NCBI RefSeq assembly: GCF_011927905.1
Contig: NZ_JAATJL010000001.1
Location: 2,790,001-2,854,000 of the forward strand
Direction of reading: 5' to 3'
From: Arthrobacter pigmenti
GTDB taxonomy: Bacteria > Actinomycetota > Actinomycetes > Actinomycetales > Micrococcaceae
DNA: 64,000 nucleotides
Part shown: one piece after another, positions 1 through 64,000 of the stretch
Numbering within the stretch: position 1 is the stretch's first letter
How the letters are laid out: each line of letters starts with the position of its first letter
Position numbers and translations under genes: made by a program
Notes under the pieces: model-generated
The model's database searches: none
Seen by the model: only the letters and a program-made list of their open reading frames with translations
Told to the model about the DNA's origin: nothing

Positions 1-197
1 TGCCGCTGCTGGACCAGGTGGAGGACTTCGACGATGATGCCCAACGTGACCGCTACGTGTACCGGATCAGCGTCGGGTACCGGGAAGTCACGGTGACCGA
101 AAGCGCCGTTCAGGGGCCGTGGAAGGAGCTAGTTGAGCGCGTCAAGGATGAATCCGTTGCAGGGTCACAGGGTGCGGACTGGCGGGATGACGAGTAG
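1..197 (+). CDS. C-terminal end of an unknown protein (truncated by window edge)
   Basis: An open frame enters from the left edge and ends at a TAG at 195-197, followed at once by a second TAG. About 64 residues are visible. They are acidic and hydrophilic, with a DDD run near the start and an ending of WRDDE. No domain can be recognised. The frame has the codon-position composition of a high-GC coding region, so it is probably the 3' end of a real gene that begins upstream of the window. Confidence 0.5.
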   Translation, partial: PLLDQVEDFDDDAQRDRYVYRISVGYREVTVTESAVQGPWKELVERVKDESVAGSQGADWRDDE

Positions 198-305
198 TAG
201 CGGCCTGCCGTTTGGCCGGTTATGTTCGCCGGTCGTGCTCGTCGGTCATGGAGCGTGAGTGCCGTTGGGATGTTGTAGTGTTTATGGAGCGGTTCAGGCC
301 GCTGT

Positions 306-379
306 GCGGGCGTAGCTCAATGGTAGAGCGCTAGCTTCCCAAGCTCGATACGCGGGTTCGATTCCCGTCGCCCGCTCCA
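306..379 (+). tRNA. tRNA-Gly (anticodon CCC)
   Basis: A cloverleaf can be drawn. The 7-bp acceptor stem GCGGGCG (306-312) pairs with CGCCCGC (369-375), followed by discriminator T and an encoded CCA (377-379). The D arm is GCTC/GAGC. The anticodon loop TTCCCAA gives anticodon CCC, which reads GGG. The T arm is GCGGG-TTCGATT-CCCGT. The anticodon stem CTAGC/GCTCG holds one T-C mismatch. The acceptor and T-arm sequences fit bacterial tRNA-Gly. Confidence 0.95.
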
Positions 380-404
380 CGATTACTTGCATCAGCTCAG
401 GCAC

Positions 405-746
405 TCACTCAACTCCTGAGCGCGGCCCAAACATGATCACCGCAACACCCGCCACACAGATGGCGCACCCGATCACGTCCCAGCGGTCGGGGCGGAAGCC
501 GTCGAGCACCATCCCCCACACCAGCGATCCGACCACGAAGACGCCGCCGTAGGCTGCGAGAATGCGGCCAAAATTCGCATCCGGCTGCAGCGTAGCCACG
601 AAACCGTACGCGCCGAGGGCCATGACGCCGAGTCCCGCCCACCACCACGGCTGGCCCTCGCGGACGCTCTGCCAGATGAGCCAGGCGCCACCAATCTCAG
701 CCAGCGCGGCAACGGCGAACAGAACCACAACCAGGAGCACACTCAT
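405..746 (-). CDS. YnfA family (UPF0060) small membrane protein
   Basis: The 113-residue protein is almost entirely hydrophobic, with four predicted membrane helices, the topology and length of the YnfA/UPF0060 family. Family-like stretches are [14 protein letters not shown] in helix 1, [27 protein letters not shown] and the final helix near [15 protein letters not shown]. The frame is open further upstream, but the ATG at 746 is preferred: it has a GGTGAG ribosome site just upstream and gives the usual family length. YnfA proteins resemble SMR exporters; the role in this organism is not shown. It stands alone between the tRNA and a convergently placed MFS gene. Confidence 0.85.
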
Positions 747-899
747 GCAGCTCACCGTACGCGGCGACGGGACATCCACCGAACCCGCGCCAGCGGGATA
801 TCCCAGCGAAATCGGCGGTTCACCGGGATAGTCCGGACAGTCCCATTGAGAATCCGGGTTCGACGGGATATCCATCAAGTTCGCAGGAATGGGCCCGAA

Positions 900-2258
900 C
901 TAACCGGCCTGCACCTTCGGCACGATGGCAACCAGCCGGCGTCGTTCGTGTGGTGCCGGAGTCCACCGGAAGCGCACGGTGAGTTGGCCGCGCCGGGCAA
1001 GCACGACGGCGATAGCCCCTGCTGCGAGTACAGGCACGCCTCCCGCGATCAGCAGGGTAGTCTGCGCCCCGATGTTCTCGGCCAGCCAGCCAATCATCGG
1101 TCCGCCCACGGCCTGCCCTCCGATGAGGACCATCATGTAGAGGCTCATCACCCGGCCCCTGATCGCCACGTTCGTGGAAACCTGGACCAACTGGTTGGCG
1201 CCGGTGACGAACCAGAGACTTCCGACTCCGGCGAAGAACATCAGCACGGTGAAGGCGAACTGGTTCGGAACGTACGCAGCCAGTGCCATGAATCCGCCGA
1301 AGGCCGTCATACCGCCCAGCACGCCGCGAAGCCGAAGTTGTGTGCGCCGGGTGGAGGCGAGTGCACCCACAAGGGCTCCGGTTGCCAGCGCCGTGTTGAG
1401 CAGCCCGTAACCTCCGGCGCCGGAATGAAACACGCTGTCGGCAAAAGCTGCCATGAGCACTGGCGTGCTCAACGCGAAAATGGCCACGAAACCGGCGGCG
1501 ACCGTGCACCAGAGGATGGGCGGCTTGCTGACCAGATAGCGGGCGCCCTGCCGGAGCTGCCCCTTGGTCCTCGGCGCAGGTGCCACGGTGTTCAGCTGGT
1601 CGGTGCGAAGCCTGTACAGGGTGAACACCGTATAGGTGCAGGCAAGCGCGTTGATGGCGAACGCCCAGCCGCCGCCAACCGCCACGATGAGGATGCCGCT
1701 GACAGCAGGTCCGACCATGGCGCCGAGCTGGAAGACCGAGGAGTTGAGGCTGATCGCGTTGCGCAGGTAGGTGGGACCAACCAGGTCATTGACGAAGACC
1801 TGCCTTGCCGGAGCATCCACGACGGTAACGAGGCCGATCACAAAAGCGATGACGTAGACGTGCCACACCTGGATGAGTCCGGTGAGGGCCAGGACGGCCA
1901 TTGCCGTTGCCATGAGCGCGGCGATGCTTTGGGTGATGATGAGGAGCAGCCGCTTCGGATAGCGATCGGCCACCACCCCGCCCCACGGACCAAGCAGAAG
2001 CATGGGAGCGAACTGCAACGCCACAGTGATTCCAACGGCCGTGACGGAGCCGGAGAGCTGCAGAACCATCCAATCCTGGGCAATGCGCTGCATCCAGAGT
2101 GCGACGACAGCAACCAGGTGGGAGATTGCGAAGAGACGGAAGTTGGGGATTCGTAGGGAGATGAAGGTGTCGCGCCAGGCTGGGCGCTGTGTGGTTACGG
2201 GGATCGGTGCGGTCAGTGTGGGATCTCCGGCGGGCGCGGAGGGGGGTGGGGGTGCCAA
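900..2258 (-). CDS. MFS transporter (EntS/MFS_3-like)
   Basis: A 12-helix major facilitator of about 450 residues. Visible features are an N-terminal entry sequence FRLFAISHLVAVVALWMQRIA, the loop GVVADRYPKR after helix 2 (the GxxxDRxxRR-type motif A), and a second-half loop ARRTQLRLRG. This pattern fits the MFS_3/EntS-like exporters; the substrate cannot be read. A TTG at 2258 preceded by AGGAAG at a good distance is taken as start; an in-frame TTG at 2309 or GTG at 2303 would add about 15 residues but has no ribosome site. It is divergent from the LysR gene that probably controls it. Confidence 0.8.
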   Translation of the reverse strand: MAPPPPSAPAGDPTLTAPIPVTTQRPAWRDTFISLRIPNFRLFAISHLVAVVALWMQRIAQDWMVLQLSGSVTAVGITVALQFAPMLLLGPWGGVVADRYPKRLLLIITQSIAALMATAMAVLALTGLIQVWHVYVIAFVIGLVTVVDAPARQVFVNDLVGPTYLRNAISLNSSVFQLGAMVGPAVSGILIVAVGGGWAFAINALACTYTVFTLYRLRTDQLNTVAPAPRTKGQLRQGARYLVSKPPILWCTVAAGFVAIFALSTPVLMAAFADSVFHSGAGGYGLLNTALATGALVGALASTRRTQLRLRGVLGGMTAFGGFMALAAYVPNQFAFTVLMFFAGVGSLWFVTGANQLVQVSTNVAIRGRVMSLYMMVLIGGQAVGGPMIGWLAENIGAQTTLLIAGGVPVLAAGAIAVVLARRGQLTVRFRWTPAPHERRRLVAIVPKVQAG

Positions 2259-2397
2259 GGTGTCTTCCTGAATTGATGGGACTGTTACCTGATTGAGATG
2301 CACCTTCAACGCTAGCCATCACCGTGCGCATTCACGAAGCCTATTGAGACTATAAGTACTATTGAAGAACGTAATGACTCCCGTCGAAGGACAGTAA
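2259..2397. promoter_or_regulatory. divergent MFS/LysR intergenic region
   Basis: This short region separates two divergent genes, the usual place for a LysR-type operator. It is more AT-rich than its surroundings around 2340-2370 and holds a direct repeat CTATTGA at 2341-2347 and 2359-2365, with TATAAGTACTAT between. A GAAGGAC ribosome site lies just before the GTG start of the LysR gene. Binding by the LysR protein is inference. Confidence 0.35.
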
Positions 2398-3258
2398 GTG
2401 TTCGATTCCCTACAGCTCAAGACGTTCCTTGCCGTCGCTGAGACCCAGAGCTTCACCGGTGCGGCGACCCAACTGGGCCTCAGTCAGCCGACCGTCAGCC
2501 AGCATGTGCGCAAACTGGAGAAGGCAGCCGGACGGATGCTGATTGCGCGCGACACCCGTGAGGTTCGCCTGACCGACAACGGCGATGCCATGGCAGGTTT
2601 CGCACGGACCATCCTCGCCGCGCAGGAACAGGCACTCAGCTATTTCTCCGGCTCCGCAATGCGCGGCCGGCTGCGATTCGGTGTGGCCGATGACCTCGCC
2701 ATCACGCAACTCCCCCGCATCCTCCGCCACTTCCGGCAGCTCTATCCACAGATCAACCTCGAACTCACCGTCTCCCAGAGCCCTCCCCTCCTGCGCAGGC
2801 TGCGGGCGGGGCAGCTCGACCTTATTTTCATCAAGTACATGACCGGCACGGGCGAAGGCACCCTTGTCCAGCGCGATCGTCTCGTCTGGGCGGGCCACGG
2901 AAAAACAACGCTCGACGACGGCGCCCCGGTCCCCCTGATCGCCTACCAGGCGCCGAGCCTGAGCCGGCAGATGGCGATCGATGCGCTCGAGCGGGCGGGC
3001 AGGACCTGGCGGATCACCTGCAACACCCGTGAAATCAACGGGGTCCTCGCTGCTGCGCGGGCGGGAATCGGGCTGGCGGTCTTTCCGCAATCACTCATCC
3101 CCGAGGACCTGGTGCAGGTCACCAACCGGTTTGACCTGCCGACCCTCGGCGACGTCGACTTCACGCTGCTCAGCAACCCGCTGGCTAACCAGGAACTGGT
3201 CGAGGCGCTGAGCTCGGCGATCCTCGGCCGGGCGCTGCGAAAGGCACCGGACGCGTAG
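2398..3258 (+). CDS. LysR family transcriptional regulator
   Basis: A 286-residue protein with the LysR layout: an N-terminal winged helix-turn-helix ([19 protein letters not shown] through [18 protein letters not shown], residues about 5-45), a linker helix, then a two-lobed effector-binding domain beginning near [13 protein letters not shown]. Start is GTG at 2398 with GAAGGAC upstream. The divergent position suggests that it controls the MFS exporter at 900-2258 in response to a small molecule, which is the common arrangement; the inducer cannot be read from the sequence. Confidence 0.9.
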
Positions 3259-3320
3259 GCGGATTGGCGTGCTCAACCCCACATGGCAGCACGGGAGGGG
3301 CAAGCGTAGACTGGACGCTG

Positions 3321-3749
3321 ATGAATCGCACAATGTTCAAGTCCAAAATCCACCGCGCAACGGTCACCCACGCAGATCTGCACTACGTGGGTTCAGTAAC
3401 CGTTGACCTGGACCTGCTTGAGGCAGCGGATATCCTGCCCGGCGAGATGGTCTCGATTGTGGACGTCACCAACGGCGCGCGGCTGGAAACGTACACCATC
3501 GCGGGTGAGCGCGGCTCGGGCGTCCTTGGCATCAACGGGCCGGCAGCCCATCTGGTCCATCAGGGTGACACGGTCATCCTGATCACCTATGCGGCAATGA
3601 CCACCGAAGAGGCACACGCGTACACACCCACGATCGTGCACGTGGATTCGAACAACCGGATCATCGAACTCGGTAATGATCCCGCTGAGGGCCTCACGGA
3701 GGGCCTTGAACGTCCACCGTTCGCGCTGAACAACGCAGCGCTTCTCTAG
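3321..3749 (+). CDS. panD: aspartate 1-decarboxylase (proenzyme)
   Basis: Makes beta-alanine from L-aspartate for pantothenate and coenzyme A synthesis. The N-terminus [20 protein letters not shown], the [14 protein letters not shown] segment with the G-S self-cleavage site that generates the pyruvoyl group (about residue 25), and the later [12 protein letters not shown] and VILITYA segments are all typical of PanD. Length is 142 residues. The frame extends upstream, but ATG 3321 matches the family N-terminus. It appears monocistronic and ends before a strong hairpin. No other pan genes are nearby. Confidence 0.95.
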
Positions 3750-3770
3750 CTCCCGCAACCACCTTCCTGC

Positions 3771-3805
3771 ACAAGCGGGTCCGCGCATACTGCGGACTCG
3801 CTTGT
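3771..3805 (+). terminator. hairpin after panD
   Basis: Arms at 3771-3784 (ACAAGCGGGTCCGC) and 3792-3805 pair at 13 of 14 positions around a 7-nt loop, 21 nt after the panD stop. It is followed by a short T-rich stretch (CTTCGTTAT), consistent with a rho-independent terminator. Confidence 0.75.
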
Positions 3806-3971
3806 CTTCGTTATACCTCCCGCCGAACGCTTCCCAGGCGCGCCAACCACGTCCTAGCGAATTGTCCACTCAAGGCATATGGTCAGGAAGACAAGTATGC
3901 TTCCGGTCCCAGCGACTGCATCAGTCCCAGGGCCGCAGGCTGGCAAGGCTCGATGTGGAGGCGAGGTACGT

Positions 3972-5309
3972 ATGCCGGGAAATCGCGGGACCCGCAAGGG
4001 TATGAGGCAGGAAAAGAACCGGACCAGGAGGCGGCCGGGTGCGGTTGCGGCGGCGTCGCTCGGGCTCGCTTCGCTCCTGCTGAGCGGATGCGGACCAGCG
4101 AATTCCGGTGTCCCGACGCTCACCTGGTATATCAATCCCGACGCCGGCGGGCAGGCTGCGATTGCCCAGCTCTGCACCGAGCAGGCCAATGGCGAATACC
4201 GGATCGAAACGTCCCTCCTTCCGAACGACGCCGCAGCGCAGCGCGAACAACTGGCGCGTAGGCTCGCGGCCGGCGATGACTCGCTGGACATCATGAGCAT
4301 CGACCCGCCGTTCGTACCCGAGCTGGCAACGTTCCTTGCGCCCGTTCCCGAGGAAACGGCTCAGGCCACCACGGAGAACACCCTCGAGGGCGCACTGCAG
4401 GGTGCGATGTACGAAGACGAATTGGTCACCGTACCGTTCTGGGCGAACACGCAGATCCTCTGGTACCGGGAGTCCGTTGCCGAGGAAGCAGGACTGGACA
4501 TGTCGCAGCCTGTGACCTGGGATCAGCTGATGGAAGTTGCCGCCGCACAGGATGTGGAATTGGGTGTGCAGGGCTCGCAGGCGGAGTCAATGACGGTCTG
4601 GATCAACTCGTTGATCGAATCGGCTGGCGGCACCATCCTCGAGAACCCTGAAGCGGAGGCTGATGAGATCGAGCTTGGCCTGGTGAGCGACGCCGGCCGC
4701 GAGGCGGCACGCATCATCGGAACCATTGGCGACGAGGGCCTTGGCGGCCCAGGCCTCGCGACGTCCACGGAGAATACGTCGCTGACCCTCTTCCAGGGCG
4801 AGAGCGGATCCTTCATGGTCAACTATCCGTTCGTCTGGCCTGCAACGCAGGGAGCTGTGGAGGACGGCACATTGGACCAGTCGGTCCTGGACGACATCGG
4901 TTGGGCCCTGTATCCGCGGGTCTCCGAGGATACGGAGACAGCCCCGCCGCTGGGTGGGATCAACCTCGGGGTCGGCGCGGGAAGTGACAACCCCGAACTG
5001 GCGTACCAGGCCATCGAGTGCATCGTGCAGCCCGAGAACCAGACGGAGTACTTCCTCACCAACGGAAACCCGCCCTCGAACTCGGAAGCATACGAGGATC
5101 CGCGGATTGAAGAACAGTTCCCCATGGCTGACACCATCCGCGAATCGCTCGAAATCGCAGCACCCCGTCCGCAGACCCCCTTCTACAACGAGATCTCCAG
5201 CGGCCTGCAGCAAACCTGGACTCCGCCCGATGAGGTGGATCCGGAAACCACACCGGAGGAATCGGCGGAGTTCATCACCGCTGTGCTGAGAGGGGAGAGA
5301 CTGCTGTGA
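3972..5309 (+). CDS. lpqY: trehalose ABC transporter substrate-binding lipoprotein LpqY
   Basis: A lipoprotein of about 445 residues: basic N-terminus with RRRPGAV, a hydrophobic stretch, and lipobox LLSGC. The mature part follows mycobacterial LpqY closely in recalled motifs: LARRLAAGDDSLDIMSID, QILWYRES, a WINSLIESAGGTIL segment, MVNYPFVW, GGINLGVG, and PMADTIRESLEIAAPRPQTP near the C-terminus followed by DEVDPETT. LpqY-SugABC imports trehalose. ATG 3972 has GGAGGCGAGG upstream; an ATG at 4002 is an alternative. The stop overlaps the GTG of the next permease by 4 bp, so the genes are one operon. Confidence 0.88.
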   Translation: MPGNRGTRKGMRQEKNRTRRRPGAVAAASLGLASLLLSGCGPANSGVPTLTWYINPDAGGQAAIAQLCTEQANGEYRIETSLLPNDAAAQREQLARRLAAGDDSLDIMSIDPPFVPELATFLAPVPEETAQATTENTLEGALQGAMYEDELVTVPFWANTQILWYRESVAEEAGLDMSQPVTWDQLMEVAAAQDVELGVQGSQAESMTVWINSLIESAGGTILENPEAEADEIELGLVSDAGREAARIIGTIGDEGLGGPGLATSTENTSLTLFQGESGSFMVNYPFVWPATQGAVEDGTLDQSVLDDIGWALYPRVSEDTETAPPLGGINLGVGAGSDNPELAYQAIECIVQPENQTEYFLTNGNPPSNSEAYEDPRIEEQFPMADTIRESLEIAAPRPQTPFYNEISSGLQQTWTPPDEVDPETTPEESAEFITAVLRGERLL

Positions 5310-6277
5310 CCAGCACGATCACCAAAAACCCGAAGGCCATGAAAGCCAACGGCAAGAACAACCGCAACAACGACTACAGCGACCGTGCCAGGGCGGAACG
5401 CCGGCTGGGCTGGATGCTCGCCGGTCCGGCATTCATCATTATGCTCGCGGTGACCCTGTATCCGATCCTGCAGGCATTCTTCGATTCGCTCTACGCGTTC
5501 CGTCTGACGGCACCGGATGAGCGCGAATTCATCCTCCTGCAGAACTACGTGACAATCCTCAGCGACCCGGTGTGGTGGCGCGACCTCTGGACCACTGTCC
5601 TGATCACCATCGTGACCGTCGCCGTCGAACTGGTGCTCGGCTTCGCGCTGGCGCTGGTGATGCACCGGGCACTCAAGGCAGTGCGCGGCTGGCTACGGAC
5701 CGCCATCCTGGTGCCCTACGGCATCATCACCGTGGTCTCGGCATATGCATGGTTCTACGCCTTCGACATCAGCTCGGGCTATGTGAATAGCTGGTTCGAC
5801 TGGGTCCCCGGGATTGACCAGGACCTTAACTGGTTCGCCCAGGCGAGCACCGCGTTACCGGTGATTATGGCCTCTGAGATCTGGAAGACCACGCCCTTCA
5901 TCTCGCTCCTTCTGCTGGCTGGCCTCGCACAGGTTCCGGATGAACTGACGGAAGCCGCCAAGGTGGACGGCGCCACATGGTGGGAGCAGATGCGCAAGGT
6001 CATCATCCCGAACATGAAGGCGGCGATCATGGTCGCTGTCCTGTTCAGGGCCCTGGACGCGTTCCGAATATTCGACAACGTGTTCATCATGACCAATGGC
6101 CAATATGGCACCGAAGTGCTCTCATTACTCGCCTATCGGACGTCCATCACCAGGTTGGAAATAGGCCTCGGTTCAGCGGTTTCGGTTCTGCTCTTCGTCT
6201 GCGTGCTCTTGATCAGCTTCGTAGCGATCAAGGTGTTCAAGGTTGACCTCGCCGGAACGACAGGAGGAAAGCGATGA
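5306..6277 (+). CDS. sugA: trehalose ABC transporter permease SugA
   Basis: A 323-residue MalF-type inner-membrane permease with about six helices after a basic cytoplasmic N-terminus rich in Asn/Lys. The EAA loop that contacts the ATPase is visible as TEAAKVDGATWWEQMRKV near residue 215. It starts at GTG 5306 overlapping the lpqY stop by 4 bp and overlaps sugB by 4 bp (ATGA), so translational coupling is likely. It pairs with SugB to form the channel for the sugar delivered by LpqY. Assignment to trehalose rests on the LpqY identity. Confidence 0.87.
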   Translation: MTSTITKNPKAMKANGKNNRNNDYSDRARAERRLGWMLAGPAFIIMLAVTLYPILQAFFDSLYAFRLTAPDEREFILLQNYVTILSDPVWWRDLWTTVLITIVTVAVELVLGFALALVMHRALKAVRGWLRTAILVPYGIITVVSAYAWFYAFDISSGYVNSWFDWVPGIDQDLNWFAQASTALPVIMASEIWKTTPFISLLLLAGLAQVPDELTEAAKVDGATWWEQMRKVIIPNMKAAIMVAVLFRALDAFRIFDNVFIMTNGQYGTEVLSLLAYRTSITRLEIGLGSAVSVLLFVCVLLISFVAIKVFKVDLAGTTGGKR

Positions 6278-7119
6278 AATCGACCGGCCGCGAAAAGCTC
6301 TGGTGGACAATCATCTCCATTGCGGTTCTGATCTACGCGCTCTTCCCTGTGGCATCGATCTTCGCCACCTCGTTCAAATCGGCGGGCGATCTCACCAACG
6401 GCAACTTCCTCCCCTCCCCCGGCGCTGCCACGCTGGACAATTACGAGCAGATCCTGGTCGGTGACGCACAGGAACTGTTCCTCACCGCGCTCTGGAACTC
6501 GATAGGTATCTCGCTGATCGCAACGGCCATCGCCGTCGTGCTGGCCACCCTGTGCGCCTACGCGATTGCGCGGCTCGAATTTCCCGGCAAAAAAGTCATC
6601 CTGACGACGGCGCTGGCCGTGTCGATCTTCCCGGTCATCTCCATCGTGACGCCGCTGTTCAACCTGTGGCGGAACATCGGTCTCTACGACACGTGGATCG
6701 GCCTCATCATTCCGTACCTATCGCTGACCCTGCCGATCTCCATCTGGACGCTGGCGGCGTTCTTCCGCCAGATCCCCTGGGAACTCGAGCAAGCCGCACA
6801 GGTTGACGGCGCCACCACCTGGCAGGCGTTCCGGAAGGCGATCGTGCCGCTTGCCGCACCGGGCGTATTTACGACGGCGATTATCGCCTTCTTCATCGCC
6901 TGGAACGACTTCGTGTACGGCATTTCGCTCACGTCTACGGAAGCCGCCCGGCCGGTTCCTGCGGCCCTTGCGTTCTTCACCGGGGCCTCGCAGTTCGAGT
7001 CTCCAACCGGCGCCATCTCGGCGGCGGCAATCATTGTGACCATACCGGTTGTGCTGCTGGTGTTGCTGTTCCAGCGGCAGATCGTTTCAGGCCTTACCCA
7101 GGGCGCAGTCAAGGGCTGA
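6274..7119 (+). CDS. sugB: trehalose ABC transporter permease SugB
   Basis: A 281-residue MalG-type permease with six predicted helices and the EAA loop LEQAAQVDGATTWQAFRKAI near residue 170. The C-terminal helix TIPVVLLVLLFQRQIVSGLTQGAVKG has the ending typical of MalG-type subunits (GLTxGAVKG). ATG 6274 overlaps the SugA stop by 4 bp. 36 bp separate it from the ATPase gene, with an AAGGAAGAGG ribosome site in the gap. It forms the membrane channel with SugA. Confidence 0.87.
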   Translation: MKSTGREKLWWTIISIAVLIYALFPVASIFATSFKSAGDLTNGNFLPSPGAATLDNYEQILVGDAQELFLTALWNSIGISLIATAIAVVLATLCAYAIARLEFPGKKVILTTALAVSIFPVISIVTPLFNLWRNIGLYDTWIGLIIPYLSLTLPISIWTLAAFFRQIPWELEQAAQVDGATTWQAFRKAIVPLAAPGVFTTAIIAFFIAWNDFVYGISLTSTEAARPVPAALAFFTGASQFESPTGAISAAAIIVTIPVVLLVLLFQRQIVSGLTQGAVKG

Positions 7120-7155
7120 GACCCGAAGAAACTGAAGGAAGAGGACCAGAAGAAC

Positions 7156-8457
7156 ATGGCTTCGATAACGCTGAAGAACCTCGTCAAGAAGTACGGTGAC
7201 GGTTTTCCTGCCGTCAATGACATCAGTATCGACATTGAGGACGGCGAGTTCATCATCCTGGTCGGCCCGTCCGGCTGCGGAAAGTCCACCCTGCTGCGCA
7301 TGATCGTAGGCCTGGAGGACATCACCTCCGGTGACCTCTACATCAATGAGGAGCGGGTCAACTCCAAGGCACCACGTGACCGCAACCTGGCCATGGTGTT
7401 CCAGAACTATGCGCTGTACCCGCATTTGACGGTGTTCGAGAACATCGCGTTCCCGTTGCGCCTCGCGAAGGGCAAGCACAGCGAGGACCAGGTGCAGAAG
7501 CTCGTCACGGAGGCGGCTGCCACACTGGAATTGACCGATCACCTGCAGCGGAAACCCGCCAACCTTTCCGGCGGCCAGCGGCAGCGCGTGGCGATGGGCC
7601 GGGCGATTGTGCGGCAGGCGGACGCGTTCCTCTTCGACGAGCCGCTTTCCAACCTGGACGCGAAGCTGCGCGGGCAGATGCGTTCGGAGATCTCGCAGAT
7701 GCAGCGCCGCCTGGGCACCACCTCGGTTTACGTTACTCACGACCAGACCGAGGCCATGACCCTTGGTGACCGCGTTGCTGTCCTGAAGAAGGGCGAGCTC
7801 CAACAGATTGCCTCTCCGCGGGAACTCTACGAACAGCCCGTGAACCTGTTTGTTGCCGGGTTCATCGGATCGCCTTCGATGAACTTCCTCCCCGCGACGA
7901 TCGAGAACGGGAAGCTGCAGACGTCCCTCGGCGAACTGGACATTCCCGAGGATCGCGCTGCAAAGGCTGAGGGCCGCAAGGTGGTCCTGGTGGGTGTCAG
8001 GCCGGAGTTCTTCGAGGACGCGAAACTGGTGGATGATGCGAAGAAGCCGCACGGATCCACCTTCACGGCTACGCTCACCCACACCGAGTGGCTGGGCAAC
8101 GAGCAGTACGGGTACATCAATTTCGACCCGTCGCCCGAGGTCCGGGAGCTCCTCAACAACCTCGCGCGCGAAATGGATGCCGACGAGCTCAGGCCCCAGG
8201 TGGTGGTCACGCTCGACGCCGCAAGCCGTATCCGTGGCGGACGGGAGTCGGAGATCTGGGTGGACACCCGCAAGCTCCACCTGTTCGATGCCGAAACCGG
8301 TGAGAACCTCACGCGGGACGCCGAAGCGGGCGCCGCGCTGACGGCTGAGGCCAATGAGGAACGGGCTGAGGAGATCGCGAACGCACGAGCGGCCGACGAC
8401 GAAGCCCGCGCCGGCAACAGCGCCGCCGACGGCGGGAGCCACGCCGCCGCCAGCTGA
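7156..8457 (+). CDS. sugC: ABC transporter ATPase SugC (UgpC/MsmK type)
   Basis: A 433-residue ATPase that powers sugar import. Walker A GPSGCGKST is at residues 37-45, the signature LSGGQ at 137-141, Walker B AFLFDE at 157-162, followed by the D-loop and a switch His in VTHDQTEAM. The C-terminal part has the OB-fold (TOBE) regulatory domain of the MalK/UgpC group. The last roughly 45 residues are an Ala/Glu-rich low-complexity tail that usual SugC proteins lack. The importer at 34-38 kb has no ATPase, so SugC may also serve it; this is inference from families with shared ATPases such as MsiK. Confidence 0.9.
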   Translation: MASITLKNLVKKYGDGFPAVNDISIDIEDGEFIILVGPSGCGKSTLLRMIVGLEDITSGDLYINEERVNSKAPRDRNLAMVFQNYALYPHLTVFENIAFPLRLAKGKHSEDQVQKLVTEAAATLELTDHLQRKPANLSGGQRQRVAMGRAIVRQADAFLFDEPLSNLDAKLRGQMRSEISQMQRRLGTTSVYVTHDQTEAMTLGDRVAVLKKGELQQIASPRELYEQPVNLFVAGFIGSPSMNFLPATIENGKLQTSLGELDIPEDRAAKAEGRKVVLVGVRPEFFEDAKLVDDAKKPHGSTFTATLTHTEWLGNEQYGYINFDPSPEVRELLNNLAREMDADELRPQVVVTLDAASRIRGGRESEIWVDTRKLHLFDAETGENLTRDAEAGAALTAEANEERAEEIANARAADDEARAGNSAADGGSHAAAS

Positions 8458-8578
8458 GGAACGCGGGGTACCCGCACGAGCGGAGCGAGTGCGGGGAATT
8501 TCCGACGCGCTAGGAACGCGGGGTACCCGCGCGAGCGGAGCGAGTGGGGGGAAGTTCCGACGCGCTAGGAACGCGGGG
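8458..8578. repeat. 55-bp tandem repeat downstream of sugC
   Basis: Unit 1 (8458-8512) and unit 2 (8513-8567) begin GGAACGCGGGGTACCCGC and differ at only a few positions; a third copy is cut off after 11 bases (8568-8578). Each unit contains an imperfect palindrome around CGAGCGGAGCGAG. It starts directly after the sugC stop codon and precedes the long hairpin. Confidence 0.85.
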
Positions 8579-8592
8579 CGCGAGACCAGCGC

Positions 8593-8647
8593 CAAACAAA
8601 CGACGACGCCGGCACCCAACCTGGGTGCCGGCGTCGTCGTTTGTTTG
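8593..8647. terminator. 26-bp perfect hairpin, probable bidirectional terminator
   Basis: Arms 8593-8618 and 8622-8647 are exact reverse complements (26 bp) around a 3-nt ACC loop. The stem is GC-rich in the middle and ends CAAACAAA / TTTGTTTG, so each strand gives a stem closing in a T-rich side. It lies between sugC and the HerA-like gene and would stop sugC readthrough. Confidence 0.85.
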
Positions 8648-8689
8648 TAGTTCCAGACGCCCCTTGAACTACGTGTGTACGCTGTGACC

Positions 8690-10468
8690 ATGGCGGGCAA
8701 CGATGCGGATCATGCGGCACGGATAACTGCGGGTTACACCTTCGAGGGGCCCTCGATCCAGTTGGGCGCAGCGCTGGTGGGAGGTGAACTGCACCAGGGC
8801 GCGGCCGTGCGGTTGCCGCTCGCGATGATGAACCGGCACGGGCTGGTCTCCGGCGCGACCGGCACCGGCAAGACCATCACCCTGCAGGTCATGGCCGAAC
8901 AGCTCAGCGCGCAGGGCGTCCCGGTCTTCCTGGCCGATATCAAGGGAGACCTCACCGGACTCTCCACGCCCGGGACAGCATCCGAGAAGCTTGGCAAGCG
9001 CACGACGTCGGTGGGCCAGAAGTGGGAACCGGCAAGCTTCCCGGTGGAGTACTTTTCCCTCGGCGGTGACGGTGTGGGTGTGCCCGTCCGCGCCACCATT
9101 TCGGACTTCGGGCCGCTGCTGCTGGCGCGTGTCCTGGACCTGAACGAAACGCAGGAATCCAGCCTGCAACTGGTATTCCACTATGCGGACCGGGCTGGCT
9201 TGGAACTGTTCAACCTGGCGGATCTGCGCGCGGTCATCGGGTTCCTCATCTCCGACGACGGCAAGCCGGCGCTGCAGGAACTAGGCGGGCTGTCGAAGGC
9301 CACGGCCGGCGTCATCCTGCGGGAACTCATCACGCTCGAGGCACAGGGAATGGACCGGTTCTTCGGTGAACCGGAGTTCGACACGGATGACCTGCTCCGC
9401 ACCGACACCGAGGGGCGCGGCGTGATCAACTGTCTCGAGCTGCCCACCCTTCAGCAGAAACCGCAGTTGTTCTCGACCTTCCTGATGTGGCTGGTCGCCG
9501 ATCTCTTCGCCGATCTACCGGAAGTTGGCGACATCGAGAAACCCAAGCTGGTCTTCTTCCTCGATGAGGCGCACCTGCTCTTCAACGGTGCGTCGAAGGC
9601 GTTCCTGCAGTCCATCCAGACAACCGTCCGGCTCATCCGCTCGAAGGGCGTCGGGATCTTCTTCGTCACCCAGACGCCGCGCGACGTTCCGGCGGAGGTG
9701 CTGGGACAGCTGGCGAACCGGGTTCAGCATGCGCTGCGTGCCTTCACGCCTGATGACGCGAAAGCACTCAAGTCCACAGTGTCGACGTTCCCCACGAGCC
9801 CGTACGACCTTGAGGAGGTCCTGACCTCAGCGGGCATCGGCGAAGCGGTAGTCACGGTGATGAACGAGAACGGTGCCCCGACGCCCGTCGCCTGGACGCG
9901 CATGTTCTCCCCGACCTCCACCATGGGCCCCTCTCCCGCCACTGTGGTCGAGGGGATTGTGGCCGCCTCCCCGCTGCTCGCCGAGTACGGAACACCGATC
10001 GACAGCCACTCGGCGTACGAAAAGCTTTCCGGGTCGCGGGACAGCGGACCGGTGCCACGCACGACGACGACGTCCGGCCCGCGCGCCGGCACAGACCGGA
10101 GTGCCGGCACAGACGAGGGTGCCGGTTCGGAGCAAGATCCCGGACGCGGGGCTCCTTCCGAGCGCCGGGCCCCTTCGCAGGCGGAGATCGACGCCGAGGC
10201 GAGACGGATCGAGGAAGAAATTCTCGGACGACCCAGTATGCGGCCTCCCACTGCGCCGCGCGGCGACTCGGCCCCGCAACGCTCCCACTCCGGCGAGGGG
10301 CAGTCACAGCGCACCGGGACACAACCGCCGGCTCCTCCGGCCAGCCAGCAGCGTCAGGAGAACCGCGAGATGGTTGACGCTGCCCTGAAGGTCGCGGGCA
10401 CGATCGGCGTGGAACTCGTCCGGGGACTGTTCGGCACCCAACGCAAGCGGCGCCGTCGTCGTTGGTAG
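8690..10468 (+). CDS. HerA-like helicase / DUF853 ATPase
   Basis: A protein of about 592 residues. The Walker A motif SGATGTGKT is at about residues 54-62, preceded by NRHGLV as in HerA/FtsK-type motor proteins. The Walker B region reads LVFFLDEAHLLF (about residue 285), and an arginine-rich sensor region with VGIFFVTQTPRDVP follows. This is the DUF853 layout, predicted DNA-translocating ATPases of unknown role. The last 130 residues are a Pro/Ser/Arg/Gly-rich linker ending in the basic RKRRRRRW. ATG 8690 is preferred over a GTG five codons upstream. No NurA nuclease partner lies next to it. Confidence 0.85.
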   Translation: MAGNDADHAARITAGYTFEGPSIQLGAALVGGELHQGAAVRLPLAMMNRHGLVSGATGTGKTITLQVMAEQLSAQGVPVFLADIKGDLTGLSTPGTASEKLGKRTTSVGQKWEPASFPVEYFSLGGDGVGVPVRATISDFGPLLLARVLDLNETQESSLQLVFHYADRAGLELFNLADLRAVIGFLISDDGKPALQELGGLSKATAGVILRELITLEAQGMDRFFGEPEFDTDDLLRTDTEGRGVINCLELPTLQQKPQLFSTFLMWLVADLFADLPEVGDIEKPKLVFFLDEAHLLFNGASKAFLQSIQTTVRLIRSKGVGIFFVTQTPRDVPAEVLGQLANRVQHALRAFTPDDAKALKSTVSTFPTSPYDLEEVLTSAGIGEAVVTVMNENGAPTPVAWTRMFSPTSTMGPSPATVVEGIVAASPLLAEYGTPIDSHSAYEKLSGSRDSGPVPRTTTTSGPRAGTDRSAGTDEGAGSEQDPGRGAPSERRAPSQAEIDAEARRIEEEILGRPSMRPPTAPRGDSAPQRSHSGEGQSQRTGTQPPAPPASQQRQENREMVDAALKVAGTIGVELVRGLFGTQRKRRRRRW

Positions 10469-10550
10469 TTCGGGCTGACGCCGGCGGCGCGGCGTCATGG
10501 TGCTAAGCGCCGTTAGTAGAACCAGTACCCCCATTGGGTAACGTAAGAGG

Positions 10551-11534
10551 GTGCATTCTTCCCGCGTGATACGAGTCCTGGCTGCCTGGCTGCTTGGGCT
10601 CATGCTCGCGGTGGTCGCGGCAATCGCAACGGTGATCCTCGTGAACACCCATGTGTTCGGGCCGCATCAGCAGGTGGAGAGCTACCTGGAGGCACTCAGG
10701 GAGGGTGACGGAGAGCGGGCGCTGGGGCTCCTCAACGCCACGGTTCCGGATGTGAATGCGGCTCTTCTCGACGGGCCGGCGCTCCAGCGTTCAGTGGACG
10801 GGATGGAGAATGTTGAGGTCGGTGATCCGCAACGCTCGGGCGAGAACCGCATGCAGGTCGACGTCACGTACACCATCCGGGACATGGAGCACACGTCCTC
10901 GTACGTGCTTGAGAAGACCGGCACGGAGTGGCTGTTCTTCAATCGGTGGGAATTTGTGCCGGCAGCGTTGCCCACGCTTGAGGTGTCCGTCATCAATGAG
11001 AACGAGGCAACGCTCAACGGAACCCGCGTGGTGGTGCCGGAAGGCCGAAGCCAGTTCGCAGTGTTCTATCCGGCCGAAGTCGAAGCCCATTACACGAGCG
11101 AGTACTTCGCCGCACCCGCCCAGACCGTTGCCGTGACCAATCGGCAACAGGGCGCCGTGAGCCTGAACCTGGCGACCGAAGCTACGCCTGCCCTGGTCGA
11201 AGCGGTCAACGCACAACTGAAGAGCTTCCTCGACTCCTGCGCGGAACAGGCAGTTTTCCAGCCGACCAACTGCCCGTTCGGTTTCCAGACCGAGAACCGG
11301 GTTGCCGCGCCGATCAACTGGTCCATCGCCGAATACCCCTCAGCCAGCATCGAGCCGTACAACGGCAACTGGGTCATCTCCACGCTGCGTGGCACGGTTC
11401 TGCTGGAGACGAGCCTGCAGGACCTCTTCACGGGCGCCATCGAGCCCATCAGCGTGCCGCAGGACTTCGAATTCGCTGCACGCCTCGCGGTCACTGACGA
11501 GGAAATCGTCGTCACGCCGGTTGTGGAGTACTAG
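10551..11534 (+). CDS. membrane-anchored extracytoplasmic protein of unknown function
   Basis: A 327-residue protein. A short basic N-terminus (HSSRVIR) is followed by one long hydrophobic helix (residues about 8-33), then a soluble region predicted to face outside. The first part, QVESYLEALREGDGERALGLL, resembles the start of small NTF2-like/DUF4878 domains of actinobacterial lipoproteins, where repeated load-bearing helices lead into a beta sheet. Two cysteines (CAEQAVFQPTNCPFG) could form a disulfide. No enzyme motif is visible. It follows the HerA-like gene by 82 bp with no clear ribosome site, so shared transcription is uncertain. Confidence 0.7.
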   Translation: MHSSRVIRVLAAWLLGLMLAVVAAIATVILVNTHVFGPHQQVESYLEALREGDGERALGLLNATVPDVNAALLDGPALQRSVDGMENVEVGDPQRSGENRMQVDVTYTIRDMEHTSSYVLEKTGTEWLFFNRWEFVPAALPTLEVSVINENEATLNGTRVVVPEGRSQFAVFYPAEVEAHYTSEYFAAPAQTVAVTNRQQGAVSLNLATEATPALVEAVNAQLKSFLDSCAEQAVFQPTNCPFGFQTENRVAAPINWSIAEYPSASIEPYNGNWVISTLRGTVLLETSLQDLFTGAIEPISVPQDFEFAARLAVTDEEIVVTPVVEY

Positions 11535-11700
11535 GCGCGATCGTGCACATGGAGCAAACCAGACGCCGGTGAGCAGAATTTCCCTCACCTGGGCCCAAGT
11601 TGGGCCGGCTCGTGTCCAGCTTGCTCACGTTCAGCGCGCTAGGGCCTACCTGGCTCCCAATGCTCGCTTCGCTCGCGGCGGGCCTTCCCCCGGCAGCCCT

Positions 11701-11742
11701 AGTCCGGGCCGCGGAGGTAGCGTCAGTCCAGGCCGCGGAGGT
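11701..11742. repeat. tandem duplication at the 3' end of the thioredoxin/NHL gene
   Basis: AGTCCGGGCCGCGGAGGT (11701-11718) is repeated with one change at 11725-11742, joined by AGCGTC. The second copy encodes the last residues of the NHL protein (DLRGLD and its stop); the first lies just beyond the stop. It looks like a small slippage duplication of the gene end. Confidence 0.7.
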
Positions 11743-13732
11743 CGAGCGTCAGTTCCGTTTCGCCGTCGGCACTGAGCGTCACCGGAATGCCCCAATCCTG
11801 CTGATACAGGTGGCATGCGGCATGATCGGGGATCTCCCCGCCCGGTTCCCCGTCGCACGCCGCAGCCCGCGCGGTGATGTGCAGGACACCCTCGGGCACG
11901 TCACCGGCGAGGACAAGCTGCCGCTGAAGGCCCATACCGGTGCCACCGCCGGAAACCAGCAGCGACTCCGGCGAGGAGGAGACCTTCAGCTGGGTCGGGT
12001 CGCCCCACCGGTCGTCGAGCTTCTGGCCCTTCGGCGCACTGAATCGTACGGTTACGGCCAGATCGCCGGGTACGACGGCGGTCTTCGGCCGCTGCGTCTG
12101 CGACGCACCTTCATCGACGGCGAGCGCTTCCTTGGGGATGGGCAGACGGACCAGTTGGTGCTTGTTGGTCTCAACCACGATGAGCAGCGGTTCGCCGCCG
12201 GATTCCACCGGAGCCGTATCGACCAGCACGTCGGAGGGCTCCGAAAGCCCGCGCATGAGGGTGGAAACCTGGCGGGTGGCAGGATCGTAGCGCCGTACCG
12301 CACCGTTGTACGTATCGGCGATGGCAATTGAACCGTCCGGGAGGGCCGTCACCCCGAGGGGATGCTGCAGGCGTGCCTGGCCGGCCTCGCCGTCACGGAA
12401 GCCGAAGTCGAACAGGCCGGTACCGATGGCGGTCTGCACCTGGGTGCGGTTGCGGCCGTTGACCGTGAGGAAGCTCAGCACCCGTACAGCCGACGTTTCG
12501 GAATCCGCAATCCACAGGTTGCCGTGGTCGTCTTCGGTGAGCCCTGAGGACTGGGCAAACCAGGCTGCGGTGGAATCGCCGTCGAGCAGTCCCTCCAGCC
12601 CGGTGCCGGCAAGGATGTCCACCGATCCGCTGACCGGGTCAACTGTGAAGATCTGATGGGTGCCGGCCATCGCAATGACGATGCGCTGCAGGGTGGTGGA
12701 CCACACCACGTCCCAGGGTGAAGAGAGGGAGATGTTGACGGCGTCCATGCCGAGGTGGGTGTCCTCAAGGCGGGGCGCGGCGTCGTCGGGGATGTCCTCG
12801 GAGGTGCCGCCAAGATCGTGCGAGGTCTCCTGCAACTCGACCGGGCGGGCCTTCACCTGGTTTTCCGCGTCGAGCAGCCGTTGGATGCCGTTTCCGGCGA
12901 TGGTCCTCACGGTGCCGCTTTCCAGCGCCACACCGCGCAGCCGGTGGTTGACGGTGTCCGCGACAACGACGTCGTACCCAACCCTCCGGGCCACCTGGGC
13001 CGGGAGGAGCGCCAGCCCCTGCGGTTCGTTGAACTGGGCATCTGCAGCACTGCCGTCCGCGAAACCACGTGTACCGGATCCGATGGTGCGGCGGACCGTG
13101 GTCAGGTCGGCTTCGAGCTCGACCAGCCGGTGGTGTCCGCTGTCGCCGACCAGGAACGTGCCGCTTGACGGCAGCGCGAGCACCTTGCCGGGGAACCGCA
13201 GGTCGCCGGCGGAGGGTTCGGCGGGTACGTAGGGGCCGTCACCACGATGCAGCGTGCCCTTGGCTTCGTGCTCCGCTACCAGTTCTTCGACCAGGGACTC
13301 AAGTCCCGCTGCGTGGCCCTCACCGGACAGATGCGCCACGATATAGCCCTCGGGATCGATGACCACGAGGGTGGGCCACGCGCGGGCCGTGTATGCCTGC
13401 CACGTGGTGAGGTCAGGATCGTCCAGGACGGGGTGATGGATCTCGTACCGTTCCACGGCAGCGGCCAGGGCCTCGGGGTCTGCTTCATGTTCAAACTTGG
13501 GCGAGTGGACGCCGACCGTGACGAAGACATCCGCATACTTCTCTTCGAGTGGGCGGAGTTCATCCAGGACGTGCAGGCAGTTGATGCAGCAGAAGGTCCA
13601 GAAGTCCAGAAGAACGATCTTGCCCCGCAGGTCCTCAAGCTGGAGCTGCTTGCCGCCGGTATTGAGCCAGTTGCGTCCGACAAGTTCGGAGGCGCGGACC
13701 CGGTAGCCGACGCGGAGCGGGGTTTCGGTCAT
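11723..13732 (-). CDS. thioredoxin-like / NHL-repeat fusion (NHLRC2-type)
   Basis: A 669-residue two-domain protein. Residues about 15-170 are a TlpA/Bcp-type thioredoxin fold with active site WTFCCINC (CxxC at residues 49-52) and the cis-Pro region WPTLVVIDPEG. Residues about 190-560 hold repeated NHL beta-propeller blades, seen as LVGDSGHHRLVELE, VVADTVNHRLRGV, IADSETSAVRVL and IADTYNGAVRRYD. The C-terminal 110 residues form a further beta domain. No signal peptide is present, so it is probably cytoplasmic. The start overlaps the CopD-CtaG stop by 4 bp, so the two are cotranscribed. Function of bacterial members is not established. Confidence 0.88.
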   Translation of the reverse strand: MTETPLRVGYRVRASELVGRNWLNTGGKQLQLEDLRGKIVLLDFWTFCCINCLHVLDELRPLEEKYADVFVTVGVHSPKFEHEADPEALAAAVERYEIHHPVLDDPDLTTWQAYTARAWPTLVVIDPEGYIVAHLSGEGHAAGLESLVEELVAEHEAKGTLHRGDGPYVPAEPSAGDLRFPGKVLALPSSGTFLVGDSGHHRLVELEADLTTVRRTIGSGTRGFADGSAADAQFNEPQGLALLPAQVARRVGYDVVVADTVNHRLRGVALESGTVRTIAGNGIQRLLDAENQVKARPVELQETSHDLGGTSEDIPDDAAPRLEDTHLGMDAVNISLSSPWDVVWSTTLQRIVIAMAGTHQIFTVDPVSGSVDILAGTGLEGLLDGDSTAAWFAQSSGLTEDDHGNLWIADSETSAVRVLSFLTVNGRNRTQVQTAIGTGLFDFGFRDGEAGQARLQHPLGVTALPDGSIAIADTYNGAVRRYDPATRQVSTLMRGLSEPSDVLVDTAPVESGGEPLLIVVETNKHQLVRLPIPKEALAVDEGASQTQRPKTAVVPGDLAVTVRFSAPKGQKLDDRWGDPTQLKVSSSPESLLVSGGGTGMGLQRQLVLAGDVPEGVLHITARAAACDGEPGGEIPDHAACHLYQQDWGIPVTLSADGETELTLDLRGLD

Positions 13733-15891
13733 TCAGGATCTCCTGTCGAAGGATTGTGCGGTCCGGATTTCGTTGACCGGTCTGATTTCGCCTGCCGTCC
13801 AGCTTCCGGCTGATGTCCTGCAGAATGCGACCCGTCGCGTGCGGCGAGCGAGGCAAACATGTCGTTGTAAGCGACAAGCTCGGCGTCATTATTCCGGTCA
13901 GCCGCGCGGTCCTTGCGCCGGGACTCCCGTGCATCGCTTCGAGACCACATGATGGCGACGCCGATCGCGAGCAGGAGCGTTGGCACCTCGCCGATTCCCC
14001 AGGTCACGGCACCGCCGATCTGCTGGTCCTCGATCGCGGACGGCCCCCACTCCCTGCCCATGTTGCCGAACCAGGAGGCCTGGAGCAACGAGGTGCTGCC
14101 GGTCAGCGCCACGCCGAAGAAGGCATGGAAGGCCATAGTGGCGAACAACAGCAGCAGGCGGAGCGGGTAGGCCGCGCGTCGGGGAATGGGATCCGTGCCG
14201 ATCATCGTCAGGACAAAGATGTAGCCGGTCAACAGGAAGTGCAGGTTCATCAGCTCGTGGCCAACATGCTCGCGGAGGGCGAAGCCGAAGAGCGGCGAGT
14301 AGTAGAACACCACGATAGACCCGGCGAAGTTCGCTGCCGCAAAGAGCGGGTGCGTAACGATCGCCGAGAAACGCGAATGCACGATGACGAGGATCCACTC
14401 ACGGATACCCCGGGTGCCGTCCCGGCGTGGGACCAGGGCTTTCAGCGCGAGTGTGACCGGGGCTCCGAGCACCAGGAAGAGGGGCACCACCATGGTGAGG
14501 GCCATGTGATCGATCATGTGGGCGCTGAACAGCACCATGCCATAGATCGCCGGAGCGCCGGAGGTGAAGTACGTGAGTGCTATGAGGCCAACGAGCCAGC
14601 AGACCAGCCGCAGCACGGGCCACGAATCGCCGCGCTGCCGGAGTTTGACCATGCCGAGGATGTAGGCCACGGCCACGGTTACGGCGAAAGCGATCCACAG
14701 CCAGTCGGGGCGCCATTCTGTAAGCCAGCGCATCGCCGTCGGCTCCGGTGGAAGTTCGTACCCGGTCAGGATGCGGGCGGGAGTGGCATCGGGTTGAAGC
14801 TCTTCGGAGCGTGGCGGCGCGGTCCGTGCGAGTGCGACGGCGACACCCGAGACAGCGCCCATGATGGCCAGTTCGACGGCGATGAGCTGCCACAGCACGC
14901 GCCGCGCGGACATGTTGGTGTCCAGCTGCGGGATGATCCACTGCCGGTGCATGAGGCCGATCCCGCCAAGCAGGATGGTGGCGATCGCCTTGAAAGTCAC
15001 CAGCAGGCCCCACTCGGAGCTCAGCTGGGAGAGGTTGCCGATGCGCAGGCTCGCATTGATGATGCCCGAGAGGAACACGAGCGCAAACGCAAACCCGGCC
15101 AGGGCCGAGAAGCGTTTGAGCACCGTGGAGGTCTGCGTTCCCAGCTTTCCGCCGATCACAGCGAGGACAATGATTCCACCCACCCACAGGCAGACACCGA
15201 CGAGGTGCAGCGCGATCGAGTTGACGGCGGCGTTGTGGTCGTCACCGCTGGCCGAGTGACCGATCAGCGACATCGGCACCAGCCCCCCGATGGCGAGAAC
15301 AGTTGTGAGGGCTAGCCAGACGCTGGAGCGGGCCCCGAAGGTCATGGTTGCGACGACAGCCGCGATCATGGTCGTGGACAGCCACGCGCGCCCGGTGTCG
15401 AAGTCAGTGAGGTAGGAGGCCAGTCCCTGCGTGTACGAGGGGTCGCTGCTCAGCGGCAGGCCCGCCGCGTCCGAATAGGTGAGCACCAGTACGGCCAGGG
15501 CGGCCAGGGTCCAGGTAACCGCTGCTCCCGAAGCCAGTGCCATGGTCCGTGCGAAGGCTGGATGCTCAGGCTCGTCCGAGTCCCGGCTATTGCGGCCCGG
15601 CTTCCCTGCCTGCCTCGGCAGGATGATCACCGCAAAGATCAGTGAACCGATGACGGCGGCAACTGACACGTTGTGCACGGCCTTGGACAGTGGAAGACCC
15701 CAGCGGGTCAACGCACCAGGGTCACCGAGCTGCCGGGGAGCTGCCGCGCCGGAGAATGCGAGCGCGCAGACCACCGCAACGATCACGAGGGCGCCGGCAA
15801 CAATCAGCCAGACAGGTTTGACCCCTGGCCAGCGTGCTGTGCCTGCGCTGCCCGGCTTGGATTGCTTGGTTGTTGTGGCCACGCTTTCCAT
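13729..15891 (-). CDS. CopD domain / CtaG-type cytochrome oxidase assembly fusion
   Basis: A 720-residue polytopic membrane protein. The N-terminal half (to about residue 330) has the CopD-like helices, with HNVSVAAVIGSLIFAV, a conserved IALHLVGVCLWVGGIIVLAVIGG and a helix ending in MHRQW. The C-terminal half is a caa3_CtaG domain, with FSAHMIDHMALTMVVPLFLVLGAP, HPLFAAANFAGSIVVFYYSPLF and HELMNLHFLLTGYIF, whose histidines probably bind copper. The hydrophilic tail is Lys/Asp rich. Such fusions serve copper uptake or delivery to cytochrome oxidase in Actinobacteria. It is the first gene of a two-gene operon with the thioredoxin/NHL protein. Confidence 0.88.
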   Translation of the reverse strand: MESVATTTKQSKPGSAGTARWPGVKPVWLIVAGALVIVAVVCALAFSGAAAPRQLGDPGALTRWGLPLSKAVHNVSVAAVIGSLIFAVIILPRQAGKPGRNSRDSDEPEHPAFARTMALASGAAVTWTLAALAVLVLTYSDAAGLPLSSDPSYTQGLASYLTDFDTGRAWLSTTMIAAVVATMTFGARSSVWLALTTVLAIGGLVPMSLIGHSASGDDHNAAVNSIALHLVGVCLWVGGIIVLAVIGGKLGTQTSTVLKRFSALAGFAFALVFLSGIINASLRIGNLSQLSSEWGLLVTFKAIATILLGGIGLMHRQWIIPQLDTNMSARRVLWQLIAVELAIMGAVSGVAVALARTAPPRSEELQPDATPARILTGYELPPEPTAMRWLTEWRPDWLWIAFAVTVAVAYILGMVKLRQRGDSWPVLRLVCWLVGLIALTYFTSGAPAIYGMVLFSAHMIDHMALTMVVPLFLVLGAPVTLALKALVPRRDGTRGIREWILVIVHSRFSAIVTHPLFAAANFAGSIVVFYYSPLFGFALREHVGHELMNLHFLLTGYIFVLTMIGTDPIPRRAAYPLRLLLLFATMAFHAFFGVALTGSTSLLQASWFGNMGREWGPSAIEDQQIGGAVTWGIGEVPTLLLAIGVAIMWSRSDARESRRKDRAADRNNDAELVAYNDMFASLAARDGSHSAGHQPEAGRQAKSDRSTKSGPHNPSTGDPE

Positions 15892-15970
15892 TGTCTACCC
15901 GCAGTAGAACAACGGCCAACTAACGTGGGATGCCGCACGAGCACGGAGGGCGGCGCCCGTGTGCGGACAG

Positions 15971-16009
15971 GCTCATGCGCACGGCTCATGCGCACGGCTC
16001 GTGCCGACG
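15971..16009. repeat. three 13-bp tandem repeats
   Basis: GCTCATGCGCACG occurs exactly at 15971-15983 and 15984-15996 and as a diverged copy GCTCGTGCCGACG at 15997-16009, in the gap between the CopD-CtaG start and the HNH gene end. Confidence 0.8.
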
Positions 16010-16097
16010 GGATGGGGCGACTTGGCGGGCACCCAGAAACAAGGAACGGCCCGCGGGTGTGTCCGCGGGGTTTGCGCCCCTGCTTTCACCTTCCTGG

Positions 16098-17636
16098 TCA
16101 GAAGGGTGGCGGTTTGGTGGTGTAGGTTTTTCCGGCTGGTGAGGTTGCGGTAATAATGCCGGGTGTGGGTTGGCTGTACATCCAGCCGCCGTCGGATTTA
16201 CGGGCGTGATGCTTTCTGCATAGACATTGAAGATTCCCGTGGCAGGTTCCTCCGCCCTGGTGCCAGGGGGTCGTATGATCAAGTTCGCAGTTCGACGCCA
16301 CCCGGCTGCAGCCGGGATGTCTGCAGGTTTTATCCCGGATGCGTACCCAGTCCTGTAAATGTTTCGGCGGCCGGTACGTTTCCCGCCCGATGGATAGTGT
16401 TGCCCCGGTTTCCGGGTGGGTCAAGATCCGCATGAACGACGGTGCGTGCCCGGCCAGCCTCGCGGCGGTTTCAGCGTCGATGGGGCCATAGCCTTCCAAC
16501 ACCGGGACACCACCTGTACGCCCAACCGAAGCACGGGCAACGGAGCCACCCGCAACAGAGTCGCCGCCAACGGAGCCACCCGTAACAGAGTCCTTCTGGT
16601 CCCCGGTATTTGCGTTGGTCTCTTTCCCGCCGAAGGTACCGCACGGTATTTGAGCATTCCCGGTGCGTCCATAGTCCAGGAGGGTCATGACGGGGACGGT
16701 GAGGTGAACGGTGGCATTGATGCCGCGGAACCCGGTACCGGCGGTTGGTTCCCCGGCACAGGTGTGGGTGAGGACATCGGCGAAAACATCAGCCCGCAGT
16801 TGGGTGAGGGTACGTTCCTCATCCGGTGCCTGTAAGGTGCGGGCTCCGGCGTCAATGCGCTGGTAGATTCCGCAGGCCTGCTCTGCGGGTAGGTAGGCGC
16901 TGAGCCAGGCCATCCCGTCAAGGTCGTGCTCGAAGACGACCCTGCGCTCGGTGACCGCCCGCGCCTTGCGGACGGGTGCGGCTTCGGGATGCAGAACTTC
17001 CCGTAAACCCCGCGCTAACCGGGAGACCTTCGCCACCGTGGTCTGCTCAGCATGTTCGACCAGGTCCTTCTCGAACTTCGAGGCTGCTTCAGCGGCGATG
17101 CCACCGCATTCCTCAGCGACCGTAGTCGCGTGCCTCCAGGAGAGCTTCCCGGCCTCCAGCGAGGTGAGCGTGTGCCGGTACTGGTGGCTCAGCATCCGGG
17201 ACTGTTCGACCAGAACCGTGGCCGTGCGGTCCGGTAACCGCAGCAAAGCACCGATTTCAGCGGCGGCACGGGACGTGGCGAGTTCATCGGCCTTCGCATC
17301 GTCGGCCGGTGATGGATGATCAGTGGACGTGTCCCGGTCTACGAGGGTATAGAGTTCCCGGATCCGATCCACCAGCCGGGCCTTCTGCGCATCAGCCCAA
17401 CACTGCAACTCGTTCAAGGACTGCAGCGTCGTCACCGCATCACCAAGCTCCTCCAGGGCTGTGACGGGAGGGAGTTCGACCATCCCCCACGGGCCCGCGG
17501 GAGCAGGCGCTTCAGTGCCTTCCCAGATGGGGCCGACAGTCCCGGCATCATCCCAACCCACACCCGCCGACCCGGCGCCGTCGAACCCGGGGCCGGCTGC
17601 TCCAGCACCCCACTCGGAACCTCCTGATGAACTCAT
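16098..17636 (-). CDS. HNH endonuclease with DUF222 (13E12) domain
   Basis: A 512-residue protein. The N-terminal 55 residues are Gly/Ala/Pro rich; DUF222 covers about residues 60-350 (LQCWADAQKARLVDRIREL onward), and the HNH nuclease is near the C-terminus, with RDKTCRHPGC, the core CELDHTTPWHQGG and LCRKHHARKSDGG. Between the domains a Gly/Ser insert contains a 10-residue tandem repeat (DNA repeats 16538-16562 and 16568-16592). These multicopy actinobacterial proteins are also known as 13E12 repeat family; their role is unproven. ATG 17636 has no clear ribosome site and its 5' end is duplicated upstream. Confidence 0.9.
   Translation of the reverse strand: MSSSGGSEWGAGAAGPGFDGAGSAGVGWDDAGTVGPIWEGTEAPAPAGPWGMVELPPVTALEELGDAVTTLQSLNELQCWADAQKARLVDRIRELYTLVDRDTSTDHPSPADDAKADELATSRAAAEIGALLRLPDRTATVLVEQSRMLSHQYRHTLTSLEAGKLSWRHATTVAEECGGIAAEAASKFEKDLVEHAEQTTVAKVSRLARGLREVLHPEAAPVRKARAVTERRVVFEHDLDGMAWLSAYLPAEQACGIYQRIDAGARTLQAPDEERTLTQLRADVFADVLTHTCAGEPTAGTGFRGINATVHLTVPVMTLLDYGRTGNAQIPCGTFGGKETNANTGDQKDSVTGGSVGGDSVAGGSVARASVGRTGGVPVLEGYGPIDAETAARLAGHAPSFMRILTHPETGATLSIGRETYRPPKHLQDWVRIRDKTCRHPGCSRVASNCELDHTTPWHQGGGTCHGNLQCLCRKHHARKSDGGWMYSQPTPGIITATSPAGKTYTTKPPPF
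16538..16592. repeat. in-frame 30-bp tandem repeat inside the HNH gene
   Basis: A 25-bp core, CAACGGAGCCACCCGCAACA continuing to GAGTC, is at 16538-16562 and again at 16568-16592 with one change; the period is 30 bp, so reading frame is kept. It encodes alternating Gly/Ser/Val repeats in the linker between DUF222 and HNH. Confidence 0.8.
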
Positions 17637-17736
17637 AACCCCAGTCCATCATCCGCCGGTGACATTCTCATCGGGCACACGATGGAGCACCCCACTCGGA
17701 ACCTCCCGATGAACTCATAAACCGAGTCCATCATCC
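17604..17736. repeat. 51-bp direct repeat duplicating the HNH gene start
   Basis: 17604-17654 and 17686-17736 match at 48 of 51 positions with an offset of 82 bp. Each contains the start codon and first ten codons of the HNH gene on the minus strand (MSSSGGSEWG). The upstream copy opens its own frame of 16 codons that ends at a TGA, so it is a non-functional duplicate start. Confidence 0.9.
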
Positions 17737-17803
17737 ACCTACGACAATTTCGGATCGAATGCAGGAGCGACCGAAGAGAGAACAATCCCGCTTAACCAGC
17801 GAT

Positions 17804-17829
17804 GGCCGCCACCCGCAGGGGTGACGGCC
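17804..17829 (-). terminator. hairpin after the HU gene
   Basis: Arms 17804-17814 and 17819-17829 pair over 11 positions with one G-T around a 4-nt loop, 16 nt beyond the HU stop. There is no strong T run on the minus strand, so termination is probable rather than certain. Confidence 0.6.
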
Positions 17830-17844
17830 AACGCTTCAGGAAAC

Positions 17845-18135
17845 CTACTTGACGGCAGCCTTGAGCTTGGAGCCTGCAGTCAGCTTGACGCTGCTACCTG
17901 CTGCGATCTCAATGGTCTCGCCGGTCTGCGGGTTGCGGCCGGTACGAGCTGCACGCTCGGTACGCTCAACAGCAAGCCAGCCGGGGATAGTGACCTTGAC
18001 GTCGTTCTTGGCAGAGGAAGCGAGAACGTCGAACAGGGCGTCAAGCACGCTGTTCACGGCAGTCTGGCTGGTGTCAGCCTTTGCTGCTACCTCTGCAACC
18101 AGTTCGCTGCGGTTCTTGGTCTCTTTCTTAGCCAA
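17845..18135 (-). CDS. hup: HU family DNA-binding protein
   Basis: A 96-residue nucleoid protein that bends and compacts DNA as a dimer. The N-terminus AKKETKNRSELVAEVAAKA, the helix QTAVNSVLDALFDVLA, the arm motif RTGRNPQTGETIEI with the intercalating proline, and the closing KLTAGSKLKAAVK are typical of the short actinobacterial HU. The start is TTG at 18135, eight bases after a perfect AGGAGG; the longer upstream frame lacks these signals. It has no Lys/Ala-rich C-terminal tail of the mycobacterial HupB type. It appears monocistronic. Confidence 0.95.
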   Translation of the reverse strand: MAKKETKNRSELVAEVAAKADTSQTAVNSVLDALFDVLASSAKNDVKVTIPGWLAVERTERAARTGRNPQTGETIEIAAGSSVKLTAGSKLKAAVK

Positions 18136-18287
18136 TGTATGTCCTCCTGGACTCGTCCGGATATTGCAGAACCCCACCTTGATGGCGAAGCTTCTGGAGG
18201 AAAACCTACCAGCTTCAACCCCAAAGTCCCGCAGATTGGCGCGAATTACGGCCTTTCTCAGCAAAAACCGGGCAAAATCCCCGGAAA

Positions 18288-19454
18288 TCAGCGGATTCTA
18301 CGGGGAAATCCGGCCCGGGATCCGGTCAACACCACCAAGAACGCCACCAGCATCAGCGCTGCCGTGACATACGCGATGCCGGACGGAGGAGAACCGATCA
18401 CCACCTGCGCTCCGATGAATGCACCCGCGCTGATCCCGATATTGAAGGTCGAGTTGTGGATCGCCGCAACAGTGTCCGGGTGTTCGGGCGAGGCGTTCAT
18501 CGCCGCCGTCTGCACATAGGACGGCACCGGTCCGTAGAACACTCCCCACACCACCACCAGGACCAGTGTCCACCCGGGTGCGCCGCCCAGCAGCGCAACA
18601 ACGACGACGGCGCCAGTCATCACCCCGATCGACACCAGGAGGGCGCGGCGGAGGTTGGCATCCGTGAAACGGCCGAGCGCAATGAGGCCCAGCACGCCGG
18701 CGGCACCGTAGGCCAGCAGTGCCATGCCCACGGAGCTCTCCGTGAAACCTGCCTGGAGGAGCAGTGGCGTGACGAATGTGTACAGGGCAAACTGCGCGCT
18801 CATCAGTATCACCACCGCCACAATTACCCTGCGAAGTGCCGGCTCGGCCAGAGCAGCGCGTAACTGCGCACCCCCGGAGACGGTCGACCCAGCCAGCGGC
18901 GGCATGATCCTCGCGGCACCGGCGGCGAGGATCAGGGCAAGCAGGGCTGCGGCCGCGAAGGCCCACCGCCAGCCGATGGTCGATCCCACCCAGGTGCTCA
19001 GCGGTACCCCGCCCGCGATGGCAAGCGCGTTGCCACCATTCACCAGGGCAATCACAGCGCCCAGCCGACCGGGCGGCGCGAGCCTGGACGCGTAACCGAA
19101 CACCACGGCGAAGAACAGTGCGTGACAGGCGCCCGCGAGCAGTCTTCCAGCCAGCGCGAGGGCGTAGCTGTCGGCCAGGCACACCATGAAATTGCTTGCA
19201 CCGTAACCGGCGAGGAGTCCGACCAGCAGAGGCTTGCGGGAAACCCCACTTGTCCAGGCGTTCAACGGAATGGATGCGAGCACAACCACTGCGGCGTAAG
19301 CCGAGACGAGCAGGCCTACTGATGATTCGGACACACCGAGGTCCGCGGCCATCAGGGGCAGGAGACCGATGGGGAGAACCTCTGTGGCGACCGCGAGGAA
19401 ACCGCCTGCGGATAACAGCAGCAGGGGCGGGCGGAGCACGGTCTGGTTGGTCAA
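18288..19454 (-). CDS. MFS transporter (Cmx/AraJ-like drug exporter family)
   Basis: A 388-residue 12-helix exporter. Helix 1 carries LSAGGFLAVATEVLPIGLLPLMA, the E-P containing motif of the AraJ/Cmx/YdhP group; helix 2-3 loop reads NAWTSGVSRKPLLVG; helix 5 has the antiporter motif C-like ALVNGGNALAIAGGVPLSTWVG. Cmx-type relatives export chloramphenicol, other members export sugars or arabinose, so no substrate is claimed. ATG 19454 lies just behind the terminator of the ribosomal protein operon and is probably transcribed alone from the gap. Confidence 0.85.
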   Translation of the reverse strand: MTNQTVLRPPLLLLSAGGFLAVATEVLPIGLLPLMAADLGVSESSVGLLVSAYAAVVVLASIPLNAWTSGVSRKPLLVGLLAGYGASNFMVCLADSYALALAGRLLAGACHALFFAVVFGYASRLAPPGRLGAVIALVNGGNALAIAGGVPLSTWVGSTIGWRWAFAAAALLALILAAGAARIMPPLAGSTVSGGAQLRAALAEPALRRVIVAVVILMSAQFALYTFVTPLLLQAGFTESSVGMALLAYGAAGVLGLIALGRFTDANLRRALLVSIGVMTGAVVVVALLGGAPGWTLVLVVVWGVFYGPVPSYVQTAAMNASPEHPDTVAAIHNSTFNIGISAGAFIGAQVVIGSPPSGIAYVTAALMLVAFLVVLTGSRAGFPRRIR

Positions 19455-19497
19455 CGTGCGCCCTTTCAGCGGACTTCAATGACTGGAGCGTTAAATG

Positions 19498-19533
19498 ACT
19501 GAAGCGGCGACCCGTGAGAGTCGCCGCTCCAGT
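19498..19533 (-). terminator. terminator of the rpmB-rpmG-rpsN operon
   Basis: Arms 19498-19511 and 19520-19533 (ACTGAAGCGGCGAC and its near complement, 13 of 14) with an 8-nt loop, 15 nt after the rpsN stop on the minus strand and followed by CATTTAA. Confidence 0.75.
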
Positions 19534-19547
19534 GTGGGACTAAATGC

Positions 19548-19853
19548 TTACCAGCTGGACTTGGTCACACCGGGCAGTTCGCCACGGTGCGCCATGTCGC
19601 GGAAGCGGACACGCGAGATGCCAAACTTCTGGAGCGTGCCGCGGGGACGCCCGTCAATCTGGTCGCGGTTGCGAAGGCGAACCGGCGAAGCGTTGCGGGG
19701 AAGCTTCTGCAGGCCGAGCCGTGCAGCTTCACGAGCCTCATCGGTAGCGTTCTCATCCACAAGGGTCTTCTTGAGTTCGAGGCGCTTGGCCGCGTAGCGC
19801 TCAACAATGACCTTGCGCTGCTCGTTACGAGCAATCTTTGACTTCTTAGCCAT
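19548..19853 (-). CDS. rpsN: 30S ribosomal protein S14, zinc-free type
   Basis: A 101-residue S14 of the long (cysteine-free) type: [20 protein letters not shown] at the N-terminus, then [13 protein letters not shown]-like text read here as [19 protein letters not shown], and the conserved C-terminus [25 protein letters not shown]. It has no cysteine, unlike the zinc-ribbon S14 of about 61 residues normally encoded in the main ribosomal operon. It is third in rpmB-rpmG-rpsN, with a 2-bp gap after rpmG. In other Actinobacteria such sets replace zinc-containing paralogues under zinc shortage. Confidence 0.95.
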
Positions 19854-19855
19854 GT

Positions 19856-20023
19856 TTAGCGCTCCTCTCGGAATTCGACGTGCTTGCGGATCTTGGGATC
19901 GTACTTCATGAGGACCATGCGGTCCGGGTCATTCCGGCGGTTCTTGCGGGTCACGTAGGTGTACCCGGTACCGGCCGTGGACTTCAGCTTGATGATCGGA
20001 CGTACGTCCTTGTCCTTTGCCAT
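19856..20023 (-). CDS. rpmG: 50S ribosomal protein L33, zinc-free type
   Basis: A 55-residue protein, [20 protein letters not shown] at the start followed by [35 protein letters not shown]. This is a complete L33. It lacks the CxxC pairs of zinc-ribbon L33, so it is the C-minus paralogue. The ATG at 20023 shares one base with the rpmB stop (TAATG), which couples translation, and the stop lies 2 bp before rpsN. Confidence 0.95.
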
Positions 20024-20259
20024 TAGAGCTTCACTCCCCGCGCCTGGATCTCAGCGACCACGGCGTCAATACCGCGGACGTCGATGGTCTTGATGCCGCG
20101 GGCCGAAACCTGCAGCGTTACGTTGCGGCGCAGGGACGGTACCCAGTAGCGCTTCTTCTGAATGTTCGGGTCGAACCGGCGCTTGGTGCGGCGGTGCGAG
20201 TGCGAAATGCTGTGCCCAAAGCCCGGCTCGGCTCCAGTCACTTGGCAGTGAGCTGCCAT
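20023..20259 (-). CDS. rpmB: 50S ribosomal protein L28, zinc-free type
   Basis: A 78-residue L28: [20 protein letters not shown], the [20 protein letters not shown] block that binds rRNA, then [20 protein letters not shown]. The family's zinc-binding cysteine pairs are missing; only Cys5 remains. A GGAGG ribosome site precedes ATG 20259. It is first in the operon rpmB-rpmG-rpsN. The leader contains a near-perfect inverted repeat (20286-20308). Confidence 0.95.
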
Positions 20260-20285
20260 GACGATCCTCCAAAGATTGAATAAAG

Positions 20286-20308
20286 CAAGTAGCAGACAGT
20301 GCTACCTG
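20286..20308. promoter_or_regulatory. inverted repeat in the rpmB operon leader
   Basis: CAAGTAGCA (20286-20294), GACAG, TGCTACCTG (20300-20308): 9-bp arms with one mismatch that becomes a G-U pair in RNA, around a 5-nt spacer, 26 bp upstream of the rpmB start. It could be a repressor operator or an mRNA hairpin. It does not closely match the AT-rich Zur boxes I know from other Actinobacteria. Confidence 0.5.
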
Positions 20309-20506
20309 CCATGGAATGCAATCAGTGACGCCCTGTAATGACTGTCCGTAAGACTGCCGGGAGACGCGCTATCCTGCGCAACCTGAGCCCCTAACTACCG
20401 GCCCGCAGGAAGAAAAATCCTGAAAACCGGAGCAATTGCGCACGCTTCGCCATCTGATGCCCCTCCATTCTAGGAGGTGACACGGGTTAAGACCAATCGA
20501 ATCAGG

Positions 20507-21622
20507 CTAGTCTGACGCACCGTCAGAGTCGACCACAGTCACAACCCCAGGCTCGCCCCCACGGAAACCTGCCGGAAGAACGGCTGCAGTATCAACGATC
20601 GTCGAACGCACTTGAGCACCGGATGAAATCTTCACCTGGTCCAGCACCACCGAATCGACGACGACGGCGCCCTCCTCCACAACGGCATCGGGTCCAATAA
20701 CGCTGTGGGTCACCGTCCCCTCAACCCGTGCACCGGGAGAAATGAGGCTCGAACCAATCCTGGCACTTTCCCCGACGAAGGCGGGAAGACGCCTGGGGCT
20801 GGCACTGAGGATAGGCCAATGGGGATCGTCAAAGGGCAGGCCGTGGCCGTCCAACAGGTCCATGTGCGCCCGGTGATAGTTTTCCGGCGTCCCAAGGTCC
20901 AACCAGTAGGTATCGAGCCTGTGCTCGGCAACCGTTGAGTGCTCCACGAGATACGGAATCAACTGATCGCCGTAGTCCTCGAGCTGCCCCTCCCGCTCGT
21001 GCAGCTCCTGCAACGTATCCAGTAGTACATCCGCCGAATAGAGGAAAATCTCGGCGGCCACAATGTCTGTCTGCGGCTTCTCCGGTTTGTACTCAAAACC
21101 GGTAACCAGGCCGTCCGCAGACTCGAGGACACCGTGTTGGGAGGCATCGCCGTCGTACTGTTTGGTCACCATGGTGAGCACAGCGCCGGTGTCCTGGTGG
21201 GTCTTCACCACGTCGCGGTAATCGAGTTGGTAAAGGTGGTCGGCGCTGAGGACAAGGACGAGATCCGGGGCGAACTCACGGATGAACTCAGCCTGGCGAT
21301 ACAGCCCGTCGGCGTTTCCCTCGGCGAAGCCTTCACCGTGCTCGCCCTCAAAAGGCGGGAGTACCCGAAGTCCGCCGTTGGTCCGGTCAAGGTCCCATGG
21401 CCTGCCGTTGGCCAAGTGGTCATTGATGGACTTGGGCTGGTACTGCTCCACCACCCAGACATCGGAAATGTGGCTGTGGTGAAGGTTGGACAGTGGAATG
21501 TCGATCAGGCGGTACGTTCCGCCCACCGGGACAACGGGTTTGGCCTTCCGATCGGTCAACGACCCCAGTCGCCCTCCACTGCCGCCTGCAAGAATGATGG
21601 CCAGGATGGACGGCGTCTTCAC
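20507..21622 (-). CDS. glgC: glucose-1-phosphate adenylyltransferase-like nucleotidyltransferase
   Basis: A 371-residue enzyme of the GlgC family, which makes ADP-glucose from glucose 1-phosphate and ATP. The nucleotide-binding N-terminus is AIILAGGSGGRLGSLTDRKAKP, followed by VPVGGTYRLIDIPLSNLHHS, GNADGLYRQ and the metal-binding LSADHLYQLDY. A C-terminal left-handed beta-helix follows (SPRRLPAFVGESARI onward). It is shorter than classical 400-430 residue GlgC, so an alternative sugar-nucleotide role is possible. Its ATG overlaps the stop of the MarR gene by 4 bp. No other glycogen genes adjoin. Confidence 0.8.
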   Translation of the reverse strand: MKTPSILAIILAGGSGGRLGSLTDRKAKPVVPVGGTYRLIDIPLSNLHHSHISDVWVVEQYQPKSINDHLANGRPWDLDRTNGGLRVLPPFEGEHGEGFAEGNADGLYRQAEFIREFAPDLVLVLSADHLYQLDYRDVVKTHQDTGAVLTMVTKQYDGDASQHGVLESADGLVTGFEYKPEKPQTDIVAAEIFLYSADVLLDTLQELHEREGQLEDYGDQLIPYLVEHSTVAEHRLDTYWLDLGTPENYHRAHMDLLDGHGLPFDDPHWPILSASPRRLPAFVGESARIGSSLISPGARVEGTVTHSVIGPDAVVEEGAVVVDSVVLDQVKISSGAQVRSTIVDTAAVLPAGFRGGEPGVVTVVDSDGASD

Positions 21623-22125
21623 GCCGAGACCACCGGCGCCGACTGCTTCAGGATCCAGTGCGTCTCATCCAGGCGGGCGAGGATTTTCTTCCCGACCCGT
21701 TCGAGGTCAGTCACGTCCCTATCGTCAAGCGCATCGAACACCAGTTGCCGCACATAATCCACGTGGTCCACGGCGAGGACCTGAAGGTTCTCAAGTCCCT
21801 CGCCCGTGATTGTGGCCGTGGTGACGCGAAGGTCCCGGGTGCTCTGGCTTCGCCGGACCCACCCCCTGCCCTCAAGCTTGGTGACCACATGGCTCAGCCG
21901 GGACAGCGATGCGTTCGAACGCCCGGCCAGCTCGCTCATGGGAAGAGTATGGTCCCCCGCTTCGGAGAGCATGGCGAGGACGTGGTAATCGAACAACGTG
22001 ATCTTGGCGCGCCTGTTCAGATCAGCATCGAGCGTCCCGGGCAGCATGGTGGCAACCGCATAGAGAGCGAGCCAAGCTTGCCGTTCCGCTGGACCCAACC
22101 ACCGCGCGCCTGTCATACCGGTCAT
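21619..22125 (-). CDS. MarR family transcriptional regulator
   Basis: About 168 residues with the MarR winged helix: LFDYHVLAMLSEAGDHTLPM, then the recognition helix SNASLSRLSHVVTKLEGRGW and wing WVRRSQSTRDLRVTTATIT. C-terminal helices would form the dimer interface. Start is uncertain: ATG 22125 is used, but GTG 22149 and ATG 22116 are in frame and none has a clear ribosome site. The stop overlaps the glgC-like start by 4 bp. Upstream gap to the MHS transporter is only a few tens of bases, so the three genes may be one transcript. Confidence 0.85.
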   Translation of the reverse strand: MTGMTGARWLGPAERQAWLALYAVATMLPGTLDADLNRRAKITLFDYHVLAMLSEAGDHTLPMSELAGRSNASLSRLSHVVTKLEGRGWVRRSQSTRDLRVTTATITGEGLENLQVLAVDHVDYVRQLVFDALDDRDVTDLERVGKKILARLDETHWILKQSAPVVSA

Positions 22126-22152
22126 TCTGGCATAAAAGGCGCGCGGCACGTC

Positions 22153-23685
22153 TCAGACGCCGGCCGGCTTGCGCTCGCCGTCGGGCTCCAGGTCCAGAGG
22201 CAGCTCCGAGTAGTCCAGCAACTCGTTCCTGTGCTGGTTGGCCACCAGGGCCTGTGCCTCCGACTCGGTGTCCACCGACGGCATGGAACCGGGCATTGGC
22301 TTACGCGCGGACTCCTTCATGAAGTACACCGTCACCGCGCCCACAATCGAGGTGGCCACGAGGTAGTAGGCAGGCATCATGTCGTCACCGCTCAGGTCCA
22401 CCAGGCCCTGCATAATGAACGGCGCGGTGCCGCCGAAGATCGCAACCGCGAAGTTGTAGGCGATGCCCATGGCCCCATACCGGCTGGCGGTCGGGAAAAG
22501 GGCAGGCAACGACGACGCGAGGATCGAGACATAGAAGGTAACCGGGAAGGCCACCAGCGCAAGTCCGAGCAGGGTGGACCACACCGCTCCCACCTGGAGC
22601 AGGAGGAACGCCGGAATCGCAAAGACGATGGTGCTTCCGGATCCGATCCAGAGAACAGGGCGGCGTCCGATGCGGTCCGAAAGACGTCCCGCAAGCGGAA
22701 TGCACAACGCCATGACCACCAGAACCGGGATGGTGAGGACGGTCCCCTGCAGCGGATCGTAATCGAGAACGCTGGTCAGGTAGGACGGCATATAGGAGGT
22801 CAGCGCGTAGCCGACCGTGTTCGCCGCGGCGACCAGCAGCATCGCGATGAGGATGCCGCGCCAGTAGCGGCGGAAGATTCCAAGCGGGCCGTGCGAGACG
22901 GCGTCGTCGTTGGTCTGGGCTTCCTTGGCGCCCTCCTCCTGGGCGTCGAGCGTTGCCTGGAATGCCGGCGACTCCTCGATTTTCATCCGGAAGTAGATGG
23001 CGATCAGGCCAAGCGGTCCGGCGATCAGGAACGGGATGCGCCAGGCCCAGGCCTCCATGGTGTCCTGCCCGAGCGTGACCTGCAGGATCGAGACCACAAC
23101 GGCGCCGACGGCGAAGCCCAGGTAGCTGCCCAGGTCAAGGATGCTCGCCAGGAACCCGCGCCGCTTATCCGGCGCGTACTCGCTGACGAAGGTCGTGGCG
23201 CCGGCGTATTCGCCGCCCGTGGAGAAACCCTGCAGGATCTTCAGGAACACCAGGAGCGCTGGCGCCAGGAACCCGATCGCCGCATAATCCGGCAGCAGGC
23301 CGATCGCGAAGGTTGACGCAGCCATCATGATCAGCGTCCATGCAAGGGTCTTCTGCCTGCCGATCTTGTCGCCGATGTAACCGAAGACGACGCCGCCAAG
23401 CGGGCGGAAGATGAACGTCACAGCAAAGGTGCCGAGGGCGAACAGCAGCTGGACTGCGGGATCGGCCTGCGGCAGGAACACTGCACCCATGGTGACGGCG
23501 AGGTATCCGAAGACACCGACGTCGTACCACTCCATCGTGTTTCCCACGACGGTGCCGCCGACTGCCTTGCGGAGCGTTGGTTTCTCAACTACCTGGATGT
23601 CATCGACGGCGAGCTTGCGTTTCCCGAAGCGTCGGGCGGATCCGCCTTTTGCCGTCTTGGTGGAATAGTGATCGTCCATGGGCAT
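22153..23685 (-). CDS. MHS family MFS transporter (ProP-like)
   Basis: About 510 residues, 12 helices, of the metabolite:H+ symporter group. Features are the N-terminal helix with GNTMEWYDVGVFGYLAV, FRPLGGVVFGYIGDKIGRQKTL (motif A after helix 2), LLVFLKILQGFSTGGEYAGA in helix 4 and ERAP-like SEYAPDKRRGFLAS. ProP imports proline and betaine, other members import citrate or alpha-ketoglutarate, so the substrate is open; the longer basic N-terminus and the acidic C-terminal tail are ProP-like. ATG 23685 has GAAAGG upstream; ATG 23706 is in frame. Confidence 0.85.
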   Translation of the reverse strand: MPMDDHYSTKTAKGGSARRFGKRKLAVDDIQVVEKPTLRKAVGGTVVGNTMEWYDVGVFGYLAVTMGAVFLPQADPAVQLLFALGTFAVTFIFRPLGGVVFGYIGDKIGRQKTLAWTLIMMAASTFAIGLLPDYAAIGFLAPALLVFLKILQGFSTGGEYAGATTFVSEYAPDKRRGFLASILDLGSYLGFAVGAVVVSILQVTLGQDTMEAWAWRIPFLIAGPLGLIAIYFRMKIEESPAFQATLDAQEEGAKEAQTNDDAVSHGPLGIFRRYWRGILIAMLLVAAANTVGYALTSYMPSYLTSVLDYDPLQGTVLTIPVLVVMALCIPLAGRLSDRIGRRPVLWIGSGSTIVFAIPAFLLLQVGAVWSTLLGLALVAFPVTFYVSILASSLPALFPTASRYGAMGIAYNFAVAIFGGTAPFIMQGLVDLSGDDMMPAYYLVATSIVGAVTVYFMKESARKPMPGSMPSVDTESEAQALVANQHRNELLDYSELPLDLEPDGERKPAGV

Positions 23686-23877
23686 TTGGGCCTTTCGTGA
23701 GGTCATTTGCTTGGAACCGAGATCCCTTGCGGGTCATCGCCCGCAAAACAGACCTTCAATTTTAGTGAAATTGCCTCACGAAACCGAACCGGAGCGCCTA
23801 CATCAGGCCGCTGTTCGCTGGTTGAGCACCGACGCATCCCCATGACCACGCGGGACGGGCATGCGCCGTGTTATTCC

Positions 23878-24669
23878 TCACACCGCGCTGCGGGTTGCCG
23901 GTTTCCACACGGGTTGAACCAGCTGCGGGTACTTCGCTGTCAGCGTGTCGCCCGAGGATTGCCTGCGGAGCCTCCGCCCCACCCAGGGAGCAAGGTATTC
24001 CCGCGCCCACACAGCGTCATCCTTGATCTGCGCGAGGCGTGAGCGGGCCGGCCGCGTGTCGAGTTCGGGCACCTCGATGCTGTGCGCCGACTTCAGCACC
24101 TCCAGGACCCGCGCCGCCATCAGGGTGTGACCGGCAGTGGCCATATGCATCCGGTCCACGTCCCAGTAGTCCCAGTTCTGGAACTCGCGCATCCGCCAGT
24201 AGTCGGCAATCTCGGCATCGTGGCGGTCCGCGATCTCACGCACCAGTTCGTTGTAGATCGCGGTCCGCCCGCGGGTCTTGCCGAACACGGCTGACTTCAC
24301 GGAATCGAACCCTGTGAACAGGACCACAGCGGCACCGGACCCGCGCAGCCGCGCGATGCCGGCGTCGTACTCCGCCATCAGCGCGTCCAGGTCGATGGAG
24401 GGCCGAAGGATGTCATTGGCACCCGCATAGATGGTGACCAGGGTGGGCTGCAGTTTCAGTGCGGCGTCGACCTGCTCGGTCAGGATCTGCCGCATCTTGC
24501 GGCCGCGGATGGCCAGGTTGGCGTAGCCCCAGGACGGGTCGGCAAGGATCAGCTGCTCCGCCACGCGGTCCGCCCAGCCGCGCACGCCGTTGGGGCACTC
24601 AGCATTCCAGTCCCCTACGCCCTCACTGAATGAATCGCCGAGGGCGACATACCGTTGGGTGAACTCCAC
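23878..24669 (-). CDS. SGNH/GDSL hydrolase
   Basis: A 263-residue esterase/lipase-type enzyme. Block I is YVALGDSFSEGVGD with the nucleophile Ser about 13 residues from the start; block II Gly is in NLAIRGRKM; block III Asn in YAGANDIL; block V D-x-x-H is DRMHMATAGH. All four SGNH residues are present. The start is GTG 24669, with GAGGAGA upstream, within the tail of the preceding small gene; the longer upstream frame shows no conserved text. There is no signal peptide, so it is likely cytoplasmic. Substrate unknown. Confidence 0.88.
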   Translation of the reverse strand: MEFTQRYVALGDSFSEGVGDWNAECPNGVRGWADRVAEQLILADPSWGYANLAIRGRKMRQILTEQVDAALKLQPTLVTIYAGANDILRPSIDLDALMAEYDAGIARLRGSGAAVVLFTGFDSVKSAVFGKTRGRTAIYNELVREIADRHDAEIADYWRMREFQNWDYWDVDRMHMATAGHTLMAARVLEVLKSAHSIEVPELDTRPARSRLAQIKDDAVWAREYLAPWVGRRLRRQSSGDTLTAKYPQLVQPVWKPATRSAV

Positions 24670-24674
24670 CGGGC

Positions 24675-24899
24675 CTAGTTCTCCTCGTCCTTGTCGCCGT
24701 CCTCTTTCGAGGCCTGGTTCCCGGCGTCGTACTCGTGCTGGGTGTGGTGCTCGGTTTCGCCGAACGAGCCGTTGAACCCAGCCGGATCGCCGGTTGGCTG
24801 GGCTGAGGGCGGGTTGGGGAAGGTCGGCGAACCGCCGAGATCGTTGCCTTCCTGCGCGGCCTCGTCGGCTGGCTTCGGTGCTTGCTGATCCTTGGTCAT
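24675..24899 (-). CDS. small hydrophilic protein of unknown function
   Basis: A 74-residue protein starting at ATG 24899 behind a strong AGGAGGA ribosome site. It is rich in Glu, Asp, Gln, Gly and Pro (for example MTKDQQAPKPADEAAQEG, and a tail KEDGDKDEEN) with no hydrophobic core, and is probably disordered. It ends 5 bp before the SGNH hydrolase start, so the two are cotranscribed. No family recognised. Confidence 0.7.
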   Translation of the reverse strand: MTKDQQAPKPADEAAQEGNDLGGSPTFPNPPSAQPTGDPAGFNGSFGETEHHTQHEYDAGNQASKEDGDKDEEN

Positions 24900-25050
24900 G
24901 GCTCCTCCTATGCGGCGATTCCTGCGGGCATCCGATGAGTACCGGGACGCTACTTTCGCCCAACCAGCATAGTCGGCGGAGGCGCAGGGCACACCCGGCC
25001 TGCGCAGACGCTAAGCTCGGTTACGAATAGCACCTCGTGAGGAGATCAGC

Positions 25051-26034
25051 ATGCCCGAATCCCTGCCGGAGTCCCAACCAGAGCCGGGATCAGGCCGCAA
25101 GCGCGCCGCCCTGATCCTCAACCCGGTCAAACCCACCGAGGAGGACATCCGCGGTATCGTCGCGGAACTGAGCGCCCAGGAAGGGTGGGACGAGCCCCTC
25201 GTCCTGGAGACAACGGAGGATGACCCGGGGCACGGCCAGGCGCAGGAGGCACTCAAGGCGGGGGTCGACGTCGTTATCGCCGCCGGCGGCGACGGCACCG
25301 TACGGTGCGTGGCCGAGGAACTTGCGGGTACGACGACGGCGCTCGGCTTGCTCCCGCTCGGCACCGGCAACCTGCTGGCCCGCAACCTCGACATCGACGT
25401 TGACGATCCGCGCTCGGCCGTCGAGGCAGCTCTGACCGGCACGGAGCGGCAGGTGGACGTCGTCTATGTGAATGTGGACCGGGCCCAGGACGCCCACGTC
25501 TTCCTGGTCATGGCGGGGCTGGGTTTCGATGCGTCGATCATGGCGGACACCCGGGATGACCTGAAGGACAAGGTGGGCTGGCTCGCCTATGTCGACGCCG
25601 GTATCCGCAATCTGCAGGGCAAGCCGTCGAAGGTGAAGATCACGCTCGACGGCGGGAAACGTATGACGCGCCGCCTCCGCAGCGTCATGGGCGGCAACTG
25701 CGGAAAGATCATGGGCGGCCTGGAAATCTTCCCGGGCGCGAAGATCGACGACGGGCTGCTGGACATCATGACCGTCGCGCCGAGCGGCGCCTTTGGCTGG
25801 TTCGCTGTGCTCGGGAAGCTCGTGGCCCGCGGCAAGGGCAAGGACCCCTCACTCGAGTACTTCCAGTGCAAGGAGGCCGAGGTTGAGGTCGACACGCCGC
25901 TGGAGATCCAACTCGACGGCGACGCCCTGGGCAAGGGCAGACACATGGCCTTCCGGGTGGAACCGAACTCACTGAAACTGCGCATGCCCTACGGCAAGAA
26001 GGACCCGGCGATCCTCACGAACCCGGAGCCGTAA
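25051..26034 (+). CDS. diacylglycerol kinase family lipid kinase
   Basis: A 327-residue protein of the DAGK_cat/LCB5 family. The N-terminal motif AALILNPVKP, the glycine loop VVIAAGGDGTVRCVAEELAG that binds ATP, GLLPLGTGNLLARNL and the lipid-binding domain ending with the DGDAL text (IQLDGDALGKGR) mark it. It phosphorylates a lipid such as diacylglycerol on the inner membrane; sphingosine-like or other alcohols are possible substrates. The start ATG 25051 has GAGGAGA. It is divergent from the small gene at 24675 and apparently monocistronic. Confidence 0.88.
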   Translation: MPESLPESQPEPGSGRKRAALILNPVKPTEEDIRGIVAELSAQEGWDEPLVLETTEDDPGHGQAQEALKAGVDVVIAAGGDGTVRCVAEELAGTTTALGLLPLGTGNLLARNLDIDVDDPRSAVEAALTGTERQVDVVYVNVDRAQDAHVFLVMAGLGFDASIMADTRDDLKDKVGWLAYVDAGIRNLQGKPSKVKITLDGGKRMTRRLRSVMGGNCGKIMGGLEIFPGAKIDDGLLDIMTVAPSGAFGWFAVLGKLVARGKGKDPSLEYFQCKEAEVEVDTPLEIQLDGDALGKGRHMAFRVEPNSLKLRMPYGKKDPAILTNPEP

Positions 26035-26109
26035 GCCTGGTTTCTGGCTCTGTCCTGGCCTACCCCCGCGATTACGTGCAGGTCTGAGCCGGATGCAGCT
26101 CGCACCGCG

Positions 26110-26131
26110 GCGTGTCGCGACCGACACGCCG
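26110..26131. terminator. palindrome after the diacylglycerol kinase gene
   Basis: GGCGTGTCG (26110-26118) and CGACACGCC (26123-26131) are exact complements around a 4-nt spacer, between two convergent genes. It probably forms a terminator hairpin; a tail of T is lacking. Confidence 0.55.
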
Positions 26132-26147
26132 ACTGGGGCACTCAATC

Positions 26148-26232
26148 CTGCACGAAAACGGTTCGGAGACAGGCCACCTCCTGCACGAAAACGGTTCGGA
26201 CCCAGACGCCCACAGCCGGAAACGGTTCGGAC
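26148..26232. repeat. 21-bp direct repeat array in the convergent gap
   Basis: CCTGCACGAAAACGGTTCGGA is exact at 26148-26168 and 26181-26201; a truncated third copy, GAAACGGTTCGGA, is at 26220-26232. Spacing is 33 bp, then about 31-39 bp. Confidence 0.85.
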
Positions 26233-26241
26233 AGAGACCGC

Positions 26242-27366
26242 TTACAGCTCGGCCTTGCCCTGCCGCCAGTAGCCCATGAATGCAACCTGCTTGCGGTCGA
26301 TGCCCACGTCCCGCACGAGGTAACGGCGGAGTCCGCGGACGACGGCGGCCTCCCCGGCAATCCACGCGTAGAACGGCAGCGCTCCAGATGGCTTGTCCGG
26401 GTTCAGTGAACCGTCGAGGGCTGCGGCGTCGAGCAATTGCGGGGTTTCCCAGAGGATCGTCTTGTCGATGTCGATCTCTTCGGGCTCCGGCCCCGCAGCT
26501 CCGCCTGCCGCAGCGCTCAGCGCCTGGGCAGTAGGCGTATCCGCGCCGAGAGCGACGCGGAACGGTGCCGCAAGGGACACCCAACCCGGAACCTTGATCG
26601 TTTGGCGGACGGCGGCGTCGAGCAGTTCGCCGTGCGGACGGCCGCTGCGCACCAGCCAACTGATGCCGACGCCGGACGGCGTCTGGATGTCCTGGATGTC
26701 CGAGCTGTCGGGCACCTCAAGGAAAGCATGGCCCGCAATGTCTTTCGGCAGCGATTCCAGGATGGCGCTGATCGCCGGAACTGCTGTCTCGTCACCGGCC
26801 AGCAGGACGTTCTGTGCCAGACCCGGACGCCACTCGATGCCGCCGTAGGCACCGGCAGTTGCGCATGTCGCGGCGTGCACGTTGGGACCGATCAGCCAGA
26901 CCCGGTCGCCCGGTGCGGCAGTGGCAGCCCACGACGACGCCGGGCCGCCCTTGCCCTCGGCGTCGAAGTGCATGACGAAGTCCACGTCCAACTCCGGAAC
27001 CTGGCTGTCACAGCGCGATTCGCGGACCGTGTAGGTGCGCATGTCACCGCGCTCTCGCGGGTCCAGGGCCAGCCACTGCTGGTACCAGGTGCTGCCGCCG
27101 TCGGCCATCAGCGCGCCGATATCCACGCCCTCGTTGCCTGCGGGCGGGATCATGACCTTGATCCGGAGATCGAGCGTGGAACCCTGCACGCCGAAGTCCG
27201 CCAGGCACGCTCCACCGAAAGTGATCCGCTGGAAGTTGGCGCTGATGCGCTCCACCCGGCTGACCACGACGTCGAACGCCTTAATCGCCGACACCGTTCC
27301 CTGGGCCGTGGTTGTTGCCGCGCGGGATTCAGTGCGACTCTGTCGCTTGGTGCTCACTTCGGTCAC
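26242..27366 (-). CDS. siderophore-interacting protein (ferric-siderophore reductase)
   Basis: A 374-residue ViuB/SIP-type flavoprotein that removes iron from imported ferric siderophores in the cytoplasm by NAD(P)H reduction. The FAD-binding domain starts near FDVVVSRVERISANFQRITF, with RTYTVRE flavin contacts and DFVMHFDAEGKGGPASSW; the NAD(P)H-binding domain holds LLAGDETAVPAISAIL and the C-terminal AWIAGEAAVVRGLRRYLV and GYWRQGKAEL. Its GTG start overlaps the ATPase stop by 4 bp (GTGA), making it the last gene of the uptake operon. Confidence 0.92.
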   Translation of the reverse strand: MTEVSTKRQSRTESRAATTTAQGTVSAIKAFDVVVSRVERISANFQRITFGGACLADFGVQGSTLDLRIKVMIPPAGNEGVDIGALMADGGSTWYQQWLALDPRERGDMRTYTVRESRCDSQVPELDVDFVMHFDAEGKGGPASSWAATAAPGDRVWLIGPNVHAATCATAGAYGGIEWRPGLAQNVLLAGDETAVPAISAILESLPKDIAGHAFLEVPDSSDIQDIQTPSGVGISWLVRSGRPHGELLDAAVRQTIKVPGWVSLAAPFRVALGADTPTAQALSAAAGGAAGPEPEEIDIDKTILWETPQLLDAAALDGSLNPDKPSGALPFYAWIAGEAAVVRGLRRYLVRDVGIDRKQVAFMGYWRQGKAEL

Positions 27367-28253
27367 GATGCTGCCTCCATGGTCAGTGCTCGAATCCCGT
27401 CCTGCGGGTTCGCTAAAAAACCCAGGTTCTGCTCCGGGTTGGTCTCTGTTGTGGTTGCGTCCTCGGACGCTGAGTGGTGGCGGCCGATCGGTACGACCAT
27501 GGGCGTACCGGAAACGGGATCGCCGATGACACGGGACTGCAGCCCGAACACCTCACCGACGGTCTCCTCCGTCACCACGTCCGACGGCGCGCCCTGCGCA
27601 ACAATGCGTCCGCCCTTCATGGCGATCAGGTGATCGGCGTACCGTGCCGCGAGGTTGAGATCATGCAGCACGATCGCGACGGTGGTTCCGGCACGGCGGT
27701 TGAGGTCGGTGATGAGGTCAAGCACCTCGACCTGGTGCGAAACATCAAGGAAGGTTGTCGGCTCATCGAGCAACAGGATGTCTGTCTGCTGGGCCAGTGC
27801 CATCGCTATCCAGACCCGCTGCCGCTGACCGCCCGAAAGCTCGTCCACGTTCCGGTCCGCGAGTTCCAGTGTGTCGGTAGCCTGCAGTGCGGCGGCCACG
27901 GCGGCGTCGTCGTCCGGGTTCCACTGGCGGAACCAGCCCTGGTGCGGGTAGCGGCCGCGGCCCACGAGGTCGGAAACGGCAATGCCGTCCGGTGCGACGG
28001 GCGTCTGCGGGAGAAGGCCGAGCGTTTTGGCAACGGCGCGGGTGGACAGGGAGTGGATGTTCTTTCCATCGAGCAGCACCGAGCCAGACGCCGGTTTGAG
28101 CAGCCGCGCGAGCCCGCGCAGCAGCGTGGACTTGCCGCACGCGTTGGCGCCGACAATCACGGTGACCTTGCCCTCGGGCAGTTCGACCGTGAGGTCCTCG
28201 ACCACGCGGCGGTCCTCATACGCGAGAGTCAGATTCTTGGCGTTCAACCTCAT
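27363..28253 (-). CDS. iron-siderophore ABC transporter ATPase (FecE/FepC)
   Basis: A 296-residue ATPase. Walker A is GANACGKST, the Q-loop PQTPVAPDGI, signature LSGGQRQRVWIAMALAQ, Walker B ILLLDEP, and the switch His in VLHDLNLAARYADH. These are typical of the FecE/FepC group. The Walker A has an Asn-Ala variant, also seen in this family. It is third in a four-gene operon, one base after the second permease and 4 bp overlapping the SIP reductase. Confidence 0.93.
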   Translation of the reverse strand: MRLNAKNLTLAYEDRRVVEDLTVELPEGKVTVIVGANACGKSTLLRGLARLLKPASGSVLLDGKNIHSLSTRAVAKTLGLLPQTPVAPDGIAVSDLVGRGRYPHQGWFRQWNPDDDAAVAAALQATDTLELADRNVDELSGGQRQRVWIAMALAQQTDILLLDEPTTFLDVSHQVEVLDLITDLNRRAGTTVAIVLHDLNLAARYADHLIAMKGGRIVAQGAPSDVVTEETVGEVFGLQSRVIGDPVSGTPMVVPIGRHHSASEDATTTETNPEQNLGFLANPQDGIRALTMEAAS

Positions 28254-28254
28254 G

Positions 28255-29313
28255 TCAGCCTCCCTGGCCAGATCGGTTGGATGTTGCTAGTAGCCACAGC
28301 AGGAACGGCGCCCCGAGCACACCCGTGATCACGCCCACCGGGAGCGACACATCGGGAATCAGGTTGGCGCCGATGAAGTCGGCAGCGAGAACAATGACCG
28401 CACCCACCAGCCCCGCGGTCAGCAACGGGCGGTGACCGTTCAGGAACCTGCGCGCGATCGGCCCGGAGAGGAAAGCGATGAAGGAGACCGGCCCGGCAGC
28501 CGCCGTCGCAACCGCCGCCAGCAGGACACCGGTCACAATGAGCGAGAGCCGTGAACGCTCGACATTGACGCCGAGGCCGGCTGCGGTGTCGTCGCCCAGT
28601 TCCAGCCCACGCAGCGAGCGGGAGAGTGCAACGACGGCGGGCGCCAGTACCATCAGCGCGAGTGCCAGGACGCTCACGCGGTCCCAGTTGCTGGAGTTCA
28701 GCGACCCGTTCAGCCAGACCAGCGCATCCGTTGCGACGTTGATGTCGGTTCGCGTGAGCAGGAAGCTGACCACCGACTGCAGTACCGCCGAGAAGCCGAT
28801 CCCGACAAGGATGAGCCGGTAACCGGCCACTCCCCCTCGCCGGGAGATGAAATAGATGGCGAGGGCTACTGCGAGCGCCCCGATCATCGCGAACCCTGAG
28901 AGCACCAGGCCGGATGCACCGAGCAGCACGATCGCGAACACCGCCGAGGCGCTGGCGCCGTAGCTGATGCCGATGATGTCCGGGCTGGCGAGCGGGTTGC
29001 GCAGCATGGTCTGGAAGATTGCGCCAGCCACCCCGAACGCCGCTCCGATCATCACGCCGATGATGACGCGGGGAAGCCGGTTCTCCATCACGATGAAGCT
29101 GGCGCCGGGAATGTCGGCTCCGCCGAGGATGCGGAAGAAGTCCGGGATGGTGACCGTATAACGGCCAAGCAGGAGAGTGACGGAGCTGAGGGCAATGACC
29201 GCGAAGACGAGGGCACCGATCTTGACCGCGCGCTGAGTGCGGAGATCATGGCGCTTTGGCAGGCGTATTCCGTCATTACTTGAATAGTCAACGGGGGCTT
29301 TGGTGAGGCTCAT
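28255..29313 (-). CDS. FecCD family iron-siderophore permease (second)
   Basis: A 352-residue membrane permease with about nine or ten helices. Typical FecCD text: RLPRVIIGVMIGAAFGVAGA, IFQTMLRNPLASPDIIGISYGA, LGDDTAAGLGVNVE and AAAGPVSFIAFLSGPIARRF. It pairs with the first permease to form the heterodimeric channel. The ATG at 29313 overlaps the first permease's stop by 4 bp, and the stop lies 1 bp before the ATPase start. Confidence 0.93.
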   Translation of the reverse strand: MSLTKAPVDYSSNDGIRLPKRHDLRTQRAVKIGALVFAVIALSSVTLLLGRYTVTIPDFFRILGGADIPGASFIVMENRLPRVIIGVMIGAAFGVAGAIFQTMLRNPLASPDIIGISYGASASAVFAIVLLGASGLVLSGFAMIGALAVALAIYFISRRGGVAGYRLILVGIGFSAVLQSVVSFLLTRTDINVATDALVWLNGSLNSSNWDRVSVLALALMVLAPAVVALSRSLRGLELGDDTAAGLGVNVERSRLSLIVTGVLLAAVATAAAGPVSFIAFLSGPIARRFLNGHRPLLTAGLVGAVIVLAADFIGANLIPDVSLPVGVITGVLGAPFLLWLLATSNRSGQGG

Positions 29314-30356
29314 AGCTGTGCCAGCTTCCGGCGTCGTACCAGCCAGATGAAGACCGGGGCGCCGATAACTGCGGTGACGATGCCCACCTGCACCTCACCC
29401 GGCGGCAGGATGATGCGGCCGATGATGTCCGCGACGAGCAGCAGGACCGGTGCGAGGATCATCGAGAACGGCAGGATCCAGCGGTAATCCGGGCCGGTGA
29501 AGGCGCGGACAACGTGCGGGATGACCAGGCCGACGAAGCCGATCGGGCCGGCAGCCGCCGTCGCTGCCCCGCAGAGGATAACGACGCCGAGGGCGGTCAG
29601 CGCACGAGCCAGGACAACGTTCTGGCCTAGTCCGCGGGCAATGTCATCGCCGAGGGAAAGACTGTTGAGCACCTTCCCGGTGAGCAGCGTGAGCAGGAAA
29701 CCAACGGCGAGGAACGGAATTACCGGACCGATGACCTCCCAGCCACGAGCGGAAACCGAGCCGACCTGCCAGAAGCGGAAGGTGTCGAAGGTCTGTTGGC
29801 TGGAGACGAGCACCGCATTGAGCAGCGAGACCATTCCTGCCGATAGTGCGGCGCCGGCGAGCGCGAGCTTGACCGGTGTGGCGCCATCGCGTCCGAGACT
29901 GGCGACGGCGTACACCAGCACTGCGGCGGCGGTTGCGCCGAGGAACGCGAACCAGATGTAACCGGTGAAGTTCGTGACGCCGAAGACGAAGATGCCGATC
30001 ACCACGGCGAGCGCTGCGCCGGCGTTGACGCCCAGGATGCCTGGATCTGCGAGCGGATTGCGTGCAACGCCCTGCATCGCTGCACCGGCAAGTCCGAGGG
30101 CCGCTCCAACCAGGAGACCGATAATGGTTCGCGGTACTCGGGAGAGTACGACGGCGTGGTCCCCGTTCGCGGGGTCGAACGCCGTGAGTGCCTGGAAGAG
30201 AGTCTCAATGCTGATGGGCCGGGCGCCGATTGCCAACGATGCGAGTGCTGCGAGCAGGAGCACGAGCGACGCGATTGTCAGCTTCAGTCCCCGCGCTGCG
30301 GGCCGCTTACGGGCGGGTGCTTCGAGGGTCCGAGGGGAGGCGGCGTCGATGGCCAT
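29310..30356 (-). CDS. FecCD family iron-siderophore permease (first)
   Basis: About 348 residues with the FecCD pattern: SRVPRTIIGLLVGAALGLAG, MQGVARNPLADPGILGVNAGA, LGDDIARGLGQNV and AAAGPIGFVGLVIPHVVR. ATG 30356 is chosen because GAAGGAGG lies upstream at good spacing; a TTG five codons earlier is in frame but overlaps that site. It is the promoter-proximal gene of the operon and lies behind an IdeR/DtxR-like box. No substrate-binding protein gene adjoins it. Confidence 0.92.
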   Translation of the reverse strand: MAIDAASPRTLEAPARKRPAARGLKLTIASLVLLLAALASLAIGARPISIETLFQALTAFDPANGDHAVVLSRVPRTIIGLLVGAALGLAGAAMQGVARNPLADPGILGVNAGAALAVVIGIFVFGVTNFTGYIWFAFLGATAAAVLVYAVASLGRDGATPVKLALAGAALSAGMVSLLNAVLVSSQQTFDTFRFWQVGSVSARGWEVIGPVIPFLAVGFLLTLLTGKVLNSLSLGDDIARGLGQNVVLARALTALGVVILCGAATAAAGPIGFVGLVIPHVVRAFTGPDYRWILPFSMILAPVLLLVADIIGRIILPPGEVQVGIVTAVIGAPVFIWLVRRRKLAQL

Positions 30357-30388
30357 GCATGCCTCCTTCAAGTCTGTCGAGCTCGGAC

Positions 30389-30407
30389 TTAAGTAAGGCT
30401 AGCCTAT
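30389..30407. promoter_or_regulatory. DtxR/IdeR-type iron box upstream of the siderophore operon
   Basis: TTAAGTAAGGCTAGCCTAT matches the 19-bp consensus TTAGGTTAGGCTAACCTAA at 15 positions and is palindromic around the centre. It is 33 bp upstream of the first permease start. Repression by an iron-loaded DtxR-family regulator is inferred; the regulator gene is outside the window. Confidence 0.8.
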
Positions 30408-30454
30408 GCAGGGCGGCATTAAGAAACGGTTCTGTACTCTATTTCGCGCGAAGA

Positions 30455-30507
30455 TTCGTGCACGTCTGGCGACTTCGCCACCCTCGAAGCCGCCAGACGT
30501 GCACGAA
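30455..30507. terminator. 23-bp-arm hairpin between siderophore operon and GST gene
   Basis: Arms 30455-30477 and 30485-30507 (TTCGTGCACGTCTGGCGACT onward) pair at 22 of 23 positions around a 7-nt loop, just after the GST stop on the minus strand. It separates the GST gene from the iron box. Confidence 0.8.
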
Positions 30508-30518
30508 AGTTCCGAGGG

Positions 30519-31508
30519 TTACAGTGCCGCGCTTGGCGGTGTTCCGCGTCCGAAGGGGCTTCCGCCCAGACGCTCCCGCTGGTGGTCAGAGTGCCAGTTC
30601 TCGAGTGAGGGCCCCTTCGGGACGATCCCGGTGGGATTAATGTCCTCGTGCACCACGTAATAGTGCTTCTTGATCTGGTCGAAATCGACGGTGTCGCCGA
30701 ACCCCGGCGTCTGGAACAGGTCACGTGCGTAACTCCAAAGCACCGGCATCTCGGTCAGCTTGTTGCGGTTGCATTTGAAGTGCCCGTGGTACACCGGATC
30801 GAACCGGACCAGCGTGGTGAACAGTCGCACGTCGGCCTCGGTGATGGTGTCGCCCACGAGGTAGCGCTGGCTCGACAACCGCTCCTCGAGCCAGTCCAGT
30901 GCGGTGAACAGGCGGTCGTAGGCGTCCTCGTACGCTTCCTGTGATCCGGCAAAGCCGCACCTGTACACACCATTGTTGATCTCCGTGAAGACCCGCCGGT
31001 TCACGGTGTCGATTTCCTCGCGCAGATCCTCGGGATAGAGTTCGGGCGCCCCTTCCCGGTGGTACTCGGTCCACTCGGTGGAAAAGTCGAGCGTGATCTG
31101 CGGGAAGTTGTTGGTGACCACCTCGCCGGTATTGACGTCCACTATCGCCGGCACCGTAATCCCGCGCGGGTACCCGGGGTCGCGTTTGAAGTACGCCTCC
31201 TGGAGCCGCTCGATTCCGAGCACCGGATCCTTGCCGCCCGGATCCAGGTCGAAGGTCCAGGACCGCTTGTCGTGCGTGGGCCCGGGCGTGCCGAGCGAGA
31301 TGGCGTTTTCGAGGCCAAGCAGCCGCCGGACGATGATCGAGCGGTTGGCCCACGGGCAGGCACGCGCCGCAATCAGCCGGTACCTGCCCGGCTCCACTGA
31401 AAAGCCGTCCGCGCCGTCCCGGGTGATCCGGGTCTCGATGTAGTTCGTGTCGCGCTTGAACTCCTTGCCGGAGTCCACGTAGGCACCCTTGGTGCTGTGC
31501 TCGTTCAT
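30519..31508 (-). CDS. Xi-class glutathione S-transferase / hydroquinone reductase-like
   Basis: A 329-residue protein. The N-terminal domain has the catalytic cysteine in ARACPWANRSIIVRRLLGL, as in YqjG/ECM4-type glutathionyl-hydroquinone reductases, and the segment VPAIVDVNTGEVVTNNF. The C-terminal helical GST domain includes YLVGDTITEADVRLFTTLVR and RFDPVYHGHFKCN. Actinobacteria of this type usually use mycothiol, so the thiol substrate may be mycothiol; that is inference. It is a single gene next to the iron operon with its own hairpin. Confidence 0.9.
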   Translation of the reverse strand: MNEHSTKGAYVDSGKEFKRDTNYIETRITRDGADGFSVEPGRYRLIAARACPWANRSIIVRRLLGLENAISLGTPGPTHDKRSWTFDLDPGGKDPVLGIERLQEAYFKRDPGYPRGITVPAIVDVNTGEVVTNNFPQITLDFSTEWTEYHREGAPELYPEDLREEIDTVNRRVFTEINNGVYRCGFAGSQEAYEDAYDRLFTALDWLEERLSSQRYLVGDTITEADVRLFTTLVRFDPVYHGHFKCNRNKLTEMPVLWSYARDLFQTPGFGDTVDFDQIKKHYYVVHEDINPTGIVPKGPSLENWHSDHQRERLGGSPFGRGTPPSAAL

Positions 31509-31590
31509 GGGGACACCTTAATCTGTTCAGATGGGAGCCAGATGAAAGCCAACTGAGCCGACGTCGTCCGCTGAGCTCGTGGAAGTTCCG

Positions 31591-31998
31591 TTAGGCGAGG
31601 CTGTCGAGGAGTACCTGGCAGGCCGCTTCGCAGCGGCGGCATGCTTCGGCGCAGATCCGGCAGTGGTCATGCATGGAAGCGTGCTGCTCGCATTCCTCGG
31701 CACAGTTGCGGCAGGCCTGCAGGCACGCTTCGAGGAGCGGCCTGAGCACGCCGGGATGGTGTCCTCCCTGACGTTGGAGCATCCGTACCGTAGCGAGGCA
31801 GATGTCCGCGCAGTCCTGGTCGGTCCGGATGCAATGGCGCAGGTCCGCAATGCTTTCCTCGCCGAGGCAGGCGTCGGCGCAGCTTCCGCACGTTGCGACG
31901 CAGTCCAAGCAGGCTTCGATGGCTGCTGCCAGATCGCCCGCCTGCAGGTGCCCGGACGGCCTTGGGTGGGCAATGATCATGTCTGCGATGTGGGTCAT
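31591..31998 (-). CDS. Csp-like four-helix copper-binding protein (DUF326)
   Basis: A 135-residue protein with about 19 cysteines placed along predicted helices, as in copper storage protein Csp3 and DUF326: CLDCVATCGSCADACL, LRHCIRTDQDCADICLATV, LEACLQACRNCAEECEQHA, and HCRICAEACRRCEAACQ. The Csp fold keeps Cu(I) inside a four-helix bundle. No signal peptide is seen, so it would be cytoplasmic (Csp3-like). The ATG overlaps the stop of the YihY gene by 4 bp, an unexpected partner. Confidence 0.9.
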   Translation of the reverse strand: MTHIADMIIAHPRPSGHLQAGDLAAAIEACLDCVATCGSCADACLGEESIADLRHCIRTDQDCADICLATVRMLQRQGGHHPGVLRPLLEACLQACRNCAEECEQHASMHDHCRICAEACRRCEAACQVLLDSLA

Positions 31999-33101
31999 GG
32001 TTTGATCCTTTCTCGGCTTTCCTTCTGGCGGCGGTACTTCTGGCGCAGCTCGCGGCCTTTGTCCACGAGCTCGATCTGCTTGTCCCGCTTCTTGCGTGCC
32101 TGCTTGGTGTCCCGTGGGGGAAGCTGCACGGTTTCTTCCGCCTCGATACCGGCCTGCAGTTCGCGTGCGCGCTCAAGTTCGGCGTCGAACTCGGCACCGA
32201 AGAGGAGCGACAGGTTAGCCAACCAGAGCCATAGCAGGAAGATGATGACGCCCGCTATTGCCCCGTAGGTTCGCTGGTAGCTGTCCGAAAACGCGACGTA
32301 GAGGGAGAACCCTGCGGTGGTGATTGCCAGGACGACCAGGGCGATCAGTGAGCCGACGCTCACCCACTTGAACTTGGGCTGCTTGAGGTTGGGTGCGGCG
32401 TAGTAGAGCACGGCGATCATCAGCACCGCGAAGAACACCATGACCGGCCACTTGGCGATATTCCAGATCATGACTGCTGTAGGGCCGAGACCGATCGCGT
32501 TACCGACCGCCTCCGCAACCGGCCCGGACAGAATCAGCAGCAGCGCCATCAACACCACCAGAAGGAGCACCACGACGGTGACCAGCAGCATGACGGGGCG
32601 CAGCTTGTAGAAGGGACGCCCTTCCTCCACCTCGTACATCCGGTTCATTGCGCGGGCAAAAGCGCCAACGAATCCCGAAGCGGACCAGATGGCGCCGACA
32701 AGGCCGATGACGAATGTCAGACCGGCGGCGTTTGAAGAGGCCAACTGCTGAATGGGTTGCCGGAGCGTGGTCTCTGCATCGGGCGACACGTTGGCAAGAA
32801 TGTTCAGCACCGCATCCGTTGTCGCTTCAGCCTGCCCGAAGAACCCGAGGATGGAGACGAGGGCCAGCAGTGCCGGGAAGATCGCCAGTACTGCGTAGTA
32901 GGTTAGCGCCGCGGCGAGGTCTGTGCACTGGTCACGGCTAAACTCGCTGACGGTGCGCTTGAAGACATATCCCCACGCGGGCTTTTTGATGTCCGTTGGA
33001 TCATCCGGTTTGCGGGAATCATCGGGGTGCGGACTCGATGCAGCCTTGGCCTGTGTGGCCTCCTCCGTCGAATCCGCCTGTGCTGGATCTTTTGTGCTCA
33101 C
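31995..33101 (-). CDS. YihY/UPF0761 family membrane protein (BrkB-like)
   Basis: A protein of about 368 residues with six predicted helices in the YihY/BrkB pattern: DLAAALTYYAVLAIFPALLALVS as the first helix, then VGAIWSASGFVGAFARAMNRMY and YGAIAGVIIFLLWLWLANLSLL. The C-terminal 60 residues are charged (KQARKKRDKQIELVDKG). Start is GTG 33101 with GGAGGTGG upstream; longer frames lack signals. YihY members have no agreed biochemical role. The stop overlaps the Csp-like gene by 4 bp, so the two are cotranscribed. Confidence 0.85.
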   Translation of the reverse strand: MSTKDPAQADSTEEATQAKAASSPHPDDSRKPDDPTDIKKPAWGYVFKRTVSEFSRDQCTDLAAALTYYAVLAIFPALLALVSILGFFGQAEATTDAVLNILANVSPDAETTLRQPIQQLASSNAAGLTFVIGLVGAIWSASGFVGAFARAMNRMYEVEEGRPFYKLRPVMLLVTVVVLLLVVLMALLLILSGPVAEAVGNAIGLGPTAVMIWNIAKWPVMVFFAVLMIAVLYYAAPNLKQPKFKWVSVGSLIALVVLAITTAGFSLYVAFSDSYQRTYGAIAGVIIFLLWLWLANLSLLFGAEFDAELERARELQAGIEAEETVQLPPRDTKQARKKRDKQIELVDKGRELRQKYRRQKESRERIKP

Positions 33102-33231
33102 CTTCCACCTCCGGTTCGGGATCCGCTTCTTCCACCGAACCATAAGGATACTTAGTATTGCAATGGGTGGTCGAGCGTTTAGTGTGGATTTCAGGCCGCC
33201 AGAGACTTTCCAGCCAATCGAAGGGTCCCAA

Positions 33232-34266
33232 ATGCGCATCGCTGTCATCGGAGCAACAGGCAACGTGGGAACGGCGGTCCTGCGACGTCTCCAACAGGCC
33301 CGTCAGGAGAATGCGGACATCTCCCTCGTTGGCGTCTCCCGCCGCAAGCCGTCATTGGAGCAACCTCCGTACACCGGGGTTGAATGGCACACCGCCGACG
33401 TCGGCACCGATGCTGGCCGGAAAGTCCTCACCGAGGCGCTCAAGGGGGCCGACGCCGTCGTACATCTCGCCTGGGCTATCCAGCCCAACCGCGACGAAGA
33501 TGCGATGCACCGCACCAACGTAACCGGCACGCAGAACACCCTGCAGGCTGCGGCCGACGCCGGCGTAAGGCACTTTGTCTGCGCGTCGTCCGTGGGTGCC
33601 TACAGTCCGGCGCCGAAGGACCAGCGCGTGACCGAGGACTGGCCGACCGGGGGCATCCCGACCTCCCACTACAGCCGTCACAAGGCAGCGCAGGAGGACC
33701 TCCTCGATGCATTCGAGCGCGACTACCCCGAAATCCCGGTGGCACGGGTGCGCCCGGGCCTCATCTTCCAGGCGGATGCGGGCGAGGAGATCGGCCGGTT
33801 CTTCCTCGGCCCGCTGGTTCCCAAGTCCATCCTGAACAAGTTGAAGATCCCGGTGCTGCCCATTCCGTCGCAACTCATCTTCCAATCGGTGCATGCCGCG
33901 GATATGGCTGATGCGTACTGGAGGATCGTGGACCAGCGGGCCTCGGGAGCGTTCAATATTGCCGCTGAACCGGTATTGACTCCCGCACTGGTGGGTGGAC
34001 TGCTCGGTGCCAAGCGGGTGCTCGATATCCCCGTCTCGGTGCTGCGCGCCGTCGTCGCCGCCTCATGGAGCCTGCACCTGCAGGCGACGGATCCGGGCTG
34101 GATCGACATGGCGGCCGGAGCACCGGTAATGAACACGGACCGCGCGCGTACGTTGCTGGGTTGGGAGCCCACGCGGTCCTCGGTTGCGGCGATGCGAGAG
34201 GTGATCGACGGGATGGCCGACGGCGCTGGCGTGCATGGGTCGCCGAGCCTGCGTCCCGGGCGGTAG
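33232..34266 (+). CDS. NAD-dependent epimerase/dehydratase family protein
   Basis: A 344-residue extended short-chain dehydrogenase. The Rossmann motif is IAVIGATGNVGTAVL; DAVVHLAWAIQPN, ASSVGAYSP (catalytic Ser) and the YSRHKAA active-site Tyr and Lys follow. No substrate is apparent; relatives act on nucleotide sugars or other hydroxyl compounds. ATG 33232 is preferred because the Rossmann fold begins at once. It is divergent from the YihY gene, with 130 bp between. The end lies 4 bp before the convergent end of the sugar permease. Confidence 0.85.
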   Translation: MRIAVIGATGNVGTAVLRRLQQARQENADISLVGVSRRKPSLEQPPYTGVEWHTADVGTDAGRKVLTEALKGADAVVHLAWAIQPNRDEDAMHRTNVTGTQNTLQAAADAGVRHFVCASSVGAYSPAPKDQRVTEDWPTGGIPTSHYSRHKAAQEDLLDAFERDYPEIPVARVRPGLIFQADAGEEIGRFFLGPLVPKSILNKLKIPVLPIPSQLIFQSVHAADMADAYWRIVDQRASGAFNIAAEPVLTPALVGGLLGAKRVLDIPVSVLRAVVAASWSLHLQATDPGWIDMAAGAPVMNTDRARTLLGWEPTRSSVAAMREVIDGMADGAGVHGSPSLRPGR

Positions 34267-34270
34267 ACCC

Positions 34271-35164
34271 TTACTCCTTCACGGCACCCGCCGATGCGTT
34301 CATGATCCGCTTCTGGAACACGAAGAACACGATCGCCACGGGAACCGTCATCAGCGCCGCCGCTGCGAGCTTCAGCGGATACTGGGTGCCCTGACTCAAC
34401 GCACCGGACGCCAGCTGGGCAACGCCCTTGGTCAGCGTGGTCAACGAGGGATCCTGAGTGGAGATGATGAAGTGGTTGAGCTCGTTCCAGGAACCCTGGA
34501 AGGACAGGATCACGATCGTCATGACCGCCGGCCGCGCCATCGGCAGCACCACCGACCAGAACGTGCGGAACGTCCCGGCGCCGTCGATCCGTGCCTGCTC
34601 CTCCACGCTGACCGGAATCGATTCGAAGAAGTTCTTCATGATGAACACGCCCGCCGCATCCGCCAGCAGGGGCAGGATCATGCCGGTGTAGGAGTCGTAG
34701 ATGCCCAGCTGGTTGATGACCAGGAACTTGGGGATCAACAGCACGACGCCGGGCACCGCCATCACCGCGACCAGCAGCGCGAACACAAGACCGCGGCCTC
34801 GGAACGGTATACGGGCCAGTGCGTAGCCGGCCAGCGAGTCGAAGAAGACCCGCCCGAGCGTTATGAACACCGTGACGATGAACGAGTTCAGCCCCCACAG
34901 CGGGAAGTCGGAATTCGCGAACAACCCCTCGTACGCGGCCACCGTCCAGTTCTGCGGGATGAGGCTGAGCGGGTCCTGGGCGGCCTCGGGCTCCGTTTTG
35001 AAGGACGTCGCCACCTGCACCAGGAACGGGAAGATGTAGATGATCGCGAGCGCGATGAGGATGCCGTACGTGATCCACGCGCCGCGGGTTGCCCTGCGCC
35101 GCGCAGGCGAGACAGGACGACGGCGGCTCGTCGCTTCCGGGGCGGGTGCGGTTGCCGTGCTCAT
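34271..35164 (-). CDS. carbohydrate ABC transporter permease (MalG type)
   Basis: A 297-residue permease with six helices, the EAA loop VEEQARIDGAGTFRTFWSVV, and a C-terminus ending FFVFQKRIMNASAGAVKE, similar to MalG-type subunits. The ATG shares one base with the stop of the upstream permease (TGATG). It is the last gene of the LacI-controlled operon; no ATPase gene follows, the downstream gene is convergent. Confidence 0.9.
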   Translation of the reverse strand: MSTATAPAPEATSRRRPVSPARRRATRGAWITYGILIALAIIYIFPFLVQVATSFKTEPEAAQDPLSLIPQNWTVAAYEGLFANSDFPLWGLNSFIVTVFITLGRVFFDSLAGYALARIPFRGRGLVFALLVAVMAVPGVVLLIPKFLVINQLGIYDSYTGMILPLLADAAGVFIMKNFFESIPVSVEEQARIDGAGTFRTFWSVVLPMARPAVMTIVILSFQGSWNELNHFIISTQDPSLTTLTKGVAQLASGALSQGTQYPLKLAAAALMTVPVAIVFFVFQKRIMNASAGAVKE

Positions 35165-36333
35165 CAGTGGGTGTCCCTCTTCTCGTCCTTCGGCGCCGCG
35201 ATGCCGGGTGCGGCTGCGGCGCTGGAACCGCCACTGACCCCGGCGGGCACCATCCGCCGTCGTCGTGGTACATCGCGCTCCCGCAGCGCCCAGCGCTGAA
35301 CCAGGGTCAGGACCACGATGATCGCGAACAGTACGAACGCGATGGCCGCGCCCACTCCCCACTGTTGGTCAACGAATGCCGAGTTGAAGGACAGGTACGC
35401 CGGAGTCAGGGTGGTCTTGGCCGGGCCGCCCTGGGTGCCGGTGTAGATCTGGTCGAAGACCTGCCACGTACCGATGAGCCCGAGCGTCAGCACGGTGAAG
35501 AGGGTTGGTCGCAGCATCGGAAGGGTGACGCGACGGAACCGCTGCCAGCCCGTGGCGCCGTCCATCATTGCGGCCTCCTGCACTTCCCCGCTGACGTTCT
35601 GCAGCGCGGCAATGAAGAGCAGCATGAACGTTCCCGAAGTGGTGAAGATGGCCATCAGGACAAAGGCCGTCATGGCAACCGATGGCCCGGCGAGCCATTC
35701 CCAGCCGCTGATGCCGAGGAAGGCGGGATCCTGGAGGGCATCCGGCGCCTGGTCGAGCCCCACGACTCCCAGCAGGATGTGCAGTACGCCGCGAGGGTCC
35801 TGGAACCAGTTGGGACCCTCGATGGCGAAGAAGGACAGCACCTTGTTCACCACGCCGGTTGCGCTGAAGAGGAACAGCCACAGGACCGTGATCGCAACCG
35901 AGCTGGTGACGGACGGGAAGTAGAACGCGGTCCGGAAGAATCCGCGACCCTTGAGGATCTGCCGGTTCACCATCACCGCAAGGAAGAGCGAGAGCGCTGT
36001 CTGCAGGGGAACAACCAGCACCACGTAGTAGAAGTTGTTCCGTATCGAAGTTCCGAAGTCCCGGCCGATCAGTCCTTCACCGCCGAGGATGGTCGAGTAG
36101 TTCTCCGTTCCGACGAAGTTCACGGAACCGGAGAACGGGCTGCCGCGTCCGGTCCAGTCCGAGACGCTCACCCACGCCGCCATCAGGACCGGGATCACGA
36201 GGAACAACCCGAGGATCAGGATGATCGGGGCGATGAACAGCCAGCCGGCCAGTCCCTGCCTGCCGCGGATGCTGCCGCGGCGCTGCGGAGCGGACCGCGC
36301 CGGTTTTGACTGGGATGCTTGATGGGATGTCAT
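35164..36333 (-). CDS. carbohydrate ABC transporter permease (MalF type)
   Basis: A 389-residue MalF-type permease with an N-terminal helix (LAGWLFIAPIILILGLFLV), periplasmic segments, and the EAA loop QEAAMMDGATGWQRFRRVTL. The C-terminus carries an extra basic segment (RDVPRRRRM). It follows the binding protein gene with 110 bp that contain a hairpin, the usual way to keep binding protein mRNA high relative to permease. It overlaps the next permease by one base. Confidence 0.9.
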   Translation of the reverse strand: MTSHQASQSKPARSAPQRRGSIRGRQGLAGWLFIAPIILILGLFLVIPVLMAAWVSVSDWTGRGSPFSGSVNFVGTENYSTILGGEGLIGRDFGTSIRNNFYYVVLVVPLQTALSLFLAVMVNRQILKGRGFFRTAFYFPSVTSSVAITVLWLFLFSATGVVNKVLSFFAIEGPNWFQDPRGVLHILLGVVGLDQAPDALQDPAFLGISGWEWLAGPSVAMTAFVLMAIFTTSGTFMLLFIAALQNVSGEVQEAAMMDGATGWQRFRRVTLPMLRPTLFTVLTLGLIGTWQVFDQIYTGTQGGPAKTTLTPAYLSFNSAFVDQQWGVGAAIAFVLFAIIVVLTLVQRWALRERDVPRRRRMVPAGVSGGSSAAAAPGIAAPKDEKRDTH

Positions 36334-36370
36334 CTGGGAGGCCTCGATCTTTTGCCGCTATTGGTTTCCC

Positions 36371-36424
36371 GCGGCGGCGCCCTGAGACCCCTTAGACAAG
36401 GGATCTCAGGTAAGGGGCGCCGCT
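36371..36424 (-). terminator. attenuating hairpin between binding protein and permeases
   Basis: Nested arms GGCGGCGCCC...GGGGCGCCGC with the inner CTGAGA...TCTCAG between 36371 and 36424. It lies after the binding protein stop and before the permease start in the operon, a common place for an RNA-stabilising or partly terminating stem. Confidence 0.6.
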
Positions 36425-36443
36425 GCGAGTCAGTAAGCCGGCA

Positions 36444-37694
36444 TCAGCCGGCGAGCACGGATTCCATCAACGGCTGCACGGATTCGAGGATCTGCTGCGG
36501 CTCCGAAGACTCCAGGGACTCCAGCTGCGAGTTCAGCTCCGACAGCACATCCGCCGCACCCTGCTGGGCCGGAAGGTTCTGCGCATACTCGCCTCCCGCA
36601 ATAAACGCCGCCAGGTCCGGGTACTGCTCGGACCAGTCACTCGCCACCGACTGCAGTGACGGCATCACGCCGAACGCCTCAGCGAACGCGAGCTGGCTCT
36701 CCGGTGAGGTGAGGTGCTCCACCAGGGCCTTGGCGCCCTCGACGTTGTCGCTGTCCGCTGCAATCCCCCAGCAGTTGGTGAACTGAAGCGTGCCCTGCCC
36801 GCTGGGTCCGGCGGGTAGCTCAGCAACCTGGTAGGCGATGTCCGGGAAGTCATTGGTCATGGCACCGGCAATCCAGTTGCCCTCGATGACCATCGCCGCG
36901 AGGCCCTTGCCGAAGGCTTCGCCGCCCCAACCTGCGCCGAGATCCGAGGAGTAGGCGGCAACGCCGTCGGTCATCATCTGCTTCACATAGCCCAGCGCCT
37001 CGGCGTTCTCGGGGCTCGCCACGGTGGCTTCGCCGTCGGTCACCAGGCCGCCGCCGGCCTGCGCGGTGAAGACGCCCAGGCGCTGGAACTCGGGGCTGAA
37101 GCCCAGCCCGACGACGTCGTCAGTTGTCAGCTGCTCGGCGACAGCGGAGAGTTCGTCCCAGTTGGTGGGGATGTCCTCCTCGGTCAGCCCGGCTTCCTCC
37201 CACATGGCGGTGTTGATGATGAGCCCGAGCGTGGAGAAGTCCTTCGGCGCGCAGTACAGCTGGTCCTCGTAGGTGAACGCCTCGCGAAGCGCCGGGTAGT
37301 AGTCGTCCTTGTTCTCGAGGTCCTCGCCGTACGGTTCCAGCGAACCGTTAGCTGCGTAGCCGGCGAAGGCGTCGGTGGACAGGTAGAACACGTCGGCGGG
37401 CTCTCCGGAGGCGAACCCCTGGCTGAGCTGCTGCGTCAGGTCGGACGCCACGATCACGGATGCCTCCACGCCGGACTCGCTGGCCCAGGCGTCGACGGCG
37501 GTGTTGACCGCTTCGGTTTCCGCGTCGCCCGAGGAGCCGATGAGGACGCTCACGGGCGCGTCAGTTGCCTGCGTCTGTTCGCCGCCTTCCTCCGCGGATT
37601 CATCGAAGCCCGAGCCGCCACACGCTGTGAGGGCGAGCATCGATGCCGCGGTGATGGCGACAGCGAGCCGCTTTCGGGGATGTGCAGTCTTCAT
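36444..37694 (-). CDS. sugar ABC transporter substrate-binding lipoprotein
   Basis: A 416-residue family 1 (bacterial_1) binding protein. Signal and lipobox: MKTAHPRKRLAVAITAASML then ALTACGG with lipid Cys at residue 25. An acidic spacer follows (DESAEEGGEQTQATDAP). The mature domain includes SVLIGSSGDAETEAVNTAV and the hinge-like segments AMVIEGNWIAGAMTN. It anchors outside and delivers sugar to the two permeases. The sugar is unknown; the neighbouring glycosidase and LacI protein suggest an alpha-glucoside or related oligosaccharide. Confidence 0.88.
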   Translation of the reverse strand: MKTAHPRKRLAVAITAASMLALTACGGSGFDESAEEGGEQTQATDAPVSVLIGSSGDAETEAVNTAVDAWASESGVEASVIVASDLTQQLSQGFASGEPADVFYLSTDAFAGYAANGSLEPYGEDLENKDDYYPALREAFTYEDQLYCAPKDFSTLGLIINTAMWEEAGLTEEDIPTNWDELSAVAEQLTTDDVVGLGFSPEFQRLGVFTAQAGGGLVTDGEATVASPENAEALGYVKQMMTDGVAAYSSDLGAGWGGEAFGKGLAAMVIEGNWIAGAMTNDFPDIAYQVAELPAGPSGQGTLQFTNCWGIAADSDNVEGAKALVEHLTSPESQLAFAEAFGVMPSLQSVASDWSEQYPDLAAFIAGGEYAQNLPAQQGAADVLSELNSQLESLESSEPQQILESVQPLMESVLAG

Positions 37695-37731
37695 TGTCTG
37701 ATTCCTTATGTTCTTGTTTTCGGGTGGACGG

Positions 37732-38763
37732 TCACATGCTGCTGAATGAGTAGGGTGTGCGCTGGATCAGGCTGGGAGGCAGGATCAGGTGCCGCTCGGG
37801 GGCGGTCTCCTCATCCCCCTCGGCAAGCTGGTGTGCGAGTACGGAGATCAGGTGCCGCGCTGCGTCTTCCGTGGGCTGGGCAACACTGGAAAGCCCGACG
37901 GCGGCGGCCACCGGGGTGTCGTCGAAGCCGATAACGGCGGGCGACCCGTGGCTGGGCAGCAACTGCCGCATCTTCGCCGCTGCACCGAGGGCGAGTGAAT
38001 CACTGGCACACACGACGGCGGTGGCCCCCTTCCCGACGAGGCGTTCGGCGCCCTGCGCTCCGGCGGGGACGCCGTCGTCGGCCCGGATGTCGAGATTCGC
38101 GGTGGGAAGTCCCGCCGACGCCATCGCACGGCTCCAGCCGGTGCGGCGGTCATCACCGGCGCCCGAACCCTCGGGCCAGCCGAGGAAGCCGACGGCGGTG
38201 TGGCCCTGGTCGATCAGGACGCGCGTAGCCTGTTCGGTGCCTGCGCCGCCGTCGACATCCACCCAGGGGTGGCGGGACTCGAACGGGTCCTCGACGCTGC
38301 TCCAGGGCCGGCCGAACGCGGCGAAGGGCACCTCGTTCTCGAGGAGCCACGCGGTGCGGTCATCGCCGTAGTGGGTGCCGGTGAGGACGAAGCCGTCAAG
38401 GTCAGCGACCTTGAGGAGATCCTCGTACTGGCGGATCTCATCGGCGTCCGAGTCCGCGCAGAACAGGGTGAGCCGGTAGCCCTCCTGCTGGGCGGCTTCG
38501 GTGAGCGCGTGCAGGAAGCGGTCCAGGATGGAGCCGTTGATCCCATCCACCACCGGCATCATGCGGATGCCGAGGTTCATGGACCGGCGGGTGCGCAGCT
38601 GGCGGGCGGCCGCGCTGGGACGGTAGCCGCTCTCCATGATGGCGTTCTGCACGCGCAGGCGGGTCTCCGGCTTCACCCGGTGCGGGGCGTTGATCACGTT
38701 GGACACGGTTTGCCGCGAGACACCGAGGGAGTCAGCCAGGCTGACGAGCGTGGTTTTTGCCAT
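37732..38763 (-). CDS. LacI family transcriptional regulator
   Basis: A 343-residue repressor. The HTH is VSLADSLGVSRQTVSNVIN with the hinge helix VKPETRLRVQNAIMESGYRP; the periplasmic-binding-type effector domain follows from residue about 60 (MNLGIRMMPVVDGI). It is the first gene of the minus-strand operon with the binding protein and permeases (37 bp gap) and is divergent from the debranching-type glycosidase. Two palindromic operators lie in the divergent gap, so it probably represses both directions and itself. Confidence 0.92.
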   Translation of the reverse strand: MAKTTLVSLADSLGVSRQTVSNVINAPHRVKPETRLRVQNAIMESGYRPSAAARQLRTRRSMNLGIRMMPVVDGINGSILDRFLHALTEAAQQEGYRLTLFCADSDADEIRQYEDLLKVADLDGFVLTGTHYGDDRTAWLLENEVPFAAFGRPWSSVEDPFESRHPWVDVDGGAGTEQATRVLIDQGHTAVGFLGWPEGSGAGDDRRTGWSRAMASAGLPTANLDIRADDGVPAGAQGAERLVGKGATAVVCASDSLALGAAAKMRQLLPSHGSPAVIGFDDTPVAAAVGLSSVAQPTEDAARHLISVLAHQLAEGDEETAPERHLILPPSLIQRTPYSFSSM

Positions 38764-38803
38764 ACTGTTTCCTTCCGCCTTCGAGTGGTTACTGGTTTAC
38801 AGA

Positions 38804-38850
38804 ATATGAACGTTCAAATATGATGTCAATCACTAATTTGAACGATCAAA
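38804..38850. promoter_or_regulatory. two LacI-type operators in the divergent promoter region
   Basis: ATATGAACGTTCAAATA (38804-38820, core TGAACGTTCA perfect) and TTTGAACGATCAAA (38837-38850, palindromic at 12 of 14) share a central CG and the flanks TTTGA/TCAAA, as LacI-family operators do. The stretch is AT-rich in a GC-rich background. Spacing centre to centre is 32 bp, about three helical turns. Confidence 0.85.
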
Positions 38851-38916
38851 TAACGACGACGGCGCTAAGCTCGAGGTAACGCCCACCTGTCCGTTATGGA
38901 ATGAGGAGCACCTTAC

Positions 38917-40785
38917 GTGGCGTATCTACAGCCCTTCCTGCACAACCTCACCGGCGTCTTCAGTGCTCCCGTCCAGGCGTGGGCTGATCCGTACGGCCAG
39001 ATTCGGAGCAACGGAGCGCAGGGCATCCACTGCGGAGATGATCGTGTAATCCGTTCCGCGGTGCTCACGGTCAACGGCGAGGAACCGGACTGGGTCTCAA
39101 CCCAGGTGCGCTCTGCCCAACAGGTTGATTACCTGCACTTCGTCCGGGTCCAGTCACAGGTGGCCGATCCGCTGATGTACCTCACCCGCACCCGCACCGC
39201 GGACGCTCGCGGCATCTCCGAACAGCTGCGGATCGAATCCGCGTACAACTTCCTGGTCCGGCTTGAGGTGCAGCTCGTCCTGGAGGCAGACAACACGCCC
39301 ATGGAGCAGGTGAAGTCCGGCGTGAGCGGTGGCCCGGTCGCCGTGACCGGGCCGCGGTGGAACTGGCGCAACGATGCCACTACCGCTTCCCTTGAGGCAC
39401 CCGGCGCGCACACTGATTACGAGCGCGGCCGCATCGCCCTGACCTGGAACGTGGACGTGGAGCCCGGCGCCGTCGTCGTACTCCCCTGGCGGCTATCGGT
39501 GTCGGACACGAGCGCGCCGATGGTGGCGCCGCGCGGACCAGGACTTTCGGTTCCGGCTGTCACGGGCCACGCTGCCCAGCGGCTGATGGAACGCTCGATC
39601 TCTGACCTGAACGGTTTGCGCATGGCAACCGCCGCCCACCCTGATGATACGTTCCTGGCCGCGGGGGCTCCCTGGTTCTTCACCATGTTCGGGCGGGATT
39701 CGCTCATCTCTGCACGCCTGCTGCTGCCGGTGGACACCCGGTTGGCGGGCAGCACGCTGCGCGCCCTGGGTGCGCGGCAGGGAGACTCCACCGATCCTGA
39801 AACTGCCGAGCAGCCCGGGAAAATTCTTCACGAGGTGCGCCGCGGCACGCTCTCCTTCAGCGAGGGCGGCTCGGGCGTATCCCTGCCACCGGTTTACTTC
39901 GGCACCATCGACGCCACTCCCCTGTGGATCTGCCTGCTGCATGATGCCTGGCAGGCCGGGCTTCCGGCGTCGGAAGTCGAGGGTTTACTCGACCAACTCG
40001 ACGCGGCGCTCGTCTGGCTGCGCGACCACGGCGATTCCGACGGCGACGGCTTCCTTGAGTACCAGGACGAAAGTGGGCACGGGCTCGCGAACCAGGGGTG
40101 GAAGGATTCCGGGGACTCGATCCGCTGGCATGACGGCTCGCTCGCTGATGGCCCGATTGCCCTGGCCGAGGTGCAGGCGTACGCGTACGAGGCTGCGATG
40201 GGCGGGGCTGCGCTGCTCGACGCGTTCGGGCGGCCCGGTGGAGATGACTGGCGCGGCTACGCGGAGAAACTGCAGCTGCGGTTCCGTGAGGCGTTCTGGT
40301 GCACGGATTCTTTTGGCCCTTACCCTGCGATCGCGTTGGACGCTTCCAAGCGAGCGGTCGACGGCGTCACCAGCAACATGGGCCACCTCCTTGGCACGGG
40401 CATTCTGAATGAGGAGGAGCAGTCGCACGTGGTCCGCCGGCTCATGGACCCCACGATGTTCTCCGGTTACGGGATCCGCACGGTATCCACCACCAACGGC
40501 GGGTTCTGGCCCACGCGGTACCACGCGGGTTCGGTGTGGAGCCATGACACCGGCATGATCATCAGCGGCCTGGTGAAGGACGGGTTTGCGGAGGAGGCGG
40601 CCGTGGTCGCAACTGGTCTGCTCCGTGCTGCTGAAGGCTTCGACTGGCGGCTGCCCGAACTGTTCTCGGGGCACTCGGCGGAAGACATGTGGCCGCCGGT
40701 GCCCTACCCGGCGTCGTGCCGTCCGCAGGCGTGGGCGGCGGCGTCGGCGGTGCCGATCGCGAGGGCGCTCGGAGCGCTCTCTTAG
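38917..40785 (+). CDS. glycogen debranching-type amylo-alpha-1,6-glucosidase family protein
   Basis: A 622-residue two-domain protein. The N-terminal domain (about residues 1-210) is the glycogen debranching N-terminal beta domain. From about residue 220 an (alpha/alpha)6 barrel follows with FTMFGRDSLISARLLLP (near residue 253), YFGTIDATPLWICLL, GFLEYQDESGHGLANQGWKD with its acidic residues, and VWSHDTGMIISGL. No signal peptide, so it acts inside on imported oligosaccharide. Placed divergent to the LacI-controlled importer. The family includes enzymes on alpha-1,6 and other glucosides, so the exact substrate is open. Confidence 0.85.
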   Translation: MAYLQPFLHNLTGVFSAPVQAWADPYGQIRSNGAQGIHCGDDRVIRSAVLTVNGEEPDWVSTQVRSAQQVDYLHFVRVQSQVADPLMYLTRTRTADARGISEQLRIESAYNFLVRLEVQLVLEADNTPMEQVKSGVSGGPVAVTGPRWNWRNDATTASLEAPGAHTDYERGRIALTWNVDVEPGAVVVLPWRLSVSDTSAPMVAPRGPGLSVPAVTGHAAQRLMERSISDLNGLRMATAAHPDDTFLAAGAPWFFTMFGRDSLISARLLLPVDTRLAGSTLRALGARQGDSTDPETAEQPGKILHEVRRGTLSFSEGGSGVSLPPVYFGTIDATPLWICLLHDAWQAGLPASEVEGLLDQLDAALVWLRDHGDSDGDGFLEYQDESGHGLANQGWKDSGDSIRWHDGSLADGPIALAEVQAYAYEAAMGGAALLDAFGRPGGDDWRGYAEKLQLRFREAFWCTDSFGPYPAIALDASKRAVDGVTSNMGHLLGTGILNEEEQSHVVRRLMDPTMFSGYGIRTVSTTNGGFWPTRYHAGSVWSHDTGMIISGLVKDGFAEEAAVVATGLLRAAEGFDWRLPELFSGHSAEDMWPPVPYPASCRPQAWAAASAVPIARALGALS

Positions 40786-40787
40786 GT

Positions 40788-40858
40788 ATCGACTCTCCCC
40801 AAATGGTCGTTCTGAACACTCAAAAGTGCTCCAGAACGACCATTTGGGGAGAATCGAT
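40788..40858. repeat. palindromic repeat, copy 1; probable bidirectional terminator
   Basis: Arms 40788-40814 (ATCGACTCTCCCCAAATGGT onward) and 40832-40858 pair at 26 of 27 positions; the 17-nt centre has a second small stem (CACT/AGTG). It fills the whole gap between two convergent genes. A diverged copy lies at 53024-53093. Confidence 0.9.
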
Positions 40859-41371
40859 TTAGAGCGCGTGGCGGAAGACCCAGAGGTTCCTTTCGGTCCC
40901 GTCGAAGCTCCAGTCCCGCTCCGGCATCCGCTCGAACCCGAGCGATTCGTAAAGCCGGTGCGCGGGCACCATATAGGAGGCGCTGGTGAGCACGACGGCG
41001 TCGATCCCGTCGAGCGCGCGGGCCCGGTCCAGTATCCACTCGACCATCGCACGGCCCACGCCATTGCCCTGCGCAGCAGGATCCACCGCGAGCATCCGAA
41101 ATTCAAGCTCCTTCTCCCGCGCGACCTCCGTGTACGGCTCACCCGCGCCGGTGAGCATGACGGTGCCGGTTGGTCCGCCGTCGTAATCGGCCAGCCAGAC
41201 CTGAGCCGACTCGGCCCGGCGCTCAACGTCAGCAAGAATCCGCAGGTAAGGGTGCGCCTCATCGACGTGCCCCGCCGCCAGGTACGCATCGAGCGTGATC
41301 CGGCGAACCGCGTCGAAGTCTTCCCTGGATGCCAACCGGAACGAAAGCTTTGCTTCAAGCTTGGTGCTCAT
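40859..41371 (-). CDS. GNAT family N-acetyltransferase
   Basis: A 170-residue acetyltransferase using acetyl-CoA. The beta-bulge and the CoA-binding loop are visible as LEFRMLAVDPAAQGNGVGRAMVEWIL (R/Q-x-x-G-x-G/A read as QGNGVG), followed by VVLTSASYMVPAHRLYESLGF. Acceptor unknown. Its ATG overlaps the ribokinase-like start region upstream by 4 bp at its own 5' end (41368-41371), so it is translated after the kinase. The stop is directly after the palindromic element. Confidence 0.85.
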   Translation of the reverse strand: MSTKLEAKLSFRLASREDFDAVRRITLDAYLAAGHVDEAHPYLRILADVERRAESAQVWLADYDGGPTGTVMLTGAGEPYTEVAREKELEFRMLAVDPAAQGNGVGRAMVEWILDRARALDGIDAVVLTSASYMVPAHRLYESLGFERMPERDWSFDGTERNLWVFRHAL

Positions 41372-42225
41372 CGGGCGGCCTCAATGCGGGCATCCTCGAT
41401 GTACCGGGCGAGCGGCGCCAGGTCCGGCTGCGAGGACAACTGGCCCACCGCATCCGCACCCACCGCGTTTGCCACGCCCAGTGCTTCCTCGTCGGCGAGG
41501 CCGTTCCGCAACGCCAACACCAGCGCTGCGCAGAAGGCGTCGCCGGCGCCGATGGTGTTGACCACCTTCGCCTTCCGCCCGGGAGCCCGGGCCGCGAGCT
41601 GACCGTCCCGATACAGCGCAGAACCTTCGGCACCGTAGGTCACCGCCACGAGCTTCGCTGAGGCCAGTTCCGGGATGAGCTCATATTCAGTTTCGTTCAC
41701 GATCACCAGGTCGCAGCGCTCCACCAGCTCCGCCGGGAGGGATTGCGCCGGAGCAGCATTCAGAGCGAAGAAACCCGGATGGCTGCGGGAGGCTTCAACC
41801 ACGACGTCGACGCCGATCTCCAGTTGGCACAGGAGCATCTGGTCCTCGGCGAAGTCGACGCCGTCAACGGAGACCTCGCTATTGGCGCCCGGGCAGACGA
41901 CAATCTGGTTCTCCCCCTTCGCGTCCACCACGATCAACGCGGTTCCGGTCGGCGAGCTGCGGTGCGCGACCTTCGTGATGTCCACGCCCGCGGAGGCGAG
42001 GGACTCGAGCATCAGACGGCCGGCGTCGTCGTCGCCCACTGCACCGATAAGCTGCGCCGATCCGGCGAGCCGCGCGGCAGCAACGGCCTGGTTGGCACCC
42101 TTCCCGCCGGGCTGCTGCGTGAGCGTGCCGTCGCCGATCGTTTCACCGGCGGTCGGCAGGCGTTCGGCTGTGGCGATGATGTCGAGGTTGATGCTGCCGA
42201 GCACGGTCAGGCTGGAGTTGGTCAT
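41368..42225 (-). CDS. rbsK: ribokinase (PfkB family)
   Basis: A 285-residue PfkB-family kinase. Sugar site: GSINLDIIATAERLPTAGET; signature 1 GGKGANQAVAAARL; the C-terminal ATP-binding motif TIGAGDAFCAALVLAL contains the catalytic Asp. These are ribokinase-like. It phosphorylates D-ribose or a related sugar. The neighbouring nucleoside hydrolase supports ribose: hydrolase releases ribose, kinase traps it. It is divergent from the MFS/nucleoside hydrolase pair, with a shared operator-like palindrome in the gap. Confidence 0.88.
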   Translation of the reverse strand: MTNSSLTVLGSINLDIIATAERLPTAGETIGDGTLTQQPGGKGANQAVAAARLAGSAQLIGAVGDDDAGRLMLESLASAGVDITKVAHRSSPTGTALIVVDAKGENQIVVCPGANSEVSVDGVDFAEDQMLLCQLEIGVDVVVEASRSHPGFFALNAAPAQSLPAELVERCDLVIVNETEYELIPELASAKLVAVTYGAEGSALYRDGQLAARAPGRKAKVVNTIGAGDAFCAALVLALRNGLADEEALGVANAVGADAVGQLSSQPDLAPLARYIEDARIEAAR

Positions 42226-42387
42226 GGGGATTCCTTGGGGGTTGAAGCGTCAGGACTGCCGGATGGCCAGCTGGCCGGCCCGAGCGGGCATGCGGGCTTC
42301 CCGGACGACTGTGCGGTGGCCCAGTTCGTGGAAGGTACTGAGATATTACGCGATCTTCGCCACACGTTGTACTTGCGCGTCATACAT

Positions 42388-42402
42388 GGTTGTATAACAA
42401 CC
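42388..42402. promoter_or_regulatory. palindromic operator in the ribokinase/MFS divergent region
   Basis: GGTTGT ATA ACAACC is an exact inverted repeat (42388-42393 / 42397-42402) flanked by ATACAT and TGTAT, which extends the symmetry with one extra base. It lies 44 bp upstream of the MFS start and 160 bp from the kinase start. No regulator gene adjoins it, so the binder is unlinked. Confidence 0.6.
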
Positions 42403-42445
42403 TGTATCCTAGTGACACGCCCTGAACGAAACAAAGGAGTTTGCC

Positions 42446-43876
42446 GTGCTCACAACACCCTCGGCGTCGCCGGTGGCCGAAGAAGCCTCATCAACACGAC
42501 GAAGCCCGAAAGCCTCCATCCTCATCACGACGCTCCTCCTGGGCGTCCTCTCGTTCCAGCTCAACGCGAGCATGGTCACCCCCGCGCTTCCGCAGATCGG
42601 TGCAGATTTCGACGCCGATTCCGCCGCGGTTGCGCAGGTCCAGTCCATGTTTTTCCTCGCGGGTGCGATCTCCGGGCCCATCATGGGCAGGTGGAGCGAC
42701 TTCCTCGGCCGCCGCCGTGCCCTGCTGCTGGTCCTCGGCGTGATGGCCGCCGGTACCGTGCTCTGTCTGCTGGCCCCAACGCTTCCGCTGCTGATCGTCG
42801 GCCGCTTCCTGCAGGGCGTCTCCAGTGCGATCTTCGCCCTCGCGTACATCGTGCTGCGTGAGAACCTCGACTCGCGCATGTTCGGAACCTCCGTGGGAAT
42901 TCTCGCCGCGGTCAACGGCGGAGTGGCCGGCTTCGACGGCTACGTCGGCGGGCTCATGACCGAAGCGTTCGGCTTCCGGTCGATCTTCCTCGTAGTGCTG
43001 GGCCTCACCGCGATCGCGGCCGTCTGCATCCTGGCCGTCGTCCCAGGCGGGCGGGCGCCGTCGTCGTCCTCGACCGGGCGCATGGACTGGTGGGGTGCAG
43101 CGTTCCTCTCCGTGTTCCTCGTGTGCCTGAGCTACTTCGTGACCACCGGATCCGCCGCGGGATGGGCCTCGGTCCAGACGCTCCTGCTGGGCGTGGCGAC
43201 GGTCGCCGCCTTCGCATGCTTCTACTTCCTGGAAAAGCGTAGGTCTTCGCCGCTGATCGCCGTGCATCACCTCCGTTCGCGGAACGTATGGACCGTCATC
43301 GCCACCACCGTGCTCACGCTGACCGGCATCTTCGCGATCATGAACTTCACGGTGGTCCTCCTCAGCCAGGATGCCGAGAACGGTTTCGGGCTGACCGCAT
43401 CACTTTCGGCGCTACTGTTCCTGACACCGGCTGCGCTCATCGGCGTCTTCGCTGCTCCCCTGGCGGGCTGGCTGACCAGCCGGACGGGGTGGATCAAGAC
43501 CCTGCGCATCGGCTCGGCCATGAGCCTGGCGTGCGCAATCGCAGCCGCCCTGTTCGCCGATAACCAGTGGGCGGTCCTGGCGGCCGTGGCAGCGCTCGGC
43601 ATCTTCTACAACGGGTTCTTCCTCACCGCGGTCAACGGCCTCTCGGTCCTGCTCTCGCCCAAGGATGCGCCTGGAGCCCTGCCTGGGCTCAACGGTGCCT
43701 CCTTCGGCACGGGCGCGAGCCTCGGCGTCGCGCTCGTGGCCCCGTTCGCCGGTCTCGGCACTGAAGGGGGCTACGTCGTCGCGCTCTGGATTTCCGTTGG
43801 GGTCACCGCGGCAGCCTTCCTGGTCAGCCTGCTGGTGCCAGCTCCCCGTGAAGATTCCCAGAAAGGCACGCTGTGA
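42446..43876 (+). CDS. MFS transporter linked to nucleoside salvage
   Basis: A 476-residue transporter with 12 to 14 helices. The helix 1 region is ITTLLLGVLSFQLNASMVTP, motif A is MGRWSDFLGRRRALLL, and helix 5 has SVGILAAVNGGVAGFDGYVGG. The layout is like drug/metabolite MFS exporters. Start is GTG 42446 with AAAGGAG. Its stop overlaps the nucleoside hydrolase start by 4 bp (GTGA), so the likely substrate is a nucleoside, base or ribose, but the family itself does not say so. Confidence 0.82.
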   Translation: MLTTPSASPVAEEASSTRRSPKASILITTLLLGVLSFQLNASMVTPALPQIGADFDADSAAVAQVQSMFFLAGAISGPIMGRWSDFLGRRRALLLVLGVMAAGTVLCLLAPTLPLLIVGRFLQGVSSAIFALAYIVLRENLDSRMFGTSVGILAAVNGGVAGFDGYVGGLMTEAFGFRSIFLVVLGLTAIAAVCILAVVPGGRAPSSSSTGRMDWWGAAFLSVFLVCLSYFVTTGSAAGWASVQTLLLGVATVAAFACFYFLEKRRSSPLIAVHHLRSRNVWTVIATTVLTLTGIFAIMNFTVVLLSQDAENGFGLTASLSALLFLTPAALIGVFAAPLAGWLTSRTGWIKTLRIGSAMSLACAIAAALFADNQWAVLAAVAALGIFYNGFFLTAVNGLSVLLSPKDAPGALPGLNGASFGTGASLGVALVAPFAGLGTEGGYVVALWISVGVTAAAFLVSLLVPAPREDSQKGTL

Positions 43877-44874
43877 ACTCTCCTGCGAAATTACCGTTCT
43901 TCCTGGATTGCGACACCGGGATCGACGATGCCCTCGCCCTCGCCTACCTGCTCGCCACACCGTCCGTTGACCTGCGCGGCATCGGTACGGTGAGTGGAAA
44001 CGTGTCAGCCTCGGTGGGTGCAGAGAACACGCTGAAGCTGCTCTCCATGGCAGGCTTTTCCACGATTCCGGTGGCGGTGGGCCTGCACCACCCGCAGGCC
44101 GGCGAGTTCGGCGGCGGTGCGCCGCACGTCCACGGGCACGACGGCGTGGGCGGGGTCTTCCTTCCCGGCTCCGGGTCAGCGGTGGTCACCGAAACGGCTG
44201 CCGAGATGCTGGTTCGCCTCGCGCACGAGCACGCCGGTTCGCTGCGTGTGCTGGCGATCGGACCCCTGACGAACATCGCCGAAGCGCTGCGCCTGGATCC
44301 GCGCCTGCCGGAACTGGTCGCGGAAATCACGATCATGGGCGGCGCCGCGCTGGTTCCCGGAAACATCAGCGCCGTGGCCGAGGCGAACATCAGGAACGAC
44401 CCGGAAGCCGCACGGGAGGTTTTCGCGGCGCCCTGGAGCATCACGCTGGTGCCGCTGGATGTCACGATGTCCAACGCCCTGGAGGAAGAGCACGCAACCC
44501 AGTTGCTCGCCTCATCCTTGCCGCTGGTTCACGCCCTTGGCGAGATGCTGGCGCACTACAGCGGCTTCTACGAGGGGATTTTCGGGCGGCGCTGCTGTGC
44601 AATGCACGATCCCCTTGCGGCCGCGATCGCCGTCGGAAGTGTGGCGCTGCGTACCGCCCCGGTGGTTTCCGTGGACGTCGACACCACTTCCGGTCCCGGC
44701 CGCGGGCAGACGGTGTGCGACCTGCGGGGACAGTACCTCGGTTACCCGGTGCAGGCCGGGGCGCACTGCCGCGTAGTGCTCGAGCTTGAGGAGCAGTTCG
44801 CGCCGCACTTGGTCGAGCGGCTGCTCTCGATGGCGCCAGCCCCTGCCGCCAAGCCAGCGCCCGCTGCCGTCTAA
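43873..44874 (+). CDS. nucleoside hydrolase (IunH family)
   Basis: A 333-residue enzyme that splits ribonucleosides into base and ribose. The calcium-binding motif is FFLDCDTGIDDALAL (D-x-D-x-x-x-D-D), and FTVGPLTN-like text is read as IGPLTNIAEAL; IMGGAALVPGNISAVAEANI and the metal Asp region HDPLAAAIAVG complete the active site. The C-terminus is Ala/Pro rich. GTG start overlaps the MFS stop. With the ribokinase divergent at 41.4-42.2 kb it makes a ribonucleoside salvage set. Confidence 0.92.
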   Translation: MNSPAKLPFFLDCDTGIDDALALAYLLATPSVDLRGIGTVSGNVSASVGAENTLKLLSMAGFSTIPVAVGLHHPQAGEFGGGAPHVHGHDGVGGVFLPGSGSAVVTETAAEMLVRLAHEHAGSLRVLAIGPLTNIAEALRLDPRLPELVAEITIMGGAALVPGNISAVAEANIRNDPEAAREVFAAPWSITLVPLDVTMSNALEEEHATQLLASSLPLVHALGEMLAHYSGFYEGIFGRRCCAMHDPLAAAIAVGSVALRTAPVVSVDVDTTSGPGRGQTVCDLRGQYLGYPVQAGAHCRVVLELEEQFAPHLVERLLSMAPAPAAKPAPAAV

Positions 44875-44876
44875 CG

Positions 44877-44900
44877 CCCGTGCACCCGTGCACCCGTGCA
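44877..44900. repeat. three exact 8-bp tandem repeats
   Basis: CCCGTGCA occurs three times without spacing, directly after the nucleoside hydrolase stop. Confidence 0.85.
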
Positions 44901-44904
44901 CTCG

Positions 44905-44970
44905 AGAAACTGCCCGCACGTTCAGGGCTGCCGGTTCGAAGCGGCAGTTCTGAACCTACGGGCAGTTTCT
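44905..44970. terminator. long hairpin after the nucleoside hydrolase gene
   Basis: Arms 44905-44925 (AGAAACTGCCCGCACGTTCAG) and 44950-44970 pair at 18 of 21 positions; the three mismatches are adjacent. The centre has a smaller CTGCC/GGCAG stem. From here to the mobile element at 45165 I see no gene. Confidence 0.7.
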
Positions 44971-45158
44971 ATTCCGGCGCGGCGAAGAAGGGCAGAGCCT
45001 CGGTGGCGGAATATCGCCGGGGCGATTGCCGGAGGCAGTCGTACCCGAGTCCTGCCGTCAAACAGAGCGATGGATTGTGGCGAATAACTGGTAGCAGCGC
45101 GGCGTCCCACGATCATTGACTGGGCGCTGAGAACCATCCTTCGTCCAAGAGAGGCGTT

Positions 45159-45164
45159 ACTAGC
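45159..45164. other. target-site duplication, left copy
   Basis: ACTAGC, repeated exactly at 47902-47907. It contains CTAG, in agreement with the NCTAGN target reported for Bordetella IS481. On the minus strand it supplies the TAG stop of the transposase (bases 45160-45162). Confidence 0.9.
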
Positions 45165-46146
45165 TGTACTGACCCGGGACGTTAATCAATCGAGTGAAGG
45201 GCGGCTGCTTGTTGCATGCGCTGTGAGGGCGATGTTGGTTGTAGTGATGCAACCACCTCTCGAGCGCATCCCGGCGTTCCTGCTCTGAGCTGTAGCAGCG
45301 GGCGTAGGCCCAACCGTCTGCCATGGTCCGGTGGAAGCGTTCCACCTTGCCATTCGTCTGTGGCCGGTAAGGCCGCGTCCGCTTAGGACGAATGGCGAGG
45401 GCTTCACAGGAGTCGCGCCACAGGTACGAGCGGTACGCGCCGCCGTTGTCCGACAGGACACGCTCGACCGTCACACCGCGCTGTGCGAACCACGCCACCG
45501 CCCTGCGCAGGACGCCGACCGAGGTAATTGCGCGCTCATCGTCATGAACCTCGGTGTACGCGACGCGCGAGTGGTCGTCGAGCACGGTGTGAACGAAGGC
45601 GTACCCGAGCTTGGGGTTTCCTTGTTTGTTCTTTGGCCTGTCTGGAGTCGCGGAGCGGTTCTTCCCCCCTTGTCGGCGGCCGACGTAGCGCCAACCGCCG
45701 CCGTCAGGGATGTTCCCGAGCTTCTTGACATCAACGTGCACGAGCGAGCCGGGGTGGTCGTGCTCATATCGTCGGATCGGCTCGCCCGTGGCGCGGTCGA
45801 TGTAGATGAGTCTATTGAGCCGCGCGGTGCGCAGAATGCGGTGCACCGTCGACGGGGCAATGCCGAGCCGAGCGGCGAGTTGAACGGGGCCTTCGCGCAG
45901 GCGCATCCGCAGGCTCACGCAGCGCTTGGTCACCGCCTTGCTCGTCTTGTTCGGCGAGATTCTGGGTCGCGATGAGCGATCGAGCATGGGTTCTCCCGCG
46001 AGATACCTTCCGACCCATCTCTTCACGGTGGGCCATGAAACTTGAAAGCGGGCTGCGACCTCGCTGATGGGCCATCCGCCCTCGACGACGAGGCGGGCGA
46101 CTTTGAGCCGGTGGCGCGGAGTCAAGGCCGCGTTGGCATGTGACAT
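45160..46146 (-). CDS. IS481 family transposase
   Basis: A 328-residue DDE transposase. N-terminal HTH (LTPRHRLKVARLVVEGGWPI, SEVAARFQVSWPTVKRWVGRY) and a second HTH near LAARLGIAPSTVHRIL, then an rve integrase core with Asp139 (LVHVDVKKLG), Asp233 (LSDNGGAY) and Glu269 (TNGKVERFH), spacing D-35-E. All catalytic residues are present and the frame is intact. The last residues NVPGQY are encoded within the terminal repeat and the stop TAG lies in the target duplication. Probably still active. Confidence 0.95.
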   Translation of the reverse strand: MSHANAALTPRHRLKVARLVVEGGWPISEVAARFQVSWPTVKRWVGRYLAGEPMLDRSSRPRISPNKTSKAVTKRCVSLRMRLREGPVQLAARLGIAPSTVHRILRTARLNRLIYIDRATGEPIRRYEHDHPGSLVHVDVKKLGNIPDGGGWRYVGRRQGGKNRSATPDRPKNKQGNPKLGYAFVHTVLDDHSRVAYTEVHDDERAITSVGVLRRAVAWFAQRGVTVERVLSDNGGAYRSYLWRDSCEALAIRPKRTRPYRPQTNGKVERFHRTMADGWAYARCYSSEQERRDALERWLHHYNQHRPHSACNKQPPFTRLINVPGQYS

Positions 46147-46164
46147 CTGTGCTCCTAGGTTGAA

Positions 46165-46193
46165 GTGGGTGGCCCCGGACCGGGGCCACCCAC
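46165..46193. terminator. 14-bp perfect hairpin between oxidoreductase and transposase
   Basis: GTGGGTGGCCCCGG (46165-46178) and its exact complement (46180-46193) with a single central base. It lies 19 bp upstream of the transposase start and 24 bp after the oxidoreductase stop, both on the minus strand, so it may isolate transposase from cargo transcription. Confidence 0.75.
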
Positions 46194-46217
46194 AGTTGAT
46201 CCGGTCATCTGATCGCT

Positions 46218-47087
46218 TCAGAGGAGGGGGACGAGCTCCTCACGGATCCAGCTCCGCAGTGGGGTCGGGGTGGTGCTGACCATCGAGCGTTCCTGCTCGG
46301 GCACGAAGCCGTCTCGCAGCCCGGCGGACATCCCCAGCACCGCGTCCGCCATGGCGGACGGCATACCCGCCTGGAGGTACTGCTCGCGCATCTGCTCGTC
46401 GGCGATCCGCTCGACGCGCACCTCTCGACCAAGCTCTTCCGTGAGGGTCTTCGCAACTTGGGTCCACGACAGGTCCTCGGGGCCGTGGACGGCCTGGACG
46501 CGGCGTCCGCTCCACTCGCCGCTCAGCAATGTGAGAGCGGCAACTTCTGCGATGTCCCGCGGAGCGACCCAGCTCATCGGAGCGTCGACGGGCAGCACAG
46601 TCTGGAGCAGCCCGGCCTTCACCGACTCCGCCTCGAACAGCAGGTTGGTGAAGAAGTAGCCGCACCGCAGATGCGTGAGATCCGCGCCGCAATTGTCGAG
46701 GGCGACTTCCGTCTCCGCAAGCCCGTCGATCTCACCCGCACCGTACCGCTTCTCCGCACCGACGCTGCTCTGGAAAACAACCCGTCCGATCCGGTTCGCC
46801 TCAACTGCGGCGACGATGGACTCCGTCGCACGGCGATAGTCAGCCATCGGATCAGAAGACTCGGCGGGCGGGTCGACCCAGTAGACGGCGTCGACGCCGG
46901 CAGTGGCGGAAGCGACCTGTCTCGGCTCGCGCGAGTCCATCGTCACCAGCTCGACGTGCTCGGCGAGGGAGGCGGGGATGTTCTCTGGGTGGCGGGTGAG
47001 CAGCATCGGCCTGACGCCTGCCCGGATGAGCATCCGGGTCAGATGCTGGCCGACATTACCTTGAGGTGTCGTGACGGCGATTTTCAT
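46218..47087 (-). CDS. NmrA-like NAD(P)-binding oxidoreductase (transposon cargo)
   Basis: A 289-residue atypical short-chain dehydrogenase. The Rossmann motif is IAVTTPQGNVGQHLTRMLI, then VDAVYWVDPPAES; SSVGAEKRYG stands where the catalytic Ser segment is and no YxxxK is seen, typical of NmrA/QorB-like proteins that bind NAD(P)H or act on quinones. C-terminal ILGMSAGLRDGFVPEQERSM is family-like. ATG 47087 has AAGGGA upstream. It lies inside the IS481 element, divergent from the WYL regulator that probably controls it across 84 bp. Confidence 0.85.
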   Translation of the reverse strand: MKIAVTTPQGNVGQHLTRMLIRAGVRPMLLTRHPENIPASLAEHVELVTMDSREPRQVASATAGVDAVYWVDPPAESSDPMADYRRATESIVAAVEANRIGRVVFQSSVGAEKRYGAGEIDGLAETEVALDNCGADLTHLRCGYFFTNLLFEAESVKAGLLQTVLPVDAPMSWVAPRDIAEVAALTLLSGEWSGRRVQAVHGPEDLSWTQVAKTLTEELGREVRVERIADEQMREQYLQAGMPSAMADAVLGMSAGLRDGFVPEQERSMVSTTPTPLRSWIREELVPLL

Positions 47088-47171
47088 GGAGTTCCCTTCT
47101 TTCCGTTCGTGATTCCACGCTAGAAGCAAATGCGGCCCCATACTGGCCGCATCTTGGGCGATCATGGATCT

Positions 47172-47906
47172 ATGGACTCGCCATCGACACGGTCACTGGA
47201 GTTACTGGCGCTTCTCCAGCCAGGGCGGGAGTGGACCGCCCACGACCTCGCAGTCCGCCTGCAGGTTAGCGAACGCACCGTGCGCCGGGACGCGATGCGT
47301 CTTCGCCGCATGGGTTACGACGTCGACTCTCGCCCGGGCCCAGGTGCTGTCTACGCACTGCGGCCGAGCATGAAAATCCCGCCGCTACTGCTCAGCGCGG
47401 ACGAAGTCTCAACGATCATCACGAGCCTGCTGGTCCTCGAAGCGTGGCAACCCGACGACACCACAGCCGCAACCGCGCGCACAAAGCTCGAACAGGTGCT
47501 GCCTCGGGGCCTGCAGCGGCGCGCCGGAGCGGTGGCGCTGTCCACACAGGTCCTACGCGAAGCTCCTGCGTCCGTGGACTGGCAGCTCGTCGGCACGATC
47601 GCCGACTCCGTAGCAACAGGTGCGCGCCTCGCCTTCGACTACACGGACCAGCACGGCCGCTATACGCGCCGAACAGTCGAGCCGTATCGACATCTCCTGC
47701 GGCGGCAGCACTGGTACCTCATCGCCTATGACCTCGACCGCGACGACTGGCGTCTCTTTCGATTCGACCGGATGCAAGCCTCCACAACCTTGCCCGGGCC
47801 ACATGAGCGTCGCGACTTCCCCTGGGATTCCATTGAGGACTGGCTCACAAGCGACTTCGGCGCGAGCGACGCACGCTCAACTAATGTCTCCGGTCAGTAC
47901 AACTAG
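47172..47906 (+). CDS. WYL-domain transcriptional regulator, YafY type (transposon cargo)
   Basis: A 244-residue regulator: HTH (AHDLAVRLQVSERTVRRDAMRLRRMGYDVDSRPG, residues about 24-58) and a WYL domain with YRHLLRRQHWYLIAYDLDRDDWRLFRFDRM. ATG 47172 is preferred to an upstream in-frame start because the HTH begins soon after. The last residues NVSGQY lie in the right terminal repeat and the stop TAG (47904-47906) lies in the target duplication, mirroring the transposase. It likely controls the divergent oxidoreductase gene. Confidence 0.88.
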   Translation: MDSPSTRSLELLALLQPGREWTAHDLAVRLQVSERTVRRDAMRLRRMGYDVDSRPGPGAVYALRPSMKIPPLLLSADEVSTIITSLLVLEAWQPDDTTAATARTKLEQVLPRGLQRRAGAVALSTQVLREAPASVDWQLVGTIADSVATGARLAFDYTDQHGRYTRRTVEPYRHLLRRQHWYLIAYDLDRDDWRLFRFDRMQASTTLPGPHERRDFPWDSIEDWLTSDFGASDARSTNVSGQYN

Positions 47907-47907
47907 C
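47902..47907. other. target-site duplication, right copy
   Basis: ACTAGC, identical to 45159-45164. On the plus strand it supplies the TAG stop of the WYL regulator. Confidence 0.9.
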
Positions 47908-47961
47908 GCCCGCTCGATGCAAGGGTAGCGACCTTCGCCGGACGCGATCAAGGAACCGGGC

Positions 47962-49164
47962 TCAGGACGCCTTCCGGGCCTCACGCTCGTCGAGCGCGTC
48001 CTCTCCAGGACCGCTGAAGTCCTCACGACGACGCTCGGCTTCCGGTGAGCCGGTGAAGAGGCGCCCATCGCGCGGGTGGTGGCCGGCGACGTCGTCGTTC
48101 GCGGTGTGGGGGGCCGAGGAAGAAGATGACGACGACGCCGTCACCGCCTCCCAGCGCTGGCGCGGCAGGGCGTCGGGGAACCGGGTCTGGATGAAGCCGA
48201 CCATCTTCTCGCGGACGAGGCATTGCAGGTCCCAGAGCGCGCCGCTGTCCGCTGCGCTGACGAGGATCCGCGCGCGCACCACGCCGTCGGTGGCCTGGGT
48301 GATCTGGAGGGTGCCGGTGCGGCCGTCCCAGAGGTCGGAGGCGTCGAGGACCTCGCGGAGGTGGCTGCGCATCTGCTCGATCGGCACGCGCCAGTCGAGG
48401 TCCAGTTCCACGGTGCCGAGCAGCTCGGAGCGGCGCCGCGTCCAGTTCTCGAACGGCGTCGACGTGAAGTAGGTAGACGGCAGAATGAGGCGCCGCTCAT
48501 CCCAGGCCTGGACCACCACGTAGGTCATGGTGATCTCCTCGATGGTGCCCATTTCGCCCTCGACGAGCACGACGTCGTCCACCCGGATGGCATCTGTGAA
48601 CGCCAACTGCACACCGGCGAAGACGTTGCTCAGCGAACTCTGTACCGCCAGGCCGGCCACGATCGAAATCAGACCGGCGGAGGCCAGGATCCCGGCGCCG
48701 AGCGCCCGGACCTCATCGATCGTCAACAGCACACTCGCCAGCGCCAGGGTGATGATCACGGCCACGGCAACGCGCCGCGCGAGCATGATCTGCGTCTTGA
48801 GCCGCTGGCCGCGCCGGTAATCCCGGCCCGAGTTCTCGTAATGGCGCAGCACTACCGTCTCGATGATGGAGAGCACGGCAACCAGCAGCCACGCCAACGA
48901 GAAGATCAGCGCCAGCACCAGCACGTAGTCAACCGGCGGGAACCACGGGGTGTCCCGGGCTGTGGCGCCGAGCGCAATCCGGATGCCGAGGACGGCGAGC
49001 ACCGCCTGCAGCGGACCCCGCGCCTTCCGCGTCACTTCCTGGATTTTGGGGACCTTGCGCAGGGCGTGGGTGGCTACCTTGCGCAGGATCCAGCCCAGTA
49101 CGACGGCGGCAAGCACCGCGCCCGCGATGGCAAGGATGGGAGCAATCGCCTCAAGAAAGTCCAT
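47962..49164 (-). CDS. mechanosensitive ion channel (MscS family)
   Basis: A 400-residue membrane protein with about four or five helices. The pore helix and beta domain are in ASAGLISIVAGLAVQSSLSNVFAGVQLAF and DDVVLVEGEMGTIEEITMTYVVVQ, typical of MscS; the C-terminal cage has PSTYFTSTPFENWTRR. The C-terminal 50 residues are Ser/Asp/Arg rich and not conserved. It releases solutes on hypo-osmotic shock. It lies just right of the mobile element and is transcribed toward it. Confidence 0.9.
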   Translation of the reverse strand: MDFLEAIAPILAIAGAVLAAVVLGWILRKVATHALRKVPKIQEVTRKARGPLQAVLAVLGIRIALGATARDTPWFPPVDYVLVLALIFSLAWLLVAVLSIIETVVLRHYENSGRDYRRGQRLKTQIMLARRVAVAVIITLALASVLLTIDEVRALGAGILASAGLISIVAGLAVQSSLSNVFAGVQLAFTDAIRVDDVVLVEGEMGTIEEITMTYVVVQAWDERRLILPSTYFTSTPFENWTRRRSELLGTVELDLDWRVPIEQMRSHLREVLDASDLWDGRTGTLQITQATDGVVRARILVSAADSGALWDLQCLVREKMVGFIQTRFPDALPRQRWEAVTASSSSSSSAPHTANDDVAGHHPRDGRLFTGSPEAERRREDFSGPGEDALDEREARKAS

Positions 49165-49241
49165 GGTCCTACCGTCTCAGAGGTCCCCGGGGGTACGTCC
49201 AATCCGCCTCTTCAGCCAGCCGTTCTCGTCAGGGGCGGTTT

Positions 49242-50201
49242 TCAGTCCTGTTTCGGCGCAGAGCCATGCTGCCTGATCAGTTCGGCGCCGATGCGGGCGA
49301 GTTCGACTCGCAGTGCAGGGGGAGCGAGCACTTCGACCTGCTTGCCCCATCCGGCAAGTTGCTCCGCCAATGCAACCACGAGGTTGGCGCGTACCTCTAC
49401 AGTGAGCCGGCCCTCATCGCCTCGGCTTTGGACCCTGCAGTAGCGTCCAAACTGTTTCTGCAGGATCGGGGCGATCCAATTGGGCACCCGCAGGAGTGCA
49501 GCCACTTCCGACCGAAGGCCCTCCACCGTTTCCGTATGGAATTTCCAGTAGGAAGTCAGTTCAAAGTCAGCCGGTTCATCAAAGAACTCGTCAGTACCGG
49601 CCACCTCCTCGAGCCGCGATACTCGATACGTACGACGGCCACGCGCACCGTCGGCGACGAGATACCAGATGCCGGACTTCGCGACGAGACCTAGAGGGCG
49701 AAGCTGAAGTTGGTCCCGGTCTCCCCCGCGGGACGTATATGACACGATGATTGACCGCCGCTGGACGACTGCGTCGCGAAGCCGATCCAACCCGACTGCC
49801 GCTTCACTGGACTGTTCGCCCCACGCGGCGTGATCGTAATGAATCGACGTGGCCAGCCGATCCGCTTCGGTGCGCATGGACTGGGGCAGAGCCTGGATTA
49901 GCTTCATCGTGGCAACCCGAGTCTCAGGACTCGACAAACCCGCAGTGCCGAGCAGCCAGAAGAGAGCTCTCGATTCATACAGGGACAATCCGGACAGATT
50001 TGTCTGCGCGCCACCGACAAGTTGCCAGCCCCCTCCGCGCCCCGCTTGCACGTAAACAGGGATCCCCGCTGCCGACAATGCCTCAAGGTCGCGGCGCGCG
50101 GTCGCCAGGGAAACTTCCAACTCGGCGGCGACCTGAGCTGCAGTCACCCGCTCCCGAGACTGCAGGAAAATCAGGAGGGCAATGAGCCGGTCGGCACGCA
50201 T
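49242..50201 (-). CDS. WYL-domain transcriptional regulator (YafY type)
   Basis: A 319-residue regulator. HTH: ALLIFLQSRERVTAAQVAAELEVSLATARRDLEALSAAGIPVY; the WYL domain follows with LRPLGLVAKSGIWYLVADG. It is divergent from the VOC protein gene with 94 bp between, so it likely controls that gene. It is a different gene from the cargo regulator at 47.2-47.9 kb. Confidence 0.9.
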   Translation of the reverse strand: MRADRLIALLIFLQSRERVTAAQVAAELEVSLATARRDLEALSAAGIPVYVQAGRGGGWQLVGGAQTNLSGLSLYESRALFWLLGTAGLSSPETRVATMKLIQALPQSMRTEADRLATSIHYDHAAWGEQSSEAAVGLDRLRDAVVQRRSIIVSYTSRGGDRDQLQLRPLGLVAKSGIWYLVADGARGRRTYRVSRLEEVAGTDEFFDEPADFELTSYWKFHTETVEGLRSEVAALLRVPNWIAPILQKQFGRYCRVQSRGDEGRLTVEVRANLVVALAEQLAGWGKQVEVLAPPALRVELARIGAELIRQHGSAPKQD

Positions 50202-50295
50202 GTTAAAACTATCCCAGAAAAGTGCTCATTGGATGAGTACTTTGACTGCCACAGTAGAACGTGTAGATGAACAAACTCGACGAAGGGACCAGACA

Positions 50296-50697
50296 ATGAC
50301 GACTCTGCAAGGCCTGACCACAATGGTGCTCACGGCCGACGACGTCGACGCCGCGGCAGACTGGTACGCGACAGCCCTGGGCATCGACCCGTACTTCCGC
50401 CGACCGGAAGAGGGTCCGGCTGCCTACGTGGAGTTTCGTCTCGGGCCGGACGAAGACGAACTTGGAATAATGGATCGCAGCTACGCTCCATCGGGCTCAT
50501 CTGGGACGGGCACTTCGATTACCCATTGGCAGGTCAACGACATCGAAGCTGCGGTAGCCGACCTCCTTGCTCGCGGAGCGACTACCCACACCGCCATCAC
50601 CGAACGCGGCGGCGGCTTCACGACCGCATCGGTGGTGGACCCATTCGGGAACGTGCTCGGGCTGATGCACAGCCCTCACTGGACCGGAAAGCACTGA
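50296..50697 (+). CDS. VOC family protein (glyoxalase/bleomycin resistance fold)
   Basis: A 133-residue protein with two beta-alpha-beta-beta-beta modules: TTMVLTADDVDAAADWYATA at the start and ITHWQVNDIEAAVADLLARG after the middle, ending FTTASVVDPFGNVLGLMHSP. These are VOC folds, often metal enzymes or antibiotic-binding proteins. The activity is unknown. ATG 50296 has AAGGGA upstream. Divergent to the WYL regulator. Confidence 0.85.
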   Translation: MTTLQGLTTMVLTADDVDAAADWYATALGIDPYFRRPEEGPAAYVEFRLGPDEDELGIMDRSYAPSGSSGTGTSITHWQVNDIEAAVADLLARGATTHTAITERGGGFTTASVVDPFGNVLGLMHSPHWTGKH

Positions 50698-50771
50698 ACT
50701 TTCCGAAGGGCCGGTACCCGCCGGTGCCAGCCCTCCGGCATGACCGCTGACTGGCGCCCCGACAAGCCCGC

Positions 50772-51587
50772 TCAGTACAGGAAGATCGCGAACCACTCGC
50801 GGTTGTGGGCGTGCAGCAGTACAAGGAACAGCACGAAGTCGAAGAGCAGATGAACGCTCACGATGTAACTGAGCGACTTCGTCTTCGAGAAGATCCAGGC
50901 TTGAATCAACGCGAACGGGTAGATCAGGAACGGCCCCCACGCGTGGAAACCGAGCTCCCACAGGAAGGACGTGAACAGCACCGCCTGCAGCATATTCGCC
51001 TGCCAGTCCGGCAAATGGCGCCGCAGCAGCGTGAACGCCGTGCAGATGAAGAACAGCTCATCCCAGATCCCGAGCACGTTGGTCCCGAGGAACAACCGCG
51101 CGATGGTGTCCGCATCAGACGCCGCGGGCCAGTTCTCATACACACCCGTCGGAATCATGTACACGGGGAGCAGGAAATATCCGATGACGACGACGGCGAG
51201 CAGGTACCAGCGCTCGGTCCGGGTCCACTTCTGGCCGGTAAGGACGGGGAAGCGGATCGCGTGGTCCTTGAATACAAACCTCGAGAGCAGGTACGGCACC
51301 GCCACGGCGAAGATCATCGCGGCGCCCATGATGGTCATGTGGCTGAAGCTGATGTCCGTGGTGATGGGTACGGCACTGATGATCGCCAGCCCGATGGCCA
51401 GCAGGATCAGGTCCTTGAACAGCGCCCGTCCGGAGAAATACGCCACAACAAGCGCCGCGACGAGCACGGCATAGCCGATCAGCCGCTGCTCCAGCGCGAA
51501 CATTGTAAACCCGGACACCGAAACAAGCGCGGCGGAGATTACCGGCAACACCCGGGGGCGGGCGTCGATGCTCGCCGTTTCAATCAT
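50772..51587 (-). CDS. CPBP-like multi-pass membrane protein
   Basis: A 271-residue protein with about eight helices. Its C-terminal half resembles CPBP (Abi/CAAX-protease-like) proteins: WDELFFICTAFTLLRR in place of motif 1, FTSFLWELGFHAWGP for motif 2 and SVHLLFD for motif 3. Motif 1 lacks the usual EExxxR, with DE replacing EE and no Arg at the usual spacing, so protease activity is doubtful. Apparently monocistronic. Confidence 0.6.
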   Translation of the reverse strand: MIETASIDARPRVLPVISAALVSVSGFTMFALEQRLIGYAVLVAALVVAYFSGRALFKDLILLAIGLAIISAVPITTDISFSHMTIMGAAMIFAVAVPYLLSRFVFKDHAIRFPVLTGQKWTRTERWYLLAVVVIGYFLLPVYMIPTGVYENWPAASDADTIARLFLGTNVLGIWDELFFICTAFTLLRRHLPDWQANMLQAVLFTSFLWELGFHAWGPFLIYPFALIQAWIFSKTKSLSYIVSVHLLFDFVLFLVLLHAHNREWFAIFLY

Positions 51588-51684
51588 GCTTCGAGCTTAC
51601 GCCTGATCCGGGGCTGTTGCTCAAACCCAGCTGAGGGCTGCCGCCGTCGTCGTCGTTTGGAAGGCGTCGGCCTAGACTGGCGCA

Positions 51685-52998
51685 ATGGGAGACAACGAAG
51701 ACCGCCAGTTGCTCATTGCCGACACCCTCGTGGAGGCATTCAAACCGCTCATGGAGGCGGACGCGCACGGCTTCCGGACGAAATTCCGGAAGATGGCCGC
51801 CGATCCGTTCGCGTTCTACCGCGGCAGCGCATGCCTCTTCTACGCGGATATGCGCGAACTGGAGGACAAGTGGGCGGACGAGAATACGGGCCGGGTCTGG
51901 ATCCACGGCGACCTCCACGCAGAGAATTTCGGCACCTACATGAGCAGCACGGGTGAGCTCACGTTCGACATCAACGACTTCGACGAGGCCTACCTCGGCC
52001 ACTTCTCCTGGGACCTTCGTCGGTTCACCACCTCCCTAGCGCTGATGTCCTGGCAGAAGGCGCTGCCCGCCGAAGCGGTCCGCAGCCTCGCGCGGACGTA
52101 CCTTTCGGCGTACCTGGAGCAGGTCAAACATTACGACGACGCCGGCCAGGACGACTTCGCGCTCCACCTTTCCAACACCTCCGGCACCATCCACCGCGTG
52201 CTCCTCGCCGCCAGGGCGTCACGCCGCACCGACCTGCTGGACGCGATGACCCTCGTGGAGGACCATGAACGGCACTTCCGCGACAACAGCAAGACCCGGC
52301 GCCTGGACGAGGCGGAGTACGAGATGGTCTCGAAGGCATTCGAGGGTTACCTGGCCACCATCCCGGAAGACAAGCGGTCCAGCCGCGAGATTTTCTACCA
52401 CGTGAAGGACATTGTCGGCAGCAAGGGGTTCGGCATCGGCAGCGCAGGATTGCCCGCCTATAACGTGCTGATCGAGGGGTACAACGAGGCGCTGGAGAAT
52501 GACATCATCATCTCCATGAAGCAGGGCAACGTCGCCGCGCCCAGCCGCATTGTCACGGATGAGCGGGTGCGTTCCTACTTCGAGCACGACGGCCACCGCA
52601 CGGTCATCAGCCAGCGGGCGCTCCAGGTGCACACCGACACCTTCCTGGGTTACACAACGGTGGACGGCGTTGGCTTCGTCGTCGACGAACTTTCCCCTTA
52701 CAAGGCGGACCTGCGCTGGGACAACCTCACCGAACCGGATGAGATCGAGCCGGTACTGGTGGACCTCGGCCGTGCGACGGCCAAGGTGCACTGCGCTTCG
52801 GACCAGGACAGCGAACAGGATCTCGTGGATTTCCAGACCGAGCGCGCCATCATGCAGGCGGTCGACGGGCGGCGTGACGAGTTCATCGACGACATCATCG
52901 AATTCTCGATGGACTACGCGCAATCGGTCCGTGGCGATCACGCGCTCTTCGTCGATGCGTTCCGCGAGAACCGCATCCCGGGCGTGCCGTCCACCTGA
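51685..52998 (+). CDS. DUF2252 family protein
   Basis: A 437-residue soluble protein with DUF2252 hallmarks: DPFAFYRGSACLFYADM, RVWIHGDLHAENFGTY (a phosphotransferase-like HGDxHxxN), LTFDINDFDEAYLGHFSWDLRR and VVDELSPYKADLRWD. The HGD and DxND motifs resemble aminoglycoside phosphotransferase/choline kinase folds, so a kinase-like activity is inferred; substrate unknown. ATG 51685 is followed by acidic residues; no close ribosome site. It is followed by a palindromic repeat. Confidence 0.88.
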   Translation: MGDNEDRQLLIADTLVEAFKPLMEADAHGFRTKFRKMAADPFAFYRGSACLFYADMRELEDKWADENTGRVWIHGDLHAENFGTYMSSTGELTFDINDFDEAYLGHFSWDLRRFTTSLALMSWQKALPAEAVRSLARTYLSAYLEQVKHYDDAGQDDFALHLSNTSGTIHRVLLAARASRRTDLLDAMTLVEDHERHFRDNSKTRRLDEAEYEMVSKAFEGYLATIPEDKRSSREIFYHVKDIVGSKGFGIGSAGLPAYNVLIEGYNEALENDIIISMKQGNVAAPSRIVTDERVRSYFEHDGHRTVISQRALQVHTDTFLGYTTVDGVGFVVDELSPYKADLRWDNLTEPDEIEPVLVDLGRATAKVHCASDQDSEQDLVDFQTERAIMQAVDGRRDEFIDDIIEFSMDYAQSVRGDHALFVDAFRENRIPGVPST

Positions 52999-53023
52999 GC
53001 GCATCGCACCCAAGAGAGACTGC

Positions 53024-53112
53024 ATCGACTCTCCCCAAATGGTTCTTTTGGGACGGGATTTGGCTCCATAACGACCATTCGGGGAGAGTCGATGGGTAGG
53101 GGAGAGTCGATG
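53024..53112. repeat. palindromic repeat, copy 2, with a partial third arm
   Basis: Left arm 53024-53049 (ATCGACTCTCCCCAAATGGT onward) and right arm 53070-53093 match the family at 40788-40858; the inner parts have diverged. A further half arm GGGGAGAGTCGATG ends at 53112. It lies between two same-strand genes. Confidence 0.85.
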
Positions 53113-53132
53113 AACGAAAGCGGGAGACATAC

Positions 53133-54518
53133 ATGGACTTTGACCTATTGGTGATCGGCGCCGGGCCGGCCGGCATGGCCGCGGCAATGCGCGCCGCCGA
53201 GCTCGGGGCCCGGACCGCCGTCGTCGAACGCGCCCGGCTGGGCGGTACCTGCGTGAACTCGGGCTGTGTGCCCACCCGTGTACTCGCGAAGACGGCGAGG
53301 TTGTACCGGGAGGTGCGCACCGCGCAGGACTACGGGATTGTGGTCCACGAGCCGGCGGTGGACTGGACGCAGCTCATCAAGCGGGTCCGCGCCACCGTGG
53401 ACCGGGTGCTGGAAGCCAAAGCGTACGACGACGCCATGGGCCGCCTCGGCATCACCCACCTGAGCGGGGACGCGGCTTTCGCAGGGCCCAATGAAATCAC
53501 CCTCGACGGCCGCTCGATCACCGCGACGTCCATCATCCTCTGCGTGGGCGGCAGTGCACGCAGGCTGCCGATCCCCGGCGCCGAGCACGCCGTGCTGCCT
53601 TCCGACGTACTCGACCTGACCGAGCTCCCCGGAGCAGTAGCGATCATCGGCGGCGGCCATACCGGCGCGCAGCTCGCCACGATCTTCGACGCGCTCGGCT
53701 CCCACGTAATCCTCCTGGACCTCGCGCCGCGCATCCTGCTGACTGAGGACCAGGACGTCGCCGCCGCCGTCACCGACGGCTTCCGCACCCGCGGCGTGCA
53801 GGTGGAAACGGGTATAGGCGGCGTGGACGGCATAGACGAGCACGACGACGGCGGCCTCGAGATCCGCTGGCACGGCACCGATGGCGACCACTCGGCGCGG
53901 GTTGACGCCGTCGTCATGGCGGCCGGCTGGCCGGCAAACATCGACGGACTGGGCCTGGACGCTGCGGGCATTGAAGCGGGACGCAGCTCCATCCCGGTGG
54001 ACAACTACCTGCGCTCGAACGTGCCGCACATCTTCGTTGCCGGTGACGCGAATGGAACGTCGATGCTCGTGCAGGCGGCCGTCTTCGAAGGCGAGACGGC
54101 AGGGGAGAACGCCGTGCTCGGTGCTCACCGCACCACGCCGCACCATCTCCTGCCCGAGGGTGGGTTCACCGACCCGGATTACGCCGGTGTGGGCCTCACC
54201 GAAGCGGCGGCGCGGGAGCGCGACGACCGGTGCGCCGTCGTCGTCGTTCCCTATGGTTCGGTGGAGCGGCCGATCATCGACGAGCGGGAGCAGGGGTTCC
54301 TGAAACTCGTCACGGACCGGCACCGCGAACTGATTCTTGGTGCGCATGCGGTGGGTGAGAACGCGGTCGAGGTGATCCAGGCGGTGGCGTCCGCGATGGC
54401 TGCCGGGACTGACGTCGCGACGCTGGCGCGGGTGAAGTTCGCGTACCCGACGTACAGCTCGATCATCGGGTATGCCGCGCGGGCGGTGCTGCGCGGTGAG
54501 GGGAAAGACTCCTGGTGA
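53133..54518 (+). CDS. FAD/NAD(P) pyridine nucleotide-disulfide oxidoreductase
   Basis: A 461-residue flavoprotein. FAD site: LLVIGAGPAGMAAAMRAAEL; redox disulfide GGTCVNSGCVP with Cys40 and Cys45; NAD(P) site AIIGGGHTGAQLATIF near residue 170; second FAD contact IFVAGDANGTSMLVQAAV. The C-terminal dimerisation domain has AYPTYSS (Tyr438, Ser443) where lipoamide dehydrogenase has HPTxxE, so the usual His-Glu acid/base pair is missing and it resembles MerA, which has Tyr there. It lacks the MerA C-terminal Cys pair. Function is not known. Confidence 0.88.
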   Translation: MDFDLLVIGAGPAGMAAAMRAAELGARTAVVERARLGGTCVNSGCVPTRVLAKTARLYREVRTAQDYGIVVHEPAVDWTQLIKRVRATVDRVLEAKAYDDAMGRLGITHLSGDAAFAGPNEITLDGRSITATSIILCVGGSARRLPIPGAEHAVLPSDVLDLTELPGAVAIIGGGHTGAQLATIFDALGSHVILLDLAPRILLTEDQDVAAAVTDGFRTRGVQVETGIGGVDGIDEHDDGGLEIRWHGTDGDHSARVDAVVMAAGWPANIDGLGLDAAGIEAGRSSIPVDNYLRSNVPHIFVAGDANGTSMLVQAAVFEGETAGENAVLGAHRTTPHHLLPEGGFTDPDYAGVGLTEAAARERDDRCAVVVVPYGSVERPIIDEREQGFLKLVTDRHRELILGAHAVGENAVEVIQAVASAMAAGTDVATLARVKFAYPTYSSIIGYAARAVLRGEGKDSW

Positions 54519-54626
54519 GCAGACTGCTACTGTGGGACGAGGATCACTACAAAGCTGGCTTATGAATGCAGGAGGGGTCGACGGCGGGCTGCCGCGCCCC
54601 TGGCATGACAGCTGGGAGGAGTAGCT

Positions 54627-54923
54627 ATGGGCAGCGCAGAGAAGAAGTTTTCGGCAACCGAGGAATCGGACAGCAAGCACCCACATGACTGGGGCAGGGC
54701 CATGGCTGTGGCGATCAGCCGCCTCGTGGACATGGCGCATGAGGCCGGCGACGTGGTGGAGAACGAGAACCTCTATGGCGAGGACCTGCACCTTTACGTC
54801 ACTGAGACCGAGCATGGCGCGAACATCACGATGTCCTGGACCCCGCGCGAGGCGCCCCGAGAGACCGCGAGCGATCCGAACGCCGATTCGGGCAGCGCGT
54901 CGAACAGCCAGGAGCAGTCATGA
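54627..54923 (+). CDS. small protein of unknown function, cotranscribed with DUF6480-like gene
   Basis: A 98-residue protein behind GGGAGGAG. It has a His/Asp/Glu-rich segment, a short amphipathic helix (WGRAMAVAISRLVDMAHEAG), then an extended acidic region and an Asn/Ser/Gln tail. No family recognised. Stop overlaps the next gene by 4 bp. Confidence 0.65.
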   Translation: MGSAEKKFSATEESDSKHPHDWGRAMAVAISRLVDMAHEAGDVVENENLYGEDLHLYVTETEHGANITMSWTPREAPRETASDPNADSGSASNSQEQS

Positions 54924-55150
54924 GCAGCCAGAACCCGGATCCGGACGAGGAAAAGATCACCGGACTGGAGCCGGGCGGGGGTGTTCCTCCCGGCGAGACC
55001 CCACCCGCCGAAGCCAGCACCGGTGGCCCGCAGGGTCATGAGGAGAACGCGCCAGGCAAGGCCGCGTCCCGGATCTGGCTCGTGCTTATCGGGATTGTTG
55101 TGCTGCTGGGACTGCTGTTCTTCGTGGGCTATATAGCGGATTTCTTCTGA
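54920..55150 (+). CDS. DUF6480-like small membrane protein
   Basis: A 76-residue protein. A Pro/Gly/Glu-rich N-terminus (NPDPDEEKITGLEPGGGVPP GET region) and one C-terminal helix, IWLVLIGIVVLLGLLFFVGY. I recall this N-terminal pattern and helix from DUF6480 proteins of Actinobacteria; function unknown. Its ATG overlaps the previous stop (ATGA). Confidence 0.7.
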   Translation: MSSQNPDPDEEKITGLEPGGGVPPGETPPAEASTGGPQGHEENAPGKAASRIWLVLIGIVVLLGLLFFVGYIADFF

Positions 55151-55286
55151 CATCGAGCCACCCCTGAGCGCCGGCTGCGAAGGCTGCCGGTTCCAGTGAC
55201 GACGCACCCGCGGGTATAGCGCCGAGCAGCAACCCGTGGTCGCGCTCCAGAAGGCCCGTCACGCAGGGGCACGCACGACGCCGGCG

Positions 55287-56384
55287 CTAGACGTTGGGGG
55301 CAAGTTCCGTCCCTGCCCCTCGCTGGCGGATGGCGGGTTCCTGGGCTCGGGCGTGGCCCGCCCCGCCGTCGTCGGGCTGCCCTGGGGCTAGCTGTCCCGG
55401 GGCATGCCGCACTGCGGCATGCTGTCCCGGCGCCAGGACGACGAAGCCGGCGTCGGCGATCATGTCGAGGTCCGCTTTGGCTTCCTGGCCTTCGCTGGTC
55501 AGGTAGTCACCGAGGAAGAGGGAGTTCGCGACGTGCAGGGCGAGGGGCTGCAGAGAGCGTAGGTGCATCTCGCGGCCCGCGGCCATTCGCAGCTCGGTGT
55601 CCGGGCACGCGAAGCGGACCAGCGCGAGGATGCGCAGGCACTGCGCGGGCGTGAGCAGCCAGGTGTCCTCGAGCGGGGTCCCTTCGAACGGCATGAGGAA
55701 GTTCACCGGAATGGAGTCGGCGCCGAGGTCGCGGAGCGCAAAGACGGCGTCGATGAGCTCGTCGTCGGCCTCCCCCATGCCCACGATCAGCCCCGAGCAG
55801 GGTGAAAGCCCGGCGTCCTTGGCCTTGCCGGCGGTGTTCACGCGGTCGGCGTATTCATGCGTGGTGCAGATGTCCGCGTAGTTCCATTCGCTGGTGTTGA
55901 TGTTGTGGTTGTAGGCGTCAGTGCCCGCGTCCCGCAACCGGTCCGCCTGCCCGTCCTTCAGGATGCCGAGGCAGGCGCACACCTCCACCTGCGGGTGCTC
56001 TTCCTTGAGCCCGGCCACCATGGTTGCAACGCGCTCCACGTCCCGGTCCGTTGGGCCTTTGCCGCTGGCCACGAGGCAAACCCGTGAGGCGCCCGCGAGT
56101 ATTCCGCAGGAAGCCTGCTCGGCTACCTCGTCCGGCTTCAACCACGTGTACTTCAAAATCTGCGCGGCGGAACCGAGCCGCTGCGAGCAGTACGTGCAGT
56201 CCTCAGGGCAGAGACCCGATTTGAGGTTAACGAGGTAGTTCACCTTCACCGTGTTGGCGAAGTGGGCGCGGCGGAGGGTTGCGGCCGCTGCCACCAGATC
56301 GAGGAGGGCGGCGTCGTCGGAAGTCAGGATCGCGAGGGCCTGCGCGCGGGTCAGGGCGCCTCCGCCAAGCTGTTGGTCGGCCAA
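55287..56384 (-). CDS. bioB: biotin synthase
   Basis: A 365-residue radical SAM enzyme that inserts sulfur into dethiobiotin. The 4Fe-4S cysteines are C59, C63, C66 ([10 protein letters not shown]); [35 protein letters not shown] and the second-cluster-region Cys and Arg ([19 protein letters not shown]) are present. The C-terminal 50 residues (from GFVVLAPGQ on) are repetitive, rich in Gly/Ala/Gln/His, and encode a 21-bp perfect palindrome. The first codon is TTG at 56384; no good ribosome site. An operator-like palindrome lies just upstream. Confidence 0.95.
55391..55430. repeat. palindrome with flanking direct repeats in the bioB 3' region
   Basis: GCATGCCGCA C TGCGGCATGC (55402-55422) is an exact inverted repeat with one central base; GCTGTCCCGG flanks it as a direct repeat at 55391-55400 and 55421-55430. 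It lies inside the coding sequence of the C-terminal extension of bioB. Confidence 0.85.
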
Positions 56385-56410
56385 CGCCGAGAAGGAATGA
56401 ACACCGATTT

Positions 56411-56427
56411 ATTGAACACCGTTCAAT
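56411..56427. promoter_or_regulatory. BioQ-type operator upstream of bioB
   Basis: ATTGAAC ACC GTTCAAT is an exact 7-3-7 inverted repeat, 27 bp upstream of the bioB start. The core TGAAC-N3-GTTCA resembles BioQ operators described for Corynebacterium/Mycobacterium biotin genes. A further TGTTCA half site follows at 56430-56435. Confidence 0.75.
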
Positions 56428-56529
56428 AGTGTTCATCCGGACGTGACTTGTCAATCGGGAATGTCCCTTCACGGGTCACCCACCTCAGGAACGCTCAAGG
56501 ACTCGTACAGACGCGGATAGAGTGGAGGT

Positions 56530-57129
56530 ATGTTCCTTGACCGCCCCCAAGCCCTATCTGACAAAGCGGTCCTCGAAGGTCGCCGATCTCAACTGGCCAC
56601 CGCTCCGCACATCCAAAGCCTTGAACAATGGCGCGCCGACTACGTGGCCGCGCGATCGCTGCGCATTCCGCATTTCGATCCCGACGATGCGGGCGATCAG
56701 GCGCGTGTCCTGTTCGTGCTGGACCGTCCACCGGAAGAGGTGCTATCCGAGCAGGGTTCCGGTTTCGTTTCCGTTGACAACCCTGACAGCTCCGCTGAAC
56801 GGTGCTGGATCGAACGCGATGCAGCCGGTCTGCACAACGAGGTCCTCATGTGGAACCTGGTCCCTTTCCCTGCGTCCAGCCCAACTGCCGATGACCGGAC
56901 AGCCGGCGCCAAGGCCCTGGGCTCGGTGCTTCGCCTCCTGCCGCGGCTTGAGGTGGTGCTTCTGTGCAGCGATATGGTGCAGCAGACGTGGGAGCGGCAC
57001 CTCAGGGACCGCGTGCCTCGCGTGATCGCTATCAAGGCTCCGGGGGTCGGGCCGCAGGCACTATCGCGCAAGACGAAGCAGGAAGAGCTCCGGAAAGCGG
57101 TACTCCGCGCGAAGCGCCTGGTCGGTTAG
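56530..57129 (+). CDS. uracil-DNA glycosylase-superfamily-like protein of unknown function
   Basis: A 199-residue soluble protein. The text VLFVLDRPPEE, NEVLMWNLVPFPAS and VVLLCSDMVQQTW resembles the three conserved stretches of the uracil-DNA glycosylase superfamily (motif 1 with a substrate loop, an Asn-containing N-x-v-p-f strand, and a later hydrophobic strand), though the key GxxP and H-P-S motifs are not clear. GGAGGT precedes ATG 56530. It lies between the bioB operator and the TetR gene; a DNA repair or other role is not established. Confidence 0.45.
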   Translation: MFLDRPQALSDKAVLEGRRSQLATAPHIQSLEQWRADYVAARSLRIPHFDPDDAGDQARVLFVLDRPPEEVLSEQGSGFVSVDNPDSSAERCWIERDAAGLHNEVLMWNLVPFPASSPTADDRTAGAKALGSVLRLLPRLEVVLLCSDMVQQTWERHLRDRVPRVIAIKAPGVGPQALSRKTKQEELRKAVLRAKRLVG

Positions 57130-57151
57130 CCGCACAGGTCGGGTATCGACA

Positions 57152-57688
57152 ATGGCCCTGTCCCGCGAGCAGATCATCGACGCCGCACTGAAAGTGCTCA
57201 ACAGCTACGGTTTCGCGGATTTGTCCATGCGCCGGCTGGCGAGGGAACTCGATGTCCAACCCGGCGCACTGTACTGGCACGTGAAAAACAAGCAGGATCT
57301 CCTCACCGTGGTTGCCGAACGCATCCTGGAACCGGTCGCATTTCGCAGCAGCGGGATTGAGAAGGACTCAATCCGGCAGGCGGCTGAGGAGATTCGGGCC
57401 GCCCTTCTGGCCGTGCGTGGCGCGGCCGATGTCGTCTCACTCGCCCAGGCACTGAGCCCCAACCTGTTGCTGCCGAGCCTGGAATCGCTATTTGGCAGCC
57501 TGGATGACAGGCAGGCACGCTGGGCGGCGCGGGCGCTGGTCCATTACATTCTGGGCGCGGTCGCCGAAGAACAAACGCACGCCGAACTGGCACAGGCGGG
57601 CTTGCTCCCGGAGAACACCCCCGACGACGACGCCGCCGCCTTCCGTTTCGGCGTCGACCGGCTTGTCGTGGGGCTGCTTTCGGGCTAG
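57152..57688 (+). CDS. TetR family regulator, BioQ-like
   Basis: A 178-residue repressor. The HTH is REQIIDAALKVLNSYGFADLSMRRLARELDVQPGALYWHVKNKQDLL. The N-terminus resembles what I recall of BioQ, the TetR-type biotin repressor of corynebacteria and mycobacteria. A BioQ-type operator stands 0.7 kb away, upstream of bioB. The gene lies 22 bp after the UDG-like gene, so the two are probably cotranscribed. Other TetR roles remain possible. Confidence 0.7.
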   Translation: MALSREQIIDAALKVLNSYGFADLSMRRLARELDVQPGALYWHVKNKQDLLTVVAERILEPVAFRSSGIEKDSIRQAAEEIRAALLAVRGAADVVSLAQALSPNLLLPSLESLFGSLDDRQARWAARALVHYILGAVAEEQTHAELAQAGLLPENTPDDDAAAFRFGVDRLVVGLLSG

Positions 57689-57713
57689 CTTTGGCCATGC
57701 GCCGGGGCGGGCG

Positions 57714-58022
57714 CTACAGGTTGTAGTAGGTCCTCAGCAAGTCTTCGTCTTCAGGAGTCAGACCTTCCTCGGAGGAAAAGTCCGGCGAACCCTTGATCAC
57801 GTCCTTGGTCACTGCCACGAACAGGCTGTCACCATCGAGCCTGGAACCGGCCAGCGGTACAAAGTTCTCGCGCGAGTTCAGCAATCCCAAGCCCACGGTC
57901 ACCCAGGCTGGTTCACCGGAGACGCCGTCGAGATGAACCTGGGAGACGTTTCCCAGCTTCTCACCGTCCACATCCCACGCCGTCGCTGCCTGTAGTTGTT
58001 CGAGTTCCAGCTGCTCCATCAT
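57714..58022 (-). CDS. PRC-barrel domain protein
   Basis: A 102-residue small beta-barrel protein. AATAWDVDGEKLGNVSQVHLD and WVTVGLGLLNSRENFVPLAG are the PRC-barrel text; an acidic SSEEGLTPEDEDLLRTYYNL tail follows. ATG 58022 has GGAGGGC; a GTG at 58031 is in frame. Similar proteins often carry a DUF2382 domain; it is absent here. Role unknown, often stress-induced. Confidence 0.85.
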   Translation of the reverse strand: MMEQLELEQLQAATAWDVDGEKLGNVSQVHLDGVSGEPAWVTVGLGLLNSRENFVPLAGSRLDGDSLFVAVTKDVIKGSPDFSSEEGLTPEDEDLLRTYYNL

Positions 58023-58169
58023 GCCCTCCACTGCTCGATAACAAGTACGCTTACCATCCCAGCTTAGTGGAGCACCGAAGGCAACGCCCGGGAGTTCGCG
58101 TGGTTGAGATCAGGCGAATCATCGTGGGTCCGCGATGGGCGTGTGAGAGGCTATATCCCTCGCTGAAAA

Positions 58170-58233
58170 TTGCCTGCAGAGTGCACTTCGCAGGCATTCT
58201 GCAGTTCGCAGCCAGAGCGCACTTCGCAGGCAT
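58170..58233. repeat. 22-bp direct repeat with internal inverted repeat
   Basis: CAGAGTGCACTTCGCAGGCA plus TT at 58176-58197 recurs with one change at 58212-58233 (period 36 bp). TGCCTGC (58170-58176) and GCAGGCA (58189-58195) form an inverted repeat. Confidence 0.8.
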
Positions 58234-58303
58234 TGACTGCGATGAGTGCAACGCAGGCACTTTCGGTGAAGACACCCAGTCGCACCTTTGAAAGAATGCA
58301 AAA

Positions 58304-58328
58304 GGCGCCCCACAGAAAGTGGAGCGCC
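58304..58328 (-). terminator. terminator of the iron-siderophore binding protein gene
   Basis: Arms 58304-58313 and 58319-58328 pair at 9 of 10 positions around an AGAAA loop; read on the minus strand the stem is followed by TTTTGC, the form of a rho-independent terminator, 39 bp after the stop. Confidence 0.8.
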
Positions 58329-58366
58329 CTTCGCGCGGCGGTGCCGCCGTCGTCGTCGTCGTACCT

Positions 58367-59428
58367 TTACTGCTCGGCGGCTTCGGCTGCCTCGTTGAGC
58401 ATCGGCAGCCACTCATCCAGCGCCCAGATGAGGCTGATCGGGTTCGCGGCGGACAGCGAGAGGGTGCGGGTGGGGTTCGTGTCCGCGACAAGCGTGCCGT
58501 TCTCGACGGCGGGGATCTGGCTCAGCAGCGGATCCTCGGCGATGGCCGTGGCCACCTCCTCGCTGTCTACTGAGGTAACGAAAATGTCGGACTCGAGTTC
58601 GTTGGCGCGTTCGGCCGCCCAGGGGAAGTAGAACGAGCCTCCGGCGGCGTCGAGGTTCTCGGTTACGACATCGGCCTCAACCATGCCGAGCTGGGTAAGG
58701 AAGCGAGGACGGTTGTCCCCCGAAGCGTAAATGCCGATGGGCTCAGGACCCTGCGGTGCCAGGTTGCCCCAGATGAACGTCTTGCCTTCAAACGCCGGGT
58801 ACTCCGCGGAGGCTTCCTCGATGGCGGTTTCGGTCTCCGTGACAACTTCCTCAGCCTTCTCGGACAATCCGAGGGCTTCCCCGATGATGCGGGTGGAATC
58901 CTGCCAAGCCGTACCAAACGGCATCTCCGGGTAAGCGATAACCGGGGCGATCTCACTGAGGGTCTGATAGTCCTCCTCGGTGATGCCCGAGTAGACAGCG
59001 AGGATAACGTCAGGATTGGTCGCGGCGATCTCATCGAACGCGATGCCATCGAGTTCGGAATACTGAACCGGAGCGTTCTCGGAACCGATGGGCGCTCCGA
59101 GTTCTTCGAGCTTGGCGTCCTTCCACGGCGTGGAACCGTTCTCGTTCTGCCCATACTCGTCAAGCGGCATACCCACCGGTACCACGCCCAGAGCCAGGCT
59201 CACATCGGCATTGACCCAGGAAACCGTCGCGACCCGCTCGGGCTTCTCCTCAATGACAGTCTCACCGTAAACATGCTCGATGGTGACCGGGAAGGCATCC
59301 GCGGAGCCGGCTTCATTATTGCCAGCCGCTTCGGTGCCACCGCCAGCGGGGCCCGTAGAGCATGCGGAGAGGGACAGAACGGTGATGGCTGCTGCGGCTA
59401 TCAGACCGCGCAGGCGTGTGGGGGCCAT
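58367..59428 (-). CDS. iron-siderophore ABC transporter binding lipoprotein (FepB/FhuD family)
   Basis: A 353-residue lipoprotein. Signal with lipobox: IAAAAITVLSLSACSTGP, acylated Cys at residue 23. Periplasmic-binding class III features: PVTIEHVYGETVIEEKPERVATVSW, then DPLLSQIPAVENGTLVAD in the second lobe. It captures ferric siderophores at the cell surface. There is no permease nearby; an iron box is upstream, nearly identical to that of the transporter operon at 27-30 kb. Confidence 0.92.
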   Translation of the reverse strand: MAPTRLRGLIAAAAITVLSLSACSTGPAGGGTEAAGNNEAGSADAFPVTIEHVYGETVIEEKPERVATVSWVNADVSLALGVVPVGMPLDEYGQNENGSTPWKDAKLEELGAPIGSENAPVQYSELDGIAFDEIAATNPDVILAVYSGITEEDYQTLSEIAPVIAYPEMPFGTAWQDSTRIIGEALGLSEKAEEVVTETETAIEEASAEYPAFEGKTFIWGNLAPQGPEPIGIYASGDNRPRFLTQLGMVEADVVTENLDAAGGSFYFPWAAERANELESDIFVTSVDSEEVATAIAEDPLLSQIPAVENGTLVADTNPTRTLSLSAANPISLIWALDEWLPMLNEAAEAAEQ

Positions 59429-59484
59429 GAGGGCTCCTGACTTTCGTGACGGGGAGTGGACGAGTCGGACGGACCGTCGTGTAC

Positions 59485-59503
59485 GAAAGTAAGGCTAACC
59501 TAT
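59485..59503. promoter_or_regulatory. DtxR/IdeR-type iron box upstream of the binding protein gene
   Basis: GAAAGTAAGGCTAACCTAT matches the consensus TTAGGTTAGGCTAACCTAA at 14 of 19 positions and shares AAGTAAGGCTARCCTAT with the box at 30389-30407. It lies 57 bp upstream of the start. Confidence 0.8.
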
Positions 59504-59543
59504 CCTCGATGCTATTACGAAATGTTTATGTTGCGTAATACTC

Positions 59544-59963
59544 TCAGTCCCGGGCCTTGCGGGTCTCCTTGTTATTCGCTTTCTGGATGGCGTCGACGAG
59601 TTCCTTCTTGCTCATCGACGATCGCTTAGGAATGTCGAGCTTCTTGGCGACGTCGTACAGGTGTTCCTTGGTGGCACTTTCATCCACGCCGCCCGCCGTC
59701 TTCTTGTTCGTGGACCGGCCGCCCTTGGCCTGTTCGTCGGACGGACCCTTGTGATCCTTTTCCTCCCAGTGGTCGCCGACCTTCTCATGCGTGTGCTTGA
59801 GCGCGCTGTACGCCGTGCGGTGCGCGCGTTCGCCGTCGCCGTACTGGTCCTCGGCGGAATCCAGCGTCTTCGCGTAGGTTTCCTGCGCCTTTTTGTCCGA
59901 CCGCTGCAGGGTGCTCGGCAGTTCGTCGGTCTTGACCTTCCCCTTCTTCGTCACTTTCGGCAT
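59544..59963 (-). CDS. ChaB-like protein with Rho N-terminal-type tail
   Basis: A 139-residue basic protein. The first 70 residues (PSTLQRSDKKAQETYAKTLDSAEDQYGDGERAHRTAYSALKHTHEKV) match the ChaB family (LP..L...A...Y..A...A... pattern). The C-terminal 40 residues (KEHLYDVAKKLDIPKRSSMSKKELVDAIQ) resemble a Rho_N/SAP-type helical DNA- or RNA-binding motif. ATG 59963 has GGAGCTG. ChaB function is not settled. Confidence 0.8.
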   Translation of the reverse strand: MPKVTKKGKVKTDELPSTLQRSDKKAQETYAKTLDSAEDQYGDGERAHRTAYSALKHTHEKVGDHWEEKDHKGPSDEQAKGGRSTNKKTAGGVDESATKEHLYDVAKKLDIPKRSSMSKKELVDAIQKANNKETRKARD

Positions 59964-60047
59964 TGCGTCAGCTCCGTTCGTTCGAGGTTCGCCTGGTCTT
60001 CCCGACACTATAAGTGCACTTAGTAACCCGCAAGGCCCTGTCCGTCT

Positions 60048-61010
60048 CTAAACCTGCGCGGCGGCTCCCGCCAGGTACTTCGCCAGGGCGCCGGGTGCGG
60101 ACCTCGGCGCTTCGGCTTCGACGGCCGCGTTGTAGTTGGTATTCGTGTTCACGTCGTAGGTGAGGATGCGTCCGTCAGCGGTCTCCATGAACTCGATACC
60201 GCAGACCTCGATGTTGTTCCGGCGGGCAAACTCGACGTACTTCTCAATGATCGGGTGGTCGAAATCCCGGCGGAGACTGAACAGCTGCTGGTCCGCCTCG
60301 GGTTCGATGGTGGCTCCTGGAGGCATAATCGGCTTACCCGTGGTCGGATCAATGGCGCAGGCGTCCGCCGGGCAGAGCTGGAAGCCGCCGCGTGCCGTGT
60401 CCGCCTGGATCGCGTAGATGAACTCGCCGCCTACAATCTCCACCCGGGTGATCACCGGCTCCGCTGCCTGGATGTACTCCTGAACCAGCGTGATGCCGTC
60501 CTGCGGTTCCTCGAACTCGTCCGAAGCTACGTACTCCGCGAGATCGTCATGACTCTCGAACTTCCGGACACCGAGGCCTTTGCCGCCCTGGTTGTGCTTT
60601 GTGATGAACGGCGTCGGGAAGTCCTTCGCCGCCTCGAGGATCCGATCCCGGCCAATCGCAGCCACAGTGCGCGGGGTGTCGATGCCGGCCGCCTTCAGCG
60701 CAGTGAGCTGGTCGATCTTGCTCATCTCAAGTTCGAGGATGCGCCGTCCGTTGATGGTGCGCCGTCTGTGCGCTTCCAGCCAGGAGAGCACTGCCCGGGT
60801 GTAGTCCTTGGACAATCCGTGGTCCCGCGTATGGGCGGAGGCACTGATCCGCGACCAGAAGATGCCCTCCGGCGGCGTCGAGTCGAGGTCAAGCACCCCG
60901 TCCGTCAGCAGCCATTCCTCGAACTCGAGGCCTTCCTGCTCGAAGGCCCGCGCGAACGGCGGAAACCACTCGGGGTTCTCGTGCAGGGCATAGATCTTTT
61001 GCGCAGTCAT
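60048..61010 (-). CDS. ATP-grasp domain ligase (RimK-like)
   Basis: A 320-residue enzyme with ATP-grasp fold: a pre-ATP-grasp N-terminal domain, then FITKHNQGGKGLGVRKFESH (P-loop-like glycine lid), LVQEYIQAAEPVITRVEIVGG, and YDVNTNTNYNAAVEAEAP, where the Asn and Glu bind Mg-ATP. RimK members add Glu or make peptides from carboxylates; acceptor unknown. ATG 61010 is chosen over upstream frames by the domain start. Confidence 0.8.
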   Translation of the reverse strand: MTAQKIYALHENPEWFPPFARAFEQEGLEFEEWLLTDGVLDLDSTPPEGIFWSRISASAHTRDHGLSKDYTRAVLSWLEAHRRRTINGRRILELEMSKIDQLTALKAAGIDTPRTVAAIGRDRILEAAKDFPTPFITKHNQGGKGLGVRKFESHDDLAEYVASDEFEEPQDGITLVQEYIQAAEPVITRVEIVGGEFIYAIQADTARGGFQLCPADACAIDPTTGKPIMPPGATIEPEADQQLFSLRRDFDHPIIEKYVEFARRNNIEVCGIEFMETADGRILTYDVNTNTNYNAAVEAEAPRSAPGALAKYLAGAAAQV

Positions 61011-61038
61011 ATCCGATGCAACGGTGCTCTCAGGCAAC

Positions 61039-62619
61039 CTATTCCGATGCCGGGAGGTAAATCCCGTTGCCTGGCCCCATGGGAATCTCGAAGAAGAAGA
61101 ACACGCTGAGGATCGCAACCCAGGCCAGCCAGAACGGAACCACGAACGGCAGCATGCGGGCAATCAGCGTTCCCAATCCAGCAGCCGGTTCGTACTTCCG
61201 GAGCATGGCGAGAAGCACGATCATGTACGGGTTGAGCGGCGTGATCACCTGTGTCGCGGAGTCACCAACGCGGAATGCGCCCTGGATGAACGCCGGCTCA
61301 TACCCGAGCAACACGAACAACGGAACAAAGACCGCCGCCATCAACGTCCACATCGCCGAACCCGAGATGATGAACAGGTTCAACAGTGACGCCAACAGGA
61401 TAAACCCGAGGATGGCCGGGTAGCCCGTGAGGCCAATCGCTTCGAGCCCGCCTGCACCGGCCACCGCAATCCACTGCCCGATTCCGGACCAGTTGAACAA
61501 CGCGATGAACTGCCCCAGGATGAACGCCAGCACAAGGAACCCGGCCATGTCGCGGATCGCCTGGCCCATCACGCGCGGCACGTCCTTGCCACTCGCTATG
61601 GTGCCCACGAGCTTCCCGTACACGAGTCCCGGCACCACGAACATGGTGAAGACAATGAACACGATCGAGCCCAGCAGCGGCGAATCGGGCAGGAACGCAC
61701 CCTCTTCGTTGCGCCACGGGGAACCCGGAATGGTCACCGACACAGCAATGGCCGCCGCCAGTACGACGCCGGTGATCATCGCCCAGCGCAGGGCTTTGGT
61801 TTCGCGCGGGTCGAGTTCGGCCTTGAGGTCGGCCGCCGCGGTGGCGGGGGCGTCGTCGTCGTTGGCTACCTCGTCCCGAGAGATGCCCTGGCGGTTCAGC
61901 CGCGGTTCCAGCACCTTATCGATGATGAAGCCGGAGATGACCATGAGAACCAGTGACGAGACCACGTTGAAGAAGTAGTTCGAAACGGGCGTGACGGGCG
62001 AGCCGGCGTTGGGCAGAGTCTCGGTGACCGCCGTCGTAATCCCGGCGAACAGGGCGTCGAGGCTGGTGACCAGGAGGTTGGTCGAGTAGCCGGCGCCGGC
62101 CGCCGCGAAGCCTCCGAGCAGACCGGCGACGGGATGCCTGCCGGCCGCCTTGAACACCAGCGCGGCAAGGGGCGGGATAACCACGAATGCAGCATCGGAC
62201 ATGATCGAGCCCAGTACGCCGACGACACCGACGGCGTACGGCAGCGCCCAGCGCGGCGCCGAGCCGAAGGCTTTCCGGATCATCGCCGCGAGAAGCCCCG
62301 ACTTCTCCGCGACACCGACCGCGAGGAGGATCGGCAGCACCGTCACGAGCGGCGGGAAGCCGAGGTAGTTCGGGCCCAGGTTCTGGGTGAGCCAGGTGAG
62401 CCCCTCGGCGGTGAAGAGGCCGCGGATCCGCGTGATCTCGTCGCTGCCTGGAACCTGAACCGTGACGTTGCCCCAGGCCATCGCGGTGGAGACAACTGCG
62501 GTGATCCCGAAAAGGATGAGGAAGAGCATGAACGGTTCGGGCAGTTTGTTGCCGACGCGTTCAACGCCATTGAGGAAGCGGTCGGTGAAGCTGCGCCGGG
62601 AGACGGCTGAGGATGTCAC
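61039..62619 (-). CDS. abgT: AbgT family transporter
   Basis: A 526-residue membrane protein with about 11 helices, of the AbgT (p-aminobenzoyl-glutamate) family: DRFLNGVERVGNKLPEPFMLFL, GFAAAGAGYSTNLLVTSLDALFA, SSLVLMVISGFIIDKVLEPRL and AMWTLMAAVFVPLFVLLGYEPAF. Start is GTG 62619 with AGGAGC upstream; the longer TTG frame lacks support. It follows the amidohydrolase by 19 bp and probably imports the hydrolase substrate. Family members also export sulfonamides. Confidence 0.9.
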   Translation of the reverse strand: MTSSAVSRRSFTDRFLNGVERVGNKLPEPFMLFLILFGITAVVSTAMAWGNVTVQVPGSDEITRIRGLFTAEGLTWLTQNLGPNYLGFPPLVTVLPILLAVGVAEKSGLLAAMIRKAFGSAPRWALPYAVGVVGVLGSIMSDAAFVVIPPLAALVFKAAGRHPVAGLLGGFAAAGAGYSTNLLVTSLDALFAGITTAVTETLPNAGSPVTPVSNYFFNVVSSLVLMVISGFIIDKVLEPRLNRQGISRDEVANDDDAPATAAADLKAELDPRETKALRWAMITGVVLAAAIAVSVTIPGSPWRNEEGAFLPDSPLLGSIVFIVFTMFVVPGLVYGKLVGTIASGKDVPRVMGQAIRDMAGFLVLAFILGQFIALFNWSGIGQWIAVAGAGGLEAIGLTGYPAILGFILLASLLNLFIISGSAMWTLMAAVFVPLFVLLGYEPAFIQGAFRVGDSATQVITPLNPYMIVLLAMLRKYEPAAGLGTLIARMLPFVVPFWLAWVAILSVFFFFEIPMGPGNGIYLPASE

Positions 62620-62638
62620 GGGTGCTCCTAAGGATGGT

Positions 62639-63958
62639 TCAGTCGAAGTAGGCGGGGACGTCAATCGCCCCGCCCTGGAATTCGAACTCGTCGCGGACAG
62701 CCTGCTGCAGGGCCGGATCGCACAGGTAGTCCAGAGCGGTGAGCGCCAGCCCGGCGGCGCCGTCGTACGCTCCGCGTTCCGCTGCTTCGGTGTTCGCTGC
62801 GGCCGCGAACTCGCGGGTGTGCAGGGCCGTACCGGAGTCCGCGATGCTGATCAACGGGTGGATACCGGGAATGCGGTAGCTGACATTGCCGAAGTCCGTG
62901 GAGGCGGCGAGGGTATCTGAGACGACGCCGGCCGGAAGCGGACTGCGCCCCCTCCCCTGCTGCGCCTTGACCCAGCGGCCGGTCAGGGCGGTATTGGTCC
63001 TGATGGGCAGCGACGGCGGGTGCTCGTCCCACAACAGTTCGACGGCGGTGCCGGTCATCAGGGCAGCGCCGCGGGCAACGTCCCCGAGCCGGGCACTGAG
63101 GTCCTTCAGCGTCTCCGGAAGGCGGGAGCGAGCGTAGAGCTTCAGGACCGCGCGGTCGGGAATGATGTTCGGGCTCTGCCCGCCCTCGACGACGTTGGCG
63201 TGCACCCGGTCCGACGGCGGCAACTGCTGCCGCAGCAGGCCGATCCCCTGGTAGGCGAGGCTCGCGGCGTCGAGCGCGTTGCGTCCCATGAAGGGCTGGG
63301 CTGAGGCGTGCGCGGCAACGCCGGTGAACGTCATGGTGAGCAGGCGGCGGCCGAGCCAGGCCTGGTCGGCGAGATCATAACCATAGGGATGGACCATGAT
63401 CGCGGCGTCCACGCCGTCGAACGCCCCATTCCGAGCCATCACCTCCTTGCCGGAATACCCTTCCTCCGCGGGTGTGCCGAGGAAGACCACCTTTCCCTTC
63501 AACCGGTTCTTGACCGCTGCGAGGGCCAGGAAGGCGCCGACCCCCGTGGCCGCGATGACGTTATGGCCGCAGGCGTGGCCGATGCCGGGAAGGGCGTCAT
63601 ACTCACTCAGTACCGCGATGGTGGGGCCGGGTTCCGCGCCGTTGATTTCAGCGCGCAGTGCCGTTTCGACACCGTGGACGCCGGCGGTGGCATCGATGCC
63701 ATGCCTGGCCAGGACTTCGGCCAGGACCTTGGCACTGTTGTGCTCCCGGTACGCGGTCTCAGGGTTGGCGTGAAGGGTGTGCACAATGTGCGCGAGGTCT
63801 TCCTTCAGCGCTTCGATCCGCTGTTCCACCTCGGCGGCCAGTTCCGGTGGAGCGCCCTCGAACCGTGACTCCTCGGTTGTTGCAGTTGCCATCTTCCGCC
63901 GGGTCTCGTTGGCGATGGACGTGAGGAAGGCCGGGTCCGGCACAGTCGGTTCCGTCAT
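62639..63958 (-). CDS. M20 family amidohydrolase, AbgB-like
   Basis: A 439-residue metallopeptidase. The text ALPGIGHACGHNVIAATG (metal-binding H-x-C-G-H region), VVFLGTPAEEGYSGK (catalytic Glu) and IMVHPYGYDL mark the M20D amidohydrolases, including AbgB, which splits p-aminobenzoyl-glutamate. VEGGQSPNIIPDRAVLKLY is the dimerisation segment. With the AbgT transporter following, it would release p-aminobenzoate and glutamate, useful for folate synthesis. Start ATG 63958 is near the window edge; a second ATG 22 codons later (MATATT) is possible. Confidence 0.88.
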   Translation of the reverse strand: MTEPTVPDPAFLTSIANETRRKMATATTEESRFEGAPPELAAEVEQRIEALKEDLAHIVHTLHANPETAYREHNSAKVLAEVLARHGIDATAGVHGVETALRAEINGAEPGPTIAVLSEYDALPGIGHACGHNVIAATGVGAFLALAAVKNRLKGKVVFLGTPAEEGYSGKEVMARNGAFDGVDAAIMVHPYGYDLADQAWLGRRLLTMTFTGVAAHASAQPFMGRNALDAASLAYQGIGLLRQQLPPSDRVHANVVEGGQSPNIIPDRAVLKLYARSRLPETLKDLSARLGDVARGAALMTGTAVELLWDEHPPSLPIRTNTALTGRWVKAQQGRGRSPLPAGVVSDTLAASTDFGNVSYRIPGIHPLISIADSGTALHTREFAAAANTEAAERGAYDGAAGLALTALDYLCDPALQQAVRDEFEFQGGAIDVPAYFD

Positions 63959-64000
63959 CTTGGTAGCTTAGGCAACTATCGCCGGGATAGGCAGGGTGCA

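Follow-up and report, generated by a model that had tools for sequence, protein, structure and literature searches.

An IS481-family element of Arthrobacter pigmenti in which the duplicated CTAG target ends both the transposase gene and an outward passenger regulator gene

For IS481 of Bordetella the target NCTAGN has been given (PMC3279416), as the sequence-only reading of the present locus had stated, and the terminal repeats of the IS481 family are described as starting with 5'-TG (PMC10045372), in passages that contain nothing on stop codons in targets. In Leifsonia xyli, the elements ISLxc2 and ISLxx4 duplicate NCTAGN and the stop codon of their transposase gene is located within this host site (PMC2516522). 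The IS481-family transposon TnRErm46 of Rhodococcus equi also duplicates NCTAGN, takes the TAG of its transposase gene from the target and carries passenger genes, and the host gene parB is likewise stopped by the target (PMC6794481). That transposases stop within NCTAGN is therefore already published. A third system, ISArsp12 of the Arthrobacter plasmid pA2H1, is flanked by the duplication CCTAGA and has a regulator and a second gene as passengers (PMC6305408). These were annotated by PGAP as an ArsR regulator and a permease, both codirectional with the transposase, so that ISArsp12 has no outward passenger gene. IS5564 was set aside as a comparison because its cmx and transposase genes are codirectional and have no bearing on outward passengers. 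Among the open-licence PMC papers listed by the searches, no report of a passenger gene with its stop codon in the target was found. TnRErm46 comes nearest, and the passenger half of the phenomenon, i.e. cargo regulators that end in the target, looks new.

The window that was analysed is a stretch of 64,000 nucleotides of A. pigmenti (contig NZ_JAATJL010000001.1, positions 2,790,001 to 2,854,000). It contains an element that is bracketed by an exact direct duplication of ACTAGC and carries three genes (Table 1). The transposase frame is intact and its product matched the NCBIfam model NF033577 over residues 12-319 with 329.8 bits, well above the cut-off of 224. Candidate DDE residues are D139, D233 and E269, the last two being separated by 35 residues, which is the typical spacing between the last D and the E in this family. 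The 20-bp inverted repeats have 17 matching positions, 16 of which fall within the first 19, and both ends of the element start with TGTACTGACC, in agreement with the 5'-TG start of IS481-family terminal inverted repeats. This supports the assignment of the element to the IS481 family with passenger genes, which had been proposed from the sequence together with the anatomy of the element (its length, its 16/19 repeats and its duplication). The coordinates and the conservation in relatives confirmed the latter.

Table 1. Positions in the window of the IS481-family element, its genes and its target duplications.
Feature	Position	Strand	Remarks
IS481-family element	45165-47901		2737 bp
Left target duplication ACTAGC	45159-45164		CTA at 45160-45162 is the transposase TAG on the - strand
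Left terminal inverted repeat TGTACTGACCCGGGACGTTA	45165-45184		also encodes the C-terminal tail of the transposase
IS481-family transposase	45160-46146	-	328 aa; C-terminus ...NVPGQYS*
Passenger NmrA-like NAD(P)-binding oxidoreductase	46218-47087	-	289 aa; Pfam NAD_binding_10 and NmrA
Divergent intergenic region	47088-47171		84 bp; length taken from the WYL start at 47172
Passenger HTH_11-WYL regulator	47172-47906	+	244 aa; C-terminus ...NVSGQYN*; Pfam WYL and HTH_11
Right terminal inverted repeat, reverse complement TGTACTGACCGGAGACATTA	47882-47901		also encodes the C-terminal tail of the regulator
Right target duplication ACTAGC	47902-47907		TAG at 47904-47906 is the WYL stop

The transposase and the WYL regulator leave the element at opposite ends and finish in the same way, with NV-x-GQY plus one residue that is encoded by the last A of the repeat and two bases of the target. 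In both cases the TAG that follows the tail sits wholly within the target copy, so that the target-borne stop codons claimed for the two genes were found where they had been expected. The transposase is thus of the ISLxc2 kind, its stop codon lying within the duplicated target. In contrast to the window element, ISLxc2 is only 1105 bp long and the passages that describe it mention no passenger (PMC2516522). In TnRErm46 the distal passenger, a hypothetical gene, differs from the window regulator in that it ends at a TGA inside the repeat and not in the target (PMC6794481). ISArsp12 shares the repeat class and the number of two passengers with the window element (PMC6305408). The WYL ORF opens at 47130, but comparison with relatives suggests that the protein starts at 47172. 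The short region between the divergent passenger genes presumably houses their promoters and an operator. In Pfam the regulator showed the HTH_11 and WYL domains and no match to WCX, unlike the regulators of the two WYL groups, A and B, that are described below.

The conservation of this arrangement was studied in relatives of the transposase. From a contig scan the best 80 of 333 loci were taken, which together with 60 stretches from other genomes, 3 plasmid loci and the window gave 144 sequences. After removal of 27 transposase places with an end missing, 121 elements with both ends remained, and 18 duplicates were taken out to give 103 distinct insertions (the plasmid loci L253-L256 and the loci L257-L260 stand outside this number). 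An exact 6-bp duplication was present in 72 of the 103, with a CTAG core in 66, TTAG in four and CTAC in two; the latter two leave the transposase frame open. TAG follows the right end as the next codon in 93/103 insertions, and a TAG or TAA follows the left end in 95/103. Passenger-sized elements (>1.5 kb) make up 93 of the insertions. The transposase matches of the ten short ones do not exceed 74% identity; among these is L231, which is of the same kind as the window element but decayed. The split by size and identity is not clean, as the passenger-sized L219, L237 and L209 match at 64-74%.

A single copy of the element was detected in the window genome by DNA similarity, a second match being just 29 bp long. 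A search of 38 genomes of the genus (that of the window included) with each of the two flanks, in which eight of the loci were read, found no unoccupied site for the window locus. Parts of the flanks occur separately and non-adjacent in these loci (about 145 kb apart in one genome), and the intergenic DNA at the flanks is not conserved in them. The failure to find an empty site can therefore be ascribed to the flanking genes not being neighbours in the relatives read. Among plasmids, the window WYL protein gave no match at 1e-40 and no record covered 80% of the length of the whole element. The empty site that the sequence-only reading had hoped for here was obtained for a sister element instead, L149 on the Dietzia plasmid pI. 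This element has the same layout, with a regulator that runs through the repeat to the target TAG beside an IS481 transposase; it differs from the window element in that its WYL regulator has a WCX domain and a RidA-type enzyme takes the place of the NmrA-like protein. The unoccupied site, with a single TCTAGC, is present in the Dietzia kunjamensis plasmids pDK313-79 and pDK2035-61, and the joined flanks of L149 are identical to these at 797/801 and 792/800 positions. By this comparison the whole unit, with its passengers, inserted at once and gave a 6-bp duplication.

In 73 of the 103 insertions an ORF of 100 aa or more points outward and lies close to the distal end or passes through it, and these ORFs fell into 30 clusters. 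Pfam scans with one or two members each represented 29 of them (the L205 cluster was left out) and identified 16 as transcription regulators, in 46 insertions, while 13 gave no match. In seven of the 16 regulator lineages one copy or more extends as far as the end of the element, which makes 16 of the 46 insertions. The seven are the WYL regulator of the window, an HxlR regulator (L005, L007, L009, L183 and L015), WYL-WCX group A (L149, L186, L187), WYL-WCX group B (L078, L079, L197), an AraC/DJ-1 protein (L195, L081), a MarR protein (L222) and, in L063, a short protein that has just the N-terminal HTH of a WYL-type regulator. Fifteen of the 16 read-through insertions end at a TAG or TAA in the target; the remaining one, L015, has lost its left target and its ORF continues. 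A passenger that takes its stop codon from the target had been called unusual, and unusual it is, but not unique. The other 30 regulator insertions stop inside the element, including 14 of the 17 copies of group B, so that the use of the target stop is optional.

All read-through regulators occupy the one frame that is closed by the target (frame 0). The sequence-only reading had held that the choice of target closes both outward frames. The palindromic CTAG does give a TAG on both sides, but on each side this applies to one frame in three only. With equal chances for the three frames, seven of seven lineages in one frame give p = 0.0005, and compared with the lineages that have interior stops only, of which 1/9 is in the target-closed frame, the one-sided Fisher p is 0.0007, both under the treatment of lineages as independent, some being distant homologues (the identity between WYL groups A and B is about 30-33%). 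Counted by insertion, 5 of the 30 with an interior stop are in this frame. ORFs that enter host DNA in the other frames had no Pfam match in five representatives (L191, L200, L232, L237 and L014). A further cluster, L026/L233 (113 aa, no Pfam match), also reads in frame 0 into the target and stops there, but is located opposite a MerR gene and was not counted. The integrity of the target codon was considered as a sign of constraint and rejected, because the left codon is kept in 15/16 read-through copies versus 80/87 others, which is no difference.

How the regulators came to lack a stop codon of their own can be seen by comparison within lineages. In WYL group A, a TGA in L190, L046 and the Gordonia plasmid locus L256 aligns with CGA in L149, L186 and L187 and with CGG in L255. 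As L046, a more distant copy at 75% identity, has the TGA too, the loss of the stop in this group looks derived. In group B the junctions are shorter in the read-through copies, which suggests that the stop may have been lost at a deletion or capture junction. For the window's own lineage, the decayed copy L231 has a TGA where the window WYL gene has TCA, and in the copies L259 (whose place is also that of L220 and L083) and L260 a TAA stop lies on the inner boundary of the repeat. Since two other copies and the decayed one keep their own stop, the read-through in the window, known in one copy only, looks like a recent loss and not like an ancestral design. In L231, L259, L260 and two loci without a transposase match, L118 and L258, the WYL protein stops 5-7 residues past the last conserved motif (6 and 7 residues in L118 and L258). 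The more general statement that all relatives of the window WYL protein stop 5-8 residues past this motif was dropped, as the tails of the distant chromosomal L119 and L120 are 15 and 14 residues long, similar to the 14 of the window protein.

The observations are best explained by a scheme in which the transposase, the NmrA-like oxidoreductase and the divergent WYL regulator move as one unit that duplicates a 6-bp NCTAGN target. Because CTAG is palindromic, an outward TAG follows each element end in a fixed frame relative to the 20-bp repeat, and it is here that the transposase normally stops. An outward passenger that lies in this frame and loses its own stop codon, by mutation or at a junction, would only acquire a short tail encoded by the repeat and would end in the target at each new site, as the WYL regulator of the window does, having lost its stop. 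Genes in the other two frames would have no such safety and would retain their own stop. On the sequence comparisons, it is likely that the guaranteed TAG of the target acts as a backstop that makes it harmless for a passenger in that frame to lose its own stop, and this may be the reason why such losses are tolerated. From the divergent arrangement we infer that the tailed WYL protein is made and functional and controls the oxidoreductase.

An alternative is that the tail NV-x-GQY-x is itself selected, as a C-terminal peptide shared by transposase and regulator that could serve in binding, for instance to a partner of both or to the ends of the element. The same tail is found on the unrelated HxlR, WYL, AraC and MarR regulators, and L078 and L079, at 59% identity to each other, both retain it. 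Against this, it is absent from sister copies, and at distal ends the repeat shows about the same conservation when all 93 passenger-sized elements are taken together, the majority of them lacking a read-through gene. As the repeat is conserved regardless of read-through, a constraint on the DNA suffices to explain the shared tail and a function of the tail is not needed, which leaves its selection improbable. We consider it equally improbable that the stop of each regulator decayed neutrally and that the agreement in frame is an accident of a small sample. There are only seven lineages with a one-in-three chance each, and the window case amounts to a one-base change with respect to L231, but the frame agreement given above and the maintenance of the ORFs argue against coincidence. 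The latter remain open with a dN/dS of 0.12-0.38 in 10 of 11 regulator pairs (0.75 for L007/L005, on very few changes), so that the regulators look maintained, the close pairs yielding weak estimates.

When all 97,729 pairs of identical 6-mers located 1.5-5 kb apart in the window were compared, the ACTAGC pair had the best inverted match and the second-best pair reached 15/19, which implies that the repeats by themselves are only modestly beyond chance. The decisive support for the element comes from conservation, i.e. the recurrence of the repeat and of an NCTAGN-type duplication in relatives, and from the empty site of the sister element. The notion that the WYL and NmrA-like genes are ordinary host genes, next to a plain IS that a chance pair of repeats happens to enclose, which could draw on the weak repeat match and on the divergent WYL-NmrA pairs in four loci without a transposase match (L118, L119, L120 and L258, besides which NmrA-like homologues adjoin WYL genes in L083 and L260), hardly deserves further consideration, since it is already contradicted by the joint recurrence of all three genes in L083/L220 and L260, where an IS481 repeat again lies at the end with the regulator, by the preponderance of passenger-sized insertions and by the unoccupied state of the sister element.

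The CTAG target also has a consequence for the host. Since either strand of CTAG contains a TAG, insertion leaves the stop codon in place for a host gene whose end lies in the target. On the D. kunjamensis plasmid pDK313-83 (L255) one CTAG copy ends a host regulator on one strand and the WYL gene of the element on the other, while the second copy ends the transposase. Among the 103 insertions, an ORF of at least 80 codons ended in the target TAG on 56 of 182 scored flank strands, compared with 105 of 619 at CTAG sites elsewhere in these loci (Fisher p = 9e-5 with an odds ratio of 2.2, for ORFs and not annotated genes, and for flanks that are not fully independent). The window insertion itself is not at the stop codon of a host gene. 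A wider and more doubtful idea is that CTAG targeting serves as a portable terminator for any outward gene at either end, which would set the frames that are able to lose their stop, spare host genes that end in the target and give a cargo regulator a new final residue (S, T, N or I) at each jump.

If the guaranteed TAG does act as a backstop, the choice of target site would be linked to the protein ends of both the element's own gene and its cargo. A simple rule, that one frame in three is always closed, would then determine which cargo genes may lose their stop codon, and this can be tested in a larger sample on sequence alone. It would also account for the odd C-terminal tails that unrelated regulators on actinobacterial IS481 elements have in common.

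The cargo genes carried by relatives of the window's element (L007, L149, L195, L063, L147 and L148) mostly comprise a regulator together with a small enzyme or transporter. HxlR was paired with a TfoX_N protein and ArsR with a permease, and WYL was accompanied by either RidA or a VOC protein. AraC occurred together with both an alcohol dehydrogenase and a SnoaL-like protein, and a WYL-type HTH protein together with DUF5655.

An element of 2615 bp, about as large as ISArsp12 (the IS481 element of Arthrobacter plasmid pA2H1), was present at L061, whose contig bears the label Vibrio cholerae 35D. Its ends were identical in kind to those of its relatives and its target duplication was ACTAGC. As these relatives within the present set are actinobacterial, contamination or mislabelling of the contig is likely.

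To the left of the window's own element an inverted repeat was noticed (see the table), similar sequences to which occur many times in the same genome and in genomes of the same genus. It appears to be a dispersed repeat of the small hairpin type.

In three elements (L041, L233 (L023) and L045) the CTAG of the right target lacked its first T, which removes the transposase stop. The left target copy of L041 and L233 still contained CTAG; the left end of L045 was absent from its contig. At L255, on the Dietzia kunjamensis plasmid pDK313-83, a single CTAG forms the shared end of a host regulator gene and of the element's WYL gene, which lie on opposite strands. Within the present set, ORF ends were enriched as places of insertion.

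Features in the window and at related loci
Feature	Position	Right target	Remark
Inverted repeat, 33 nt	window 44905-44970		no spacer; left of the element, after the nucleoside hydrolase gene
Host regulator gene	L255:2600-3004		strand opposite to WYL gene
WYL gene of element	L255:3001-4005		strand opposite to host regulator gene
Element at L041		GCAGCG	
Element at L233 (L023)		TCAGGG	
Element at L045		TCAGTG
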